This document shows positions 1 to 53,225 of a DNA stretch of 53,225 nt, piece after piece. The position numbers and the translations under genes were made by a program. The notes beneath the pieces were generated by a model, which worked only from the letters and a program-made list of their open reading frames with translations, had not been told where the DNA came from and ran no database searches. Source of the stretch: a virus; IMG/VR virus record IMGVR_UViG_3300047157_000005, positions 1 through 53,225 of that record. One strand, given 5' to 3'. How positions within the stretch are numbered: the stretch's first letter is position 1; every line of letters begins with the position of its first letter.

Positions 1-798
1 GCCTTCGTCAAATGATGCTTGACCTATTTTTCTAAATCTTTCTCTATCTTCTGGGCTACCATAGCAATTTCATTTGCATTAAGAACATCTTGACCAAGAT
101 TGTTCATTGTTTCTGGTGCGCCAGTGTATGTTCTTGTTTGAAAACCTTGACCACTGTCTTTAAATTCAAATCCATCGCCAGCATAAAACCATATCTACTA
201 ACTTGACCAAGTGCGCCTTTGTCACCATCCATAGATACTGGATCGATACTTAAATCTTTTGGACGAAATCTTGGAGTTTGTGATGATTTGTTAAGTGAAT
301 CAATATATCTTCTACTTATATCGTAATCATCTTGTTGAAGCTGTAATGTTCTAGCATTACCACCTGTATTGTCTTGTTGCATGTAAACAGGAGATGAAGT
401 TTCAAATACTGAAGGAGTAGAAGTTAGCTCACTAGGCTCTGGCCCATCTGATCCCGCATATTCTAAATAAGGACGATCTTTTCCAACAAACTGAATATTG
501 TTTAGAGTATCAGTTACTGAAGGAGTAGAAGCAATAACACTAGGAGGGGGAGATGATGGTAAAGATCCATAATTTACAACAGGGAGTTACGATCTCGTCT
601 ATCTCTCGATGTATTTACTACTGTTGCATTTGGTGGAGTCGTATATACTGGCTTTGGTGCAGAGAAAGTTGCCGCCGCACCTTTTCTATCTGCCCTTGAT
701 CCTCCGCCACTACTCGCCGCGCCTGAACTAGATCCACCTGAACCACCACCACCGAAGCACATAAAAACTGGATTCTTTGGAAATAAATTACTGATCAT
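1..798 (-). CDS. Gly/Pro-rich late-region protein, frame-broken, runs off left edge
   Basis: No family recognised. The N-terminus is almost pure Gly/Ser/Ala (residues 14-35), followed by a Pro/Ser/Thr-rich linker and a more ordered stretch with the motif RPKDLSIDPVSMDG. The frame breaks at 582-584 (a GGG run on the plus strand; one added base restores DRNSPVVNYGS), at about 185-190 and near 60-65. With these repaired, one ORF stays open to base 1 and ends GQASFDEG. It lies 5 nt after the 92-aa gene in the minus-strand late operon and probably continues at 53225-53118. The low-complexity N-terminus and head-gene context suggest a virion-associated protein, which is an inference. Confidence 0.6.
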
Positions 799-802
799 AA
801 TT

Positions 803-1081
803 CTACGCTCTCATAGGTGGTTGATTTGGTTGCCCCGGCATAGGTGGCTGTTGTGCTTGTGGCATTGCGCTTGCAAATGCGCCTAACGCACCTACATCTC
901 CGCCGCCTGCCATTCGACGCTTTATTTCCATTACTTTATCAACCAGATATTTGTTCATGTCAATTGGTTGCTGACCCCCACCTTGGGAGGGTAGTGGGGG
1001 CGCACCTTGTGGTCTTTCTTGTGGTAAACCTCCAAAAGCCGCAGGATTTATTGGTGGCAAGTTATACTGTGGGGGGTACAT
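803..1081 (-). CDS. Pro/Gln-rich small protein after portal
   Basis: A 92-residue protein rich in Pro, Gln and Gly at both ends, with a short helical centre (motif YLVDKVMEIKRRM). The ATG at 1081 overlaps the last codons of the portal gene by 20 nt, which implies translational coupling. No enzyme motif is visible. Its place between portal and the Gly-rich gene suggests a head-region accessory protein; the function is unknown. Confidence 0.65.
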   Translation of the reverse strand: MYPPQYNLPPINPAAFGGLPQERPQGAPPLPSQGGGQQPIDMNKYLVDKVMEIKRRMAGGGDVGALGAFASAMPQAQQPPMPGQPNQPPMRA

Positions 1082-3529
1082 TCTTCATTGCCTCCATTTG
1101 AATTTTAGCATTATTTTTTTCTCGTTCTAGCTGTAGGTCTGCCTCCAACTTAGTGATCTTGGCTTGCATGTCAGCTTGCGCCTTCGCCATTTCGATCTCC
1201 ATGTCTTGTCTCGCTTCAGCTTGTTTGATCTCGATGTTTGATTTGGCTTTAGCTTGATCCGCTTGAATTTGTGCTTGCGTTCTAGCTTTGAGTGCTTCGG
1301 TTTCAAGTTTAGCAAGTTCCTGTGCATATTGCAGTGGATTGCCTTGCTGACCTTGTTGTCCGCCCATCATGCCTTTCATTGCCTCGATTTGTTTCATCTG
1401 AGGTGATGCCTTCACAACTTCAGCCGCACGTTGGCTGATTAGACGATCCATCTCTGGATCTACTTCTGCAAACTTAAATTTAGGATCTTTGAAGTCTGGC
1501 AACATCGGCATAGGCATATTGATACTTGCCTCCATGCGTTGACGATAGAGAAGCGCAATGTGTTCTGCGATATGTGCGATTAATACAGGTTGCATAGCTT
1601 TCGCACCAGGATTTCCTGCCAACGACGGATCTTGCAAGAACTGCATGTGAACTGCAATGTGTGCATCGTGATCTTGCTCTGGGAATGCACGAATACCTTT
1701 GCCGTACAATACGCTCATATTCTCGTCAATTGGATCCATTTGCACAGCTTCTTCTGGCTTCTGCAATATTTGATCTATGTTCGGAATCCGAAGTGCCTCG
1801 TACATACGTTTGTATGCCTCGTATAAATCATGGAATTGTGGAGCGGATCGTGACATCTCCAAACAGCTTGTGCTTGTGCAATGCGCTGTGCTGTTGAGAA
1901 TATGTTTGGATCACTAACTGGTATGATATCAATTCGATCATCAAAGTCAGTTCGATAAATGATATCATCCGCACCAGCTTGTGAGAAACTAAACTCGTCA
2001 GGTAAATTTTCAGCGTTTAGATCTGCCAGTAATTTAAACTCTTGACCTTGTGCGTAATGCAATCGCTTGTGTATCGCACTGAATGCCTTCGATCCTTGCT
2101 CGATCAACGCAACAGTTGAACCAACAGGTGCATTCGGATTTACATCTCCGACATTTAAATCTGCCGTACTTGCAAATCTCTGCCCAGCGTCAACCATAAA
2201 GCCTAGCAAATTAAACAGAGATCCACTTGGCTCTTTAAACGGCAATGGCATAATAGCTTTGTTGATATCATCAACTGTACTGTCGATATCATTAAACTCG
2301 CCTGGACTAATCTGCATGTCGCCACCTTGGACGCGACCACGCAATTTAAATCCACCTTGCATGTTGCTGAATGCGGCACTGTCTAGCAATGCACGCAACG
2401 ATCCAGTCGCCGCTTTACCCAAACCACCAATCATGTGGTACAAGCCAAATCCATAGAACCCTAAACCTGGCAAGAACTTGTATGACACAAACCAATCTCG
2501 GCGTTGCTTCATTTCATCGTCTTGTTTCCAGTTGCGTCTAATGCTCACAACATTTTGGTTTTCGTAGTCAATTGTGATCACATACGGCAATGCAACTGCA
2601 TTATCGTCAGATTCGCCATCAACCATTTCTTCGCCATCGAATCCGTCAAACAAATCGTACACATGCATTTCGAGCAGTGTCATTACATCATCGTTGCTAT
2701 CATCGTATTCATCGACGCCTTCAATCTCGCCAATTACATCACCTGATGGATCAATCGTATCTCCGCCAGCATACTTAGTCGGCAAGTAATATCCGTTCTG
2801 CACATAACGATTAAATTCGTTCTTTGGCATACGAATGATATGCGTGTATCGTGGCGATGTGTATAAATCTTTACTTTCTGGTGCTACCACAAAGTCTTCT
2901 GCCTTTACAAAACTACTGCATTGGCGATCCATGTTTACATCCCACCAAACCTTCTTGAAGGTATGACCGATTAACGGAAGGTGAAATAGCATCTGATCTA
3001 AGTCAGGGAAATACTCAGGCATTTCCTGAGTGATTTGGTAATTCATAAACTCACGAACACGACGACCTTGCTCTTCTAGCTCTTCATCTGGGTTGCCTAT
3101 GATTACAGATTTAACTGGCCCACCTGATGGGTAAAGCTCTGCAATTGCCTTCGCATTGAATTGAGTTGCCGCTTCAGCGATTAACGGATGCACTACAACT
3201 GAAAGTCCGCGTGTGCCACGTTCATCTTCGCCTTCGTCAAGTCCGCCATCTGGATCGAGCGTCTTCAATCCTTCTTTGTAGCGTTCTTTCCACTCTGACC
3301 GAGCTTCTTCGTCATTTTCGTAATAACCTACAAGTTCTTGCGCTTTTCGTGCGAGATCTCGTTCTTCCATCTGTTCAGCTAAGTTGGAATCAAATTCTGC
3401 GGCATCTGCCTCGTCCATTGCATCTAACTCTGGGTCACCAATCAGAACATCGCCATCTGCAAGCTCCTCGATCATTAACTCATCACTAGGTGCGCCTTCA
3501 GCAAATGGTATAATATTTGGGTCAGCCAT
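1062..3529 (-). CDS. Portal protein with C-terminal coiled coil (one frame break)
   Basis: Portal (head-to-tail connector through which DNA is packaged and ejected). It follows the large terminase directly, overlapping it by 8 nt, at the position portals normally occupy. As written, two ORFs overlap: 1775-3529 ends in a nonsense tail after AQRIAQAQAV, and 1062-1862 opens with EMSRSAPQFHDLYEAYKRMY. Adding one A to the AAA at 1861-1863 (plus strand) joins them as AQAVLEMSRSAPQ, giving about 820 residues. The N-terminus is acidic; the last 130 residues are a Lys/Glu/Gln/Ala-rich coiled coil after a Met/Pro-rich hinge. The size fits the large portals of short-tailed phages. The identification rests on position, length and composition. 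Confidence 0.82.
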
Positions 3530-5033
3530 AGAGGGTAATCCTTTGTTTTTCTACTGGCTCGTCGTCTTCAGGGTCTTCACTGTGACCAACAAACCATCCT
3601 TTTCGTAAACGCAACCAAGCCTGTGTACAAGTATCAACAACGTCATCGTTGGGGTGTGCAGGAAAGGCCGCGCATATGTCTATTAAATCTTTAGCCCATT
3701 TTCGATCAGAAGGGTAGTAAATTCTTCCGTCTTCTAAAAGTGCGCTCGATGCGTGCGCTCTGGCTTCCTTATCTCGGTCAGGAGAATAAGCTAAAACTGG
3801 TATCCCAGCCATGCGTAAATCTTGCAGTAGAGATTGACCTGACGCCTTCTTCTCGATCAACACAGCGTCTGGCTCCCAATCTTCGTAAGACTCTTGTGCA
3901 ATGCGCCTTAACTCTGGGTAGCTCACCTTATCGTACCAAGCCTCCAATACAATCGCACACATTGCGCCTTTGTGTCTAAATACACCCCAAGTTGTTCTGG
4001 CACTAAAGCTAGAGCTTTCCTTGGCTTCGAATGCAGTATCCCATGACTGAAGAACATATTCTATCTCTGGTAAGTCTGGCTTTTCCCAAGGAACCCACCA
4101 CGATGCTCTCAGGATACCACCACCTTTTGGCGATGGCCTTTGCTGTAACTGACCAGCAGATGCATAAGAACCAAGAGATCGCTCCAGAGTTGATAAAGTT
4201 TTCTCGTCAATTCTTTCAGGCCACAGCAACTCACCTTCCTTTGTTCTTGGATCAGTAAACCCAAGTGACGACTTCATTGGATTCGGCGCACCCACTTCGT
4301 AACGAGCAGGCAACATTAGGTGATCCCATTCATCACCAAGTTGATTTGCCAAGACGTGACCTGTCAGATCCTGTTCGTGTAGCCTCTGCATAATAATTAT
4401 AAATGCACCAGTCTGCGGATCGTTTAGTCGTGTCTGCATAGCCTGATCCCACCAATCTAGTACACCTTCACGAACTTTAGAACTATCTGCCTCCACAGAG
4501 TTGTGTGGATCATCGATGCATATGATGTCGCCACCATCACCAGTTAACGCACCACCGACTGACGTTGCGATTCGATAGCCTGTCTTATCATTCTCAAATC
4601 TCTGCTTTTGGTTTTGATCGCTTGTCAAACTAAATTTGTCATTAAAGTGATCTTTGTACCACGGACTGTCGATTAACCTTCTACACTTCGTGCTATCTCT
4701 GATCGACAAGGAGCTTGCGTAAGATGCATAGAGAAACTTTTTGTGAGGTTGGTGCGTCCAAGTCCAAGCTGGCAGAGCAACAGCCACGCTGATTGACTTC
4801 ATGTGTCGAGGTGGCACGTTTATGATCAGGCGTTTAATGTCGCCTTCGACTACAGCCTGAAGGTGATCACTGATCGCATCGATGTGCCAGTTGTTCTTGA
4901 AGGGAACGCCAGGTTCAATCGTAGGCCAACTAGCCTTCGTAAATTCCCTCAATGATCTGCGATACTTCTCCGCTCTCACCTGTTCCAACGTCAGTCCTGC
5001 TAAATGCGTCCTCAATTGATTTGAGCTGATCAT
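3522..5033 (-). CDS. terL: Terminase large subunit
   Basis: ATPase-nuclease motor that packages DNA into the prohead and cuts it. The 503 residues carry the ATPase motifs: PPRHMKS (residues 74-80, the deviant Walker A of this family) and Walker B ICIDDP (171-176). The C-terminal RNase H-like nuclease shows acidic residues D332 (SWDTAF), E394 (LIEKK) and the D463-D467 cluster (NDDVVD). The length is normal for the family. The start at 5033 overlaps the end of terS by 104 nt, but the first 30 residues (LRTHLAGLTLEQVRAEKYRR) look native. The gene is intact. Confidence 0.95.
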   Translation of the reverse strand: MISSNQLRTHLAGLTLEQVRAEKYRRSLREFTKASWPTIEPGVPFKNNWHIDAISDHLQAVVEGDIKRLIINVPPRHMKSISVAVALPAWTWTHQPHKKFLYASYASSLSIRDSTKCRRLIDSPWYKDHFNDKFSLTSDQNQKQRFENDKTGYRIATSVGGALTGDGGDIICIDDPHNSVEADSSKVREGVLDWWDQAMQTRLNDPQTGAFIIIMQRLHEQDLTGHVLANQLGDEWDHLMLPARYEVGAPNPMKSSLGFTDPRTKEGELLWPERIDEKTLSTLERSLGSYASAGQLQQRPSPKGGGILRASWWVPWEKPDLPEIEYVLQSWDTAFEAKESSSFSARTTWGVFRHKGAMCAIVLEAWYDKVSYPELRRIAQESYEDWEPDAVLIEKKASGQSLLQDLRMAGIPVLAYSPDRDKEARAHASSALLEDGRIYYPSDRKWAKDLIDICAAFPAHPNDDVVDTCTQAWLRLRKGWFVGHSEDPEDDEPVEKQRITLYG

Positions 5034-5403
5034 CTGGTATCCTTGTTAAATCTATGACGTGTTTCTGTTCGACAGTGGTTGCAACCTCTTGCTTGTCCAC
5101 CCACCCAGCTCTGTTCTTCAGGAAGAAGATCATCGCTGTATTGTCCCTATCAATCGTGGCCTTTTCAAAGAGAGCGTTAGTCACGGCATCTATGCCACGA
5201 GCCTGACCTCTTTTTATAGCATCCGAAAATTCCGAATTTTCTGACTGATGAAGCATGAAAGTTGACAGTGAAACGCCTAGCATTCCAGACGCCTGTTCTT
5301 TCGTTAATCCCTTGGTCATAAGATTTTCTACGTTAAGCAAAACTTCATCGGTGATCTCGAACTTCGGTCTGCCGACTGGATTTTTAGTTTTGACATCTGA
5401 CAT
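4930..5403 (-). CDS. terS: Terminase small subunit
   Basis: DNA-recognition subunit of the packaging terminase. The 157-residue protein has a helix-turn-helix near the N-terminus (about 20-55, GLTKEQASGMLGVSLSTF), a basic stretch (AIKRGQARGIDAV), then a helical segment and an acidic tail, the usual TerS layout. It is the first gene of the minus-strand late unit, and transcription must start in the repeat-rich region upstream (5404-5820). Its identity is supported by the HTH, size and the adjacent terL. Confidence 0.85.
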   Translation of the reverse strand: MSDVKTKNPVGRPKFEITDEVLLNVENLMTKGLTKEQASGMLGVSLSTFMLHQSENSEFSDAIKRGQARGIDAVTNALFEKATIDRDNTAMIFFLKNRAGWVDKQEVATTVEQKHVIDLTRIPDDQLKSIEDAFSRTDVGTGESGEVSQIIEGIYEG

Positions 5404-5619
5404 AGTGTTGACCTTTCTTTTCAGTGGTTAGCTGTATTTAACAAAATATAGCCTAACTCTTAAAAAAAGAAAAGTATCAGATCAAAAATCTATTTATGTC
5501 ATTTATGGCATATTTATGGCATATACCAAATCTGCCATAATTCATCTACTCTATACTCCTTATTTATATAGTTATTATATATATATATTATTATTATTAT
5601 TATTTATGTCATACTGTCA

Positions 5620-5661
5620 TACCCCCCCCTTCTCCCCCACAGGTATAGGTATGGGGGGGTA
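5620..5661. repeat. C-run/G-run inverted repeat
   Basis: TACCCCCCC at 5620-5628 can pair with GGGGGGGTA at 5653-5661. Two further G-runs follow (5669-5674 and 5683-5687). The cluster of four runs of five or more G or C in AT-rich DNA stands out and could form a hairpin or a G-quadruplex on the plus strand downstream. Confidence 0.5.
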
Positions 5662-5763
5662 AAAAATAGGGGGGATCTATTAGGGGGTATCTGCCATATA
5701 TGCCAAAAATGCCATAAATCACTTTTGCCCTTATTTTATTGATAAAAAGGTCAAAAAATAGTA

Positions 5764-5797
5764 TGCCATAAATACTGCCATAAATACTGCCATAAAT
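5764..5797 (+). repeat. Three tandem TGCCATAAAT iterons, 12-bp period
   Basis: Perfect copies of TGCCATAAAT start at 5764, 5776 and 5788, joined by AC. They lie 23 nt or more before the start codon at 5821, in the promoter zone of the early operon. Regular 12-bp spacing, with inverted copies on the far side of the gap (5501-5521), is what one expects of an iteron origin or a cooperative repressor operator. Confidence 0.75.
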
Positions 5798-5820
5798 AAA
5801 AACGTGAGAAAGGAACAGAT

Positions 5821-6177
5821 ATGAGTACAGTTTACGTTGTGACACGACCCAGAGAAAATAAGTTTGGGTGGACTCCAGATTTATCTGACGCCACGAAGTA
5901 TGGTAAGTTACAGGTTATCTTTGAGCCTGACGAGAAACCACAGTTTAATCCGAGCCGAGCTATAAACATTGCGAGAGTTATCCTTCAGTCGTTTAGTGAA
6001 GATGACTATCTACTGTGGGCTGGTGGAGGAGATCCAGTGGCTGTGATGATTGCATGTATGGTAGCCTCTGAAAGCTGTGATATTGTGAACGTCCTGAGAT
6101 GGGAGCGCAACTTCAACGAGGGTGAGCGAGATCGCCGTAAGGGTTGGTACTTACCAGTTAAGATGGATATGTCTTAA
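5821..6177 (+). CDS. Conserved-looking early protein with WAGGGDPV motif
   Basis: First gene of the plus-strand early operon; AGAAAGGA lies upstream of the ATG. The 118-residue soluble protein has TRPRENKFGWTPDLSDATKYG near the N-terminus, LLWAGGGDPVAVMIA in the middle and VLRWERNFNEGERD near the end. I recall similar small proteins of unknown function from marine phages. No catalytic motif is clear. Its leading position under the repeat region suggests an early host-takeover or regulatory role, which is inference. Confidence 0.75.
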   Translation: MSTVYVVTRPRENKFGWTPDLSDATKYGKLQVIFEPDEKPQFNPSRAINIARVILQSFSEDDYLLWAGGGDPVAVMIACMVASESCDIVNVLRWERNFNEGERDRRKGWYLPVKMDMS

Positions 6178-6206
6178 ACTTTTTTTATTTTTATTCACTT
6201 TGCCTA

Positions 6207-6245
6207 TTGCTATACTATATACAGTATGCTACATAATGTATGTAG
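6207..6245 (+). promoter_or_regulatory. Promoter copy 1 with overlapping palindromic operator
   Basis: -35 TTGCTA (6207-6212), a 17-bp spacer and -10 TACATA (6230-6235). A perfect palindrome CTACATA-ATG-TATGTAG covers the -10 (6229-6245), and a second one, TACT-N6-AGTA, sits in the spacer (6213-6226). Two other copies occur at 19129-19167 and, on the minus strand, 41562-41601. It drives the gene at 6267. Confidence 0.75.
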
Positions 6246-6266
6246 AAAGAGAAAAGGAATACAAAA

Positions 6267-6482
6267 ATGAAAATCAAAGGCGCAATGACAATTCTTAATA
6301 AACGAGCTAAGTTTTATGGTAAAAGTGTAAATTGGCTCATCAATGAATTGGATAATGAGTTATACAATAATGAAACTACAATGGTTCTTGTAGCTTATGA
6401 AGTCTATAAAAAGGATCAAGGATATCGTTGGAAAGGTACTGAAGGCGATACTTGGGTCAAAGTAATTAAGGAGGCAGTATAA
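6267..6482 (+). CDS. Hypothetical early protein, 71 aa
   Basis: First gene behind promoter copy 1. AAAAGGAA lies 6-7 nt before the ATG. The protein has a basic N-terminus (KRAKFYGKSVNWL), an acidic centre and a Trp-containing C-terminus (GYRWKGTEGDTWVKV). No family recognised. The stop overlaps the next start by one base (TAATG), so the two are coupled. Confidence 0.65.
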   Translation: MKIKGAMTILNKRAKFYGKSVNWLINELDNELYNNETTMVLVAYEVYKKDQGYRWKGTEGDTWVKVIKEAV

Positions 6483-6940
6483 TGTCACTTAATATTACAC
6501 AAACTGAAATCAATACACTTTGGGACAAGGGATACCGCCCTTTTGAAATTTACACATCTAACCCAGAGCCTGTAATGTATCACGGCAAAATGGAAGAAAC
6601 TAATGCAGTTGGTGGTTGGGATATCAAACACATCTTTGCCACACGCGATGAAATTGAAAACTACCCAAACTTTGACTGCATCATAATGGTAGACAGTGTT
6701 GCTTACTGTACTGAAGTGTTTCACGGCAAAGATGTAAGTGAAGACAAGCGCGTAGATGCTTTAGTAGTAGAACTAACAAAGCATTACATGGAAATGATAG
6801 AGCTTATTAAAGAAGCCAAGGCAATGCCTGATAGCGATAAGCAAAAAAGCGTCTTAATTATGGTGAGAACTCGCCTTAAAGACAACATCGCAAAAGAATT
6901 GAAAAAATTGGTAGATGAAGAAAAGTCTGAGGTGGTGTAA
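6482..6940 (+). CDS. Hypothetical early protein, 152 aa
   Basis: A strong Shine-Dalgarno (AAGGAGG) precedes the ATG, which overlaps the previous stop by one base. The first half looks like a small alpha/beta fold (GYRPFEIYTSNPEPVMYHG); the last 60 residues form a charged helical tail (KAMPDSDKQKS, KELKKLVDEEKSE). No catalytic motif or family recognised. It overlaps the next gene by one base, making a tight early operon. Confidence 0.65.
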   Translation: MSLNITQTEINTLWDKGYRPFEIYTSNPEPVMYHGKMEETNAVGGWDIKHIFATRDEIENYPNFDCIIMVDSVAYCTEVFHGKDVSEDKRVDALVVELTKHYMEMIELIKEAKAMPDSDKQKSVLIMVRTRLKDNIAKELKKLVDEEKSEVV

Positions 6941-7293
6941 TGGGAGATTATTTAGCACATTGGCAGAAAAAAGATGGCACTCCTAACTTGCGAACAGCTT
7001 CTGGTCAAAGGATACAACGCCGAATGGATGAAACAATTAGAAAAGAATTGGAAATTGTTCAGAGGGCGCAAGCGAATATTGATCGTCTGGTAAAGGGTGG
7101 TGGCAGATTGCCACCAGTTGCCCCTAAAGAAACATCGGAAACTCTGATTGATGAATTGGAGAAGTGGCGTTTAGCACAAGGCTTCAAGGCAATGTGCGCT
7201 ATGGAATTAATTTATGAGTATGAGCTTACACCAAAGCAATCTACTTGGATCGTAAACTTTATGAAGCGTTGGGATAATCTCGACAAAATTTAG
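6940..7293 (+). CDS. Hypothetical early protein, 117 aa
   Basis: A soluble, helical, basic protein: Arg-rich N-terminal half (SGQRIQRRMDETIRKELEI), a Gly/Pro hinge (KGGGRLPPVAP), and a C-terminal helix pair ending MKRWDNLDKI. It is coupled to the previous gene by TAATG with AGGTGG upstream. Nothing identifies its function. Confidence 0.6.
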   Translation: MGDYLAHWQKKDGTPNLRTASGQRIQRRMDETIRKELEIVQRAQANIDRLVKGGGRLPPVAPKETSETLIDELEKWRLAQGFKAMCAMELIYEYELTPKQSTWIVNFMKRWDNLDKI

Positions 7294-7306
7294 AAAGGAG
7301 ATGGCT

Positions 7307-7507
7307 ATGGAAACTTTTAAATTTGAAATCACAATTGAGGTTGGACAAGATATGTATGGCGACAGTGAAGGCCAACCCACATTTCACGAAACTAAAGAGT
7401 GGTTAAAAAACATGATCTCATGGAACCACCCACATGATGCCAGAAGGTATTTTAATGACGTTAAAATTGTATCTAAAAGAAAAAAGGAGAATAAAAATGG
7501 GTTATAA
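7307..7507 (+). CDS. Hypothetical early protein, 66 aa
   Basis: The first ATG (7301) directly touches the Shine-Dalgarno AAAGGAG, so the second ATG at 7307, 6 nt from it, is the likelier start (METFKFEITIEV). It is a small beta-then-helix protein with a Trp/His motif (SWNHPHDARRYF) and a Lys-rich end. It overlaps the next gene by 11 nt. Function unknown. Confidence 0.55.
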   Translation: METFKFEITIEVGQDMYGDSEGQPTFHETKEWLKNMISWNHPHDARRYFNDVKIVSKRKKENKNGL

Positions 7508-7832
7508 ATATTGGACACAAGCGGAGGACGCAGAGCTTGTATTAATGCGAGAAGCCAAGGTATCTACCAAGGAAATCTCCAGAGCTTTAAATCGTTCGAC
7601 TTCTTCAGTTATGAACCGCATAGCTGTTAAGGAAATACCATACGGCAAGCCAAGTGTTATCGATGAGATTGCATCCGTTGGTGTTGCATTTGGTGAGCCT
7701 GACACAATTCAAACAGAAAGAGAGAAGCAAGCAAGTGAAATGCAATCTCTTAAAAATGCGCTTGAGGAAATGGAAGAAGACATCAAGCCAAGCAATTGGT
7801 TTCCAAGACTGAAGCGTTGGTTAGGATTTTAA
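7497..7832 (+). CDS. Myb/SANT-like HTH DNA-binding protein
   Basis: The start at 7497 is chosen because AAAAGGAG precedes it; the in-frame ATG upstream has no ribosome site. Residues 5-42 (YWTQAEDAELVLMREAKVS, then TKEISRALNRSTSSVMNRI) match the pattern of Myb/SANT- or GcrA-type helix-turn-helix domains. A coiled, acidic middle (QSLKNALEEMEED) and a basic Trp-rich end (WFPRLKRWLGF) follow. It is likely a transcription regulator acting on phage or host promoters. It sits among small early genes and overlaps the preceding one by 11 nt. Confidence 0.7.
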   Translation: MGYKYWTQAEDAELVLMREAKVSTKEISRALNRSTSSVMNRIAVKEIPYGKPSVIDEIASVGVAFGEPDTIQTEREKQASEMQSLKNALEEMEEDIKPSNWFPRLKRWLGF

Positions 7833-7833
7833 A

Positions 7834-8034
7834 ATGGAACCAATAAAAAAATTGTCATCTAGTTATTGCCCTCACTGTCGTAATGAAAAACTAGCGGCAA
7901 AGGATTCTAGGGCGCATTCTGCCTTTGGATTTTTAACTACAAAACGTCGAAAGGTTTGCCCTAAGTGTGACTATAGGGTAACCACAATCGAACTGCCACT
8001 ACATCTGGCAGAAGAAATATTTCAAGAAGTTTAG
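7834..8034 (+). CDS. NrdR-like zinc ribbon mini-protein
   Basis: The 66 residues contain two CPxC knuckles (C12/C15 and C42/C45). The sequence between them, KDSRAHS then KRRKVCPKCDYRVTTIE, follows the zinc-ribbon half of the ribonucleotide reductase repressor NrdR (CPxC, DSR, RRR, CxxC, RFTTxE). The ATP-cone that fills the rest of NrdR (about 100 residues) is absent. It could bind DNA, for example NrdR boxes of the host, without nucleotide sensing. It starts 1 nt after the previous stop. Confidence 0.7.
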   Translation: MEPIKKLSSSYCPHCRNEKLAAKDSRAHSAFGFLTTKRRKVCPKCDYRVTTIELPLHLAEEIFQEV

Positions 8035-8046
8035 AAAGGAATGAGT

Positions 8047-8352
8047 ATGATTATTAAGAGATGGAAGTTTAAAGGTTTCAACCACATAACCTTTACCAAT
8101 GACTTCCCTGATTGGATTAAGATGAACTCAGGCAAAAGGTTAGGCCACAAGAGTTTGTGGGTATACACACAGTCAGGTGAAGTTCCCATCGAAAGTGGCA
8201 AGTGGATATCAATTAACTTGCGTGGTCACATTGAAGTCCACGATAAGAAACCAAAGCTACTATTTAATGTTGGACTGACAAAGGAAATCTTTTCTGGATT
8301 TCTGTTAGTTGCCACACTTTTAATTATAGTTGTAGGATTGATGGTTTTGTGA
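8047..8352 (+). CDS. Small protein with C-terminal membrane anchor
   Basis: Start set at 8047 because AAAGGA abuts the ATG at 8041 but lies 6 nt from the second ATG. About 75 polar, Trp/Lys-rich residues (KFKGFNHITFTNDFPDW) come before one hydrophobic helix at the extreme C-terminus (FLLVATLLIIVVGLMVL), a tail-anchored layout. It is the last gene of the early operon, just before a strong terminator. Function unknown; a membrane-targeted host-interaction protein is possible. Confidence 0.6.
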   Translation: MIIKRWKFKGFNHITFTNDFPDWIKMNSGKRLGHKSLWVYTQSGEVPIESGKWISINLRGHIEVHDKKPKLLFNVGLTKEIFSGFLLVATLLIIVVGLMVL

Positions 8353-8421
8353 TAAGAAGGATTTGACTGCTCGATAAAGGATCTTTTCTTTTCTCTTCCT
8401 GTATCCTTGTCTTACTAAACT

Positions 8422-8467
8422 AGACCCACTTGGCCAGGTTTCGCACTGCAAAGGTGGGTCTTTTTTT
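8422..8467 (+). terminator. Rho-independent terminator of early operon
   Basis: AGACCCAC (8422-8429) pairs with GTGGGTCT (8454-8461) and runs straight into seven T (8461-8467). The 24-nt loop is long and contains GGCCAGG. The position, 70 nt after the last early gene, fits transcription termination. Confidence 0.8.
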
Positions 8468-8503
8468 ATTGCCTTAGACATCATCAAACTTTATAGTTAT
8501 GCG

Positions 8504-8617
8504 GTAAGGTGGTTAAATGAAATCAGTTATTATCGGGCATGTTAATATCAGATCTCACTTCAGGCATATTCGCTACCAAATGCGCTAACATTAATACGAA
8601 TATAACCGCCACCTTAC
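8504..8617. repeat. Widely spaced inverted repeat between convergent genes
   Basis: GTAAGGTGG at 8504-8512 is the exact reverse complement of CCACCTTAC at 8609-8617, and both arms are followed or preceded by GTTA/TAAC. The 96-nt interior contains a smaller pair around GTTAATAT and ATTAATAC. It lies between the early terminator and the stop of the minus-strand gene at 8622, and may fold as a structured 3' end for that operon. I saw no coding frame of note. Confidence 0.4.
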
Positions 8618-8621
8618 ACGA

Positions 8622-8840
8622 CTATTTTCCTAAATCAATTGGTCTTAGTTTTGGCATGAGAGTGCTAGACGATACCTTATCTGTCTCTATACACTGACCC
8701 ATGCTATCCATATCTTCATATGGTTTGTATGCTTCTGGCAGTGCATTGCCACACTCATACGCAGTTCTATACAAAGTTTTCTTTTGTATCTCTGCCCCAT
8801 CTATTACATATGTCAGGACAAGCATTGTGTAAAATGTCAT
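8622..8840 (-). CDS. Hypothetical protein, 72 aa
   Basis: The last gene of the minus-strand operon, overlapping the DUF6378-like gene by 4 nt (ATGA). The N-terminus is hydrophobic and beta-like (MLVLTYVIDG), with two Cys (ECGNALPEAY, MGQCIETDK). No family recognised. The overlap and operon position support it being real. Confidence 0.55.
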   Translation of the reverse strand: MTFYTMLVLTYVIDGAEIQKKTLYRTAYECGNALPEAYKPYEDMDSMGQCIETDKVSSSTLMPKLRPIDLGK

Positions 8841-9202
8841 AACGCTTCACCATGCTTTTCGAATTTACCATTGGCATCAAGTTTCGGGATTGTAGTTCTT
8901 TTCCGTTTACTTGCAATCTCACCTCCACACGCCATGTAGCCAGCTCCATCCACCCAATTGTCAGGATGTTCTGGATTTGATTTGATTCGTGCAACTTTCA
9001 GGAGGTTCATCATAACGCCTACATCATGTGTCTTTACATCTACACCTAAGTAAGTTGACCAGAAGTCTGCAATCATCTTGAAGTTATCCTCCATGTCGCC
9101 ATGATCAGACGCCCTATCTTTCGTTACATATTTTTTGGCAGTGTCGAGGATGTCACCTCGCGTTGCTTCTTCTATATTTTTGCTCGTAGCCCATTTAGCC
9201 AT
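8837..9202 (-). CDS. DUF6378-like phage protein
   Basis: The 121 residues fit the DUF6378 pattern I know from tailed phages: DILDTAKKYVTKDRASDHGD, then NFKMIADFW, MMNLLKVARIKSNPEHPDNW and VDGAGYMACGGE. The Arg/His/Asp-rich helices resemble all-alpha nucleotide pyrophosphohydrolase-type folds, but no activity is established that I can cite. It sits between the methyltransferase and the last gene of the operon, overlapping both, so a role in nucleotide or DNA metabolism is plausible. Confidence 0.7.
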   Translation of the reverse strand: MAKWATSKNIEEATRGDILDTAKKYVTKDRASDHGDMEDNFKMIADFWSTYLGVDVKTHDVGVMMNLLKVARIKSNPEHPDNWVDGAGYMACGGEIASKRKRTTIPKLDANGKFEKHGEAL

Positions 9203-10328
9203 TTTGTTTTTCCTTTCTTAATGGTGTATCAACAGTTAAATCCATAAACATTCCCAAATTTTCATTAAGACGTTTTTCTGCAATATCAACGTAATCTGGA
9301 TTTAATTCACACAGAATAGCATTTCTATTTAGATTACTTGCAACTTGTGCAGTTGTGCCTGACCCACCAAATGGATCTAAAACTGTGCCACCTTCTGGGC
9401 ATCCTGCCAGAATGCATGGAATAATTAAATCATGTGGATAAGTTGCAAAGTGTGCTTCAGAATAAGGTTTTGTTGTAACAGTCCATACTGACCTTTTGTT
9501 TCTTGTTTCACCTCCAACAGCATTCATATTACCATTAGTTTTGTAAGGAACTCTGCTACTTCCTTTTTGATCTTCTATGTTTTGCTTCAAACGATTTTTA
9601 GAAGACTCTGTACTATTTTCTTTAATAGCCTCATTATCAAAGTAATAATTCTTAGACTTGCTGAGTAGAAATATATATTCGTGAGACTTAGTGCATCTAT
9701 CTTTAACACTTTCAGGCATGGGATTAGGTTTATTCCAGATAATATCCTGACGCAAATACCAACCATCTGCTTGCAGTGCGAAAGCTACACGCCAAGGTAT
9801 ACCTATCAAGTCTTTAGATTTAAGACCATCTAGTTTATTGCCTCTAGCAGTTGAAAATTCTGGCAAATCCTGTTTTGTTTTTGATACAGTTTGTTTTGGA
9901 TATTTGCCATCTGATCTGTAGTTGTAATAAGTATCACCAAGGTTTAGCCAGACTGTTCCATCGTCACGCAGAACACGTTTAACTTCACGAAATAACTTTA
10001 CCAAGTTTTCGACAAACTTTTCTGGTGTTTCTTCTAAACCAAGTTGCTCATCTTTTCTAACAGCCCCACAATCTGGACATTCAGACCTATAAATTGAATT
10101 ACCAACGGCATTGTCTTGCCCATACATTTCTTTGTGACCTGTAATACAATTGTTACCTATTTTTGATTTACCTTTATGTGTGCAGTTTGGATCACCACCA
10201 ATCCACTCACCAGTTCCGTAATCCCTTAGACCCCAGTAAGGTGGTGAAGTCACACAAGTATTTACAGACTTTTCTTTCAGAGAAGACAAAGTTTCCAAAC
10301 AATTTCCTTTTAGTATTTTAATGGACAT
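9195..10328 (-). CDS. DNA methyltransferase, beta class (N6-A or N4-C)
   Basis: A site-specific DNA amino-methyltransferase using S-adenosylmethionine. The catalytic motif TSPPYWGLRDYG (residues 27-38) comes first and the SAM-binding motif DPFGGSGTT (about 318-326) last, the beta-class order. Between residues 40 and 98 an inserted Cys-rich segment (CTHKG, then CPDCGA) looks like a zinc ribbon, also seen in phage relatives. No restriction endonuclease is adjacent, so it is an orphan enzyme that may protect phage DNA or mark it for regulation. The order of motifs is seen; the target base is not predictable. Confidence 0.9.
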   Translation of the reverse strand: MSIKILKGNCLETLSSLKEKSVNTCVTSPPYWGLRDYGTGEWIGGDPNCTHKGKSKIGNNCITGHKEMYGQDNAVGNSIYRSECPDCGAVRKDEQLGLEETPEKFVENLVKLFREVKRVLRDDGTVWLNLGDTYYNYRSDGKYPKQTVSKTKQDLPEFSTARGNKLDGLKSKDLIGIPWRVAFALQADGWYLRQDIIWNKPNPMPESVKDRCTKSHEYIFLLSKSKNYYFDNEAIKENSTESSKNRLKQNIEDQKGSSRVPYKTNGNMNAVGGETRNKRSVWTVTTKPYSEAHFATYPHDLIIPCILAGCPEGGTVLDPFGGSGTTAQVASNLNRNAILCELNPDYVDIAEKRLNENLGMFMDLTVDTPLRKEKQNG

Positions 10329-10341
10329 ATTAATTTCTTTC

Positions 10342-12639
10342 TTAATTTATTGGTGGTGAGAAGTAAGCAAACCTTGGCCTACCCTTTGCACCTTCGTTTT
10401 GATTTCTACACTCAATACCTCTGTCAGTTTGCAGTGCATCAAGAATGTCAGCGCGTCTGCGCCTATCCATATTTGCAAAAGAAGATACACTTCTGGCTAA
10501 CTCACGTTCAGTTAAGCCAGTTAACCCAGCCTTTTCTATTCGTGCGTAAACTGCCTTACATGCCGCTTCAAATGGTCCTTCTGACATATTAGACCTGAAC
10601 ATCTCGATAGTTTGGATTGCATAGTGATCTACATAATCGATAGACCATTGCATTGCATCTGAACCTATTTCGTCCTGACCCATTGACCGAGCGATAATCA
10701 AAGACAAACGCATGGCAATCTCACGGCTACGATTGTACATAGCCTCCAGACCTGTACCTGTTTCCTTCTTAATTGCATTAACCAATCTCTGCTCGTACTC
10801 ACGCAGAAGATTTTCAGCTTCTTGAGTAAATGCAACTTCTAGTGGATGTGGTGGCATGTCATGACTGTTGCCAGTATCTAAGTCACCTTCATTTGCATTG
10901 GCATGATCCTTTGCCCAAGTAGCAAGTCGATCAGATATTGTTGACCTACGTTTCTTCTGGGACATCTGCACACCAATTTCAGACTTCACAATTATAAAAC
11001 GATTGAGCAATCCAGATGCAACATCACCTCCACCAATAGCTTGCATAAACTCTGATGGTGTAGACATTCCAACTAATGTGAGAGACGGACGCTTCACAAC
11101 CTTCTCCAACTTCTCTGCGTCTGCCGATTTCATTGTATTGGTTGCGTAACCTTGTTGCCTTAAAGTTCCGTCTTGGCGTCCAAAGCATTCCATGATTGCA
11201 GTTATTGCGTCAGCTTTATGTTGCATACCCTTTGCAGATGCCGCCTTTAACTGTCGCCCAAGTTCGTCAATTACAGATACATGCGTTGGCTTTTTAGTTA
11301 GCGTAGATAAAACACCCGCACTCGAAGTATAGCCAGCAGGCCCTATTAATTCATCTAGCCCAGACTGCTCAAGTAATTCCTCGATGACAGTTTTCGTGTG
11401 TTCCTTACCAGATCCTGTCTCACCAATATTTAAGAAGTATAAGCTAGAGAAGTTTCTCTGATCAGTAACCCACCGACGACCCATTGCAACTGAACCAAAT
11501 GCAATTGCACATTGCACAGCAAATTGAGGTTGGGGTTTGATTGCAGATACAGTGTAGTAATTTACAACATCCTGAAGAACGCCAGGCACACTTAGTAAAT
11601 GTTCAGGTATTTCACCTAGTGGTGTGTCTACTTCTTTTGATTTTGTAGACATAATATTCTTGGCGACTCTTGCGCCATGCTCGATTGCTTCCTTGTCTAA
11701 ATCATACTCTTCGTCTTGCGTCACGTTTAATATTTGAGCGGCTTCTTTGACCGCCTTCTGGACGTTACCCATGTGTTCGAACTGTAGCCACAATTCAAAT
11801 GCATCAAATGTATGTGCATTATCAAATGGATCAGATGCGTGGTGGCTGTAGGCTCTGCCATCATCAAATAATTTTACACCAGCTAATCCTGACGTGCTGT
11901 TGGGAGATAAATATCTACCCTTGGACGTTGGCTTGTATCCATACTGAACCATCAAAGTGTGCATGTCATGTGCATCATTGAATGCATCTATCACTGAAGT
12001 GCTATCACTTTTAGGTCTTGGCTTTCGTGTTGGCTGAAACTCTGCCTTCTTTTTCCAAGGGCATATGTCCTGAAGCTGTGGACGAAACTTATCCCACTCA
12101 CGCCACAATGTTAAAATTTGTGGTGGTAGTTCTGGGATGCCATCGAAGATTGATCTCCCTGCCCATTCATATGGACGACCTGTATCTGGATGGATACTTG
12201 GAGGAAGTACATCCTGAACAGAGCCTGCGCGCAATTCAAATACCACTTCGGTCTTGCGTGGATCTCCCTCGACAGGCCACGATATCTTGTGCGTGATTAA
12301 ATCAGGTGGAGCTTTAAAGATCAACTTACCACGATTTTCACGTCCGATAATCTGTGGTGCAGATTGCATCAACTCAGAAAAATCTATTCCCAGATGTTCA
12401 AAAATTATTTTTGTATGCTCGACATTATCTATGTCGATAGCACAAGTTCCAGATGCACCATGCAGTAATCCTACATTGTGATTTGGGTTCTGCTCATAAT
12501 ATAGTCTAGCCTGATCTGGATCGGACAATGCCTTCTCTGGTTGTTGCCAACCAAATCTCGTTGGCCCTTTGGAGCCAGCGGGGATTGTTACCAGATACCA
12601 ACTCAGCTTTGAACAGTAATCTTCTATCTGAAAGCTCAT
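10342..12639 (-). CDS. Bifunctional primase-polymerase/DUF3987-type helicase
   Basis: The central replication protein, 765 residues. The N-terminal prim-pol domain carries the metal-binding D69-x-D71 (AIDIDN) and H150 (PPSIHPDTGRPYEW). A linking domain (242-272, RYLSPNSTSGLAGVKLFDDG, then AYSHH) is typical of phage primases. The C-terminal ATPase has Walker A GETGSGK (406-412) and Walker B VSVIDE (454-459), followed by a helical/winged end (GLTELERELARSVSSFA-like). It should make primers and unwind DNA at the fork. It overlaps the upstream HTH gene by ATGA. No DNA polymerase lies nearby. Confidence 0.88.
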   Translation of the reverse strand: MSFQIEDYCSKLSWYLVTIPAGSKGPTRFGWQQPEKALSDPDQARLYYEQNPNHNVGLLHGASGTCAIDIDNVEHTKIIFEHLGIDFSELMQSAPQIIGRENRGKLIFKAPPDLITHKISWPVEGDPRKTEVVFELRAGSVQDVLPPSIHPDTGRPYEWAGRSIFDGIPELPPQILTLWREWDKFRPQLQDICPWKKKAEFQPTRKPRPKSDSTSVIDAFNDAHDMHTLMVQYGYKPTSKGRYLSPNSTSGLAGVKLFDDGRAYSHHASDPFDNAHTFDAFELWLQFEHMGNVQKAVKEAAQILNVTQDEEYDLDKEAIEHGARVAKNIMSTKSKEVDTPLGEIPEHLLSVPGVLQDVVNYYTVSAIKPQPQFAVQCAIAFGSVAMGRRWVTDQRNFSSLYFLNIGETGSGKEHTKTVIEELLEQSGLDELIGPAGYTSSAGVLSTLTKKPTHVSVIDELGRQLKAASAKGMQHKADAITAIMECFGRQDGTLRQQGYATNTMKSADAEKLEKVVKRPSLTLVGMSTPSEFMQAIGGGDVASGLLNRFIIVKSEIGVQMSQKKRRSTISDRLATWAKDHANANEGDLDTGNSHDMPPHPLEVAFTQEAENLLREYEQRLVNAIKKETGTGLEAMYNRSREIAMRLSLIIARSMGQDEIGSDAMQWSIDYVDHYAIQTIEMFRSNMSEGPFEAACKAVYARIEKAGLTGLTERELARSVSSFANMDRRRRADILDALQTDRGIECRNQNEGAKGRPRFAYFSPPIN

Positions 12640-12821
12640 GCTGATTCGGTCAGATATTGGCTAAGTTTCTTCCAAGTTGTTAAACTGATGTGGTCAACGC
12701 CATCTCCTGATGCGATCCCCTTTACAGTTGGGTGAGATAGCCCACATTTCTCAGCGACAACAGTTAAACGTCTATCTTGCAACGCCTCTCGTATGTCGTC
12801 CAGTGGTAGTAGTGTTTGCAT
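12636..12821 (-). CDS. Small HTH regulator (Cro/repressor-like)
   Basis: The start at 12821 (ATG preceded by AAAAAGGAT) is preferred over in-frame ATGs further upstream that fall inside the divergent promoter region. The 61-residue protein contains one helix-turn-helix: LTVVAEKCGLSHPTVKGIAS (residues about 19-38), then a C-terminal helix (TWKKLSQYLTES). It heads the replication operon and is divergent from the recombination operon, the classical place for an autoregulating switch protein. It could bind the inverted repeat at 12847-12864 or the 7-3-7 palindromes elsewhere; both are inference. Confidence 0.7.
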   Translation of the reverse strand: MQTLLPLDDIREALQDRRLTVVAEKCGLSHPTVKGIASGDGVDHISLTTWKKLSQYLTESA

Positions 12822-12846
12822 TATTTTGATCCTTTTTTGCATTATT

Positions 12847-12887
12847 TGTAAAAACATCTTTACATAGTGAAAATCTTTCTGTAAACA
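12847..12887 (+). promoter_or_regulatory. Divergent promoter with TGTAAA-N6-TTTACA operator
   Basis: A perfect 6-bp inverted repeat, TGTAAA (12847-12852) and TTTACA (12859-12864). Its right arm doubles as a -35 box for a plus-strand promoter: TTTACA, 17 bp, TAAACA (12882-12887). Another TGTAAA occurs at 12880-12885. It sits between the HTH gene and the recombination operon. Confidence 0.5.
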
Positions 12888-12933
12888 AGATTCTGTAGAG
12901 AATGAGTGAAAAAAAGAAAGAAAGGAAATTGCC

Positions 12934-13311
12934 ATGAGCAATATCGATGGACTTGCCTCCCAGTGGCTAGAAGTAAAGGCGTTAGAAAAACAGATTATCG
13001 CACAGCGTCATGCGATAGAAGAGCAAATCACAGAGGCACTAGATGCCAAAGATGAAGGCTCAATATCCCACAAATTATCAGAGCATAAAGTTACGTTATC
13101 ACAGCCTGTGTCTCGTAAGGTTGATGCTATTGCGTGGGATAAAGTTAAAGATAAAATCCCAAGTAACCTACACCCAGTAAAGGTAAGCGTATCTGCGGAT
13201 GCCGCTGGTTGTAGATATTTAGCGGAAAAAGAACCGCGCCTATGGTCGAAAATTGCCAAGGCATTCACAACTAAATCTGGAAAAATTGGTGTTAAAGTAG
13301 AGGCTCTGTAA
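12934..13311 (+). CDS. Replication-operon protein, 125 aa (coiled coil N-terminus)
   Basis: First gene of the plus-strand recombination operon, with GAAAGGAAA upstream. A helical N-terminus (residues 5-35, EVKALEKQIIAQRHAIEEQI) is followed by a small basic domain (RKVDAIAWDKVKDKIP) and a Lys-rich end. I recall proteins of this layout next to Sak4-type ATPases in phages, of undetermined function. The stop overlaps the next ATG by one base. Confidence 0.7.
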   Translation: MSNIDGLASQWLEVKALEKQIIAQRHAIEEQITEALDAKDEGSISHKLSEHKVTLSQPVSRKVDAIAWDKVKDKIPSNLHPVKVSVSADAAGCRYLAEKEPRLWSKIAKAFTTKSGKIGVKVEAL

Positions 13312-13487
13312 TGGAGCTTACTGCCAATGAATTGGTCATGCTATCCGAAGCGTTGAAGTCTGTGACGTTTATGGATGGCCTGACCAAAAGCCCAGAGCAG
13401 ATCAGATTGGAACGTAAACTGTCACGTTGGTCTGATCATGAAAATCTATTTTTTGTAGAAGGAGAAAATAATGGAAGAAATAAATAA
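13311..13487 (+). CDS. Hypothetical small protein, 58 aa
   Basis: Starts inside the previous stop (TAATG) and reads 58 codons to TAA at 13485. It is an acidic/basic helical protein (MELTANELVMLSEALKSVTF). Coupling and lack of a gap support it as real. It overlaps the next mini-gene by 17 nt. No function can be assigned. Confidence 0.6.
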   Translation: MELTANELVMLSEALKSVTFMDGLTKSPEQIRLERKLSRWSDHENLFFVEGENNGRNK

Positions 13488-13557
13488 AATATTAGACGAG
13501 GTATTTGCCTCTGTCTTTAAAGAGAAATGGGAGGATAGAGAATATAAATGGCTATAA
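13471..13557 (+). CDS. Micro-protein, 28 aa
   Basis: The ATG at 13471 has an excellent ribosome site (GAAGGAG, 6-7 nt). It encodes an amphipathic acidic peptide (MEEINKILDEVFASVFKEKW) and overlaps both neighbours (17 nt upstream, 10 nt downstream). It may be a genuine micro-protein or a leader that couples translation to the Sak4-like gene. Confidence 0.5.
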   Translation: MEEINKILDEVFASVFKEKWEDREYKWL

Positions 13558-14303
13558 ATTTAAAATCACTATCTAAGCCATCAGGTCAGCGACCAATAAT
13601 CGCCACCTTATTTGGTGAAGGCGGAATGGGTAAAACTACTCTAGCCGCTATGTTCCCAAAGCCAGTCTTTATCAGAACTGAAGATGGAACTGCATCACTT
13701 ATGGGTAATAAGGAAGTTAGTCTGTTCCCATTGGCAACATCATCAAATGATGTCTTAGATGCAATTGAAGCTCTAGCCACTGACAAGCATGAGTTTAAGA
13801 CATTGGTTATCGATAGCATTACGCAATTGGCAACAATGATCGAAAGCGAAATTGTAGCGGCTGATCCTAAAGCTAAATCTATAAACCAAGCGGGGGGCGG
13901 ATATGGAGCAGGGTATGGAACTGCATCTGAGAAGCACCGCCAGATCAGAGAGTGGGCAGGATCTCTTGCCTATGAAACTGGAATGAATGTGGTCTTCATT
14001 GGACATGCCGACACTGAGACGTTGGACTTGCCTGATCTAGATCCATACGCAAGGTACTGCGTGAGGATGCATAAGAAGAGCATTCCACATTACACTGATA
14101 ATGTTGACCTAGTTGGATTAATCCGACTGAAGACATTTACTCGCGGAGATGGCGATAAGAAGCGCGCCATTTCTACTGGTGAACGTGAGATACTGTGCTT
14201 TCCACAGGCATCATCAGTCACCAAAAATCGGTTCAACATTACTGAACCACTGCCATTTACATTTGATGGCGGCAATCCATTTTCACAATTTGTAGCAGAG
14301 TAG
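13548..14303 (+). CDS. Sak4-like RecA-fold ATPase
   Basis: A single-domain RecA-like ATPase of the phage AAA_24/Sak4 group, which promotes annealing or strand exchange in phage recombination. Walker A is GEGGMGKT (residues 23-30) and Walker B TLVIDSIT (85-92). RTEDGT (43-48) and the conserved VVFIGHAD segment follow the family pattern. At 251 residues it has the usual family length and lacks the extra domains of RecA. It is followed by a DUF669 protein, its usual partner. Confidence 0.88.
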   Translation: MAINLKSLSKPSGQRPIIATLFGEGGMGKTTLAAMFPKPVFIRTEDGTASLMGNKEVSLFPLATSSNDVLDAIEALATDKHEFKTLVIDSITQLATMIESEIVAADPKAKSINQAGGGYGAGYGTASEKHRQIREWAGSLAYETGMNVVFIGHADTETLDLPDLDPYARYCVRMHKKSIPHYTDNVDLVGLIRLKTFTRGDGDKKRAISTGEREILCFPQASSVTKNRFNITEPLPFTFDGGNPFSQFVAE

Positions 14304-14313
14304 GAGAACTCAC

Positions 14314-14775
14314 ATGGACTTAAACGGATTTAACGCATTGGAAATTGAGCCAACAACAACTAACGAACCAATCCCAGCAGATTGGTACAAGGCTGTAATT
14401 TCTAACACCGAGCAGAAGGCAACCAAAGCTGGAACTGGCTCATACCTAGAACTCACAATTGACGTGATCGAAGGATCATATCAAGGCAGAAAAATTTGGG
14501 ATCGACTAAACTTACAGAACCCAAACCAAACTGCGGTTGAGATTGCACAACGTAATCTATCGAGCATTTGTCGTGCGATTGGTGTGAACAACCCAAAGGA
14601 TAGTGCTGAGTTATGTGACAAGCCACTGATGGTTAAAGTTGCAGTTAGAGCGGCTGATGGTCAATATGATGCCACTAACGAAGTTAAGGGTTATGACGCG
14701 GCAGGTGGAGCTACGGCTACTGCATCACCTGTAGTTGCAACTGCGAGTGCATCTACACCACCTTGGAAGAAGTAA
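14314..14775 (+). CDS. DUF669 protein, probable ssDNA-binding partner of Sak4
   Basis: The 153 residues match the DUF669 pattern: IPADWYKAVISNTEQKATKA, then YLELTIDVIEGSYQGRKIWD and RLNLQNPNQTAVEIAQRNLS. The fold is beta-rich with an OB-like order, and a low-complexity Ala/Thr linker leads to the end PPWKK. The family is regularly paired with Sak4 ATPases and proposed to bind single-stranded DNA. AGGAGA lies 8 nt before the ATG. Unlike canonical SSB, the tail is basic rather than acidic. Confidence 0.82.
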   Translation: MDLNGFNALEIEPTTTNEPIPADWYKAVISNTEQKATKAGTGSYLELTIDVIEGSYQGRKIWDRLNLQNPNQTAVEIAQRNLSSICRAIGVNNPKDSAELCDKPLMVKVAVRAADGQYDATNEVKGYDAAGGATATASPVVATASASTPPWKK

Positions 14776-14788
14776 CGTCTACCTCTGG

Positions 14789-14809
14789 ATCGGCTCCGTG
14801 TGAGCCGAT
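14789..14809 (+). terminator. Intercistronic hairpin (attenuator-like)
   Basis: ATCGGCTC (14789-14796) and GAGCCGAT (14802-14809) make a perfect 8-bp stem with a 5-nt loop. Only three T follow, so it is a weak terminator or a processing/stability element that tunes expression of the downstream nuclease gene. Confidence 0.55.
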
Positions 14810-14832
14810 TTACTAGATAGATGGAGAAGCCA

Positions 14833-15774
14833 ATGAACCTTGAACAATACATGACGCCAGAAACAGTTCGCCTCATTTACGAGAAATATCAACAGAAACG
14901 AAAGAATGAGCATCGACCTCACTTGGGTGGATCTCAAATTGGCAATGAATGTAGTCGCGCACTTTGGTATCAGTTTAGACACGCATGGACGCCAGACTTC
15001 TCTGGGAGAATACTTCGATTGTTTGAAACAGGTGATCGTGAAGAAGATCGTGTTGTATCTAACCTAAGAGATATCGGTGTAGAGATTTGGGAAGTAGACC
15101 CAGAAACTGGCAAGCAAGTTAGATTTACAGAATGTGGTGGTCACTTCGCATTGTCTCTGGATGGCGTAGGTCTTGGTTTTCCTGAAAGCAGTAAGCCACA
15201 CACACTTGAATTTAAAACAATGAACACCAGAAGTTTTAAAGATATCGAGAAGAAGGGATTGCAGAAAAGCAAGCCTATCTATTGGGCGCAATGCCAGATT
15301 GGTATGCACTTAGCTGAATTAGAGAACTGCTACTTCTTTGCAGTTTGTAAGGAGACTGACGCTATTTATGCAGAACGTCTAAAGCTAGATAAGTCTGAGG
15401 CCATGCAACTTATAGAGAAGGCAAATAAAATTATATTTGCAGAGACGCCACCATCCAAATTAAGTGAGGATGCAAGTTTTTGGCAATGCAAGTTCTGTCC
15501 GTATTGGGCAGTATGTCATGGATGCAAAATACCAGAAGTTAGCTGTAGAACGTGTAGCCATGTGACCCCAGAGAAAGATGGGACTTGGAGTTGCGCCAAA
15601 GGAAAGCCCACAGTTACTTGTGATGAACATCTATACATCCCACAAATCATGCCAAAAGATTTGGTGGTGCATGATGCTGGTGATGACTTTGTTGAATACC
15701 AAGATCAAGACACTGGTGAGATCATTAAGAACAAGGAGAACAGCCAAGCTATCTTTGATGGTAGGATGGTGTAA
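14833..15774 (+). CDS. Cas4/RecB-like PD-(D/E)XK exonuclease with Fe-S type cysteines
   Basis: Start at 14833: GGAG lies 6 nt upstream, while the ATG at 14821 contains that GGAG and has no site of its own. The nuclease core shows D110 (LSLDGVG) and E126-x-K128 (LEFKTM). Cys40 (IGNECSR) plus C219, C222 and C228 (WQCKFCPYWAVC) match the four cysteines that hold an iron-sulfur cluster in Cas4 and AddB. A second Cys cluster follows (CRTCSHV, then CAKGKP). At 313 residues this is a typical phage recombination exonuclease that would supply ends to the Sak4/DUF669 pair. Its stop overlaps the next start by one base. Confidence 0.85.
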   Translation: MNLEQYMTPETVRLIYEKYQQKRKNEHRPHLGGSQIGNECSRALWYQFRHAWTPDFSGRILRLFETGDREEDRVVSNLRDIGVEIWEVDPETGKQVRFTECGGHFALSLDGVGLGFPESSKPHTLEFKTMNTRSFKDIEKKGLQKSKPIYWAQCQIGMHLAELENCYFFAVCKETDAIYAERLKLDKSEAMQLIEKANKIIFAETPPSKLSEDASFWQCKFCPYWAVCHGCKIPEVSCRTCSHVTPEKDGTWSCAKGKPTVTCDEHLYIPQIMPKDLVVHDAGDDFVEYQDQDTGEIIKNKENSQAIFDGRMV

Positions 15775-16286
15775 TGGTTTTAAATGTAAGATTGACTAGA
15801 TCAGAAATGTCAGAAGTAAAACAAGCGGCGGCTTTACGTTGGCAATTGGCAAGGGCAAGCGGTGTTGTAAATCAACGCAAAGATATTAGATCAGATGCTG
15901 ATATTGATCTTCTAGGTTTAAAGGCTGAAATGGCAGTCGCAAAAGCCTTACAGCTTCCATATAGGGCATCTGACCTTGGCATAGATAGTGGTGCTGATAT
16001 GTGGTCTGAAGACGTAAGTATTGACGTGAAGGCAACGTATCATAAATCAGGCAAGCTATTATTTAAATCCTTAGATTCGTTTGTCGCTGAATACGCAATA
16101 TTAGTTACCATATCTGATGATGAAGATGTGATGCGTATTGTTGGAGGTATGGGTAGAGATAGATTTAAATTAGAAGCAGTAGAGACAGACTTGGGTAGGG
16201 GTATATGTTGGGTTGCACCTCAAGACATATTAACACCCATAGAAGGCGTTTGGCTTGCATTAACTCAGTGGAGGTTGTGCAGATGA
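15774..16286 (+). CDS. PD-(D/E)XK nuclease-like protein
   Basis: The 170 residues have the order E (GLKAEMAVAKAL), then D (DLGIDSGADM), then D-x-K (SIDVKATYH), the small restriction/resolvase-type PD-(D/E)XK core. The protein is probably a structure-specific endonuclease, for example for branched DNA. It is coupled by TAATG to the Cas4-like gene. The catalytic pattern is seen; the substrate is inference. Confidence 0.7.
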   Translation: MVLNVRLTRSEMSEVKQAAALRWQLARASGVVNQRKDIRSDADIDLLGLKAEMAVAKALQLPYRASDLGIDSGADMWSEDVSIDVKATYHKSGKLLFKSLDSFVAEYAILVTISDDEDVMRIVGGMGRDRFKLEAVETDLGRGICWVAPQDILTPIEGVWLALTQWRLCR

Positions 16287-16316
16287 CCTTTAAGTTATCT
16301 TTGATGGCAGAATGAA

Positions 16317-16865
16317 ATGATAGAAGACACGATAGTGAGAGAGGCTGTATTAGAAGATATAAAATATGTTGTCAGCCTCAGTAAAAAAGAAAGTTTGAGT
16401 TTAGGTTTTATTCCAAAGATGGCGTATGAATCTGCGATCACAGGAATCAAAACTGGCAAGAGATGGTCACCTGTTTGTAATGACAAACTATTTGTGTGTA
16501 CTGTTAACGATGACCTTGTTGGTTTTTGCCTAGCTAGTTTTGGCAAAAGAAATGCAATCTACCGCAAGGGAAAGATAGCTCAGATTTGCCTACAAGAAGA
16601 TGCCAGAAAATTTGAGAGGGGCAAACTGCTTTTAAACGTAGTTATCAATTGGGGTAAGTCTATTGGGACTTTATCTTTTGATGCAGGTTGTGCTGACGAT
16701 TTGGAAAGTAATTTCTTTTGGCAAGCTATGGGTTGGGAGATTGCAGGATCTCGTAAGGGTATCGGGCATAAGAACACTTGGGTTCAAACAAGCAAACGCA
16801 AAATCAATATATATAACTACGATCCCAATTGGCTAAGTGGATTAATAATAGGAGACGTTAAATGA
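16317..16865 (+). CDS. GNAT-type acetyltransferase
   Basis: A 182-residue GNAT fold: an IVREAVLEDIKYVVSLSKKE start, a beta pair (LFVCTVNDDLVGFCLASF), a motif A-like helix start (KIAQICLQEDARKFERGKLL) and the closing FWQAMGWEIAGS. Such proteins in phage replication operons may modify nucleotides, host proteins or DNA-modification intermediates; the substrate is unknown. The gene is separated by 30 nt from the upstream nuclease and overlaps the helicase gene by 4 nt. Confidence 0.72.
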   Translation: MIEDTIVREAVLEDIKYVVSLSKKESLSLGFIPKMAYESAITGIKTGKRWSPVCNDKLFVCTVNDDLVGFCLASFGKRNAIYRKGKIAQICLQEDARKFERGKLLLNVVINWGKSIGTLSFDAGCADDLESNFFWQAMGWEIAGSRKGIGHKNTWVQTSKRKINIYNYDPNWLSGLIIGDVK

Positions 16866-18520
16866 CATTTACCCTTAGAGACTACCAAAAAGAAGCAATA
16901 GATGGGCTGTACAGCTACTGGGCAAGTAAGTCAGGGGATAATCCACTAATCGTTGCGCCTACAGGCTCTGGGAAGACTGCGATCATCGCACAACTGATTT
17001 CAGACGCCATGAGCTACCACGGCACGAGAGTTATGGTTGTAACGCACGTTAGAGAGCTTCTGGAGCAAGGTGCTTCAGGATTGGTCAAACTGTACCCACA
17101 GGCTGATTTTTGCTTCTACAGCGCGTCTGTGGGTGAGAAGCGACTAGACAAACCTATTATATTTGCAGGCATACAAAGTGTATGGGAGAGAGCCTACCAG
17201 ATCGTCCCTGCAATTGATTTGATATTAATCGATGAAGCTCACATGCTACCCAAGAATGAAGGCACTCGATACAACAAATTCATAGCTGACATGAAGAGTT
17301 GCAATCCAGATGTTAAAGTTGTTGGACTGACTGCCACGCCATACCGATTAGACAGTGGATACTTGCACAAAGGCGAGGGAGCTATCTTTGATGGAATTGC
17401 ACATGACATATCTGTTGAGATGCTCATGGAGCAAGGTTACCTATCTCCTGTCATATCCAAGGGCGGAATTAAACAGATCGACCTGACAAATGTCAAGAAA
17501 CGTGGTGGTGAATTTATCGAGAGCCAATTGGCTACTGCCGCATCAGATCCAGAGTTAGTTGCGTCTACAGTCGCAGAGATAGTTGACTTAGGATCAGATA
17601 GGAAAAGTTGGTTGGTGTTTAGCTCTGGTGTGAGCCACGCACAAATGTTGGCAGATGAATTTGAATTTCACAATATATCAGTTGGAGTTGTTACTGGATC
17701 AGATGGAAAGAAAACCAGAGATCAGACAATTGCTGATTTTAAATCAGGCAAACTAAAATGCCTGATCAATGTGAATGTGTTGACCACTGGCTTTGATCAT
17801 CCTTCTGTGGATCTCGTCGCGTTGGTTAGAGCTACAGCATCAACTGGATTGTATGTGCAAATGGTTGGACGTGGCACTAGAATTGCAAATGGCAAGGAAA
17901 ACTGCCTGATATTAGATTATGGTCAAAATGTTGAGCGTCACGGATTTATCGATAAGGTTAAGCCAAAAGATAAAATGAGTGGTGGTGATGGAGAAGCTCC
18001 AGTTAAGACATGCGAGAAATGCCAGACGATGGTTCACGCCGCCGCTCAAGTTTGTCCTGAGTGTGGATTTCAGTTTCCACCGCCTATGCTTAATCACAGT
18101 TCAAGTTCATACCGAGGTGCTATGTTATCGTCTCAAGTAGAATCCGAGTGGGTTGATGTCGATAGTGTGTACTATTCAAGGCATAAGAAAGATGGAAAGC
18201 CAGACAGTGTGAAGGTGACTTACCATTGTGGAATGATGTCAAACTCTGAGTGGCTGTGTCCAGATCATGGTGGATACGCCGCCAGTAGATATAGATCCAG
18301 AAAACCTTTGCTCAACTCAACGGCAGATACAACAAATGAAGCTCTGGACGAATCAAGTTCTTGGATAACGCCTAGTCGCATAAAAGTTAGACCATCATCT
18401 CACAATCCAAAATACAAAGAAATTGTAGAATTTGATTATACACAAGTGGAGAAGAAACATGAGACGCAAACGCAAAACTCGGACTACTACGATTGGACTG
18501 GTGAAGATATCCCCTTCTGA
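16862..18520 (+). CDS. SF2 DEAH-box helicase with C-terminal zinc ribbon
   Basis: A 552-residue ATP-dependent helicase. Motif I is APTGSGKT (32-39), motif II DEAH (124-127), motif III GLTATPYR (155-162) and motif VI QMVGRGTR (around 342). A zinc ribbon (CEKCQTMVHAAAQVCPECGF) sits around residues 380-400, with more Cys/His toward the end. The architecture resembles phage UvsW/RecG-like branch-migrating helicases, so it probably acts in recombination-dependent replication with the neighbouring nucleases. Confidence 0.9.
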   Translation: MTFTLRDYQKEAIDGLYSYWASKSGDNPLIVAPTGSGKTAIIAQLISDAMSYHGTRVMVVTHVRELLEQGASGLVKLYPQADFCFYSASVGEKRLDKPIIFAGIQSVWERAYQIVPAIDLILIDEAHMLPKNEGTRYNKFIADMKSCNPDVKVVGLTATPYRLDSGYLHKGEGAIFDGIAHDISVEMLMEQGYLSPVISKGGIKQIDLTNVKKRGGEFIESQLATAASDPELVASTVAEIVDLGSDRKSWLVFSSGVSHAQMLADEFEFHNISVGVVTGSDGKKTRDQTIADFKSGKLKCLINVNVLTTGFDHPSVDLVALVRATASTGLYVQMVGRGTRIANGKENCLILDYGQNVERHGFIDKVKPKDKMSGGDGEAPVKTCEKCQTMVHAAAQVCPECGFQFPPPMLNHSSSSYRGAMLSSQVESEWVDVDSVYYSRHKKDGKPDSVKVTYHCGMMSNSEWLCPDHGGYAASRYRSRKPLLNSTADTTNEALDESSSWITPSRIKVRPSSHNPKYKEIVEFDYTQVEKKHETQTQNSDYYDWTGEDIPF

Positions 18521-18851
18521 GCATGACGAGCAAGTTGGATTTATCAATTGGTTTCGAGCTAAATATCCAAGCGTTTTGATTTTTGCAATTCCTAATGGCG
18601 AGAAGAGAGCCATTAGCGTTGCCAAAAGATTAAAAGCTGAAGGTGTAGTTCGAGGCGTCCCAGATTTATATGTTCCTACTTGGAACTTGTGGATTGAAAT
18701 GAAACGAGCTTCAGGTGGAAGACTTTCGCCTGATCAGAAAGAAATGATAAATTATTTAGAAAGTATTGGAAATACAGTTATCATAGGGAAAGGGGCAAGT
18801 GATGCCTCTAAGAAAGTATTGGAGTTTATGGAGAAAGGAAAACTAGAATGA
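18459..18851 (+). CDS. VRR-NUC domain nuclease
   Basis: Start at 18459 because GTGGAG precedes it at proper distance; it overlaps the helicase 3' end by 62 nt. The 130 residues show the VRR-NUC form of the PD-(D/E)XK core: EHDEQVGFINWF (E21), GVPDLYVP (D69), and E80-x-K82 (WIEMKRASGGRLSPDQ). Family members act as structure-specific or restriction-like nucleases in phages and in FAN1. Probably a Holliday-junction or flap resolvase for replication intermediates. Confidence 0.87.
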   Translation: MRRKRKTRTTTIGLVKISPSEHDEQVGFINWFRAKYPSVLIFAIPNGEKRAISVAKRLKAEGVVRGVPDLYVPTWNLWIEMKRASGGRLSPDQKEMINYLESIGNTVIIGKGASDASKKVLEFMEKGKLE

Positions 18852-19108
18852 CGTGGGAAATAAAAAAAATAATATGTGGAAATCAAGAGCATTATAAAAA
18901 AGCTCAAGATAAATATGGAGAGGCGTGGAGGATACAAGCCAAGAAAGATAAAAATGACAATCCTGCATTAAGGTTAAGCCAGAAGCCATTGAAAAATGGT
19001 ACTTTAAGCAAAGAAGGGGCGTCCAGAGGTGGCAAGAATAGTGCAAAAACACATGCACATATTCAACAGCAACTTAGTTTGTTCCCAAAAAGCCTTCTAA
19101 GTCATTGA
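18848..19108 (+). CDS. Hypothetical basic protein, 86 aa
   Basis: The last gene of the recombination operon, overlapping the VRR-NUC gene by ATGA. It is strongly basic: KAQDKYGEAWRIQAKKDKND, then SKEGASRGGKNSAKTHA. It is compatible with nucleic-acid binding, but no family is recognised. A separate promoter unit begins 20 nt after the stop. Confidence 0.6.
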   Translation: MTWEIKKIICGNQEHYKKAQDKYGEAWRIQAKKDKNDNPALRLSQKPLKNGTLSKEGASRGGKNSAKTHAHIQQQLSLFPKSLLSH

Positions 19109-19128
19109 AAACAAACAAAACTTTCCCC

Positions 19129-19167
19129 TTGATATACTACATTTAGTATGCTATATAATGTATGTAG
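19129..19167 (+). promoter_or_regulatory. Promoter copy 2 with overlapping palindromic operator
   Basis: -35 TTGATA (19129-19134), a 17-bp spacer, -10 TATATA (19152-19157). The near-palindrome CTATATA-ATG-TATGTAG (19151-19167, one mismatch) covers the -10, and TACT-N6-AGTA lies in the spacer. It matches copies at 6207-6245 and 41562-41601. It proves that the ATG at 19148 cannot be the start of the gene that follows. Confidence 0.75.
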
Positions 19168-19186
19168 AGAGAAAAGGAGATTTTCT

Positions 19187-19582
19187 ATGAGTGACTTTTA
19201 CTATAATGATGGCGGACGTGTCGAATCAGGCCGAAGAGGTATAGCTGGTGATTGTGCAGTTCGCGCAATGGCTATAGCTTTAGAGCTAGACTACGATGCT
19301 TGCTATAAAGAAATAGCACAAGCCAATAAAGACAATGGACGCGCTAAGTCTGTTCGTCATGGCGTTATGAAAGACGTGTATGGCGCAGTTTTAAAGCGTC
19401 ATGGATGGGTCTGGCATTCAGCACCAAAATTTAAAGGCGTAAAAGCTCGCGCTGAAGATATGCCTGATGGTGTTGTTATTGCCAGACAAGCAAGGCACTT
19501 CGTTGCTGTTATTGATGGTGCTGTTCACGACATATGGAACTGCTCTCACAAAATGGTCTACGGCTATTGGGCTAAAGTATAA
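19187..19582 (+). CDS. Cysteine peptidase-like protein
   Basis: Start at 19187 (AAAAGGAGA 6 nt upstream); the in-frame ATG at 19148 lies in the promoter. The 131 residues show a papain-like order: C23 (AGDCAVRAMAIAL), H104 (ARHFVAVIDG) and D115 (VHDIWNCS). This resembles a group of small phage proteins with a DCxxRA motif. It may cleave a host or phage protein or act as a transglutaminase-like enzyme; activity is unproven. The gene forms a one-gene unit with its own promoter and a 3' hairpin. Confidence 0.68.
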   Translation: MSDFYYNDGGRVESGRRGIAGDCAVRAMAIALELDYDACYKEIAQANKDNGRAKSVRHGVMKDVYGAVLKRHGWVWHSAPKFKGVKARAEDMPDGVVIARQARHFVAVIDGAVHDIWNCSHKMVYGYWAKV

Positions 19583-19587
19583 TTAAT

Positions 19588-19615
19588 AAGCACTGTGACT
19601 TCGGTTGCAGTGCTT
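19588..19615. terminator. Hairpin between convergent genes
   Basis: AAGCACTG (19588-19595) and CAGTGCTT (19608-19615) form an 8-bp stem around a 12-nt loop. It lies between the stops of the plus-strand peptidase-like gene and the minus-strand late operon (19627), so it may serve both strands. The flanking T/A tracts are short. Confidence 0.65.
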
Positions 19616-19626
19616 AGATAATTAAA

Positions 19627-21882
19627 CTAATTTATCTGGTTTAACAAACTTGGGTCTGTAGTTTTGATAAGACTTTGCAATGCAGGTGATAACGATGCAT
19701 CAACTTCTTCTTCAACTACAGGCTCTCTAACTATTGTTTGACCAGTAACACTTAATAAAGGTTTATTTGATCTACTAATATATTGTTTAATTGCGCTTAA
19801 AGCATCACCAGTTTCTTGGCTTCTTTTTAATCCTTTAGAAATAACTTCAGCACCAACAACTGTGCCAACAACAGGTACTTTAGCCATATAATTAAATATT
19901 CCTGCCATTCTTCCTGCACTTAAAAGTGTGTAAGCTGTTCCAGGAGCATTAAGTTTTAAACTTGGGTCAGCCCACAATGTTGGCATAACATCATCACGAA
20001 ATGATTTTATTTTTGAAATTTCACTAGGACTAAATAACTCATTAATAAGATTTTTATTTTTCATAAAAACTTCATTGTAATTGTTTACAATATTTAACCT
20101 AGTGACATCTGACTTGCCATTACCAGCAAACGCCTTTTCAAGCACTCCATCTTTTATAAGATCAACAACTTCATCATATTTTTCTTGAGGAAGATTAGCT
20201 TTATAATTTTTTAAAATCTTAGTCATTTCTTTTGATGGGTTAAATTTTGCATGACCAAATAAAGCATTAACAAAAGAACTAGGATCGTAGTCTGGATTTG
20301 TTATCATTTTAAGAATGTTATTAGATGCGTTATTATCTTTATTTTTAGCTTTACCAGTTAATCCAATGTATTTTTTGTAAGCCTCTTTAGATTCAAATAA
20401 AGTATCAATTATTTCTTTATTGCCAGTTATAAAGCCTTGCTCAATTCCATTAAATACTGTGTCATCTACCACTGACTTCATTTGACCAAATGCCATTTTT
20501 TCAGTATCTGTAGCGGCGTCTCTCATTAATCTATTTATAGTTTTTTGGTAACCTGAAATAAGTTTAAATGGAGATCCTTTAAATCTAGGGTTTGCACTCA
20601 TTTTTTGAAGTTTTTTAAGATATTTAATTTCTCTTGATAGCTGTGGAAAATCTGCAAGTTCTCTCGTAGAAAGTTGAAGCTCATCAATAGTAGATAGCAT
20701 TCTGTTTACTGTCTCGTTCATACCTTTTGCAGTTAAAATTGGTTGATCTACAGCTTCCTTAACTGCTTCATAACCAGAAGAAGATGTACTTTTTAGTTTA
20801 TCTGCCTCTCCAGTAACAATATTTTGGACACCTGTCGCTGATTCATATGGAACAAGATCAGAATCTAATGACCCTACATTACCAGATCCAAACTCATCTC
20901 TAAGAGCTTTAGCTTCAAGTCTTATTTCTTGTAGTTGCCTATCATCAAAAGCCTTAATTGTTTCTCCACCGCCACCTTCAAGTTTAGAGTTTCTTAAAAT
21001 ATCTTCGGCAGTAATTGCATCAGATGCTTGCGTTTGCGCCGATCCACTTGCTTTTGTGTCATATGGAGCAGATGTCCTTTGACCTTGGGTTAGTGGAAAC
21101 CTAGAAGTGTTCATGATTTCAGGAGTCATTCTAGGGAACAAACTTTTAACAGCAGGTGGAACTGTTGATTTAACTCCACTTATTGCTTTTCTTGTTAGTC
21201 TAGCCGCTGGAGGAAGTAGAAGATCAGCCCCAACACCAATACCAGTTGATAAGGCAATGTCATCTCTAATGCTTTTGGGAGTAACTTCACCAGATTTTGT
21301 TTTTGCTGTTGCAACTTTGGGAGCCAATTGATTTTCTAAAACTTTACTTCCACCTTCAGTTGCTGAATATCCAAAAGCACCTCTACGAAGAACTTCCCAA
21401 ATAGTTTTACCTAAATTAGCAAATTTTGTTGCAGGAATAAATTTAACAATTTCACCAAGAGCAGTCGTTAAATCTGTGGCAGTAGCTCCAGGTTTGTTTA
21501 CATAGTATGGCTTTTTATTCCACATAATCATTGGAAGTCCAAATTTATCTACAAATGCTCCACCCCAACGTGGGTCATCTTTAAAAGATTTTTCCATTAT
21601 TTCTGTTTTAGCAAAGTCATCTCTTGCTGACATCATTTTTAAATTAGGAAGTAAACCTTCCCAAAAATCTGGACCTTCTTCAACACCCATTGTGGATGTC
21701 TCTGGTAAATCTGGAAATTCTATGTCCTGTCCTTCACCAGTTATGGCATCTTTAATTACTTTAGGGGCAGAGGATATTCTTTCAAAAAAAGAACGCTCTG
21801 CATTTTCTACATCTAATCCTACATCTGTCTTTGTTTTAGATGTACTTACTGTTCCAGCGTCATCTGGTAATTGAAAACCCAT
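19627..21882 (-). CDS. Large internal virion/ejection protein, 751 aa
   Basis: Start at 21882: the ATG overlaps the previous stop (TAATG). A GTG 12 nt upstream is possible. It is the last and largest gene of the late operon. It is mostly polar and helical, with a hydrophobic Gly/Ala patch (VGTVVGAEVIS, AGIFNYMAKVPVV) and two Lys-rich coiled regions. No enzyme motif is recognised. Position after the connector and tail genes, size and composition match internal core proteins that short-tailed phages eject into the host. The role is inference from context. Confidence 0.65.
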   Translation of the reverse strand: MGFQLPDDAGTVSTSKTKTDVGLDVENAERSFFERISSAPKVIKDAITGEGQDIEFPDLPETSTMGVEEGPDFWEGLLPNLKMMSARDDFAKTEIMEKSFKDDPRWGGAFVDKFGLPMIMWNKKPYYVNKPGATATDLTTALGEIVKFIPATKFANLGKTIWEVLRRGAFGYSATEGGSKVLENQLAPKVATAKTKSGEVTPKSIRDDIALSTGIGVGADLLLPPAARLTRKAISGVKSTVPPAVKSLFPRMTPEIMNTSRFPLTQGQRTSAPYDTKASGSAQTQASDAITAEDILRNSKLEGGGGETIKAFDDRQLQEIRLEAKALRDEFGSGNVGSLDSDLVPYESATGVQNIVTGEADKLKSTSSSGYEAVKEAVDQPILTAKGMNETVNRMLSTIDELQLSTRELADFPQLSREIKYLKKLQKMSANPRFKGSPFKLISGYQKTINRLMRDAATDTEKMAFGQMKSVVDDTVFNGIEQGFITGNKEIIDTLFESKEAYKKYIGLTGKAKNKDNNASNNILKMITNPDYDPSSFVNALFGHAKFNPSKEMTKILKNYKANLPQEKYDEVVDLIKDGVLEKAFAGNGKSDVTRLNIVNNYNEVFMKNKNLINELFSPSEISKIKSFRDDVMPTLWADPSLKLNAPGTAYTLLSAGRMAGIFNYMAKVPVVGTVVGAEVISKGLKRSQETGDALSAIKQYISRSNKPLLSVTGQTIVREPVVEEEVDASLSPALQSLIKTTDPSLLNQIN

Positions 21883-23663
21883 TATGAACCCCACCCTTTA
21901 ATTACATATGAATCAGAAACATTAAACAGACCATTATTTATAATTACTGCTCCATCTTCTAAACTGTCATACCATTGTTGAAATTCTGCTTCAGCGTCTG
22001 GTCCTTCAGTAGACCCAGTATATTTTTCAAATATCCCTGAGTCTCCACTTTTTAATTGGTTGTTGATTTGGGTTAAATCTGAATATTGATTAGAAGTTAA
22101 AAGTTCTATTTCTTTTCTATTTAGTTCAATAGCATTTTCTGCCATCTTTTTAAACGCATACAAAGATATATAGTTTGCCTCTGGAGTATTACCTATAAAT
22201 AAAGCGGCTTTTTGGTAAGCTCTAAATTCCATATCTGAAGTAGAACCAGAACCAACAGGACGCATTTTTGGAGCCATAAAGTTTGATGTAGCTTGAAGCG
22301 TCAACATATTGTTTATTTCTGGATCGTTGATTCCAAATGCTTGACTAAAGATTTGTTTGAAAGGTAACATTTTTTCACTTAGCAATCCTGTAGTTACTTC
22401 TCCAGTTTTTAATAAAGCTAGAGCCTCATCTACTCTTGGCAACACCTCTCTTGCCTGAACATTGTATGTATCGGATGACTTAGCAAGAAGAGGTAGGCGT
22501 TTTTGAGTATACGTTGTAAAATATGGAACAATTGAAGAATCTGAACTAGATAATTGAAAGTTTATTAAATTTTCATCTTGGTAAACTGGATATAACTCCA
22601 TAAAAATACCATTTTTAATAATTGGTTTTCCAATTTGATCTTCATTTACTGCCGTTAACTCTTCAACAATTCTGTTAAAATTAGAATTTTCTTCAGAAAG
22701 GCCTTGATCTATAAGAAACGACTTTGCATCTTCCGCAGACATATATTCAACTAGTGTTCCTTTAGAAATAGTTTTGGTTGTAATTTTTCTTTGTGTTGAT
22801 TTTTTAGGAACTAAAAGACCTGCATTATTTACAGTTTCTACTTCTTGACCTGATAAAAGAGCGTTACCATCGTCATCTACATTAACTTTTCTATTAAGAA
22901 GAGTTTCTATTGCTAGAACATTTTCTCCTAATGGTTGGGATTCAGAATCTAAAATTCCAAAAGTAGAAAGTTTATTATCACTTTGATTTGCAATATAAGT
23001 AGCTTTTTTAACTCCTGCATTATATTCCTCTTCAGTTATTACTCCATTTTTAAAATCTTCAGCTAACTTTCCTAAAGGAGATAATGCTCCAGATTCACTA
23101 TCTGAAATATTAGTAGCTTTTGCAAATCCTGCATCAAACTGTTCTTCATTTATTACTCCATTTTTAAGATCTGAAGCTAACTTTCCTAAAGGAGATAATG
23201 CTCCAGATTTACTATCTGAAATATTAGTAGCTTTTGCAAATGCCGCGTCAAATTGTTCTTTAGTTATTCTTCCTGCTTTAAAATCTGCATTTAGTTTAGC
23301 AATAGTAGAAAGTGATGGGTCTTTACCCTTCAGTGCAGTTCCTAAACTTATAGTAGACTGCATTCTAGCTCGATCTGATTCTGCCTTTTCTTTCTTCTTG
23401 GCATTCAGGTAATCTAGTGGAGCTTGCATAGAACCAACGGCAGAACCTAATACAGTTGCACCAGGCTGTGATGCCTGACGACCCATCTCTGCAAAGAATT
23501 GGAATGCCGCTTCCCAAGGATCAGGCTCTGGAAGTTGTGGGTACAATTGATTGGCAATAGACATTGCTTGATTGGCAATATCTTGTGAGAAGAGGCCATT
23601 AAATGCTCCACCACTTAACTGATTTAAATCTGTACCAGATACACCTAGTTTTGTTTCAGCCAT
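21882..23663 (-). CDS. Repeat-containing internal virion protein, 593 aa
   Basis: The protein contains two near-identical 38-residue repeats and a third degenerate one (residues about 115-230). The core of the unit is SPLGKLASDLKNGVINEEQF followed by DAGFAKATNISDS. The rest is acidic and helical without membrane segments. It lies between two other putative ejection proteins and is translationally coupled to the 751-aa gene. Function by sequence is unknown; a virion core or tail component is likely. Confidence 0.65.
   Translation of the reverse strand: MAETKLGVSGTDLNQLSGGAFNGLFSQDIANQAMSIANQLYPQLPEPDPWEAAFQFFAEMGRQASQPGATVLGSAVGSMQAPLDYLNAKKKEKAESDRARMQSTISLGTALKGKDPSLSTIAKLNADFKAGRITKEQFDAAFAKATNISDSKSGALSPLGKLASDLKNGVINEEQFDAGFAKATNISDSESGALSPLGKLAEDFKNGVITEEEYNAGVKKATYIANQSDNKLSTFGILDSESQPLGENVLAIETLLNRKVNVDDDGNALLSGQEVETVNNAGLLVPKKSTQRKITTKTISKGTLVEYMSAEDAKSFLIDQGLSEENSNFNRIVEELTAVNEDQIGKPIIKNGIFMELYPVYQDENLINFQLSSSDSSIVPYFTTYTQKRLPLLAKSSDTYNVQAREVLPRVDEALALLKTGEVTTGLLSEKMLPFKQIFSQAFGINDPEINNMLTLQATSNFMAPKMRPVGSGSTSDMEFRAYQKAALFIGNTPEANYISLYAFKKMAENAIELNRKEIELLTSNQYSDLTQINNQLKSGDSGIFEKYTGSTEGPDAEAEFQQWYDSLEDGAVIINNGLFNVSDSYVIKGWGS
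22990..23330 (-). repeat. 114-bp coding repeat, about three units
   Basis: The 38-codon units inside the 593-aa gene are nearly identical at DNA level between about 23065-23170 and 23180-23285; a diverged unit flanks them. This suggests recent duplication or gene conversion within a structural gene. Confidence 0.6.
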
Positions 23664-23677
23664 ATCAATTACCTATT

Positions 23678-24940
23678 CTACGAGTTCATTATTTTATATG
23701 CGCTTGCCAAACCACCCATACCAGCTATTGCTTGTCCGTAAAGAGATGGGTTTGCACTCATCTGAGATCCTGAAGTATAACTACGATTAATTGTATTGTA
23801 TGGCGTTCCAGACAATGCACCTAATGTGAAGTTAAGCATTTCTTGTGGATACATTTTTTGGTCAAGATAATCAGCGTATGCCAAGTCAAGTGCCTGTTGA
23901 TCAAGTTGCCTACGAGCCTCACCTGTTGTAATTAACCCAGCCGCCGCTTGAGTTTGTAAGTCTTGCACTAGCGGAGCCATGTTTTGGTATGCGTTCATTT
24001 GCTGAATGCGTGACGCTTCATTTGTTTCATATGCATTTCTAGCGGCATCATCTGCACCAAAACGTGCCTGACGATCTATATCGTATTGACTACGCAACGC
24101 GGCGTCTGCACCAAATCTTGCTGATCTATCTTGCTCAAACTGACCACGCATTGCATTTTCAGCGTTAAATCTTGCGGCTCTGTCTTGCTCAAATCCAGAT
24201 CTCATTGTGTTTTCTGCGTTAAAGCGTGACGCTCTGTCAGTGTCATATCGACCTGCGGCAAATCCAAGACCTTCTCGTGCGGCTTGCGCTCGTAAGTCTC
24301 CTGCGGCTTGTGCGCCTTCTCCAGCAGTTGTAGCTTCCATAATACCTAAACGTGAACCAAAACCTCCACCACCTGTAGATGCTCTGGCTCTGGCTTCATT
24401 TTGTGCGCGTATTGTCTGTTCTTCTATTTCACGAACAGCAGGGTTCATGGCATCTTGATATATGTCCATGTAAGGCTGTGCAGACTCAAGACTAAATGGA
24501 TCTCCTAGTAATTCTTCTCGTGTCGCTCCTTGGTAGTCGCCCAAAAGATCTTCACGACTTGCACCTGAATAGCTTCCTAAAAGTTCCTCACGGCTTGCAC
24601 CTTTAAATGGGCTACCCAGTAATTCCTCTTGAGACATGGCGTCATAACCACGACCTAAAGTATCTGCTACTCCAGATGCCTTATTCATGAAAGGCATGTA
24701 GCTTTCAGCACCTTTTGTAAGTATATCAGCACCCATACGCTCTTCTTCAGTGCGTCGATCACCACCAAATGTTGCAGTTCTTGCGCCTTCGTATGTTGGG
24801 TAAGGTGAGTTTGCTAATTCTGCGGCACGCTCAAATGCTGTTCGACCTGCGGCGGCGACCCATGATGGTATCTCTGTACCTTCTACTGTCTCACTTGAGG
24901 ATGGTAACTCTGTGTATGATGGTGTGCAAAAACTGCCCAT
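23678..24940 (-). CDS. Repeat-rich helical virion protein, 420 aa
   Basis: Two repeat families are visible. Around residues 100-150 there are four units of REELLGSYSGAS type (12-13 aa). Around 235-330 there are five 18-residue units of the type RFNAENAMRGQFEQDRAA. The rest is Gly/Ala-rich. I recall proteins of this make-up as DNA-transfer or internal proteins of marine podoviruses. It probably forms a long helical rod in the virion. It follows the GNAT gene immediately. Confidence 0.68.
   Translation of the reverse strand: MGSFCTPSYTELPSSSETVEGTEIPSWVAAAGRTAFERAAELANSPYPTYEGARTATFGGDRRTEEERMGADILTKGAESYMPFMNKASGVADTLGRGYDAMSQEELLGSPFKGASREELLGSYSGASREDLLGDYQGATREELLGDPFSLESAQPYMDIYQDAMNPAVREIEEQTIRAQNEARARASTGGGGFGSRLGIMEATTAGEGAQAAGDLRAQAAREGLGFAAGRYDTDRASRFNAENTMRSGFEQDRAARFNAENAMRGQFEQDRSARFGADAALRSQYDIDRQARFGADDAARNAYETNEASRIQQMNAYQNMAPLVQDLQTQAAAGLITTGEARRQLDQQALDLAYADYLDQKMYPQEMLNFTLGALSGTPYNTINRSYTSGSQMSANPSLYGQAIAGMGGLASAYKIMNS
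24030..24245 (-). repeat. 54-bp coding repeat, five units
   Basis: The 18-codon repeats of the 420-aa protein, each containing R-F/F-E-Q-D-R and R-F-N/G-A-E/D at fixed spacing. A second repeat group (four units of 12-13 codons, core REELLG) lies at about 24493-24638. Confidence 0.6.
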
Positions 24941-25378
24941 TTAAGCCTCCGTGTAAAGAGAGCCAACTTTAACCAAGCCTAACCTCTCATAAAATTTATC
25001 TTTGCGTTCACCATCTCCCGAATAGACATGGCCTAACTTTACTTTTACATTAGCGTCTTTACCAATTTTCATAAAGCCTTTAATTAATTTTACAGCTATC
25101 TGCGATTTTCTATGCTCCTTATACACAAAAAACCACATATCTGCTAGATATTTTTCAGTAGACCACCAGTCGGATGTATCAGCCCCACCAATTGATCCTG
25201 CAATCTTTCCATCAATCTCTGCGATTAACACTACACCTCTATGAATTGCTCTATTAATAGCAGATGTAAGTATTTCAGGATCAATAGGTGAAACAGTCTC
25301 AACAGTCTCTGAATGCATAACACTTAACATATTATACAAACCAGATATATCGAGAACTGTTGCACTTCTTATTATCAA
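24941..25378 (-). CDS. GNAT acetyltransferase in the virion module
   Basis: 145 residues with a complete GNAT look: IIRSATVLDISGLYNMLSVM start, VVLIAEIDGKIAGSIGG beta strands, then FVYKEHRKSQIAVKLIKGFM (acetyl-CoA-binding loop and helix) and the closing KFYERLGLVKVG. It lies between structural genes with 4-nt overlaps, so it is expressed late. It may modify a virion or host protein; the substrate is unknown. Confidence 0.8.
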   Translation of the reverse strand: MIIRSATVLDISGLYNMLSVMHSETVETVSPIDPEILTSAINRAIHRGVVLIAEIDGKIAGSIGGADTSDWWSTEKYLADMWFFVYKEHRKSQIAVKLIKGFMKIGKDANVKVKLGHVYSGDGERKDKFYERLGLVKVGSLYTEA

Positions 25379-25737
25379 CCCATGCCACCTAATGCGCCCA
25401 TTTCTGGAGCCATTTGTGGTTCTGGAGCTTCTTGCATTTGCTCTTGAGGTTGGCCTAAGTTACGACCACCTTCTTCACCTTCAACAGCCGCAATAAGTTC
25501 AGCAAGCTCTGGAAGTAGCTTCATGAGGACTTGTGCAACGTCTGGGGTAATAACATCATCCAACATTGCCAACTCTTGATCAGACATAGCTGAGAGACGA
25601 GCTACAAGCATTGCACCAATATCTTCATCAGGCTTTAGCAAATTCTTCTTTGCTTGTGGTGGCAGATTTTGCATTGGCTTATCAGCGTTCATATTTGCGC
25701 CAGACATATCTGGCATAGGCATTGGTTCTCTAGCCAT
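25375..25737 (-). CDS. Small acidic Met/Pro-rich late protein, 120 aa
   Basis: Start at 25737 (MAREPMPMPDMSGANMN) with AGAGGT upstream; the longer frame overlaps the preceding gene. A central helical domain (LVARLSAMSDQELAMLDDVI, then LPELAELIAAVEGEEG) lies between Met/Pro/Gln-rich arms. Candidate assembly or scaffold-like adaptor for neighbouring internal proteins; no family recognised. Confidence 0.65.
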   Translation of the reverse strand: MAREPMPMPDMSGANMNADKPMQNLPPQAKKNLLKPDEDIGAMLVARLSAMSDQELAMLDDVITPDVAQVLMKLLPELAELIAAVEGEEGGRNLGQPQEQMQEAPEPQMAPEMGALGGMG

Positions 25738-25738
25738 A

Positions 25739-27076
25739 TTAGACCTCTTTCTGTTTATATAGAACTGACCAGTCTGTTTTTTTACAAAAGAAACCAATCG
25801 ACCAGCAAATCGGTTCTAAAATTTTACGATACACTCTACCAAGATAATCTGGTTTGTCACGATCTCCGTAAATGTAAGCGATTTCGTTTGCACGATGACC
25901 TGCAACATGCGTCCAGAAGTTAACTAAACGTCCTTTTCGCATTTGCTTAACCATCCACACAGCCCAGATATGATATCCGTTAACGTGCGTTGGTGTTAAG
26001 TAATCACGAGTAAAGCGATAATCTAATACAACTTGCTTGCGTGTCATGATACCTTGACGTTGTAATTCATTACAAATTACACGACCACCAAGCATACCAC
26101 CAATAAATCCACCAATAGGACCACCTATTGCTGTACCAACATAAGTACCTACACTTACTTTAGCCCCTGCCTTCGCAGACTCTTTTAGAGATGCGCCACC
26201 AATTAACATAGCCGCAGTTGTACTTAATCCAGCCCCAGCAGACCCATATAGATTTGCTCGACCTGCCGCAGTTGAACTAGAACCAAATGAACTTAACCTA
26301 TCGCCTACTCCAGAGAAGTAACTAGTGCTACCACCTTTTAGCATTGGTGCATTCGCTTTTGATCCACTCTCTACTGCATTTTTAGCACTATCCATAGTGA
26401 CTCTAGGTTTTTCATTTAAATTAGCTTTAAATGCTTCTTTTTGATCAAAAGTAGCTTTTGGGTTATCCTTTTTAAAATTAGCAAATTCTGCATTTTTAGT
26501 ATTAGGACTATATGCAACTTTAGCCGCAGAACGATCAGTCCCTTTTGGAGATCCAAATATATCCTTAAATTCAAATTCTGAACTAAAATCACTAATACCT
26601 TCGCCAAGACTTGCAAGATCAAATGATTCACCATCACCTATATTTGATGCAACTGACCTACCAATTTGACCACCAACCCCAGCCGCAAGTTGTGCGCCCA
26701 TAGCTAGAGCTTCTTGTTTTAGTGCTTCAGCAGGATCAACTCCATATTCTTCTTGGAACTCTTGTTTTAATTTATTAGCTTCTTCTTCGCTAATCATATC
26801 GTCTTTAGGGTCAAATGTTACACTGCCTGTCTCTTGTTGGCTAACCCATTGGAACATTGGCATGTATTTTGTGCCGTATACGTTCTGCATTATATCTAAA
26901 TCAAATGTAGGTGTATTAGATTTAAGCTGATAAGTCTTGGCAGTAAACGTCCCATCTTCGTTTTCGATAGCACCTTCTAGTGCTGGTGAGCTTGGAGATG
27001 TGTAATATTCGTTAGTCGGTAAAGCTCCGTAGCTTCCTGGTATTAAATTTGATTCTAAAACAATTGGACTTCTCAT
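25739..27076 (-). CDS. Internal virion protein with glycine-zipper membrane helix, 445 aa
   Basis: The N-terminal 130 residues are polar; a Lys/Asn/Ser-rich middle follows. A glycine-zipper hydrophobic segment (VGTYVGTAIGGPIGGFIGGM, about residues 305-325) precedes a basic C-terminal domain with ICNELQRQGIMTRKQVV and GYHIWAVWMVKQMRKGR. The zipper could insert in the host membrane during DNA ejection. Its position among ejection-type proteins supports this. The gene family is not named. Confidence 0.66.
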   Translation of the reverse strand: MRSPIVLESNLIPGSYGALPTNEYYTSPSSPALEGAIENEDGTFTAKTYQLKSNTPTFDLDIMQNVYGTKYMPMFQWVSQQETGSVTFDPKDDMISEEEANKLKQEFQEEYGVDPAEALKQEALAMGAQLAAGVGGQIGRSVASNIGDGESFDLASLGEGISDFSSEFEFKDIFGSPKGTDRSAAKVAYSPNTKNAEFANFKKDNPKATFDQKEAFKANLNEKPRVTMDSAKNAVESGSKANAPMLKGGSTSYFSGVGDRLSSFGSSSTAAGRANLYGSAGAGLSTTAAMLIGGASLKESAKAGAKVSVGTYVGTAIGGPIGGFIGGMLGGRVICNELQRQGIMTRKQVVLDYRFTRDYLTPTHVNGYHIWAVWMVKQMRKGRLVNFWTHVAGHRANEIAYIYGDRDKPDYLGRVYRKILEPICWSIGFFCKKTDWSVLYKQKEV

Positions 27077-27399
27077 TAATTTATCTCCAGTAAACTTGCC
27101 ACTACATGCAACCTATTGGCAGTCGCCGCCGTAACTTTTATAATTTCATCTTCTGTCAAAACAAGTGGCTGTGTTAAAAGCTCTACAGTACCATTAGCAC
27201 CAATTGCCTTAACTTTGAAGAGGCTAAATACATCAGCATCCGCATTTGTAATTGTGACTGTAATTGTATCTGCACTTCCACTGTCTTCAGAAACTAAAAT
27301 AGATTTTATTGTAGCAGTAGTAGCAGAAGGGCATGTATACAATACTGTCGCGTTAGTTGTCGTTAAATCTACTTTTGCATTTTTATAATTATTTGCCAT
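27076..27399 (-). CDS. Small beta-rich structural protein, 107 aa
   Basis: Ser/Thr/Val/Ala-rich beta pattern (ATVLYTCPSATTATIKSILV, TITVTITNADADVF) with no charged active-site cluster. It resembles tail or capsid-decoration beta-sandwiches. The stop/start overlap with the 445-aa gene indicates coupling. A structural role is inferred. Confidence 0.65.
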   Translation of the reverse strand: MANNYKNAKVDLTTTNATVLYTCPSATTATIKSILVSEDSGSADTITVTITNADADVFSLFKVKAIGANGTVELLTQPLVLTEDEIIKVTAATANRLHVVASLLEIN

Positions 27400-27585
27400 T
27401 TATGATATAAACCACGCTGTTGCTTCGGCTTGATCTACAGCCACTTGAAGTCCAGTAGATGCCGCAAAAAAGGTAGCTTGCTTCTCAAGCTCAAGGGTAT
27501 TGGTCAATCTAGCCATATATCCTTGTTGATAATTTTCTGGTGGGCTTGGCAATCTTAAAACTGCAAGTGGTGATCCTTGTGTCAT
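27400..27585 (-). CDS. Small late protein with LPSPPENYQ motif, 61 aa
   Basis: A short protein, VLRLPSPPENYQQGYMARLT, then a helical and Trp-ending tail. The LPSPPxNYQ motif is repeated in the exported 132-aa protein at 31195-31593. It overlaps the 636-aa tail gene by 4 nt. Probably a small tail component. Confidence 0.6.
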   Translation of the reverse strand: MTQGSPLAVLRLPSPPENYQQGYMARLTNTLELEKQATFFAASTGLQVAVDQAEATAWFIS

Positions 27586-29492
27586 CTCAATCCATCCTGA
27601 CGTGAATTAACTCTAAAATCTCCCAACGTCCAATCGTCTGTCGTGCCTGTGCTTTGGAACTTCAAAGATATCTGACGTCCTTTGGCGCGTGTGCTTACTT
27701 TTCCTGTGGAAGACGTAATCGTAAATGGTCCTTTTACAGTTTCAGGAGAGTTAGGATATTTTCTTGTATTCATATATAAAAATAAGTTTGTGCTAGAACT
27801 CATAGTAACATCTGGAACTACTTTATCCACCATATACAAATCTTCACCATTTTGTGTAATTTCACGCGGTGATCCTTCTATGTAGCTGTTCATTGCCGCG
27901 CCATTTGCGCTAGTGCCTGTCTCTTGGTTGTAAAGATACCCATCAGGGTCAAATGCAAATGGAACAGTTCGTGCGCCAAAGCTATCTGACCATACTGACC
28001 TATCCATAGTTCCAACAGTCCAAGCATTTTCTGCATAATTGTAAGTTACATAACTATCGTTTTCAGGGTTAGTTGTCTCTGTATTTTGATCACTTACATA
28101 GAACCAAGTAATCTCTTTAAATTCTTTGTTGTGTCCAGTGACAACTTTATCAATGTATCGTGTCTGCATACGATCAAATACAAAATGCTGAACAGGACAT
28201 GGTATTTCTTTTACAATACCATCATAAGTAAAGAAATTACGCTTACCCATCCAGAAGACATTTCCGTCAACAGATACCATTGTATTTAACCCAGCCGCTC
28301 CTGCGTTTGTCGCAAGTAACCTAAACGAGAATACAAAAGCACCACCAACAAATGTCATGCCATATATTGCCTCGTCAGTAGATATGATTGTCTCCTCACG
28401 AGCAGATACCATAGTTATAATTTTAGTTCCAACTTGAAGCCTCTGATCACCTGCGGTGTTTGTTGAAGTTGGATTCCAAACGCTAAAGTCTTCTTGTGTT
28501 GACCACCTGACCAACATATTATCTACATTTCCAGTGCCACCACCCACAACATAAGCCTGACATCCACCTGCTATAAAATGCCTATCTGGGAAACTAACAA
28601 CAGTAGTACGAGCCACATTAGGAACGCTATTGGCACTTGATAGTGATGATACAAGTACAGCACGATTAGTAACCCCTGCCGAAGTATCCCAATAATATAT
28701 TGCACCATTTCGAACTGTCGCAAGGACATCTTCACCCCAAAGATCTATACTCCAAGCACTATTATCTAAGCTAACACCAGCAAGCGCATCAGATCGCGGA
28801 GTACCCCACGCCTCTTGACCCCATCCACCAACGCCAAAACCAAGAGCTGGGTCAGAGCTTTGAGATCCAAGTTCAGCACCAATACCAATTAAATATTTTA
28901 CAGTAACAGTACCACCACCAGAAGCTACAGTAGAAGTCGCCGCACTTGGAGCAACAATACTGTAAGAATTTCCATTAATTCTAGTTATTTCATATCCGTA
29001 GTAACTGTTTAAATCATCTGCTGAAACACCACCAGTTGCTGATGCACCACTAATAACAACCCAATCGCCAGTTTCAGCCCCATGTGCATTATCTGTAATG
29101 ACTAAAGTCGTACTTCCATTTGTCGTGGCTATTGGGTTACTCAACCCAGTAGATGTCTTCCGCAAAGGCGTAATATCGTAAAGTGCGCCATTCTCAATAA
29201 TTAACAAGTGATTGTGAGTGCCGACAACAAGCCTATCTTCGCCATCAGTATTAGACCTCCAGTAAACCATGCGTCTGGCAATGCCTTCAATAGTAGTTTC
29301 AGTAGGCGTAATACTTCCAGAAGGATCTAGAGCAAAAATTGTATCTTTCTGCCATCCACCTATCTTTTCAGGATATCCATTTTTAAAACGAACTAAGTCA
29401 CTATCCACCCAGAAAGGCCCATTTTTGCCAGTAGCGTATTCTGTAACGTCTTTTACAATACCTGGGTTGTATTTTAAAAGTTGCAAAGGCAT
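27582..29492 (-). CDS. Large tail hub/nozzle-type structural protein, 636 aa
   Basis: A beta-rich 636-residue protein. The start region (LLKYNPGIVKDVTEYATGKN, then FWVDSDLVRFKNGYPEKIGG) and repeated WGxxxWG-like elements (VGGWGQEAWGTP) recall P22 gp10/T7 gp12-like beta-propeller tail nozzle proteins found in marine podoviruses. No enzyme motif. It lies next to the endolysin. The assignment rests on fold-like features and position. Confidence 0.7.
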   Translation of the reverse strand: MPLQLLKYNPGIVKDVTEYATGKNGPFWVDSDLVRFKNGYPEKIGGWQKDTIFALDPSGSITPTETTIEGIARRMVYWRSNTDGEDRLVVGTHNHLLIIENGALYDITPLRKTSTGLSNPIATTNGSTTLVITDNAHGAETGDWVVISGASATGGVSADDLNSYYGYEITRINGNSYSIVAPSAATSTVASGGGTVTVKYLIGIGAELGSQSSDPALGFGVGGWGQEAWGTPRSDALAGVSLDNSAWSIDLWGEDVLATVRNGAIYYWDTSAGVTNRAVLVSSLSSANSVPNVARTTVVSFPDRHFIAGGCQAYVVGGGTGNVDNMLVRWSTQEDFSVWNPTSTNTAGDQRLQVGTKIITMVSAREETIISTDEAIYGMTFVGGAFVFSFRLLATNAGAAGLNTMVSVDGNVFWMGKRNFFTYDGIVKEIPCPVQHFVFDRMQTRYIDKVVTGHNKEFKEITWFYVSDQNTETTNPENDSYVTYNYAENAWTVGTMDRSVWSDSFGARTVPFAFDPDGYLYNQETGTSANGAAMNSYIEGSPREITQNGEDLYMVDKVVPDVTMSSSTNLFLYMNTRKYPNSPETVKGPFTITSSTGKVSTRAKGRQISLKFQSTGTTDDWTLGDFRVNSRQDGLR

Positions 29493-30002
29493 TTAGATCA
29501 TCTCCAACGCTTGGTGTAATGTTTCTTTGTTGCGGCGCGTCCAACCTCGTCCAAAGGTTTCAAAAGTTTTTAAACTTTTATAGAAGTCTTGTCGAACGCC
29601 GTAAACATAATTTATGATCTCTTCTGGGTCTTTTTCCATGATAAGACCTAGCGTCTGTGGCCCTATGGCTCCGTCTTGTGTAGCACCTACTGCACGTTGC
29701 ACAGCTTTTGCAGGTCTACCACTGCCCGAATTTACAGCCCAATCGAAGCACGCCCAGTCTAAGCCCGATGGAAGCGAATCGCCTTTAACTCGATCCCAGT
29801 AGTTCTTCTTATATATCGGAGCTACATCTTCTGGAGTTAAGTCACGCATTTCTTGTTCAGTTGATTCACTACCAGTCCACTCATCGTACACTTTTTTGGT
29901 AACTCCCAAATTTGTGATACCTCCAGGATCTTCGGGATGATTTACGAATCCTCCTTCGTGAGAAAGAAGCATCTCTAAGCATTTATCAAAGTTCTCTTTC
30001 AT
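29493..30002 (-). CDS. Endolysin, glycoside hydrolase 108 (muramidase)
   Basis: Cuts the glycan backbone of host peptidoglycan at lysis. LSHEGGFVNHPEDPGGITNL (residues 14-33) is the GH108 signature, with E16 as catalytic acid. DLTPEDVAPIYKKNYWDRVK and the C-terminal peptidoglycan-binding part (VQRAVGATQDGAIGPQTLGL, then FGRGWTRRNKETL) complete the family layout. 169 residues is normal. No signal peptide, so it depends on a holin such as the next upstream gene. Confidence 0.92.
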   Translation of the reverse strand: MKENFDKCLEMLLSHEGGFVNHPEDPGGITNLGVTKKVYDEWTGSESTEQEMRDLTPEDVAPIYKKNYWDRVKGDSLPSGLDWACFDWAVNSGSGRPAKAVQRAVGATQDGAIGPQTLGLIMEKDPEEIINYVYGVRQDFYKSLKTFETFGRGWTRRNKETLHQALEMI

Positions 30003-30358
30003 TTCTTACCTCCAAAATACTTACTAACACCACGCATACCAATTGATGCACTCACGATACCGCCAAGGCTATATTGATACCAACCTGGCATACTAGATAG
30101 AGCGGCAAAACCATCTTGTACAATAGCATTACCCCAATCCCCACAAAACGCCAAAATAAGGGGAATACTGAACAAAAGTGTTATCCACTCGTCTTTCCAG
30201 CTATTCTCTGTGGCTTTCATGGCGGCTAGATCCCAATCAAGCTCACCAGTGGCTATTTTCATTTTAGTTTGGGCTTCAGCTTGCTTTACGGCAGTCTTGC
30301 CCTCGATCATAGTTCCAGCAAGATCCGCGACCTTACCCAGTAATCCTAGTCCTAACAT
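29999..30358 (-). CDS. Holin, 3-TM family
   Basis: 119 residues with an amphipathic N-terminus (KVADLAGTMIEGKTAVKQAE, then a charged helix) and two clear membrane segments (WITLLFSIPLILAFCGDW; YQYSLGGIVSASIGM), as in the Holin_3TM family that also serves gene-transfer agents. It overlaps the endolysin by 4 nt, the usual holin-lysin pairing. It would form the lesion that releases the endolysin. Confidence 0.82.
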   Translation of the reverse strand: MLGLGLLGKVADLAGTMIEGKTAVKQAEAQTKMKIATGELDWDLAAMKATENSWKDEWITLLFSIPLILAFCGDWGNAIVQDGFAALSSMPGWYQYSLGGIVSASIGMRGVSKYFGGKK

Positions 30359-30675
30359 TATGAATCACCCTTCTTTTTAATATTTGTAAAGCCAAAAAAC
30401 GCCGTAACTATACCGACCACTGCTATGCAGTAGGTAGGGGCGATAGCAGTTAAATTATCCGCCGCAACTTCTTGGCCTAAGACATTACACACAATAATCA
30501 TAACAGGATATAGTAGTAATCCCGCTAAAGAGAACCACACCATCAGTAGCTGTGAGTCCCTTTTTGAGTTCTCATCTTCAATTTGCATTCTCTTGTCATC
30601 GAGTAATAACTTATCCCATTCAGATTGGTCTACTGATCCATTTCCATCTAAATCGGCTTTCTCAAATTCTGTCAT
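30358..30675 (-). CDS. EF-hand membrane protein
   Basis: Start at 30675: AGGAG lies 7 nt before this ATG, and the longer frame overlaps the preceding stop. A canonical EF-hand loop occupies residues 8-19 (DLDGNGSVDQSE: D8, D10, N12, S14, D16, E19), followed by a charged helix and two membrane segments (LLMVWFSLAGLLLYPVMIIV; YCIAVVGIVTAFFGF). It sits between the holin and another TM protein, so it may be an accessory holin or a calcium-responsive lysis or membrane factor. I recall similar proteins in marine phages. Confidence 0.75.
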   Translation of the reverse strand: MTEFEKADLDGNGSVDQSEWDKLLLDDKRMQIEDENSKRDSQLLMVWFSLAGLLLYPVMIIVCNVLGQEVAADNLTAIAPTYCIAVVGIVTAFFGFTNIKKKGDS

Positions 30676-30685
30676 TTTAAATCTC

Positions 30686-31195
30686 CTAGTCAGCAAGAGG
30701 GTTATCTAAAGCCCTCTGCAATTTGCCCATGAGCTTATCTTCAAGTTCTTTCATTGAGCTATCTTGTGAAACCCTAACACGTTCTCTTTGATTTTCAAAG
30801 CGAACTTCTGCGTTGTCTATCATAGTACGAACCTTTTCTTCAGATTCTCGTACCATGTCCTCTATTCTGTCCACTTGAGACTCAAGCCGCAACAGATCAT
30901 CACGCAATCCATTTTTAATGTCACGACTATATTCTACTGACTCTTCTACCTTTTCAGAAATGCCAGTGACCTTTGCATCCATAACATCCATTTGTAATTG
31001 ATATTCCTCTAAGTCTAGACCTGTAACAGCTTCTATCTTTTGCCACATAAGAAATCCTGCGTACAAAGCACCTACAATTGTAGATAAAAATGCAAGTATA
31101 GCCATAATAGAACCAAACGACAGTTTCATACCACCTGTCTTAAACTCACGATCTGCAAGTCCATCAATGTTATCTGCTATCTTGGTAGTGTCCAT
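30686..31195 (-). CDS. TM plus long coiled-coil protein (spanin/holin-associated candidate)
   Basis: A single membrane helix (IMAILAFLSTIVGALYAGFL, residues about 28-48) is followed by about 110 residues of heptad-rich coiled coil (LDLEEYQLQMDVMDAKVTGI, RLESQVDRIEDMVRESEEKV). The layout resembles an inner-membrane spanin or a holin-associated protein. It lies in the lysis region; the stop of the upstream gene overlaps its start. Function is inferred. Confidence 0.65.
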   Translation of the reverse strand: MDTTKIADNIDGLADREFKTGGMKLSFGSIMAILAFLSTIVGALYAGFLMWQKIEAVTGLDLEEYQLQMDVMDAKVTGISEKVEESVEYSRDIKNGLRDDLLRLESQVDRIEDMVRESEEKVRTMIDNAEVRFENQRERVRVSQDSSMKELEDKLMGKLQRALDNPLAD

Positions 31196-31593
31196 TAGTT
31201 TTCAAACTCCATCTCACCACTTGAGTTTTGTAAGTTCTTTAGTGCTTCTAGCTCATCTCGTAGCTTTTGTATCTCTAGCCTTCGCTGAGTTAGCTCTATT
31301 TGGTAAAGATCATCACAGTTAATACGAGCCTTGGGTTTATCTAAAGGGATAACTATACGTGCATACACACCTATATCTTTACCACGACTGTTTGTGTTTA
31401 ATCCTGACAGTACACCTGTCACGCCATACTCTAAGTTTACACCACCACCTACAGCGTTACTGCATCTCATATTTCCTGTCGAAAAAGAATCCGATTGGTA
31501 GTTCATTGGTGGGCTTGGCAAGGCAAGCGAAAGAGAACTATTATCTGCAAAAGCAGAACTGGCTAATAAACAAAATGTTAAAGCTATTCTCAT
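31195..31593 (-). CDS. Exported protein 5 of surface module, 132 aa
   Basis: A Sec signal peptide (MRIALTFCLLASSAFA, cleavage AFA-DN) leads a mature part with LALPSPPMNYQSDSFSTGNM, CSNAVGGGVNLEYGVTGVL, YARIVIPLDKPKARINCDDL and a C-terminal helix pair (RRLEIQKLRDELEALKNLQ). Two Cys could form a disulfide. It ends a run of five secreted-protein genes. I recall related exported proteins in cyanophage genomes with unknown function. Confidence 0.7.
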   Translation of the reverse strand: MRIALTFCLLASSAFADNSSLSLALPSPPMNYQSDSFSTGNMRCSNAVGGGVNLEYGVTGVLSGLNTNSRGKDIGVYARIVIPLDKPKARINCDDLYQIELTQRRLEIQKLRDELEALKNLQNSSGEMEFEN

Positions 31594-31976
31594 GTAGGCT
31601 CACCATCTAACCTTGAGCATATTCTAGACGATATCAAAGTTCTAGATGTATTTGTTCTTTTTACTTTTGAAGTAGTGCAGAGATACACAGCCTCATCCAT
31701 GTCAATTTCTCGTATGTATACATCAAAAGATTTATGCTCTTTGTATTCAACCTTTATAATTCTATACGTTGTAGAGAAAGGTATGTTCATCCAATTTAAA
31801 TCAAACAAATCAATCTGGTAATACTTTATCTCTTCTCTAGAATTAAAAAGAGACATCTCCACTTTGACCACGTTTTTAACGTGAGATGTTTTTACTTCAG
31901 GGTACGCAGGCGTCATTTCGTGCGCGGACGCACCAAAAGTAACTAGCATACCTAATGTGATTAACTTACTTAGCAA
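31590..31976 (-). CDS. Exported protein 4 of surface module (beta-domain)
   Basis: The only sensible start is TTG at 31976, which overlaps the previous stop and gives a hydrophobic leader (LLSKLITLGMLVTFGASA) with cleavage before HEMTP. The mature part is about 110 residues of Ig-like beta pattern (VVKVEMSLFNSREEIKYYQI, WMNIPFSTTYRIIKVEYKEH) with two Cys (LCTTSK, SRICSR). It resembles pilus-chaperone-type beta sandwiches in pattern only. Coupled to the neighbours on both sides. Start confidence is moderate. Confidence 0.6.
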   Translation of the reverse strand: MLSKLITLGMLVTFGASAHEMTPAYPEVKTSHVKNVVKVEMSLFNSREEIKYYQIDLFDLNWMNIPFSTTYRIIKVEYKEHKSFDVYIREIDMDEAVYLCTTSKVKRTNTSRTLISSRICSRLDGEPT

Positions 31977-32454
31977 TACAGCTTGCCTGCACCACCGCAG
32001 TGTAGGTCCCACCTGGCAATGGTTTAGCTGAACCATAAGTCGCACTTGATGCAGTGCTGAACCATGTGGAGCCTGCCAATGTTAAGTTAAAGTTTGTAGT
32101 ATTACCAACTACTGTCTTAGCGGCTTCGTAAGCTGACATCCCAGAGACAGACGTTTGTGTGACACTTGTACTACCTGTCCACGCTACTGTATCTGTCAGA
32201 GAAGGAGACGAACTAAAAGCTGTTGGGTGTGTTATACTAGCTATATAAGCATCTGCTATTGAAACGTCATACCTAACAATAGGTAGTATGCCACCATCCG
32301 CAGGGGTTGTGCTTAGTTTGCTTGCAATCGGGTTTCCGTATGCACCTGACTTAGTTGTTTGGATAACACATTTAGCTTCTACGCTACCTGTTATTTCAAC
32401 ATTCGCTAGTGCTGGAAATGCACATAGTGAAAGTATTGCTATAGAATATTTCAT
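31966..32454 (-). CDS. Exported protein 3 of surface module (beta-rich)
   Basis: Start at 32454: GAGG lies 7 nt upstream, while the ATG at 32466 overlaps the previous stop. A signal peptide (MKYSIAILSLCAFPALA) precedes VEITGSVEAKCVIQTTKSGA, a Ser/Thr-rich beta domain and the end TAVVQASCIAK. Its two terminal Cys and beta pattern recall fimbrial or spore-coat-U-like subunits. I recall close relatives in marine T4-like phages. Confidence 0.7.
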   Translation of the reverse strand: MKYSIAILSLCAFPALANVEITGSVEAKCVIQTTKSGAYGNPIASKLSTTPADGGILPIVRYDVSIADAYIASITHPTAFSSSPSLTDTVAWTGSTSVTQTSVSGMSAYEAAKTVVGNTTNFNLTLAGSTWFSTASSATYGSAKPLPGGTYTAVVQASCIAK

Positions 32455-32462
32455 TTTAGACC

Positions 32463-33335
32463 TCATTGGTTATACTGCATGTCGATCATCTCTTCGTGCA
32501 GAATTTGTTGTGCCAAATTATTACGCAAGCCTTTCTTGTTATCTGATATCTGTGAATCAGCAAGAGTAGGGGCATCATTATAAGCACCACCATTTATAGA
32601 TGCATTGTAATACATATTGATGTTAGTTTGCTGATTAATAGCCATGATAATTTGATCTTGTCCTTGCGTTTTAAATAAGGTCAACGCATTGGCAGATGCT
32701 GTTAGCCCTAATTCAATTCTAGTTTGCTCTTCTTCTTCCTCTTCAGAAAGAATTAGATTACCATCTTCATCATACTCAAAGTCGTTATCGGCGTCTATAG
32801 CACCCATAGCCTCGTCATCTTCTAGTACATCATACACTTCAACTACAGGTATTACTGGTATTGGCTTAACATAATCTGGGCATGATGGATTTAGTTGTGG
32901 ATCAAAGCATTCATCAATTCTGTAGCTATATACCACCAAAGGATCTGTCACACTTCCCTCGCCTTCAACAGTAATTGATCCATCTCCCCACTTAGAAGAG
33001 GCTACGTTAGCTAAAGGAAAAGACTTGACGATTGTATTGCCTGGCACTCCAGACCAATCATCTGTTGCGGAAAACGTATATCCTTCACCTTCCGCATTTA
33101 AGTTACGGATGTGGACTTTCATATCGTCTTCTGGGTTTTTTACTGTGGTGTATTTGTATAATAATCCATTTACATCTAAGCCAGGTATGTCAGGCAGAAC
33201 AGAACTCATACCCCAACTTAGTGCTGTGGATGCGGCATTTCCAGTTGTTCCGTAGCTATACGGATCACAAGAAGAGTAAGAAGGCCAAAGTGCTAATAAT
33301 AACACTAAGACCTGTTTTTGTTTCAATGTTTTCAT
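32463..33335 (-). CDS. Exported protein 2 of surface module, acidic, 290 aa
   Basis: Signal peptide (VLVLLLALWPSYSS, residues 9-22), then a beta-rich part, a very acidic linker (LEDDEAMGAIDADNDFEYDE, then LSEEEEEEQ) that could bind calcium, and a helical C-terminus (GLRNNLAQQILHEEMIDMQY). The gene overlaps the next exported gene by 71 nt at its 5' end. It probably sits in the periplasm or on the host surface; its role is unknown. Confidence 0.7.
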   Translation of the reverse strand: MKTLKQKQVLVLLLALWPSYSSCDPYSYGTTGNAASTALSWGMSSVLPDIPGLDVNGLLYKYTTVKNPEDDMKVHIRNLNAEGEGYTFSATDDWSGVPGNTIVKSFPLANVASSKWGDGSITVEGEGSVTDPLVVYSYRIDECFDPQLNPSCPDYVKPIPVIPVVEVYDVLEDDEAMGAIDADNDFEYDEDGNLILSEEEEEEQTRIELGLTASANALTLFKTQGQDQIIMAINQQTNINMYYNASINGGAYNDAPTLADSQISDNKKGLRNNLAQQILHEEMIDMQYNQ

Positions 33336-33819
33336 TAAAAATCTTTTTCATTGGATTGTTTTGTTCTCGCTCAATAGTCTGCTTAACTGTCTCCATTTCC
33401 CACGCAACTCTGGCCTTATCCCCCACCAACCCCATGTATGGGCAGGGCGTCCCGGCATTGAGCATTGCGTCAAAAACGCGAGAATCCTGGCAAAGGGCCG
33501 AAATCGCGGCCACCTTCATCCCCATATTATAAAGGGCTTTTGCGTTTTTTAGTTTTTCGCAGTTCATGTCTCGCACAGTTCGACCTGCTGAGATACCAAG
33601 TATCTGCGTCTGCACAGCACCTGCAACACCAACAGTACATAAATCAGAGTTACTCGTACTAATTTGTGGAGATATAGCAGAAGGTGGTGGACTGTTTATG
33701 GTAGTTTCCATAGTGCCAGTAGAAGTCACTGTGCTATCCGATTTGATTGTATCGTTATCATTAGCAAAAGCAAAACTACTACTTAATAGAAGTAATGCTA
33801 TTACAAAAAAACGTATCAT
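33265..33819 (-). CDS. Exported protein 1 of surface module with C-terminal hydrophobic tail
   Basis: Signal peptide (MIRFFVIALLLLSSSFAFA), a Ser/Thr-rich linker (SPPPSAISPQISTSNSD), then a helical, Cys-containing domain (LCTVGVAGAVQTQILGISAG, MNCEKLKNAKALYNMGMKVA, CPYMGLVGDKARVAWEM). A hydrophobic C-terminus follows (LSVIISTLAFLLFL). Bases 33430-33510 are visibly GC-richer than the surroundings. First of the five exported genes. Confidence 0.7.
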   Translation of the reverse strand: MIRFFVIALLLLSSSFAFANDNDTIKSDSTVTSTGTMETTINSPPPSAISPQISTSNSDLCTVGVAGAVQTQILGISAGRTVRDMNCEKLKNAKALYNMGMKVAAISALCQDSRVFDAMLNAGTPCPYMGLVGDKARVAWEMETVKQTIEREQNNPMKKIFNENIETKTGLSVIISTLAFLLFL

Positions 33820-34046
33820 TTTCTTTCTACCAATCGATCTAGCTTTTCTTCTATACGATCAAACTTACTCATAATTTGACCAAGGACTTGAGACGAGTCA
33901 GCTTTAGTGACATATTCTTTCGCCAACTCTTCTCTTGTTCTGTTCAACAAAATGGTAACGCGCTTCAGTTCTTCATGGTGGGCTTTAATCCACCATATTA
34001 AAAAACCAAATCCTGCGGTTAAACCAATGTTCCAAATAGATTCCAT
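33816..34046 (-). CDS. Small TM/coiled-coil protein, 76 aa
   Basis: N-terminal membrane helix (IWNIGLTAGFGFLIWWIKA) followed by a charged coiled coil (RVTILLNRTREELAKEYVTK, then FDRIEEKLDRLVER). This is a common phage design for small holin or membrane adaptor proteins near lysis genes. It overlaps the first exported gene by 4 nt. Confidence 0.65.
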   Translation of the reverse strand: MESIWNIGLTAGFGFLIWWIKAHHEELKRVTILLNRTREELAKEYVTKADSSQVLGQIMSKFDRIEEKLDRLVERK

Positions 34047-34061
34047 GTTATGTTGTGTACC

Positions 34062-34250
34062 CTATTCTGGTTTAGTAGGCCATATTACAGAGTATGGGTA
34101 TTCAGATTGGTCTTCAATATCTGCAATAGATTGGCGATAAGCTAACTGCTCGTCAGTCCCTGACCCTTCCCAACTACTTGTTTCAGATAAAATTTTATCT
34201 CTCTTAGCATGGATTAATTCTATTACTTGATTTTCTGCATCGGTATACAT
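34062..34250 (-). CDS. Tail-fibre assembly-like small protein, 62 aa
   Basis: Ends in the pattern YRQSIADIEDQSEYPYSVIW followed by PTKPE, which resembles C-termini of tail fibre assembly/chaperone proteins of tailed phages (YRQxLRDI... WPTKP). It directly follows the Gly-rich fibre gene, sharing one base. Probable chaperone for that fibre. Confidence 0.65.
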   Translation of the reverse strand: MYTDAENQVIELIHAKRDKILSETSSWEGSGTDEQLAYRQSIADIEDQSEYPYSVIWPTKPE

Positions 34251-35350
34251 TAGTTTGTACTCTCCCCATCTCTATATGCTACATCAGTTGATGGGAATGC
34301 TTGTCCACTCCCCAAACCCCAAACAACACGAACACATCCTCTTCTAGTGCCTCTTGTGTCGTAATCTGATGAACCACTTGGGCCTAAATCTGTATAACCA
34401 ACCCAATATCCGCCGCCAAAGCAAACCTTAGTGCCATTACTTTCACTTGTAGATGGGAAGTTTGAGGTATTAGTAGAGCCGTTTAATCCCTTAGTGGCAT
34501 TGAAACTGCTACCAGTTTGAGTATCACCAGAACCACCGGCTCCATTTGAACCTTGACCAAAGGGTGCAGTACCACCACCAGTCATACCACCGCCAAAACC
34601 AGAGCCTTGATTGAGATCGATAATATTACCGCCTCCACCTCCGCCACCATTTGATCCAGTAGCACCATTTTGAGTAGCGTTAGGTGGCGCATAAGCCGAC
34701 CCACCTGCACCGCCCGATCCGCCGTATCCTCCAGCACCACCGCCGCCTGATCCTACATAAAAAGTTACATCATTATTAGAGCCTGCATTGTTAAATCCGC
34801 CGTTTCCGCCGTTTCCGCCGCCATCACCACCTGAGTAAGTTCCGCCACTTCTTAAATTGGCGGCATTACCTCTTACATCACAAACACCAGACCTGTAAAA
34901 TCTTGCATAACTATCATTCAGCGTTACTGTAAATGTCTGACCAGCAACAACATCTATGTCGTTTTTATATGCTAAACCACCACCGCCAAATCCGCCGCCT
35001 GGATTCTGATAATAGTATTTTCTGAAAGTGTTAGGGTTAGTGTCGCCATATCCACCTTGGCCTATGCAAACAACTGATATATTTAATACACCAGTAGGTA
35101 CTGTAAACGTGTAACTACTAGAGCCAAAACTAGATTCACTACTAGTTGATGGGTCTTGAACAAATAGGTGTGCGCCTTCTACTTCGTTTCCAGCAGTCGC
35201 ACCATACCATTCATTCATAGCCATTTGTGTGCCAGCACTTTTATCAATCATATCCCGAACATCTGCATCGTTTAAGGAAATCTGACCTGTAACATCTAGT
35301 TCAGTCCTGAAGTCATTTAAAGATAGTTGCCCACTTGTTGGTAACGCCAT
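34250..35350 (-). CDS. Glycine-rich tail fibre/adhesin, 366 aa
   Basis: The N-terminus (LPTSGQLSLNDFRTELDVTG, MAMNEWYG) is of a kind common in marine phage fibres and would attach to the tail. The centre (residues about 110-290) is dominated by Gly-rich runs (GGGGAGGYGGSGGAGGSAY; GGGMTGGGTAPFG) like polyglycine adhesins. The end GCVRVVWGLGSGQAFPSTDV is also typical. It probably recognises the host surface. It lies between the S74 fibre and an assembly protein. Confidence 0.78.
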   Translation of the reverse strand: MALPTSGQLSLNDFRTELDVTGQISLNDADVRDMIDKSAGTQMAMNEWYGATAGNEVEGAHLFVQDPSTSSESSFGSSSYTFTVPTGVLNISVVCIGQGGYGDTNPNTFRKYYYQNPGGGFGGGGLAYKNDIDVVAGQTFTVTLNDSYARFYRSGVCDVRGNAANLRSGGTYSGGDGGGNGGNGGFNNAGSNNDVTFYVGSGGGGAGGYGGSGGAGGSAYAPPNATQNGATGSNGGGGGGGNIIDLNQGSGFGGGMTGGGTAPFGQGSNGAGGSGDTQTGSSFNATKGLNGSTNTSNFPSTSESNGTKVCFGGGYWVGYTDLGPSGSSDYDTRGTRRGCVRVVWGLGSGQAFPSTDVAYRDGESTN

Positions 35351-35355
35351 CTAAC

Positions 35356-37035
35356 TTACCTCGCTTTTAGCTCTTCGATTTCAGCTTTAAGTTCTTTGAT
35401 TGCTTCAATCATTAATCCATGAAGTTGGTCATACTGCACTGTCTTGTATTCAGTCTTATCATCTTCACCCATCTTTAAAGGCAACGTGCTTTCAGTAATT
35501 GCACTTGGCATTACCTTCTCGACTTCTTGAGCAATAACGCCAGCAGACTTTTTGCCATCAGCTAAGTATTCAAATGTGTAACCATTTAGCTGTGATACTT
35601 TATCCAAGGCATTGTCTATCTTCACGATGTCTTTCTTTAGACGCTCATCAGAGATTGTTGTAGAGTAAGCAATGACGTTGCCTTCGACGTGTAAATCGCC
35701 ACTGTTATATAGGCGCATGTCGGTAGCTCCATCAAGAGCAAAGTCTATCATCGTGCTTTCAACAGAAATAAAATCACTGGTATCACGTCCAATTTTCTCA
35801 ACCTCACCACGACAGTCGCCGCTGTTGATTTGGCCTGTTACTGTGATACCGCTTGATGTTGTTTCAAATTTCTTGGAGTTGTTATGGTATAGCTCTACCC
35901 CACCATCAGCGATAAATTTACCCATATATTCGGAATCTGTTTTTGTAATGCGAACATCAGTACCATTTGTATCAATTCTTAATTCACCAGTGCCGCTATC
36001 TTGCACATAACTATTAGACCCATCATGGTAAATCCGTAAATCATCACTGTTTCCTAACCTTAACTCGTCATTATCTTGCAAGTACACATGGTCTTGAAAA
36101 GATGCACCTTTGTTAAAGAGAGCTTGTCCAGCATCAGACATATCAAGACGAAGGACTTCTCTTTCTACGCCACCATCATTACCTTTAAAAATAATGTCTT
36201 TGTCTTGGATTATAGATTTAAAAACAGCATCTTCACCATTTCTTCTAATACTTGCAAAGTGTAATCCACCATCCTTAAAAATGATATCAGCACCATCCGC
36301 ATCAAGAATAATCTCCCCTGCGGAATCTAGTGTTAAGTCGCCGTTAGGTGCAGATATAATACCATTTACACCAGAGTTACCTATTGATAAATCTCCGTCA
36401 TTTCCAAATATAGCCGCGCCACTATCATTGACGATTAAATTGTTAGTGCCTCCAACAGTAATATTACCACCAGATGTTATAGCACCTGAAAACGTACCAG
36501 TTGTTCCTGATACCGCACTTGAAAACGTACCAGTTGTACCTGATACTGCACCTGAGAATGTACCAGTTGTACCTGATACTGCACCTGCGGATGCTAAAGC
36601 ACCAACACTCAAAGAATCAAAAGCATCTACCATTTTAGCACCAGAGCCTACGCCATCAGAGTAGATTGCTTTAGTTTTACCACTAGCAATCGTAACTGTT
36701 GCACCAGATCCTTGCTTAATAATAATGTTTTGAGATCCACTTGTGGCATTTTCAATAAACCAAAGTTTACTAACAGTATTTGGGCCTATTGTAATTGTAC
36801 AAGCTGAGTCCAACGTACCTGTATACTTTAAGAACATTGAACGACCTGGATCAGTAGCCCCATCTGCTATTGTTGTTGTATGCGTGTCAGCGTTTGTCGT
36901 TATAGCTTCAGTGCCATAAGAAAAAGCCTCTGCAATTAATTCGAGGTTTGTATTCGTTACTGTACCCCATGAGCCTGACTGATCGCCAGTTGCCATCTCA
37001 TTGAGGCGTAAGTCATTTACATAGGTTGAAGCCAT
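35356..37035 (-). CDS. Tail fibre/spike with S74 intramolecular chaperone
   Basis: 559 residues. The N-terminus (YVNDLRLNEMATGDQSGSWG) should bind the tail; the middle has short beta repeats (SGAVSGTTGTFSGAVSGTTG). The C-terminal domain from about residue 462 (SDERLKKDIVKIDNALDKVS, GVIAQEVEKVMP, a final Glu/Lys coiled coil) is the peptidase S74 chaperone, which trimerises the fibre and cleaves itself off at the Ser-Asp/Glu-x-Arg-x-Lys site. Likely receptor-binding or side fibre. Confidence 0.9.
   Translation of the reverse strand: MASTYVNDLRLNEMATGDQSGSWGTVTNTNLELIAEAFSYGTEAITTNADTHTTTIADGATDPGRSMFLKYTGTLDSACTITIGPNTVSKLWFIENATSGSQNIIIKQGSGATVTIASGKTKAIYSDGVGSGAKMVDAFDSLSVGALASAGAVSGTTGTFSGAVSGTTGTFSSAVSGTTGTFSGAITSGGNITVGGTNNLIVNDSGAAIFGNDGDLSIGNSGVNGIISAPNGDLTLDSAGEIILDADGADIIFKDGGLHFASIRRNGEDAVFKSIIQDKDIIFKGNDGGVEREVLRLDMSDAGQALFNKGASFQDHVYLQDNDELRLGNSDDLRIYHDGSNSYVQDSGTGELRIDTNGTDVRITKTDSEYMGKFIADGGVELYHNNSKKFETTSSGITVTGQINSGDCRGEVEKIGRDTSDFISVESTMIDFALDGATDMRLYNSGDLHVEGNVIAYSTTISDERLKKDIVKIDNALDKVSQLNGYTFEYLADGKKSAGVIAQEVEKVMPSAITESTLPLKMGEDDKTEYKTVQYDQLHGLMIEAIKELKAEIEELKAR
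36478..36600 (-). repeat. 33-bp coding repeat in fibre gene
   Basis: Three to four copies of a 33-bp unit coding for an 11-residue repeat of type GTTGTFSGAVS. Copies differ by a few bases. Such units allow fibre length variation. Confidence 0.7.
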
Positions 37036-37036
37036 A

Positions 37037-37459
37037 CTAGTCTATCCTTATAATTGCGTTGTTAGCTGTCTGAGCAGGGAAAACAACTCTGAATGTACCT
37101 GAAGAAACTGTGAAGTCTCCACCAAAGTCTAATACAGCGATAGCTCTATCTCCGTCTGTATCATTATATATTAACGCACCACGCGCTGTAAAAGTAGCTG
37201 ATGTCCACTCAGGATTATCAGCGTCAAAACATCCGCTTGTTCCGTTTTCAATTACAGATGCGTTTGCCAGTGTTACTCCACCAGTAGCGTATCCGTTACC
37301 ATTAGCAACTTCATTCGATGTTGTGTAAGTATCAGTAGTAGCATCTAAACTTGCACTACTTGTGTAGAGAGCGATCTTTATTGTATCACTGTCTAAGTCA
37401 TGTAACCCAAGCATTACATCTTTTTTAAATTGGGTACACATTGCTTGTGTAATAGCCAT
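37037..37459 (-). CDS. Structural protein, 140 aa
   Basis: Beta-rich protein with IKIALYTSSASLDATTDTYT, WTSATFTARGALIYNDTDGD and FRVVFPAQTANNAIIRID. I recall this family as a conserved small virion protein of marine phages. It sits between connector and fibre genes and overlaps the connector gene by one base. Exact role unknown. Confidence 0.7.
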   Translation of the reverse strand: MAITQAMCTQFKKDVMLGLHDLDSDTIKIALYTSSASLDATTDTYTTSNEVANGNGYATGGVTLANASVIENGTSGCFDADNPEWTSATFTARGALIYNDTDGDRAIAVLDFGGDFTVSSGTFRVVFPAQTANNAIIRID

Positions 37460-38082
37460 TATAAACCTCCGTTATATTCTGCCGCATAATCGCGTTGCAT
37501 CTCTTGTACAAATAATTGTACCGCTTCGTCAAATTGTGTTTTATAAAGCGCCAATGTCTCTCCAGCTTTAAGAAATGCAGATGCTTCATATAGACACGCC
37601 GATAATAACACATTTTCTGCGTTGTCGCCAACCCATGAGTTAGAATTAGTTGAACTTAGCCCAGTTTCTGGTGCAATGAAGTCCACTTGATAAGTATCAG
37701 CCGCATTTGGTGTTGGTGCTATTGTTATTGTAGTACCAGATGTATTTGCTGATTTTGTGCTATAAAACTTTGGTGTGCCTTGCGTAGTTAAATTAGGCCA
37801 ATAGTCTCGTAAATAAGAGTCAACCCTATGATCTAAATACGATAAGATATTTGAGCTAATTACCGATACTTGCCTAATCATGCGTGCAGATGCCACTACA
37901 TAGTCATTTGTACCTGCAACTAAATTAGCACTCGTTGTGTTTCTAAAGCAAGGTAAGTTAGGCAATCTCTGAAAAATCATATCTTCAGCTTGTGCAATAA
38001 TTTCATCAACTGATGCCTGTAGCTCTGTTGAATCGTCTTCTAAAAAGTTTTCTATATTAGCTTTTAATTGCGTATAATTCAC
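37459..38082 (-). CDS. Head-tail connector/adaptor-like protein, 207 aa
   Basis: N-terminal helices (IENFLEDDSTELQASVDEII, AEDMIFQRLPNLPCFR) and a C-terminal helical region (LLSACLYEASAFLKAGETLA, VQEMQRDYAAEY) flank a beta domain. This is the layout of phage adaptor proteins (T7 gp11/P22 gp4-like) that bind the portal ring. A second adaptor-like gene is at 39220-39903. Confidence 0.68.
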   Translation of the reverse strand: MNYTQLKANIENFLEDDSTELQASVDEIIAQAEDMIFQRLPNLPCFRNTTSANLVAGTNDYVVASARMIRQVSVISSNILSYLDHRVDSYLRDYWPNLTTQGTPKFYSTKSANTSGTTITIAPTPNAADTYQVDFIAPETGLSSTNSNSWVGDNAENVLLSACLYEASAFLKAGETLALYKTQFDEAVQLFVQEMQRDYAAEYNGGL

Positions 38083-38092
38083 TTATTTATCC

Positions 38093-39220
38093 TCACTGCC
38101 AAGTACCTTCGCCCCATCCATCTATACCCCAAGATGTTTCTATCTGCGTTCCTACTGTTCCAACACCGCCAGTTGAACCTACACCAGTTGGACGTGGAAG
38201 AGTATCAGCTTGCCAAGCACCATCGCCCCATGCGCCAATTCCCCAACCTAATCCGTTAGTACCAGATAGAATACTAACTGTTCCTGTACCTCCAGATCCG
38301 CCAACTCCTGTCTCAATTGCTTCAGATATTGAAACTTCTTCACCAACAGCACCTGTTGAACCTATACCTGAAATACCTGTAACAAGCAATTGAATGTTAC
38401 CATCACCAGAAATTCCGAAGCCTTCTGACTCGCCATCTCCAGAAACACCTGTTTGACCTAATTCTAATTCAGGAACTTCATTACCGATTGCGCCTGTACC
38501 ACCAACCCCATCTTCACCTATTTCTGTTTCAAAGGTTTCATTACCTACTGCACCTGTGCCACCAACGCCTGTCTCAGTTAATTCTAATTCAGGTACTTCA
38601 GAACCAACTGCACCTGTTCCAGCAACTCCAGCTGGGTCTACATCTGTTGTGATAAAGAGAGACTCATTACCTATTGCACCTGTACCTGATGCGCCACTTG
38701 CAATTGCATAATTTTCAATTAATTCAGAACCTATGGCTCCTATACTTGATACGCCACTTGGAACTGCATCATTTTGAATAATTTCAGAACCTATGGCTCC
38801 TGTACCAGATGTTCCGCTAACAGATACATCTTCATTATCAGATACATATGCATCTCCAACATTAGCCGCTCCAGATACCCCAGATACACTAAATATACGA
38901 TCATGGTGTATATCAACATAACCAGCTTCAGCTATAGACGGAACTCCAACAGGTGGCCTTGCCCTTGGATCTATTGTCCAATCTTGTGTAAATCCAATAT
39001 AGACAACAACATTTTCTGGATCGTTGTCTGGCCTACCATTAAATAGGGCAGTTGCGTCCACGATATTTTTAGCAGGAGTAAGTTGTGGGTGTTTTGGTTC
39101 CCAATCTTCAGGTGAAACACGCAAGCCATCCCAAGTCGTCTTCAGTTTGGTATACTTAACCCGAAGACCACTTCTGTCGCTTATCGCGTAGGATTTTTTT
39201 CCTCTTGCGTATTTCCCCAT
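38093..39220 (-). CDS. Gly-rich repeat structural protein, 375 aa
   Basis: The ordered N-terminal domain (YTKLKTTWDGLRVSPEDWEP, VVVYIGFTQDW) is followed by about ten repeats of 20-30 residues built on GVSGTGAIGSE-like cores, and an end with WGIGAWGDGAWQ and WGIDGWGEGTWQ. Probably a fibrous or decorating virion protein. It is coupled to the gp4-like gene by a one-base overlap. Confidence 0.7.
   Translation of the reverse strand: MGKYARGKKSYAISDRSGLRVKYTKLKTTWDGLRVSPEDWEPKHPQLTPAKNIVDATALFNGRPDNDPENVVVYIGFTQDWTIDPRARPPVGVPSIAEAGYVDIHHDRIFSVSGVSGAANVGDAYVSDNEDVSVSGTSGTGAIGSEIIQNDAVPSGVSSIGAIGSELIENYAIASGASGTGAIGNESLFITTDVDPAGVAGTGAVGSEVPELELTETGVGGTGAVGNETFETEIGEDGVGGTGAIGNEVPELELGQTGVSGDGESEGFGISGDGNIQLLVTGISGIGSTGAVGEEVSISEAIETGVGGSGGTGTVSILSGTNGLGWGIGAWGDGAWQADTLPRPTGVGSTGGVGTVGTQIETSWGIDGWGEGTWQ
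38280..38870 (-). repeat. Degenerate GTGAIGSE-coding repeats
   Basis: About ten in-frame units of 60-90 bp whose products share G-S/G-T/G-A-I/V-G-S/N-E followed by an acidic stretch. The bases around GGAGGTACAGGTGC-like cores (minus strand) are best conserved. Confidence 0.6.
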
Positions 39221-39903
39221 TAAGATAAGTTCAGCGCAGTAGGCCGAATCCTTAAACTTACACCATCATTATCTGCCGAAGATGCAATGCTAAATGCGCG
39301 TTCATACATTTCATTTAGAAGTGTAAATTTTTCATTTGCAAATTTTATTGCTAACTTACTTGCCAACCCAGCACATATGCAATCGTTCCAACGATATGGA
39401 ATGTCTGCATCTTGATTAGATGCTGTAATGTCATCAAGCTGATTAACAGCCCAATAGACCATACTATATGTTGTCCTGTCAGGTATTTGCCAAATATAAA
39501 TCTTTGGAGTTATTTGACTATCCAACATATACTGACTTGGCTTACCACTAGATGTTTTGTTTGGAAGTTGATTGTAATCAGCAATAGATACACGATTTAT
39601 TATCTGGTCAGAAGTATCTGTGCCAGAACTGTCTCGTATCACCGCATCCATAATATCAATTGTCCCTGCTGGCAATGTGTATGGCGTAGTTTGACCATTC
39701 ACCAATGTCAGAGTTTTCTGTTCTACAGACCAATAGTTAATACCTCTATTAGCCCATTCAGAAAAAAGAAGGTTAAGACTGCGCCTTGCAGACACAGCCC
39801 TATCACCAGTTTGAGTTTGGGTATCAAGACCACAACGCTCAAATGCTTCAGCAATTATTTCTTCTACATTAGGTTTAAAGGCTACAGTTCCTGATAGTGC
39901 CAT
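39220..39903 (-). CDS. P22 gp4-like head completion/adaptor protein
   Basis: 227 residues with the typical start IIAEAFERCGLDTQTQTGDR, then AVSARRSLNLLFSEWANRGI, an INYWSVEQKTLTLVNGQTTP beta segment and a helical end. The pattern agrees with phage P22 gp4-like tail accessory/stabilisation factors that close the portal after packaging. Same length class. It lies upstream of the repeat protein and the second adaptor. Confidence 0.78.
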   Translation of the reverse strand: MALSGTVAFKPNVEEIIAEAFERCGLDTQTQTGDRAVSARRSLNLLFSEWANRGINYWSVEQKTLTLVNGQTTPYTLPAGTIDIMDAVIRDSSGTDTSDQIINRVSIADYNQLPNKTSSGKPSQYMLDSQITPKIYIWQIPDRTTYSMVYWAVNQLDDITASNQDADIPYRWNDCICAGLASKLAIKFANEKFTLLNEMYERAFSIASSADNDGVSLRIRPTALNLS

Positions 39904-39912
39904 TTAAGCCTC

Positions 39913-40326
39913 CTAGTATTGCTTAATTGCGCGCATCACTATTTGATACGCATCTCCAACTGCACCTGCACCAGTTGTTGTAAACTTAATGTCACCACTA
40001 CCATTTGCTCCGTAATCGGCAGTGTTTGGTAAACCTCCGAATTTAGAGAAATCTTGATAACCTGATTGATTTTCATCAAGGTGCATAACTATAACGTCAG
40101 CATCAGCGTCTGCTAATACCTCTACAGTCATTGCCTTAATAACCCACCAACATTCTGCAATTCTTAATCCTGTGCAAGTGTCTCCATTTGCACTTTTAGT
40201 AAGAGCAGAAACATCAATTTTACTAACGGCACTTTCGTTGCCACCATCTACATACTGATACTGAAAAGCAAAAACTACTTCCCTAGTGTTTTCTGAAATT
40301 TTTGTTACTGTTTTAATATCCGCCAT
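39913..40326 (-). CDS. Structural protein, 137 aa
   Basis: A beta-rich protein (KISENTREVVFAFQYQYVDG, LRIAECWWVIKAMTVEVLAD) ending DAYQIVMRAIKQY, without enzyme motifs. I recall similar proteins in marine phage virions. It stands between the 156-aa and gp4-like genes in the structural operon. Confidence 0.65.
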   Translation of the reverse strand: MADIKTVTKISENTREVVFAFQYQYVDGGNESAVSKIDVSALTKSANGDTCTGLRIAECWWVIKAMTVEVLADADADVIVMHLDENQSGYQDFSKFGGLPNTADYGANGSGDIKFTTTGAGAVGDAYQIVMRAIKQY

Positions 40327-40374
40327 TTGCTACTCCTATAGTTGTAGGTGGGGTTTCATCCCCACCATAAAGTT

Positions 40375-40845
40375 TTATGGACGAACAGGAGAGTTGTACG
40401 CTTGAGCATATAAAATCGTAATAACTGCAACACCAGCAGTAGTTCCTGCACTGCTTGTCACTGTAAGTTTAAGATCGGCAGTTCCTGTGTCAGCCCACTC
40501 ACCTGTACCACCACCTTGTGTAGTTACAGTTTTAAGACCAGCAGTCGTGCCAGATGCCAATGTATTTAAGATTGTTGTTGCGCCACCAACTGTATCACCA
40601 ACACTCAAGTTTGTTGTTGTGTTAGCCGCAGTAGACATATCAACTTTACAATCAATAATTTTAGATTTTGCTGGAATAACCATGTTGGTTGCACCTGCCG
40701 CAATAGCTCCATTTGATAGATCCATTGTGTGCGTTTGCATCATGACAACATAACCGACATTTGCTATGTCGCTTCCAACTGTTGTGCCTGTTGTGTTTTT
40801 GATAGTACCAGCCCGCACTGGGCCTGAGAATGTAGTTGTACCCAT
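40375..40845 (-). CDS. Structural protein, 156 aa
   Basis: N-terminus MGTTTFSGPVRAGTIKNTTG, then a Thr/Ala/Gly-rich beta protein (MVIPAKSKIIDCKVDMSTAA) ending AYNSPVRP. The SGPVRAGT start is familiar from marine phage structural proteins. First gene after the terminator at 40934, preceded by AGGAGA and two CTGTCAGGG repeats, so it likely starts a transcription unit. Confidence 0.7.
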   Translation of the reverse strand: MGTTTFSGPVRAGTIKNTTGTTVGSDIANVGYVVMMQTHTMDLSNGAIAAGATNMVIPAKSKIIDCKVDMSTAANTTTNLSVGDTVGGATTILNTLASGTTAGLKTVTTQGGGTGEWADTGTADLKLTVTSSAGTTAGVAVITILYAQAYNSPVRP

Positions 40846-40854
40846 AATAATCTC

Positions 40855-40895
40855 CTGTCAGGGTTAAAGTCAGTCACACCATGCGACTGTCAGGG
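40855..40895. promoter_or_regulatory. Direct repeats CTGTCAGGG upstream of structural operon
   Basis: CTGTCAGGG occurs at 40855-40863 and again at 40887-40895, 32 bp apart (about three helical turns), with AGTCAGTCAC between. Both are in the leader of the 156-aa gene. They could be activator or repressor sites; no clear promoter boxes are visible beside them. Confidence 0.35.
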
Positions 40896-40933
40896 ATAAA
40901 AGTACACTACAACAGCTTTAATTAAAAAGAAAG

Positions 40934-40953
40934 AGGCGATCCGAAGACCGCCT
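40934..40953 (-). terminator. UUCG-loop terminator after OB-fold-like gene
   Basis: On the minus strand AGGCGGTC-TTCG-GATCGCCT forms a stem with one G-T pair and a stable TTCG loop, followed by TCTTTCTTTTT. It ends the single-gene unit 40966-41538. Confidence 0.8.
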
Positions 40954-40965
40954 TTGTTTTGTTGA

Positions 40966-41538
40966 TTACCAATCTTTGCCATTGATTTTTACTTTGGTAG
41001 GGCGTTGAATGATAGTCTGCCTTACACCTTCTCGAACACCATGATCTTTGACTTTAGCCATACACTCAACTGCATTGCCTTTGCCCCACTCATTAGAACC
41101 TTTGTATATCACAATATTCTCGTCAGCATCGCGGCAGATGTTGATGTAGCTTGTACCCCAGTTTCCACCATCCAACTCAACAACGTGCTTAACTGTAATA
41201 GTGAAAGCCTGACGCTCTCCCACTGTGCCGACAAACTCACACTTGCCATCTCTAGTAGCCCACTCAGCCTTTTGAGCCGCACGCTTGTCAATCATCTTGA
41301 CCATAGCGTTACGCATATTGTCAGTTGGCTTACCAAACTTATTAATACCTCTTTTAACGGCTGATAAAAAACCTTCACCATTTGAATCTTCAAATTCAAC
41401 AAAATCAATAATTTCTTGAGCGCGATCATCAGACGCGATCCAGTTTTTACGCTTTGTATTAGCGGCATTAGCCATTCTGTAATTGCGAATACTACTGTAA
41501 TAGTTAGCTTCGCCTGGGTGATTATCTATATATGCCAT
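40966..41538 (-). CDS. OB-fold-like protein, 190 aa, independently transcribed
   Basis: The N-terminal half is basic and helical (MANAANTKRKNWIASDDRAQ, VKRGINKFGKP). The C-terminal 90 residues have alternating strands (CEFVGTVGERQAFTITVKHV, TSYINICRDADENIVIYKGS, VECMAKVKDHGVREGVRQTI) like OB-fold domains in phage replication proteins. It has promoter copy 3 upstream and a terminator downstream, so it is switched with the early promoters although it lies among capsid and tail genes. It may bind single-stranded DNA or RNA; function is inference. Confidence 0.68.
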   Translation of the reverse strand: MAYIDNHPGEANYYSSIRNYRMANAANTKRKNWIASDDRAQEIIDFVEFEDSNGEGFLSAVKRGINKFGKPTDNMRNAMVKMIDKRAAQKAEWATRDGKCEFVGTVGERQAFTITVKHVVELDGGNWGTSYINICRDADENIVIYKGSNEWGKGNAVECMAKVKDHGVREGVRQTIIQRPTKVKINGKDW

Positions 41539-41561
41539 TTTATAATTCCTTTATTTCTCTA

Positions 41562-41601
41562 CCTATACACAATATATAGTACACTAAATAGAGTAATGCA
41601 A
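41562..41601 (-). promoter_or_regulatory. Promoter copy 3 with overlapping palindromic operator
   Basis: Minus strand: -35 TTGCAT (41601-41596), 17-bp spacer beginning TACT, -10 TATATA (41578-41573). CTATATA-TTG-TGTATAG (41579-41563, one mismatch) overlaps the -10. The leader GGTAGAGAAATAAAGGAATT resembles those of copies 1 and 2. It drives the gene at 41538. Confidence 0.72.
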
Positions 41602-41611
41602 GGGGGTAAGT

Positions 41612-41641
41612 AAAAAAAAGAGGCGACCCTAAGACCGCCTC
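41612..41641 (-). terminator. Terminator after major capsid gene
   Basis: On the minus strand GAGGCG pairs with CGCCTC around TAG-containing loop bases, followed by eight T (41619-41612). Its sequence is similar to the terminator at 40934, possibly a duplicated element. Confidence 0.8.
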
Positions 41642-41670
41642 GATTAATCAAAATAATTTGATTTATTATA

Positions 41671-42570
41671 TTACGCGCCTTCTGATCCGAAGATACCACG
41701 CCAGTCAGTGAACCCGAAAGAATAACGCTCACGCACTTTGTAGCGCACGTTACCAGTTTCGAAATCACCTTCCATGCCTTTTTTCATAGGCGAGCGTTGG
41801 AACATTTTCAGTCCATCTGGAACATCAGTCTTGATGAAGAATGCATCCGCATCTGTTAGACGACGCATCACATGATAACCTTGTGGTAAGTAACCACCAG
41901 ATTTAATCGCATTGATGTCGTTGTCCGCAGTACCAGTGCGAAGTTGTGATTCCAACAAACGCTCTGCAACAAAAGTGTAAGCTGTTGGGATAACCAACTG
42001 CGTACCTTGAGCGGCAATTCTAAGACCACGATCATCTTTCATATCCGCTATTTGGATAAGAATTGACTCTAGTGATGTCTCAGACAAGTCAGCCGCTGTT
42101 GCTAACGTGTTAGACTGGTTACCATTTTGCGTTGGGTGAGCTGTACTTAAAAGAGTAGTACCATCTCCACCATTTGCAGTAGTTGCGTTATTTAAAACAT
42201 TTGCCGCTTTGATTTCCTTAGTGGAAGCCATTGAGCGTGCAAGTGCTTTTGTATAACGAGAAGCAATTGAGCCATACTGACCATCTTCTTCAGCTTCCTC
42301 AGTAATTGAGAACGCTAAAGCAACTGTTTCATGTTGGTAACGTGCAGTCCATTGTTGACCAGCATCATCATAAGATACTGCTGAACCTTCAGACTTTGTT
42401 GGTGCAGTACCGAAACCAGATAGAAGTACATCTTCTTCAAACGCTTTTTGTGAAGTGTTTGATGAGAAGACTGCTTCATATTCAGCAGGGTAGCTGTCAT
42501 ATTCGAGGCCAAACAAGGTGTTTAGACCTGGCTCAAGCATTTTAGCAAAACTTGCTCTATTCATAGCCAT
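41671..42570 (-). CDS. Major capsid protein
   Basis: 299 residues, the expected size and place (after scaffold and decoration genes). N-terminus MNRASFAKMLEPGLNTLFGL, then an HK97-like run of beta and helix with TARYQHETVALAFSITEEAE, SRYTKALARSMASTKEIKAA, GGDGTTLLSTAHPT, RTGTADNDINAIKSGGYLPQ and the end KVRERYSFGFTDWRGIFG. The FxxEDGxYGxxxSRYTKALARS region is typical of marine podo/sipho coat proteins. Ended by a strong terminator. The gene is intact. Confidence 0.85.
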   Translation of the reverse strand: MAMNRASFAKMLEPGLNTLFGLEYDSYPAEYEAVFSSNTSQKAFEEDVLLSGFGTAPTKSEGSAVSYDDAGQQWTARYQHETVALAFSITEEAEEDGQYGSIASRYTKALARSMASTKEIKAANVLNNATTANGGDGTTLLSTAHPTQNGNQSNTLATAADLSETSLESILIQIADMKDDRGLRIAAQGTQLVIPTAYTFVAERLLESQLRTGTADNDINAIKSGGYLPQGYHVMRRLTDADAFFIKTDVPDGLKMFQRSPMKKGMEGDFETGNVRYKVRERYSFGFTDWRGIFGSEGA

Positions 42571-42585
42571 GATTTAAATCCTTCC

Positions 42586-43138
42586 TTAAATACCAGCGAC
42601 ATTAGTACCAAGAAGGTGTTCGTTAAAGTAACCTCCATGATCGCGTTCGCACCAAAAGCATTGTCAGGTGCATCGTAAAGCGCAACGATCTTGCAAGAAG
42701 CTATTCCTGCCGCCATTGTGCCACTCAGTTCAAATCCAGATTGACCTGTTAAAGTCGAACCTGCCCCTGCAACAACATCACAGCAATTCATGATATTTGT
42801 TTGTGCAGGAGTTCCAGCAGACTGTGCTTTAAACACTGTGTACGGATCATCATATACATAAGCAATGATGTCAGTAGCAACTGTGCCTGAAGGCCAATAC
42901 TCACTGTAAACATATGATCCATCTGCGGCTGTATATGAACACCATCGAATACACCAATGTTGTTGGTTTCTGTTGCAGAATGAGGAGTAATAGTACCAGC
43001 CGCAACAACAATAACCATATCACCTTTGAAGATGTTTTCTGCAAGTCCACTTGCAATAGTATATTTGTTGGTGCGAGGCGCATTACCGCTCATGTGACGA
43101 ATCGGGACAAACCCGAATGCGGCGTCTACATTTGCCAT
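42586..43138 (-). CDS. Head decoration/structural protein (two frame breaks)
   Basis: Starts MANVDAAFGFVPIRHMSGNA and, after repair at about 42938-42950, continues CSYTAADGSYVYSEYWPSGT and DIIAYVYDDPYTVFKAQSAG. A second repair at about 42641-42660 gives the end DHGGYFNEHLLGTNVAGI, stop at 42586. The restored protein has about 183 residues. As written it appears as two overlapping frames, 42788-43138 and 42561-42836. It lies just before the capsid gene and is beta-rich, consistent with a capsid-binding structural protein seen beside coat proteins in marine phages. Confidence 0.72.
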
Positions 43139-43162
43139 TTTTTCGCTCCTATAGCGTTAGAG

Positions 43163-43647
43163 TTAATCGCTCATGGCAGAAAGATTTCTACCGCGACTTG
43201 AGGAAGACTTCCGTTCTTGATAGATTGGTTGTCCGTTACGCCGTCCTAAAGCATCTAGATCACTAGCAATTGATTCATTTTGCTCACCATTCTTACTAGA
43301 ATAGTATTCTTTCATTGATCTATGCCGTTCTTCTGGCATTTCACAAAGCAACATTCCTTCAATTCCAATTGAACCTGCCCACTGTCCGTGATTGATAGTC
43401 GGAAACAACTTACTCTTCACAGTCTCAGCTTTGCGTGCTTCCCATCCTTCACGCATACGTTTGTATACGTTGTCTGGCGTATCCTTCCCTTGAATCGAGG
43501 TAGCTACCCACCTTTGGACGAAACCTGGACGAGCTTCGGGTGCATCCAAAAGTGCTGGGGGTTTCCATGCCGTTTCTTGACGAGCTTGCTCATCGCCTCA
43601 CAGAGTTTCGAGTTTCGTTCTGCGCGCACATTTCTATTCTCAGTCAT
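43163..43647 (-). CDS. Conserved-looking head-region protein, 162 aa (one frame break)
   Basis: The true start is ATG at 43647 (MTENRNVRAERNSKLCEA), overlapping the scaffold stop by one base. One base added near 43591-43599 joins it to DEQARQETAWKPPALLDAPE and FVQRWVATSIQGKDTPDNVY. The rest (IGIEGMLLCEMPEERHRSMK, YSSKNGEQNE) matches a family I recall downstream of scaffold genes in marine phages, of unknown function. No enzyme motif. Confidence 0.7.
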
Positions 43648-44570
43648 TATCTGGCTCCTTTTTGACGCCGTATTTCGGCTTCATATTGTTTAAGACCTTT
43701 TTCATCAGTGATTCCAAGTTCTCTAGCCATTTTGAGTTGTTCTTGCGACATTCTCACTCTATTGCCCTTGTAGTTTGACGAACCGCCTGTAGTTGGGGCG
43801 ACTGGGGGTCTACTTTTTGCTCGTGGTCTACTTGGACTTGATCCCGAAGATAACTCAGGAAAAACTTTTTGTAAACGATTGTTTAGATGATCGTAATATT
43901 CGTCAGAATTTTTGTCGTAACCTTCTAAGTCAAGTTGGACATCAATTGCACGAGCCGCCGCAGTTTCACGTTCAAAGCCAGCGGCATTAAACCAATTGTT
44001 TTGTTGCCACCACGACATAGCTTTTTGTGGAGCTGGGTTTTGCACAGCTTGTTGTGCGCGCCCAACTGTTGGAGATACAGCACGTTGCTGTTGTTGTTGC
44101 TTTTGCATCTCTGCAATTCGCATAGCCGCTCTCATGTCAGCCATTTGCTCTTGGAAGTTTACTTGAGCTTCTGTGTCACCTTCCTCCACAGCCTTGTGTA
44201 AAGCCTGTTTAGTTTGGCTGTAGCGATCATTGAACAGTTGCTCTGCGGATTGCTGAGAGCCTTGCTCTAGTCGCTCTAGTCGTTTCTGAAGCTGTGCATT
44301 TTGCTCTTGTATCTGTCGAGACTGTATCTCAGCGTCTCTACGTTGACTGACAAGTTTTTGAATACGCTTCTGGACTTTCGGCCCATAGTCGTCTTCTTCT
44401 TGTTCTGGCTTTGCTTGTTGCTTTTCTTCTGCAACATCCTTTGCCTCTTCAGCCGCTTCTTGAACTGGATCTTCTACGACTTCGATTTCAAAATCTTCAG
44501 AGCTTCCTTTAGCTCTTTTGATCTCGTCTTCGATTTCTTTCATTACATTGCTTTCTACCATTTGGTTCAC
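43647..44570 (-). CDS. Capsid assembly scaffold protein
   Basis: 307 residues, Glu/Gln/Lys/Ala-rich and mostly helical. Coiled coil at about 60-120 (RIQKLVSQRRDAEIQSRQIQ, LQKRLERLEQGSQQSAEQLF), Gln run around residue 165, a short ordered part (WWQQNNWFNAAGFERETAAA), and a charged C-terminal helix (SQEQLKMARELGITDEKGLK) suited to bind the coat protein. Position between GroES and the capsid block fits. Composition- and context-based call. Confidence 0.75.
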   Translation of the reverse strand: MNQMVESNVMKEIEDEIKRAKGSSEDFEIEVVEDPVQEAAEEAKDVAEEKQQAKPEQEEDDYGPKVQKRIQKLVSQRRDAEIQSRQIQEQNAQLQKRLERLEQGSQQSAEQLFNDRYSQTKQALHKAVEEGDTEAQVNFQEQMADMRAAMRIAEMQKQQQQQRAVSPTVGRAQQAVQNPAPQKAMSWWQQNNWFNAAGFERETAAARAIDVQLDLEGYDKNSDEYYDHLNNRLQKVFPELSSGSSPSRPRAKSRPPVAPTTGGSSNYKGNRVRMSQEQLKMARELGITDEKGLKQYEAEIRRQKGAR

Positions 44571-44980
44571 CCCACATACGCGGCGACTTCAACACCTTCT
44601 GGCAAAATCGATGTTATTTCATCATCATTTAGCAGAAGGAACTTAACGCCTTTTACAACAAGTTTCTGACCAGCATATTTTCCATAGGTTATGCGATCTC
44701 CGACCTTTGGACTTACATCGGCACGCCATCGCTTGCCAGTGTCTCTGTCCCGATACGCTAAATCACCCAAGGCGCAAACTGTGCCATGAGCGGTAAGGTA
44801 TTCTTCATTGTCTTGTGATATTGTTGGCAGATGTAAGCCACCTGCTGTTTTAGTTTTAACCTGATTAGGTTGAACCAAGACCTTCCAATTTAAAGGTATC
44901 GGCAGTTGCTTTGAACTGATCTCTGATTCAGTTTCTTCGTCTTTATATATTCTGTCATGTTGATGAGACACGTTATACAT
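44567..44980 (-). CDS. Co-chaperonin GroES-like protein
   Basis: 137 residues with a GroES (Cpn10) fold pattern: NWKVLVQPNQVKTKTAGGLH (start strand and mobile loop region), GTVCALGDLAYRDRDTGKRW (insertion), VSPKVGDRITYGKYAGQKLV, and the end FLLLNDDEITSILPEGVEVA. Host GroEL would use it to fold the phage capsid protein, as T4 gp31 does. The N-terminal 30 residues are a polar extension. It overlaps the scaffold start by 4 nt. Confidence 0.85.
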   Translation of the reverse strand: MYNVSHQHDRIYKDEETESEISSKQLPIPLNWKVLVQPNQVKTKTAGGLHLPTISQDNEEYLTAHGTVCALGDLAYRDRDTGKRWRADVSPKVGDRITYGKYAGQKLVVKGVKFLLLNDDEITSILPEGVEVAAYVG

Positions 44981-45170
44981 CCTCTTCGTTTATATTTTTA
45001 ATCGTTTCGAGGATAATATCTGACGCTTGCATTAAGCCTTCAGATATACCCACGTTTTTTTGATATGAATTGAAATCGGAAATCCGACCTTCAACCATAC
45101 TTTTAGCTATTTCTAGCTTCTCCTTCTCCAGATTTTTTCGGATCTGTTGGAGCAGATCGCTGACTGTCAT
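44973..45170 (-). CDS. Small helical protein, 65 aa
   Basis: ATG at 45170 has AGGAGG 8 nt upstream; a GTG nine bases earlier is an alternative. A helical charged protein (DLLQQIRKNLEKEKLEIAKS, LMQASDIILETIKNINEEDV). The end overlaps the GroES start by 8 nt. Function unknown. Confidence 0.65.
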   Translation of the reverse strand: MTVSDLLQQIRKNLEKEKLEIAKSMVEGRISDFNSYQKNVGISEGLMQASDIILETIKNINEEDV

Positions 45171-45237
45171 TCTTGACACCTCCTGTCATGGAGACACCTG
45201 TAACATGAACAGTTACGTCTTTACTTTCTGAAGCCAT
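45103..45237 (-). CDS. Putative mini-protein, 44 aa
   Basis: ATG at 45237 overlaps the preceding stop (TAATG) and has GGGAG 6-7 nt upstream. It reads MASESKDVTVHVTGVSMTGG and on to TAA at 45103, overlapping the 65-aa gene by 68 nt in another frame. Ribosome site and coupling favour it; the long overlap argues for caution. Confidence 0.4.
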   Translation of the reverse strand: MASESKDVTVHVTGVSMTGGVKNDSQRSAPTDPKKSGEGEARNS

Positions 45238-45365
45238 TAATATCTCCCTTTTGATTTGGCCTTCTTCTTCTTTACTGTTTTTTTCTTTGTTTTAACAGCT
45301 TTCTTTTTTCCGTACTTCATTTTACTTCCTCCAGTCATTAACTTTCCAAAACTTGCGCGGTTCAT
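45237..45365 (-). CDS. Lys-rich mini-protein sharing MNRASF N-terminus with capsid protein
   Basis: 42 residues: MNRASFGKLMTGGSKMKYGK, then almost pure Lys with Thr/Val. ATG at 45365 overlaps the upstream stop (ATGA). An internal ATG at 45320 with GGAGG 7 nt upstream could give a 27-residue form. The first residues repeat the capsid N-terminus (MNRASFAKML). It probably binds DNA or the capsid interior. Confidence 0.6.
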   Translation of the reverse strand: MNRASFGKLMTGGSKMKYGKKKAVKTKKKTVKKKKAKSKGRY

Positions 45366-45916
45366 CTGTACATTGATCCTGACTTAAAACTAAGTTTACT
45401 TTTTAGCTTACTTAAAAATGTAATAGTAGGTGGAGCGGCTTTTGTCAGTGCCTTTGCAAATCCAGCACCTATTACAGCATCATCTATCCCTCCATACAAA
45501 CGACTTCCTGTTTTTTGCAAAAAATTTCCTTCAATGGGTTCAGTTGATCCAGCGCCATGCGCTAACCCAGTTAAAGCTCCAAATTTAATTGGCCCTACTT
45601 TTTGTAAAGTTTTTGCAATTAATCCAGTTAACGCGGCAGGAACTGAGACAGGAGCAGACATAACCATGCCAGCAACCACTGGAGCAAATCCTGCGGCATC
45701 AATTGCTAGTGCTTTATTTGGGTTTTCGTTTTCATATCTATTAGCACTTTCTACAGCACTTCTTCTAGCTTGCTCAAACTCTTCTCCGCTTATTTGACCA
45801 GTTTTAAATAAGGCTTCCAATTCATCTCCAAAACCAAACAAAAAACTTTGTCCAGCATATCGTGCCGCGCCACCAGAATTTTCTGGAATATTATCTATAA
45901 ATTGTTCATCAGCCAT
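45362..45916 (-). CDS. Virion-region protein with hydrophobic Gly/Ala segments, 184 aa
   Basis: N-terminus acidic with YAGQSFLFGFGDELEALF; the centre holds a hydrophobic helix (AIDAAGFAPVVAGMVMSAPV, VPAALTGLIAKTL) and Gly-rich GALTGLAHGAGSTEPIEGNF; the end is basic (LSKLKSKLSFKSG). This pattern is known in phage internal or ejection proteins that contact membranes. Family not named. Confidence 0.65.
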   Translation of the reverse strand: MADEQFIDNIPENSGGAARYAGQSFLFGFGDELEALFKTGQISGEEFEQARRSAVESANRYENENPNKALAIDAAGFAPVVAGMVMSAPVSVPAALTGLIAKTLQKVGPIKFGALTGLAHGAGSTEPIEGNFLQKTGSRLYGGIDDAVIGAGFAKALTKAAPPTITFLSKLKSKLSFKSGSMYR

Positions 45917-46107
45917 TACACGCTCCCACCTGACAACTCACGCGCCAGTATCTTTAATGTATCCGCAAAGCCTTTATCTAGCTCTTTAGCGGCTATTGCA
46001 AACTTTCTGGGAGAAATGTCATCAGACTTTAGACCACGGCGTTCTAAGAAGCTCTTTGCCGCTCTGATCTCTGCTTGCGCTACTTTTTTAACTGCCGCTT
46101 TAGCCAT
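45916..46107 (-). CDS. Small basic helical protein, 63 aa
   Basis: Lys/Ala/Arg-rich, fully helical pattern (VKKVAQAEIRAAKSFLERRG, DISPRKFAIAAKELDKGFAD). The ATG overlaps the stop of the large frame-broken gene upstream (TAATG). Virion-associated by context; function unknown. Confidence 0.65.
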   Translation of the reverse strand: MAKAAVKKVAQAEIRAAKSFLERRGLKSDDISPRKFAIAAKELDKGFADTLKILARELSGGSV

Positions 46108-48121
46108 TACATTTGATCTCCGTTTTCGTTTTCACCCATACTATTTAACGCACCATAACTAATTATAGGCGCAATCGCCGCAGTAGGTACACCCTTTTTA
46201 ATTACTGACTCTCTAAACTCTGGCGTTATCTTAATACCTCTTGAACTAAAAGGTTCACTAGTATTTAGCCTAGACTGTAATTGGCGGTGGGTCTAAAAAT
46301 ACTTGTCCTATCGGGGGATTTACATCAAACTTTTTAAGAAATTTCTTTAATCTGTTTTGAGTATCGCGTTATATAAAATTTTTCTGTACCTGGCTCTAAA
46401 TCTTCAATATTTTTTCCAGTAACTTTAGCAATTGCCCCTATATCGTCAGGAAATGTTAAATAATCAACATTTGGATTGTTTACAGCATCCAGAATAGATT
46501 TGCCTATTATTTGGTCTACCCACTTGTCTTGAGATGACATAAATGGCGCGCCTGCTTTTTTAAATCCTTGCTCACCACTAAAGTTATCAAGCTCTATTTT
46601 TTTCATTTCGTTTCTGGCGTCAAGTATGTCCATTTTAAGTAACATATTATCAGCATTTAAATTGCCGTAATATCTTCTGAAACCTTCATTTAGCCAATCT
46701 ACTGGCTTTGACGCCATATATTCCTGAACAGCTTCAACGCCCAATGGCTCTCTAGTCCAAGCAGTTTGCATTCTGCGAGCAAGTGGCTGATCAACAATTC
46801 TTTTGTCATCTTTGGCAAGTAAATTTACACCTCTAAACTCGTCAAAGTTGTAAAGTTGATAATGCAAAAACTCCAATTCATCTTCAGTCATTAATGCTGT
46901 ATCTAATGGAAGCTCATCTTTAATCTTAAAGGCTTTTGCCATGTCTTTAAATGTTTCATACTGATCTGATGGGACATTTCTTGTTGGGTTTTTAATTAAT
47001 TTATTTATTTGAAAAATAGCCGCTTCACGCCCAAGTCTACCCAACTCTTCTTGGTTTAAGTTATTGGCAAACATCTTTCGATTATTTTCTCTAAGTTTGT
47101 TAGAGTCAGCTATCATTGCCTTTTCATTTAGTTCGTTAAATCTAGCAACTAATAAACTTTCATCGTAATTTCTGGTTTCAAGTCTAGGTAAGTTTCTTTT
47201 CTTTTCATATATTGGTTCTGGATCAGTAAGATCTTTACCTTGCTGAAGTTGTTGAAATGGATCTGATTGCCCTTCGCCAACATACATAGCTTTTTCACCC
47301 GAACGTGTCGGAAAAATACCTGTTCTGCTGTGCATTACTGTACTAATAGCATCGTCTCCAAAATGACTTACTACCAGCAATCTGATTAGAATATTTATTC
47401 TTCTCTGTTGGATCAAAGTATTGAAATAAATTTTCTGTGTAGTCTTCAGCACCTTCTGGGAAATAATCTGAATATTCCGTGTCACCTGCACCAAAAACTC
47501 TAGGTACTTCTATGTTATTTCGTTGATAAAATGAAGGAGGATCTGCATCATAGGAGTCTTTCAGTGATTGACGTAACCGCCTTGTTAAGTAAGTATCTAA
47601 ATCCATAGAGTCTGAATCGTCAGGATTATTTTTAATCTGTTCAAGAATATCTGAATTAGTATCACCAGAGCTTCCATACGCAACATCAGGTTCAAATGGC
47701 ACTAGATCGTCAGGGTTAGACTTCATAGTATCAAGAATATTTAACTTTTCTTCATTGACCATATCTGTATCTTGCATAACTTCTCTTATAGCCAATTGCC
47801 CTTCTTTCATCTCTGGTCAAAAAATCCGTTTCACCAGTTAATCCTCAGTCAACTTTTCTTGTGTTTATTTCAAGTCTGGGATCATTTTCAGTAAGGTATT
47901 GAATAATTTCACTTTTAGTAACCTTTTTACCTTTAAAGAAATCATCTGCGCCAGACCACTCTAGCTCATCTGACTTTGCTCCATTCCTTAACATCATAGC
48001 CTTTAGCTGTTCGTAAGAGCCTTTTTCTTGCAACAATTCTTTAGCCGCCTTTATGGTTGGACTAAAAAATTTAGCTAAAGCACCTAATACATAGTCAGTA
48101 GGTTTTGACTAAGTTAGCCAT
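46107..48121 (-). CDS. Large polyvalent-type protein, about 670 aa, multiple frame breaks
   Basis: One gene split by indels. From ATG at 48121 (MANLVK) a break at 48101-48107 leads to PTDYVLGALAKFFSPTIKAA, then LEWSGADDFFKGKKVTKSEI. Breaks near 47842-47850 and 47818-47825 lead to MKEGQLAIREVMQDTDMVNE. One T too many at 47359-47363 separates AGSKSF from GDDAISTVMHSRTGIFPTRS. Breaks near 46361-46372 and 46270-46285 lead to the C-terminus (LKKFLKKFDVNPPIGQVFLD, IKITPEFRESVIKKGVPTAA). The WSGxDDFFKGKKVTKxEI segment recalls giant polyvalent phage proteins delivered with DNA. Role inferred. Confidence 0.65.
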
Positions 48122-48122
48122 A

Positions 48123-48380
48123 TCACCACGCCTTACATGACCAGTATCTGGCCTTTGTCTTTGGGCCAGGGTTATCACAATTATGACGCGCTCTGAAGCT
48201 CTTTCTGCGACCTGCCTGTGCTTTCTTAATCTTCATATTGGCATCCCCAAAGGTAACTTTCTTAACTTTATCGCCATCAGTCACATATACAACAGACTTC
48301 TTCTTGCCATAAGATGCTTCACCTTTAGCTATTCTGCGTGGCTTGTTTAGAGTTACAGTTCTACCTTGGTATTTTGCCAT
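48123..48380 (-). CDS. Small basic protein with C-terminal Cys, 85 aa
   Basis: Strongly basic: VTLNKPRRIAKGEASYGKKK, VYVTDGDKVKKVTFGDANMK, then RRKSFRARHNCDNPGPKTKA and the end RYWSCKAW. The GDANMKIKKAQAGRRKSFRA stretch is familiar from marine phage small proteins of unknown function. One of six basic mini-proteins between portal and GroES. Probably nucleic-acid binding; two Cys could bind metal. Confidence 0.7.
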   Translation of the reverse strand: MAKYQGRTVTLNKPRRIAKGEASYGKKKSVVYVTDGDKVKKVTFGDANMKIKKAQAGRRKSFRARHNCDNPGPKTKARYWSCKAW

Positions 48381-49069
48381 TATCGTTTAACTCCTAAATT
48401 AGTTGGGCTTAGTATGCCATCTTCTATATCTTCAGAACCTCTAAGATATTTAAGTTCTACAGGTATAGTTGACCTACCACTTTCTATGCCTTCAATAATC
48501 CTATGGTTGCCTTCAACCACAAATGGCACGCCATCTTCACGCACATGGATAAGAATTGGAGACGCCTCGTAGCCACCCTCTGCAATACTTTCCCTGAGAT
48601 CTTGCATTTTTCTTGCGTCAGGTCTAAAGCTCTCTTCACCCATTGAGCCTCTAACATCTACAAGCATATTTGGATCAATTTCTATTGGCTTGCTAAAGTA
48701 TCCAGTGACACCATCTGAGTTACCTAAGTTTGCCCGATATGTATTTGGAGGTGCATTCTGTTTTGAGCGTTCAGCAAATCTTATTTTGCTTGCAAGCCAA
48801 TCTTCGTTTGGGTTGTCCACTTTCAGTGTAGGTTGTGCATCTTTGGCAATCTGTATTGTAATCGCGTTAGCTTCACGAGGATCGATAACACCTGAACGAG
48901 CGGCAGTTTCCAATGTAGCCTGAATAGCTTCATCAGATGCAGACGCAATGTCATCCGTGTCTATTCCAATTTGCTTTGCAATGTCAGCAAGTTTTTGGTT
49001 GGACTTAACATTAAGACCAAACAACTCACGACCCAGAGACATAGCTAATTTACTTAGGGAGCCAAACAT
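48380..49069 (-). CDS. ParB-like nuclease-domain protein, 229 aa
   Basis: The N-terminal half is helical (LSKLAMSLGRELFGLNVKSN, ASDEAIQATLETAARSGVID). The C-terminal half has the ParB/sulfiredoxin pattern: MQDLRESIAEGGYEASPILI, then VREDGVPFVVEGNHRIIEGI, with the GNHR motif where GxHR is usual. In phage virion regions such domains are parts of polyvalent ejected proteins; they can have nuclease or CTPase activity. The start overlaps the previous stop by one base. Confidence 0.72.
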   Translation of the reverse strand: MFGSLSKLAMSLGRELFGLNVKSNQKLADIAKQIGIDTDDIASASDEAIQATLETAARSGVIDPREANAITIQIAKDAQPTLKVDNPNEDWLASKIRFAERSKQNAPPNTYRANLGNSDGVTGYFSKPIEIDPNMLVDVRGSMGEESFRPDARKMQDLRESIAEGGYEASPILIHVREDGVPFVVEGNHRIIEGIESGRSTIPVELKYLRGSEDIEDGILSPTNLGVKR

Positions 49070-49215
49070 TACTTCTTATGTACTTTCTGAATATCAAATG
49101 ACGCTTTTCTTACAGCACCTTTATGTGGTTTGTATTCGCCCTTCATGAGCTTATAGCCTTTACCAGACTTCATCCAATGGTAACCTTTTGGTGCTTGTAC
49201 TGTCTTCTTAACCAT
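49069..49215 (-). CDS. Basic mini-protein, 48 aa
   Basis: Reads MVKKTVQAPKGYHWMKSGKG, then YKLMKGEYKPHKGAVRKASF. Rich in Lys, Gly, Tyr. It has a normal coupled start (CAT at 49213) and ends in the start codon of the ParB-like gene. I recall this PKGYHWMKxG type in marine phages. Probably DNA- or capsid-binding; unknown. Confidence 0.68.
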   Translation of the reverse strand: MVKKTVQAPKGYHWMKSGKGYKLMKGEYKPHKGAVRKASFDIQKVHKK

Positions 49216-49445
49216 TACTTCTTGCCTTTCCAGCTTATGCGCTTTTTAGATGTCTTTTTCTTAGTGGCTGTTTTACTCGCCTTGCTTTTGCATTGTGCCA
49301 TAGTTGGTCTACATGCTGGGTAACCTCGTTTAGTCTTTGTGCGTGACTTACGACCACAAGGCTTACCTGTCTTGCAGTCAACCCAACCTTTGCCATTGTT
49401 CTGAGAGAACCAAGTTTTTAAGCTGTTACTACTTTTTTTTGGCAC
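49215..49445 (-). CDS. Basic Cys-containing protein, 76 aa, GTG start
   Basis: The only start is GTG at 49445, inside the end of the 55-aa gene. Motif WFSQNNGKGWVDCKTGKPCG, then GYPACRPTMAQCK: four Cys in a CxxxxxPC / ACRPxxxxC order, possibly zinc-binding; Lys-rich tail. Overlaps the upstream gene by 17 nt including an A8 run (49433-49440 on the plus strand as T), so it may be made by frameshift fusion or restart. Confidence 0.65.
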   Translation of the reverse strand: MPKKSSNSLKTWFSQNNGKGWVDCKTGKPCGRKSRTKTKRGYPACRPTMAQCKSKASKTATKKKTSKKRISWKGKK

Positions 49446-49596
49446 TTTTCTTACCCCAATTTTTTGCGCCTACCTTGCGACATTTAACTAAAGCACCTGA
49501 CCCATAAGCAGAAGGCCATGTACCACCATTGCGTGTATATCTGCCTTTTACTTTTCTATAACATGCGTCTCGTTTAGCTTTTTTCTTTGCAGGCAT
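49429..49596 (-). CDS. Basic mini-protein, 55 aa
   Basis: MPAKKKAKRDACYRKVKGRY, then GTWPSAYGSGALVKCRKVGA and KNWGKKSAKKK. Two Cys, many Lys/Arg; a PSAYGSGALVKCRKVGAxxW motif is common in marine phage and virus small proteins of unknown function. AAAGGAA lies before the ATG at 49596. It ends in a homopolymer of eight A (coding strand). Confidence 0.68.
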   Translation of the reverse strand: MPAKKKAKRDACYRKVKGRYTRNGGTWPSAYGSGALVKCRKVGAKNWGKKSAKKK

Positions 49597-49624
49597 TGCC
49601 TCTTTCCTTTTAGTTTAAATTCAC

Positions 49625-49644
49625 TATACTGTATTTCCTATTAG
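49625..49644 (+). promoter_or_regulatory. Weak promoter for plus-strand mini-gene
   Basis: TATACT (49625-49630) could be a -10 with TTTCCT 16 bp upstream; the spacing to the ATG at 49658 is 27 nt and AGAAAGGAA supplies the ribosome site. It is not a copy of the 7-3-7 palindrome promoter. Confidence 0.35.
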
Positions 49645-49657
49645 AAAGGAATATAAA

Positions 49658-49852
49658 ATGGACGACCCACATACTATACGCCAAATTGTCTGGGATAGAA
49701 CTTGGAAACTTGCTGAAGATGTTCATCAAAACTCTGACAAAAGTGGAAACTTAACGACTGACCAAGAGAATAAGATAGAGGGTTTAGACAAATACCTTTG
49801 CAGTGCGCTTGGAATAAATAGAAAAGATTTTCCAGATCCAGATGGCGGTTAA
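49658..49852 (+). CDS. Plus-strand mini-gene inside late region, 64 aa
   Basis: Acidic, helical protein: MDDPHTIRQIVWDRTWKLAE, then LTTDQENKIEGLDKYLCSAL and DFPDPDGG. It has its own ribosome site (AAAGGAA, 9 nt) and lies opposite to all neighbours, ending 4 nt into the stop of the large minus-strand gene. The coding pattern and site support it; an inserted moron-like gene is plausible. Confidence 0.6.
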   Translation: MDDPHTIRQIVWDRTWKLAEDVHQNSDKSGNLTTDQENKIEGLDKYLCSALGINRKDFPDPDGG

Positions 49853-51052
49853 CGATTATAGGGATACCCACGATTTTCCATTCTCCTTATTTCCATCATT
49901 ATATCATCTATAGTTTTTGTTGTTAAATCTTGTGATGGAACTGACATAGTAATAGCTCTCGTATCACTAACTTCAGGTTTATTAGCCAATCTTCTTTCTT
50001 TTAGATACTTTGGAAGCAATAAATCTCTAGGTATATCCACAAATGCTCCACCTTTAGTAGATGTTCTATACAATGGAGTATTTGGGACACGAGGTATTGA
50101 TACAGGATATGTGTTATGATCGGTTACTCTTGTTGTAGGTGCATTGTAATCAATTTGACCTATTATGCGACCAGTAGCATCTCCAGTACCCATACCAAAC
50201 ATATCTTGTACAGATGTAGCCGCTCTTGCTGAAGCAACATCTGGAAAACCTTGGCTATTCCATTTTCCAGTTTCCATTGTTTTAACAAAAAGTTTTCGAT
50301 CATTTCCGCCTTCTGGTCTATTTAAAAAATCCCTAAGTTTTTTCATTTTTTCAGGATTGTCTTGAACACCATTTAAACCTGGCCAATTTTCAATACGATC
50401 TTTCATAAGATCATCAAACTCTTTAACTGATTTATTAGTAATTTTAGCATTCGGCATCATGGCAATAATTGTATCAGATACCATTGTAGAGTAGTCGTTA
50501 CTTTCACCACCCATGTTAGTATACACACCAAAAACTGGCTTGCCTTCTTTGGTAATTTCACCAGTTTTTTTATCTATTTTTTGACCTGAAGCACGTTTTG
50601 CGGCGTTCATAACTGTTGTGACAGGACTTTTATTACTTGCACCAAATCTATTTGCATCAAAATTAGATCCTTGTCATTGGATACTGATATCCAGCGTCAA
50701 GAGGCACAGGGAATGCAAGATTTTCATCATTTACCCGTGTGAGTACACCCAGATCACTTCGATCCCACATAGTAGGTATTACAGCAACGTCTTCATCAAA
50801 AAACCTTTCCAATGGAAAAGGCTCAACATCAACAACATCATCAGGTTTTATAATCGTGCGTCCAGTTTCTTCAAGTGGAACATTACCAACATTTACTTTA
50901 ATACGACCTAAATCTGTATTTTGCATTTTTTCGCGTGTTGTTAACTTGCTTCCACGATTCATGTTTTGAATAATATCTATTCAGTAAAGAACCAAGCGCA
51001 CCTTGATCTTTTATTACCTAGTTTTTAATAGGAAATCTTTGTAATTAGGCAT
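49849..51052 (-). CDS. Large polyvalent-type protein, about 400 aa, frame breaks
   Basis: The gene starts at ATG 51052 (MPNYKDFLLKT), which overlaps the stop of the 42-aa gene. Breaks at 51013-51021 and 50961-50967 lead through VIKDQGALGSLLNRYYSK to MNRGSKLTTREKMQNTDLGR. A break at 50668-50675 separates GYQYPMT from KGSNFDANRFGASNKSPVTT; the rest (residues from MNAAKRASGQKI) is intact to 49849. Motifs: VEPFPLERFFDEDVAVIPTM, KEGKPVFGVYTNMGGESNDY. No enzyme family recognised; resembles virion-delivered polyvalent proteins in size and place. Confidence 0.62.
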
Positions 51053-51180
51053 TACTTCTTGGCTTTCTTCTTCTTCTTACGTTTTGCAACAGCCCTTAAA
51101 TCAGCACCAGTAATTTTCTTTTTATTACCTGCAACCGCCGCTAACTTTTTTTGCTTTGGGGAATACTTACTGTATGGCAT
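51052..51180 (-). CDS. Lys-rich mini-protein, 42 aa
   Basis: MPYSKYSPKQKKLAAVAGNK, then KKITGADLRAVAKRKKKKKA. ATG at 51180, stop at 51052 overlapping the next start. A known type (MPYSKYSxKQKKLAAVAxxR) among marine phages as far as I recall, likely DNA-binding; function unknown. Confidence 0.68.
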   Translation of the reverse strand: MPYSKYSPKQKKLAAVAGNKKKITGADLRAVAKRKKKKKAKK

Positions 51181-51181
51181 G

Positions 51182-51511
51182 TTAGCCTCCTAGAAGTTTG
51201 TTCATCATGTCGTGGACGCTACCGCCATCAAGCTTCATAACCTTTACTTTGACATCTCTGCCATCTGGCATTTCCATCATTTCATTGTGGTGGCAATCGC
51301 AATCTTCTTCGCCTTCACAATCGCAGTCATCCTCATACATATCATCTTCATCGTATTCGTCGCCGAGTACATGCTCTTGATGGCACAACAATAAGAAGTT
51401 AACGAGTTGATCATCTGATAGTTCTAATCCATCAGCGTCATGTGGGAAGCCCATTTTCTCTTCAAAAAGAATTGCATTGTCTTCCATATTTCCGATATTT
51501 ACTTCAGCCAT
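51182..51511 (-). CDS. Acidic Cys/His-rich protein, 109 aa
   Basis: Very acidic protein with LGDEYDEDDMYEDDCDCEGE and EDCDCHHNEMMEM. Four Cys and two His in ten residues make a likely metal-binding site. The N-terminal part (NMEDNAILFEEKMGFPHDAD) is helical. AGGAGG precedes the ATG. It contrasts with the basic neighbours and could be a counter-charge or assembly partner. Confidence 0.7.
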   Translation of the reverse strand: MAEVNIGNMEDNAILFEEKMGFPHDADGLELSDDQLVNFLLLCHQEHVLGDEYDEDDMYEDDCDCEGEEDCDCHHNEMMEMPDGRDVKVKVMKLDGGSVHDMMNKLLGG

Positions 51512-51512
51512 T

Positions 51513-51948
51513 TTAACCTCCTAAGTTACTTGGGCGCATTCTAGGCATTGGGGATGTCATTTCAGTCATACCTGCCGCTTCACCAGTAGGTAAATTACCA
51601 GCTTCTATGTCACGTTGCCTTGCATCAAAAGCGGCTTGCTGTTGCTCTTGGAGTTTTCGATTAAACTCTTGCATACGTTTTCTTCCATTTCAGCTTCACA
51701 TCATTAGGCGCATACCCATTCTCATTTCAGCTGAATCAGAATTGCACCAGAATTCCCATATCAGGCATCGCACCCACAACACTACCAAACATCTCACGTT
51801 GGCGATCAGTAAGTGCGCCACCATTTTGGATCATTTTGCCAAGATCCATTAATTCTTTTGCAGATTCTTCATCCATGTCATTCGGATTAATGCTTTGCAG
51901 AAATTGTTTAAGCAGTTGAAAGTCAGGGTTTTCTTCGATGTTTGGCAT
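51513..51948 (-). CDS. Late helical protein, about 145 aa (frame breaks)
   Basis: Start at 51948 with AAAGGAGG upstream (MPNIEENPDFQLLKQFLQSI). As written the frame ends after VGAMPDMGILVQF at 51736. Short breaks between about 51676 and 51755 lead through DSAEMRMGMRLMM and EAEMEE to RMQEFNRKLQEQQQAAFDAR and the end MRPSNLGG at 51513. Helical, acidic, Met/Gln-rich. Function unknown; head-region context. Confidence 0.55.
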
Positions 51949-51970
51949 AACTGCCTCCTTTTGTATGTTT

Positions 51971-53114
51971 TTATTCTGCACTCATTCTTGCGCCAGTTAA
52001 ATATTTTTCTTCAATGTATTTTCCGTCTGGAGTTTTATACATCACTGTACCATCGTCTAATGTTTCTTTAGATAACAATTCATCAATTCTTATTCCAGAT
52101 GCGTATCTACGCAACCAATCTGGTATACCTACGCCTGAACCACCTTTGTAGTATCTACTGAATATATCATTAGCAACGTCACTTCTTGATCTATCGTTCA
52201 GAGTTGTATTGTTATCGTCTGACCCACTCATACGAGCATCTCTTGCTTGAGAGAAAATAGATGTTGGGTTTTGATCAATTCTGTCTTTTGAACTGCTTCT
52301 ATAGCTACTTGGATTATAATCTACAGTGGTTGTACCATCATTATATCCAACATACTCACCTTTTTCGTTGTATATTGGAGTAGCTCCAGCTTGTAACGCC
52401 GCAGTCTGTTCAGCTATAACAGCCTTTCGATCCTTCAATGCCACCTTCCAACATCTTCTCACCTAAGTAGCCACCTATTAACGGAACAGTCATACCTGGC
52501 AAGAATGATGTAAAGTATGCCAAATCACTTGGCGGTATATCTCTTTTCATTATTTGATTTGCTATTGCGGCATCTCGCCTCAATATCATTCATTCCAGTT
52601 GTATCAACTTGTAGGTTGTTGCTGTAGTCATCAGATACGCCGTAAACGTAGTCTCTTTGTCCAGTAACAGGATCTAAGTATAGCCACCACCTTCTAGTGA
52701 TTTACCAGTTATAGTATCGACTAACTGACCATTTACATAAGCGGCATTATCACCAGGTGTAAATAGGTTTGCCATTGTCTCTCTACTTGAATTTAATATC
52801 GGCGCACCACCAAGCCCACTAAAACTTCCAATGTTATTTTTTTGATTATCAAAAGTACCACGAATTACGTTGCCAGTAGATGTCATTCCACCAGGTGCTA
52901 TTAATTCACCTGTAGCATCATCGACAAGCTGACCACGAACATATGAAGCTCCATCATTTGGTGTAAAGAAGTTAGCCATCTCTTCAGCTTGCGTGTTGTA
53001 TACATTCTCAAGGCCAGTGTAATTTGCTGTCGTCGTCGCAAACTGAGGAGCATTTCCTGACGCAACCGACGACAATGCACCCACTTGCTCACCTTCAACT
53101 ACAGGTTCAGACAT
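51971..53114 (-). CDS. Late repeat protein with membrane-like segment, about 380 aa (frame breaks)
   Basis: ATG at 53114 (MSEPVVEGEQVGALSSVASG). Two repeats, ANFFTPNDGASYVRGQLVDD and ANLFTPGDNAAYVNGQLVDT, about 70 residues apart. Breaks at 52676-52682, 52573-52580 and 52430-52436 join YLDPVTGQRDYVYGVSDDYS, then DLAYFTSFLPGMTVPLIGGY (hydrophobic) and LKDRKAVIAEQTAALQ, ending at 51971. The intact last part is 163 residues. Structural protein by context. Confidence 0.6.
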
Positions 53115-53117
53115 TTC

Positions 53118-53225
53118 TTAAACCATATTGATCAACAATGATGGACTTGCACCAAAACTACCTTTTGTTAATAAATTTTCCACAAGTCTCCATCATTTGC
53201 AGATCCTTGTGAAAATGCAAAGTCA
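53118..53225 (-). CDS. C-terminal fragment of a gene entering from the right edge
   Basis: Reads DFAFSQGSANDGDLWK, then after one base in the AAAA/TTTT run at 53176-53182 NLLTKGSFGASPSLLINMV and stop at 53118, 4 nt before the next ATG. If the map is circular, this is the C-terminus of the gene open at base 1 (GQASFDEG); the joined frame is off by one base, like the other breaks. Confidence 0.6.

Follow-up and report, generated by a model that had tools for sequence, protein, structure and literature searches.

The window analysed here comprises an entire virus record of 53,225 bases. By its sequence it is related to roseophages CRP-901 and CRP-902, and its structural half matches these Roseobacter phages at about 80% over the aligned part. 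Three promoter/operator modules are dispersed over it, and copy 3 sits behind the major capsid gene and that gene's terminator-like stem. The modules and the 14-bp boxes that they contain are as follows:

6207..6245, + strand: copy 1 promoter/operator module, read from the sequence, with the -35 TTGCTA at 6207-6212 and the -10 TACATA at 6230-6235, heading the operon 6267-8352
6213..6226, + strand: copy 1 box 1, TACTATATACAGTA, NrdR-like, in the -35/-10 spacer
6227..6240, + strand: copy 1 box 2, TGCTACATAATGTA, NrdR-like, over the -10
19129..19167, + strand: copy 2 promoter/operator module, with the -35 TTGATA at 19129-19134 and the -10 TATATA at 19152-19157
19135..19148, + strand: copy 2 box 1, TACTACATTTAGTA
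19149..19162, + strand: copy 2 box 2, TGCTATATAATGTA
41563..41601, - strand: copy 3 promoter/operator module, with the -35 TTGCAT at 41601-41596 and the -10 TATATA at 41578-41573
41582..41595, - strand: copy 3 box 1, TACTCTATTTAGTG
41568..41581, - strand: copy 3 box 2, TACTATATATTGTG, overlapping the window's best NrdR-consensus 16-mer at 41567-41582

A check of the sequence placed the three promoters where the first-pass annotation had put them, at 6207-6245 (+), 19129-19167 (+) and 41601-41563 (-), and bore out its description of them. All three share TTG-N3 and a 17-bp spacer starting with TACT, the -10 hexamers are TACATA, TATATA and TATATA in copies 1, 2 and 3, and a 7-3-7 palindrome is perfect in copy 1 (6229-6245) and carries one mismatch each in copy 2 (19151-19167) and copy 3 (41579-41563). 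The spacer element TACT-N6-AGTA is likewise exact in copies 1 and 2, and copy 3 has TACT-N6-AGTG instead. A 46-bp matrix built from the three copies was then scanned over the 53 kb and over 20 shuffles. The copies themselves scored 57-62 bits, against 8.8 bits for the next-best window site (their own reverse strands set aside) and 16.2 bits for the best of the 20 shuffles, so that their similarity lies far beyond chance and the motif search returns exactly three copies of the module, with no fourth in the 53-kb window. The bare 7-3-7 pattern, with up to three mismatches allowed, was only mildly enriched in the window (7 occurrences versus 2.9 expected). On the best reading, which forms part of an explanation that we rate slightly above even, the three modules would be sigma70-type (host) promoters with a built-in repressor site, forming one phage-specific regulon.

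Two near-identical 17-bp palindromes of another kind, CGACAT-N5-ATGTCG, were also found at 12420-12436 and 40755-40771 of the window, both intragenic, one in the primase-polymerase gene and the other in the capsid region. G001 has the pair as well (L147 5980, L148 10117), and single copies occur in G002 and G007.

The two palindromes of the promoter module, in the spacer and over the -10, are two adjoining copies of one 14-bp box, which had been missed in the first pass: the spacer element and the -10 element are abutting head-to-tail copies of the unit TRC-N8-GTR, and in each of the three promoters the first box lies between the -35 and the -10 and the second over the -10. Within the window, exact matches to the tandem pattern are confined to 6213-6240 (+), 19135-19162 (+) and 41595-41568 (-), and allowing one mismatch added no further window site except the own reverse strands of these promoters. 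For the comparison with relatives, the window-type operator was called class A and the CRP-901-type operator (TGACA-N2-TGTCA) class B. In 15 loci of relatives the offset to the second box is exactly +14, and no other offset between 8 and 33 is seen in more than one locus; this fixed spacing could partly reflect the distance between the -35 and the -10. Among non-redundant class A sites, T7 A8 C9, A13 and A17 G18 T19 are invariant or nearly so in the spacer while the bases between them vary, and the box positions outside the -35 and -10 (C9, G18, C23 and G32) are kept across many phages. Some relatives have a single box over the -10 (ACACTATATACAGTAT in L238 and L399, TACCATATGATGTA in L261 and L402); the promoter is thus always covered by a box, whose position may vary, as occlusion would predict. 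The palindrome over the -10, put forward in the first pass as the conserved element, did not hold up, as orthologues of copy 1 keep 5, 6 or 7 of its 7 pairs with uncompensated changes. Its dyad is kept neither in these orthologues nor across class A, and it was rejected as the operator; what relatives conserve is the two abutting 14-bp TRC-N8-GTR boxes, not the 7-3-7 palindrome. Covariation of the arms within classes was uninformative, the arms being too invariant.

The boxes agree with the core of the NrdR operator, C-N8-G around a central AT. To scan the window we used the NrdR consensus ACACWATATATWGTGT, reportedly that of Rodionov and Gelfand in 2005, which was not derived from the phage sites. 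Of about 53,200 positions (16-mers), those ranking 1, 3, 4, 5 and 11 fall in the three promoters; 7 of 1500 permuted palindromes of the same make-up match equally well, several of these being near-copies of the NrdR consensus. By cryo-EM, NrdR places two zinc ribbons on each box and the bound DNA has a kink at the central AT; two conserved GC pairs, nine positions from each other, matter for binding, and the protein contacts are made by D15, R17 and an Arg-rich motif, RRRR (PMC9110341). Class A sites keep C9, G18 and A13 nearly invariant, which correspond to the GC pairs and the AT kink position of these contacts. NrdR, however, requires two boxes, both needed, with centres about 31-32 (or 41-42) bp apart, some three helical turns (PMC12051234), and neither spacing was found at the three promoters, where the boxes are 14 bp apart. 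There, the NrdR-consensus score is high only at offsets 0 and +14, and low from -42 to -30 and from +30 to +42. With 14 bp instead of about 31 bp between boxes, the binding geometry must therefore differ from that of NrdR.

Copy 1 heads the operon 6267-8352, of which these genes concern us here, the last three closing it:

6267..6482, + strand: 71-aa gene without assigned function that follows copy 1 and opens the early operon
7497..7832, + strand: Myb/D5-like HTH protein of 111 aa encoded in the copy-1 operon, restricted to close relatives of the window
7834..8034, + strand: NrdR-type zinc ribbon, the proposed repressor, 66 aa without ATP-cone (PF22811; NrdR of the PDB by profile; DSR/KRRK)
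8041..8352, + strand: homologue of CRP-901 gp01, a syntenic marker at the end of the regulator operon

Protein P0001 had no relative in named phages. The 66-aa ribbon scores 34.9 bits against Pfam PF22811 (NrdR zinc ribbon), above the cut-off of 27.2, a profile search of the PDB matches it to NrdR chains, and its alignment keeps the NrdR specificity residues (D-S-R; KRRK/KRRR). NrdR is also the first structural match of its AlphaFold model in Foldseek, but a weak one (E 0.07). The ATP-cone is absent: the protein ends after the ribbon, and TIGR00244 reaches only 22.8 bits versus a cut-off of 124.65, over residues 12-54 only. By these sequence comparisons the ribbon is not a full NrdR family member and would, if the assignment holds, work like the DNA-binding half of one. 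No match to a ribonucleotide reductase family was found among the genes behind the three sites, nor among the other early proteins scanned. Around gp01, relatives retain the ribbon, and the neighbouring HTH gene varies.

The zinc-ribbon gene is unannotated in the published CRP-901 and CRP-902 records (L005 678-866; L003 607-801). A search of bacterial genomes for the ribbon gave one match, on a contig of a gammaproteobacterial MAG (JAALKB010000131.1; L379 330-527), where it is 95% identical to that of the window; this is probably a phage contig binned with the MAG. A separate phage group (L398, L401, L404) has the same zinc ribbon without gp01, MarR or boxes, and the ribbon has thus spread beyond the clade of the window.

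The genes behind the other two modules are the following:

19187..19582, + strand: gene after copy 2, 131 aa, PHROG 3754, with a putative cysteine-peptidase-like motif
40966..41538, - strand: gene after copy 3 (P0003), 190 aa, homologue of CRP-901/902 gp29, PHROG 27218

The copy 2 operator is kept though the gene behind it differs: it encodes 131 aa in the window, and in G001 its place is taken by an unrelated gene of 112 aa. P0003 is 65-67% identical to gp29 of CRP-901/902, a gene that closes the early region of those phages and is read from the opposite strand. In 60 viral contigs, members of the P0003 family usually have their own promoter, with a spacer element of the resident phage's type. 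Since the family carries the resident operator in different phages and positions, the operator appears as a property of the genome and not of the gene.

CRP-901 and CRP-902 share the promoter skeleton of the window (TTG, a 17-bp spacer, TATA, then TATAG or TGTAG and a GAGAGA leader), and promoters of this build precede several of their small genes. Their spacer dyad differs, being TGTGACA-N2-TGTCAC and once the symmetric variant TGCCA-N2-TGGCA. Exact TGACA-N2-TGTCA occurs four times each in CRP-901, CRP-902 and G012, always in promoter spacers, and the class A 46-bp matrix found no matching site in CRP-901/902. These two phages encode a MarR-type protein, gp02, in the corresponding operon. Among operon-bearing contigs, which are related and hence not independent, class A comprised 32 without MarR and 0 with it, and class B 17 with MarR and 0 without; none of the contigs compared carried both operator types. 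When 25 distinct zinc-ribbon clusters were considered, the promoter box [TC]AC-N8-GT[AG] was present in 19 of the 20 without MarR and in 0 of the 5 with it (Fisher p 1e-4, kinship ignored); these five, CRP-901/902 among them, have TGACA-N2-TGTCA as their spacer dyad. Upstream of zinc-ribbon operons, the same pattern ranked first among 160 control patterns (mean 7.4, sd 4.0). The AlphaFold model of a class B protein, a close homologue of gp02, has a pLDDT of 83 and finds MarR 3bpx as its best PDB match (E 5e-4), which supports a winged-helix MarR fold; TGACA-N2-TGTCA would be the palindromic operator that such a protein binds as a dimer. Class B operators head the MarR operon in CRP-902, G012, L194, L197, L269 and others, as class A operators head the ribbon operon, and both regulators thus appear to control themselves.

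In a tree of the capsid gene, classes A and B each form a single group among the labelled rows, and the tree was set aside as proof of independent gains. Class B G012 is sister to G007, which has another operator and neither MarR nor ribbon, so that the association of operator and regulator does not follow capsid lineage purely. The annotation of CRP-901/902 contains no integrase. When 18 genomes were searched de novo for promoters that repeat, the operator again went with the genome: the types recovered were the window type, the CRP type, AGTCTC-N6-GAGACT (G016), CGTTAAC-N5-GTTAACG (G017) and others. Spacer dyads over 13 promoter classes chosen by gene gave a combined p of 0.03, and 0.11 without classes A and B, too weak for a universal feature of all lineages, which was rejected. 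As a clear dyad is not seen in every lineage, the principle is claimed only for the well-sampled classes A and B.

Several of these genomes had repeats of their own. G016, which is more distantly related, has a third operator type: three of its promoters (L180 10566, 11099, 11756) carry the AGTCTC-N6-GAGACT dyad in the spacer, the second and third copies with one or two changes. The repeated promoters of G017 (L182 16356, 16905; L183 8973, 7514) have the spacer CGTTAAC-N5-GTTAACG, containing TTAA-N7-TTAAC, which we take to be the binding site of the alphaproteobacterial regulator CtrA. In G013 (L172, L173, L174), promoter-like candidates recur within the record, L172 2267 and L173 18897 being one such pair, which suggests that a long stretch is duplicated internally or at the ends.

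That one regulator controls a dispersed regulon, as the first-pass annotation had proposed, is supported by these comparisons: the operator outlasts a change of gene, the set of sites is coherent within a genome, and copy 1 heads a regulator-bearing operon. The two regulators that it named, the Myb-like protein and an HTH protein at 12636-12821, are not supported, and the best candidate is likely the zinc ribbon at 7834-8034, which it did not name. The main weakness of this assignment is that MarR phages also keep the ribbon, with intact DSR and RRRR motifs and without conserved boxes, so that ribbon presence alone does not predict boxes. The unrelated phage group of L398, with ribbon and without boxes, also speaks against the ribbon-box link. 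In MarR phages the ribbon may have another role or relaxed sites; the gp29 promoter of CRP-901 has CAC-TATATAAT-GTA over its -10.

Ribbons in phages without boxes would also fit a reader of another kind, either a different DNA-binding protein from the copy-1 operon, for instance the Myb/D5-like one at 7497-7832, or an unrecognised phage protein, the ribbon then having another job. In favour of the Myb-like protein are its place in the copy-1 operon and its match to the PHROG annotated as transcriptional regulator, D5-like. Its gene, however, is missing from 16 operon-bearing class A contigs with the same operator, whereas the ribbon is present in all operon-bearing class A contigs, and the agreement of the box with the known NrdR core further argues against a Myb-like reader; we consider this alternative unlikely. 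It seems quite unlikely that the three promoters are recent copies of a strong promoter cassette without a dedicated regulator, their palindromes a by-product of the -10 TATA and the start-site TATAG. These two elements alone do yield palindromes, TATAG/TGTAG-AGAGA leaders are common to phages with other operators, and spacer dyad symmetry over all lineages is weak, as noted above. Conservation of the four box positions outside the hexamers amid varying bases, and the different dyad in the spacers of MarR phages with its symmetric variant, speak against this reading.

The host's own NrdR might read the boxes, with phage genes following the nucleotide state of the host, and both the likeness of the boxes to the NrdR consensus and the near universality of NrdR in bacteria (PMC12051234) would favour it. 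Since the required box spacing is absent at all three promoters, where no partner box was found about 31-32 (or 41-42) bp away, and sister phages of Roseobacter have different operators, this reader was rejected as very improbable. The last protein to be weighed is the other regulator proposed in the first pass:

12636..12821, - strand: Cro/CI-type HTH protein, homologue of CRP-901 gp12, rejected as regulator of the module

Although short and of a type typical of phage regulators, this protein can hardly be the repressor, as it is 73-76% identical to its CRP-901/902 homologues and its invariant SHPTVK recognition helix, in a helix-turn-helix almost unchanged there, cannot easily explain two unrelated operators, and its divergent intergenic region has another conserved element. 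In that region (12822-12933, between the HTH gene and the divergent gene), TTTACA and TGTAAA stand face to face, conserved in CRP-901 and CRP-902, possibly as overlapping divergent promoters or as the HTH protein's own operator.

On balance, we lean towards an autoregulated regulon under a phage-encoded repressor, in which the 66-aa NrdR-type ribbon (7834-8034) would read the boxes and MarR would do the same job in sister phages. From the positions of the boxes, the place of the ribbon gene in its operon and the observed co-occurrence and exclusion, we infer binding, kinking and repression along the following lines. The three promoters would fire early on host polymerase, and the accumulating zinc ribbon would dimerise on each box and kink the box DNA. 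Because the boxes lie in the -35/-10 spacer and over the -10, a bound ribbon would exclude RNA polymerase; the ribbon's own early operon would thereby be under negative feedback, and the two distant genes would be switched off at a set time. As it has no ATP-cone, the repressor would be blind to nucleotides and would respond only to its own level. The MarR-type protein of the same operon, with the TGACA-N2-TGTCA spacer dyad, would play the equivalent role in sister phages (CRP-901/902 and others).

Phage P1 C1 likewise acts as one repressor on dispersed operators overlapping promoters, but its sites are asymmetric and P1 is temperate. The repressors of cluster A mycobacteriophages (L5, Bxb1) resemble the proposed system in that one repressor serves many dispersed sites and motif and repressor differ together between related phages (PMC6550527). 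Their stoperators are asymmetric, mostly outside promoters and found in temperate phages, whereas all three window sites are promoter spacers or -10 regions, with no asymmetric elongation-stopping site outside promoters among them; in roseophages, moreover, the whole regulator family changes between sister lineages. Cluster K mycobacteriophages have repeated conserved elements, SAS/ESAS, before many small genes, some with inverted repeats of a consensus that varies from subcluster to subcluster (PMC3203893); SAS, however, is asymmetric, 13 bp long and close to the start codon, whereas the window has a promoter with boxes between and over its hexamers. Precedents thus exist for operators dispersed over a phage genome and for motifs that diverge between related phages (PMC6550527, PMC3203893). 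With NrdR, the proposed repressor shares a zinc ribbon with two CxxC, DSR and an R-rich motif, the operator core, boxes that overlap the promoter and regulation of its own operon, the last as in many bacteria (PMC9110341, PMC12051234). It differs in its length of 66 aa without ATP-cone, in box spacing (14 versus about 31 bp) and in phage targets that are not ribonucleotide reductases.

What is new is an ATP-cone-less NrdR ribbon as the proposed reader, 14-bp tandem boxes inside promoters, and a repressor family exchanged together with its operators between sister phages that keep the same targets. Literature searches found no phage NrdR repressor, and to our knowledge no NrdR zinc ribbon has been described that works on its own as a repressor of a phage; if true, this would be the first case. 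In a broader picture that we put forward tentatively, at somewhat less than even confidence, the DNA-binding half of NrdR would be kept as a nucleotide-blind master repressor with a 14-bp tandem-box code, roseophages would swap the set of regulator and operator (ribbon versus MarR) over the same targets, and free ribbon may occupy or mimic host NrdR boxes at ribonucleotide reductase operons. CRP-901-type phages have been described as globally distributed and abundant, in a paper without mention of promoters or operators (PMC10149686). The present analysis gives these phages a concrete regulator candidate, an operator code and a target list, and related phages that would swap repressor and operators together offer a natural experiment.

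Follow-up and report, generated by a model that had tools for sequence, protein, structure and literature searches.

Behind the major capsid protein (MCP) gene of the phage analysed here, a cassette built as an early gene (terminator, early promoter, gene, terminator) occupies what would be a recurrently used slot of CRP-901-type marine phages, where cassettes appear to be exchanged by recombination at the terminator hairpins. We assign this reading a probability of roughly 0.8. The window, i.e. the whole stretch of DNA that was analysed, is a virus record of 53,225 bases from a marine, CRP-901-type phage related to Roseobacter phages. Five features are documented at the level of sequence: the architecture of the cassette, empty and filled alleles of the slot, junctions located in the hairpins, varied cargo, and copies of cargo genes in the early regions of relatives. 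Because near relatives hold either nothing or a different gene at this place, the slot appears to be a docking site that can be reused by early-type genes.

The cassette is found on the minus strand behind the MCP gene in the order terminator T1, promoter, gene for a 190-aa protein, terminator T2 (Table 1), and its gene is present in a single copy in the window. All parts that the first-pass annotation had listed, namely two terminators, a third copy of a promoter and one gene, were recovered at the positions of Table 1. The same annotation had placed the cassette between capsid and tail genes. This holds true on the MCP side; the gene on the other side has no known function, and in phages CRP-901 and CRP-902 a 'tail adaptor' gene is located two genes beyond it. 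The open reading frame of the cassette is under purifying selection, with dN/dS values of 0.13-0.33 in seven comparisons.

Table 1. Features of the 53,225-base window that are referred to in the text.
Feature	Position	Strand	Evidence or remark
MCP gene, upstream neighbour of the slot	41671..42570	-	Pfam Phage_capsid_4 (2e-14) and Mu-like_gpT (1.5e-10); phrog_371, major head protein (1.2e-22)
Terminator T1, left hairpin copy, left cassette boundary	41620..41641	-	hairpin scan, folding, simulation
Early-type promoter, copy 3	41568..41603	-	similarity to copies 1 and 2; kept in relatives
Putative ribosome-binding site AAAGGA	41547..41552	-	read from sequence
Cassette gene (190 aa); predicted N-terminal helices (10-98) and C-terminal OB-fold domain (101-188)	40966..41538	-	phrog_27218 (1.3e-30), predicted structure, dN/dS
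Terminator T2, right hairpin copy; empty slots have the same flank to the right of their single terminator	40934..40953	-	
Following late gene (156 aa), borders the slot on the right	40375..40845	-	function not assigned
Early promoter copy 1, before ORF 6267	6200..6253	+	repeat comparison
Copy 2 of the early promoter, located at the early/late junction	19122..19175	+	repeat comparison
Gene driven by copy 2	19187..19582	+	homologue in the slot of L051 behind the MCP gene
Sak4-like single-strand annealing protein, candidate for recombining short homologies	13548..14303	+	phrog_124 (3.9e-47)
Cas4-domain exonuclease, may act together with the annealing protein	14821..15774	+	phrog_1990 (4.2e-95)

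T1 consists of the stem GAGGCGGTC, the loop TTAG and the stem GGTCGCCTC followed by eight T residues, and T2 of the stem AGGCGGTC, the loop TTCG and the stem GATCGCCT. The stems of the two hairpins are nearly the same, as had been noted before, and each hairpin folds with an energy of -12.1 kcal/mol. Strict criteria (stem of at least 8 pairs, at least 5 G-C pairs, at least 5 T in 8) were applied to both strands of the whole window, and T1 and T2 were the sole terminators found. First-order Markov simulations (n = 200) yielded a mean of 0.1 such terminators, and two were reached in 1.5% of them.

Promoter copy 3 follows the T1 hairpin at a distance of 18 bases. Its hexamers TTGCAT (41601-41596) and TATATA (41578-41573) are separated by a spacer of 17 bases, and the order of a T1-type hairpin followed by a promoter is repeated in the filled slots of relatives, among which the copy 3 promoter is conserved. 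When a 44-mer of copy 3 was compared with the two other early-type promoters of the window, which are 81% alike, 32 of 44 positions matched in copy 2 and 29 of 44 in copy 1; elsewhere on both strands the number of matches was at most 25. The best 44-mer match in 200 simulations was 28, and none of them (0/200) reached 29. A general sigma-70 consensus scan did not list the copy 3 site because TTGCAT and TATATA fall below the thresholds of the scan. Support for the promoter therefore comes from its likeness to the early copies and from its conservation in relatives, not from a sigma-70 score. Searches of the window with copy 3, allowing up to three mismatches, returned the site itself only, and a stricter gapped pattern gave no match, since the three copies differ at more positions. 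In CRP-901, four near-identical promoter units precede gp24, gp25, gp27 and gp29, three of them directly behind a hairpin. The early promoters of distant lineages are unlike one another, so that a single early regulator common to the group cannot be derived from them.

A dyad, perhaps an operator, is present between the promoter hexamers, with the form GTGACA-NN-TGTCA in CRP-901 (L126; sites at 12026, 12656, 13275 and 14288) and ATACT-N6-AGTAT in the window (sites at 6200 and 19122). It stands out (p about 0.06 or less) in window copies 1 and 2, in the four CRP-901 promoters and in those of loci L031 and L044. An operator common to the early promoters was rejected, as the dyad did not exceed shuffled sequences in the other 13 of 21 promoters tested.

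Some relatives carry homologues of the cassette gene in their early regions. The homologue of CRP-901 (66%; gp29) and that of CRP-902 (64%) lie towards the end of the early operon on the plus strand; the post-MCP slot of both phages is empty and carries one hairpin, whereas the slot of the window is filled. A search with the gene returned 44 loci. In 20 of them the gene lies in the slot or next to late genes at its borders, in 12 it lies next to early or junction markers, in 11 it could not be placed, and in L020, part of contig G005, it was placed at the early/late junction. G005 is a 53-kb contig in which the OB-fold gene is located in the early region and the slot is empty. Some other cargo behaves in the same manner. 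The gene driven by copy 2, a homologue of which occupies the slot of L051, also has a homologue in L031, where it adjoins the OB-fold gene within the early region. Three small genes that are found in the L193 slot adjoin the OB-fold gene in L037, and one of the three does so in L039 as well. At the early/late junction, the window and its close relative G001 have copy 2 and its upstream flank in common, with different genes behind. For eight of the ten cargo families described below, the loci compared gave no copy in an early region. The earlier proposal that the gene belongs to the early regulon despite its location among late genes thus agrees with two observations, the resemblance of copy 3 to two other window promoters and the presence of the same gene, behind an early-type promoter, in the early operon of relatives including CRP-901 and CRP-902. 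Early expression of the cassette gene as such is what we infer from them.

Three minor observations may be added. The listed ATG start of the gene behind copy 2 (19148) falls within the promoter, at the end of the -10 region, and homology begins at 19187. A second slot near 45 kb, where cargo homologues are found in L055, L077, L078 and L239, was considered and discarded, as no hairpin-promoter unit was seen in the stretches of L078 and L055 that were inspected. Extra DNA near the tail genes of L004 and L009 reads as coding, and no hairpin-promoter unit was seen in it.

The window phage shares its early/late gene layout with CRP-901 and CRP-902, to which its MCP is 89-90% identical (Prim-Pol 81% and helicase 66% for CRP-901). 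These two are the nearest isolates, followed by DSL-LC04, 023Pt_psg01 and the pelagiphages HTVC027P and HTVC023P. The first-pass annotation had called the cassette moron-like. Morons of lambdoid phages are single genes among late genes, each with a promoter and a terminator of its own, and are defined with reference to expression in the prophage. Taken strictly, such a reading would make the cassette a foreign gene that is expressed independently of the lytic programme and benefits a lysogen. The cassette is indeed a single self-contained gene among late genes, has its own promoter and terminators, and is present or absent among near relatives, and to this extent the label is loosely right. 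However, the phage appears to be lytic: no integrase was found among 35 window proteins scanned, and CRP-901 and CRP-902 are described as strictly lytic, devoid of lysogeny genes and dependent on host transcription in their report (PMC10149686), the main text of which does not contain the words 'promoter' and 'terminator'. Moreover, one scan of bacterial genomes returned no homologue of the cassette gene, the promoter belongs to the early type of the phage itself, and the normal home of the gene is the phage early operon. We regard a strict moron as improbable; the promoter-early stem-loops discussed below come closer.

To describe the states of the slot, 159 distinct loci were classified, of which 96 had an MCP identity of at least 80%, 62 one of 55-80%, and one less than 55%; MCP matches that stopped short of residue 290 had been dropped before counting, as had loci that duplicated the slot surroundings of another. 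At an MCP identity of at least 80%, 70 slots were empty, 24 were filled, and two (L193 and L194) were filled without a right edge being found; at 55-80%, 51 were empty, one was filled, two were unclear and eight were too short, all of which are counts that overstate the share of filled slots and of the hairpin because the gene and the hairpin themselves had served as search queries. In the former group two terminators were present in 23 of 24 filled slots vs none of 70 empty ones; the remaining filled slot (L011) contains N in its hairpins. The sole filled slot at 55-80% (L221) has a single terminator. Using the capsid search alone, eight filled and 59 empty slots were obtained at an MCP identity of at least 80%, and a GCGGTC-type hairpin was present in seven of the eight filled vs seven of the 59 empty slots (Fisher p 3e-5, ignoring descent). 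All filled alleles are from metagenome contigs. A GCGGTC-type hairpin was also seen behind the MCP gene in 45 of 51 empty slots at 55-80%, a biased share given that this set was mostly found by that hairpin.

An empty slot that allows close comparison is that of L046. Its MCP gene is 99% identical in DNA to that of the window, T2 with the leader is 97% and the next gene 96% identical, and the cassette is absent: the MCP stop codon is followed by one hairpin and then by the next gene. The joint can be placed within the hairpin because the left flank of the single hairpin is that of T1 and its right flank that of T2. The nearest kin of L046 on the MCP tree hold the cassette, and its sequence is as expected from recombination between T1 and T2. 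The suggestion to look for presence or absence of the cassette in relatives hence led to a clean empty site, and to other genes at the same spot elsewhere. Eleven pairs of filled and empty slots were compared in the same way. Left of the first hairpin, ten of the 11 pairs matched at 30-39 of 31-40 bases, with L051/L052 (22/47) as the exception; right of the last hairpin, nine of 11 matched at 80-89 of 89-91 bases, and the values of the remaining pairs were 73/89 and 68/90. With the flanks paired otherwise, no more than 24-44% of the bases matched. The two hairpin copies of a slot differ in stem ends and T-tract, and in L057 and L051 the two hairpins within the slot are unlike each other.

Ten unrelated cargo families were found in the slot at loci with an MCP identity of at least 80%. 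In addition to the OB-fold gene (190 aa), they comprise genes of 131, 133, 90-92, 89, 199, 79 and 98 aa, a winged-helix gene (HTH_39) of 89 aa and a DUF6011 gene of 283 aa, plus small ORFs. On an MCP tree of 91 rows (five of the 96 rows at 80% or above were left out), the empty or filled state changes at least 13 times, 11 of these changes being forced by well-supported (starred) branches; presence of the OB-fold gene alone needs four changes. Within one lineage whose MCPs are 95.7-96.9% identical, L018 holds the OB-fold gene, L051 holds another gene, and L050 and L052 are empty. The gene of L021 is a mosaic, with an N-terminal half 93% and a C-terminal half 73% identical to the window and flanks of 98-100%; judged by sequence, it is an allele that was replaced via recombination inside the gene. 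These data also bear on the view that the cassette is a transposon or another site-specific mobile element which duplicated the terminator as its target site. Although the insert is flanked by two copies of an 18-20-base sequence, one copy of which is also found at the empty site, no recombinase gene is part of the cassette, the same boundaries are common to all ten unrelated cargo families, the hairpin copies within a slot differ as described, and the L021 mosaic lies inside the gene, as in homologous recombination, which makes such an element very unlikely. As a separate observation, CACTAACGCCGTTAGCGTTACAAAAA, or nearly the same stretch, recurs in different cassettes of L073, L091, L092 and L205; in three of these it directly precedes the right hairpin and could offer extra homology for exchange.

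The preferred reading, an early-gene cassette recombining at hairpins, would work as follows. The resident state of the slot would be one strong terminator behind the MCP gene. A cassette with hairpins of the same sequence at its ends would be gained or lost by recombination inside the hairpin, so that a filled slot would have two terminators and an empty slot one. Homology for gain and loss would be provided by the hairpin sequence, which the empty site shares with the two cassette ends, and the phage's own Sak4-like annealing protein together with the Cas4-type exonuclease could recombine such short stretches. Given efficient termination, T1 would keep late capsid transcripts out of the cassette, the cassette promoter would allow early reading of the gene by host RNA polymerase, and T2 would end the early transcript ahead of the late tail-side genes; with these three elements a gene would keep its early timing wherever it lands. 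The cargo of the window would be an OB-fold protein, the gene for which relatives usually carry at the end of the early operon. That the gene is instead an ordinary late gene read through from the MCP gene, with the hairpins as attenuators or mRNA-stability elements and a fortuitous promoter, is very unlikely: it lies on the same strand as the late genes, and T1 might leak since the late genes downstream need to be transcribed somehow, but the promoter is kept across the group and resembles two promoters of the early region, and the place of the gene in relatives is the early operon.

The structure of the 190-aa protein was predicted with AlphaFold2 from an alignment of 33 sequences (mean pLDDT 84.4, pTM 0.55). 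The model has helices at residues 10-98 and five strands at 109-185, and residues 101-188 are predicted to form an OB-type beta-barrel. Among the best 50 PDB matches obtained with Foldseek (E 0.009-0.09), most are OB domains, mainly those of RPA, SSB, telomere-end-binding proteins and PriB. VIA-align gave Z values of up to 8.3 to archaeal RPA domains for residues 102-188 (rmsd 2.6, 78-81 residues); a Z near 8 may reflect the common barrel arrangement and not kinship. The OB-like fold that had been proposed from the sequence is hence supported by the prediction. Superantigens and other OB-barrel proteins in the structure list were set aside, as they have the barrel alone in common. A Pfam search with the protein yielded no family, all matching PHROGs are of unknown function, and a sequence search of the PDB returned no relative. 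Many relatives are found in Klebsiella, Vibrio and other phages, with mainly the C-terminal part being covered, and one of them (H30) bears the submitters' annotation 'replication factor'. The cassette protein is probably, as a guess from the modelled fold, an accessory early protein that binds nucleic acids.

Several known systems resemble the cassette in part. In phage T7, the terminator T-phi follows gene 10; the slot likewise has a strong terminator directly behind the major capsid gene and differs in that this terminator is also the site where cassettes come and go. In promoter-early stem-loops (PeSLs), the stem-loop terminates transcription, and mini-circles are excised. Such elements were reportedly described by Arbiol et al. 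2010 and Comeau et al. 2014. PeSLs of T4-type phages consist of a stem-loop terminator and an early promoter located between genes, including late ones, and gene gain, loss and replacement are bounded by the motifs, as set out in papers that cite this work (PMC4503421, PMC3950731). By its sequence features, the cassette appears to have in common with PeSLs both a hairpin terminator joined to an early-type promoter and a turnover of genes (gained, lost or replaced) whose junctions lie in the motif. In contrast to the system described there, a single fixed slot behind the MCP gene is used here, the junction homology is the terminator hairpin, and the right boundary is a terminator without promoter. 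The window phage is not T4-like, with a gpT-type capsid (Phage_capsid_4), Prim-Pol replication and a size of about 53 kb. Since neither the capsid type nor the nearest isolates are of T4 type, we consider the cassette PeSL-like in its working and do not class it as a T4 PeSL. In the haloarchaeal tailed virus HGTV-1, TATA-box/inverted-repeat motifs precede many genes and were proposed to aid shuffling (PMC3950731). The combination of promoter and inverted repeat and the proposed role in shuffling are alike; the promoter of HGTV-1 is of archaeal type, and the passage describing its motifs mentions no empty or filled alleles. A literature search of partial coverage, and thus weak evidence of absence, returned no report of such cassettes in CRP-901-type phages.

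A broader view may be put forward tentatively. The slot might be a standing docking site in a large group of lytic marine phages, in which host-takeover early genes move as terminator-bounded modules via hairpin-sized homology and the Sak4/exonuclease pair, perhaps in the form of circles of about 690 bp. The origin of such a PeSL-like system would be independent of T4-type phages. We regard this extension as possible rather than probable. Phage genomes are called modular, yet their joints are seldom observed. In this case, alleles with and without an insert, at up to 99% identity, resolve the joint to the hairpin, at one fixed place and with ten cargo families. How a gene can enter a late region without disturbing the timing of either becomes testable in this way, and viral contigs can be searched for small early genes in the region between the capsid stop codon and the next structural gene.

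Two further repeat-bearing regions were observed in the window. Positions 5400-5830, between the terminase and the early genes, contain repeated TTTATGGCA-type motifs and long C and G runs and possibly represent an origin or regulatory region. Imperfect 60-base repeats are present inside a structural gene at 38439-38843.
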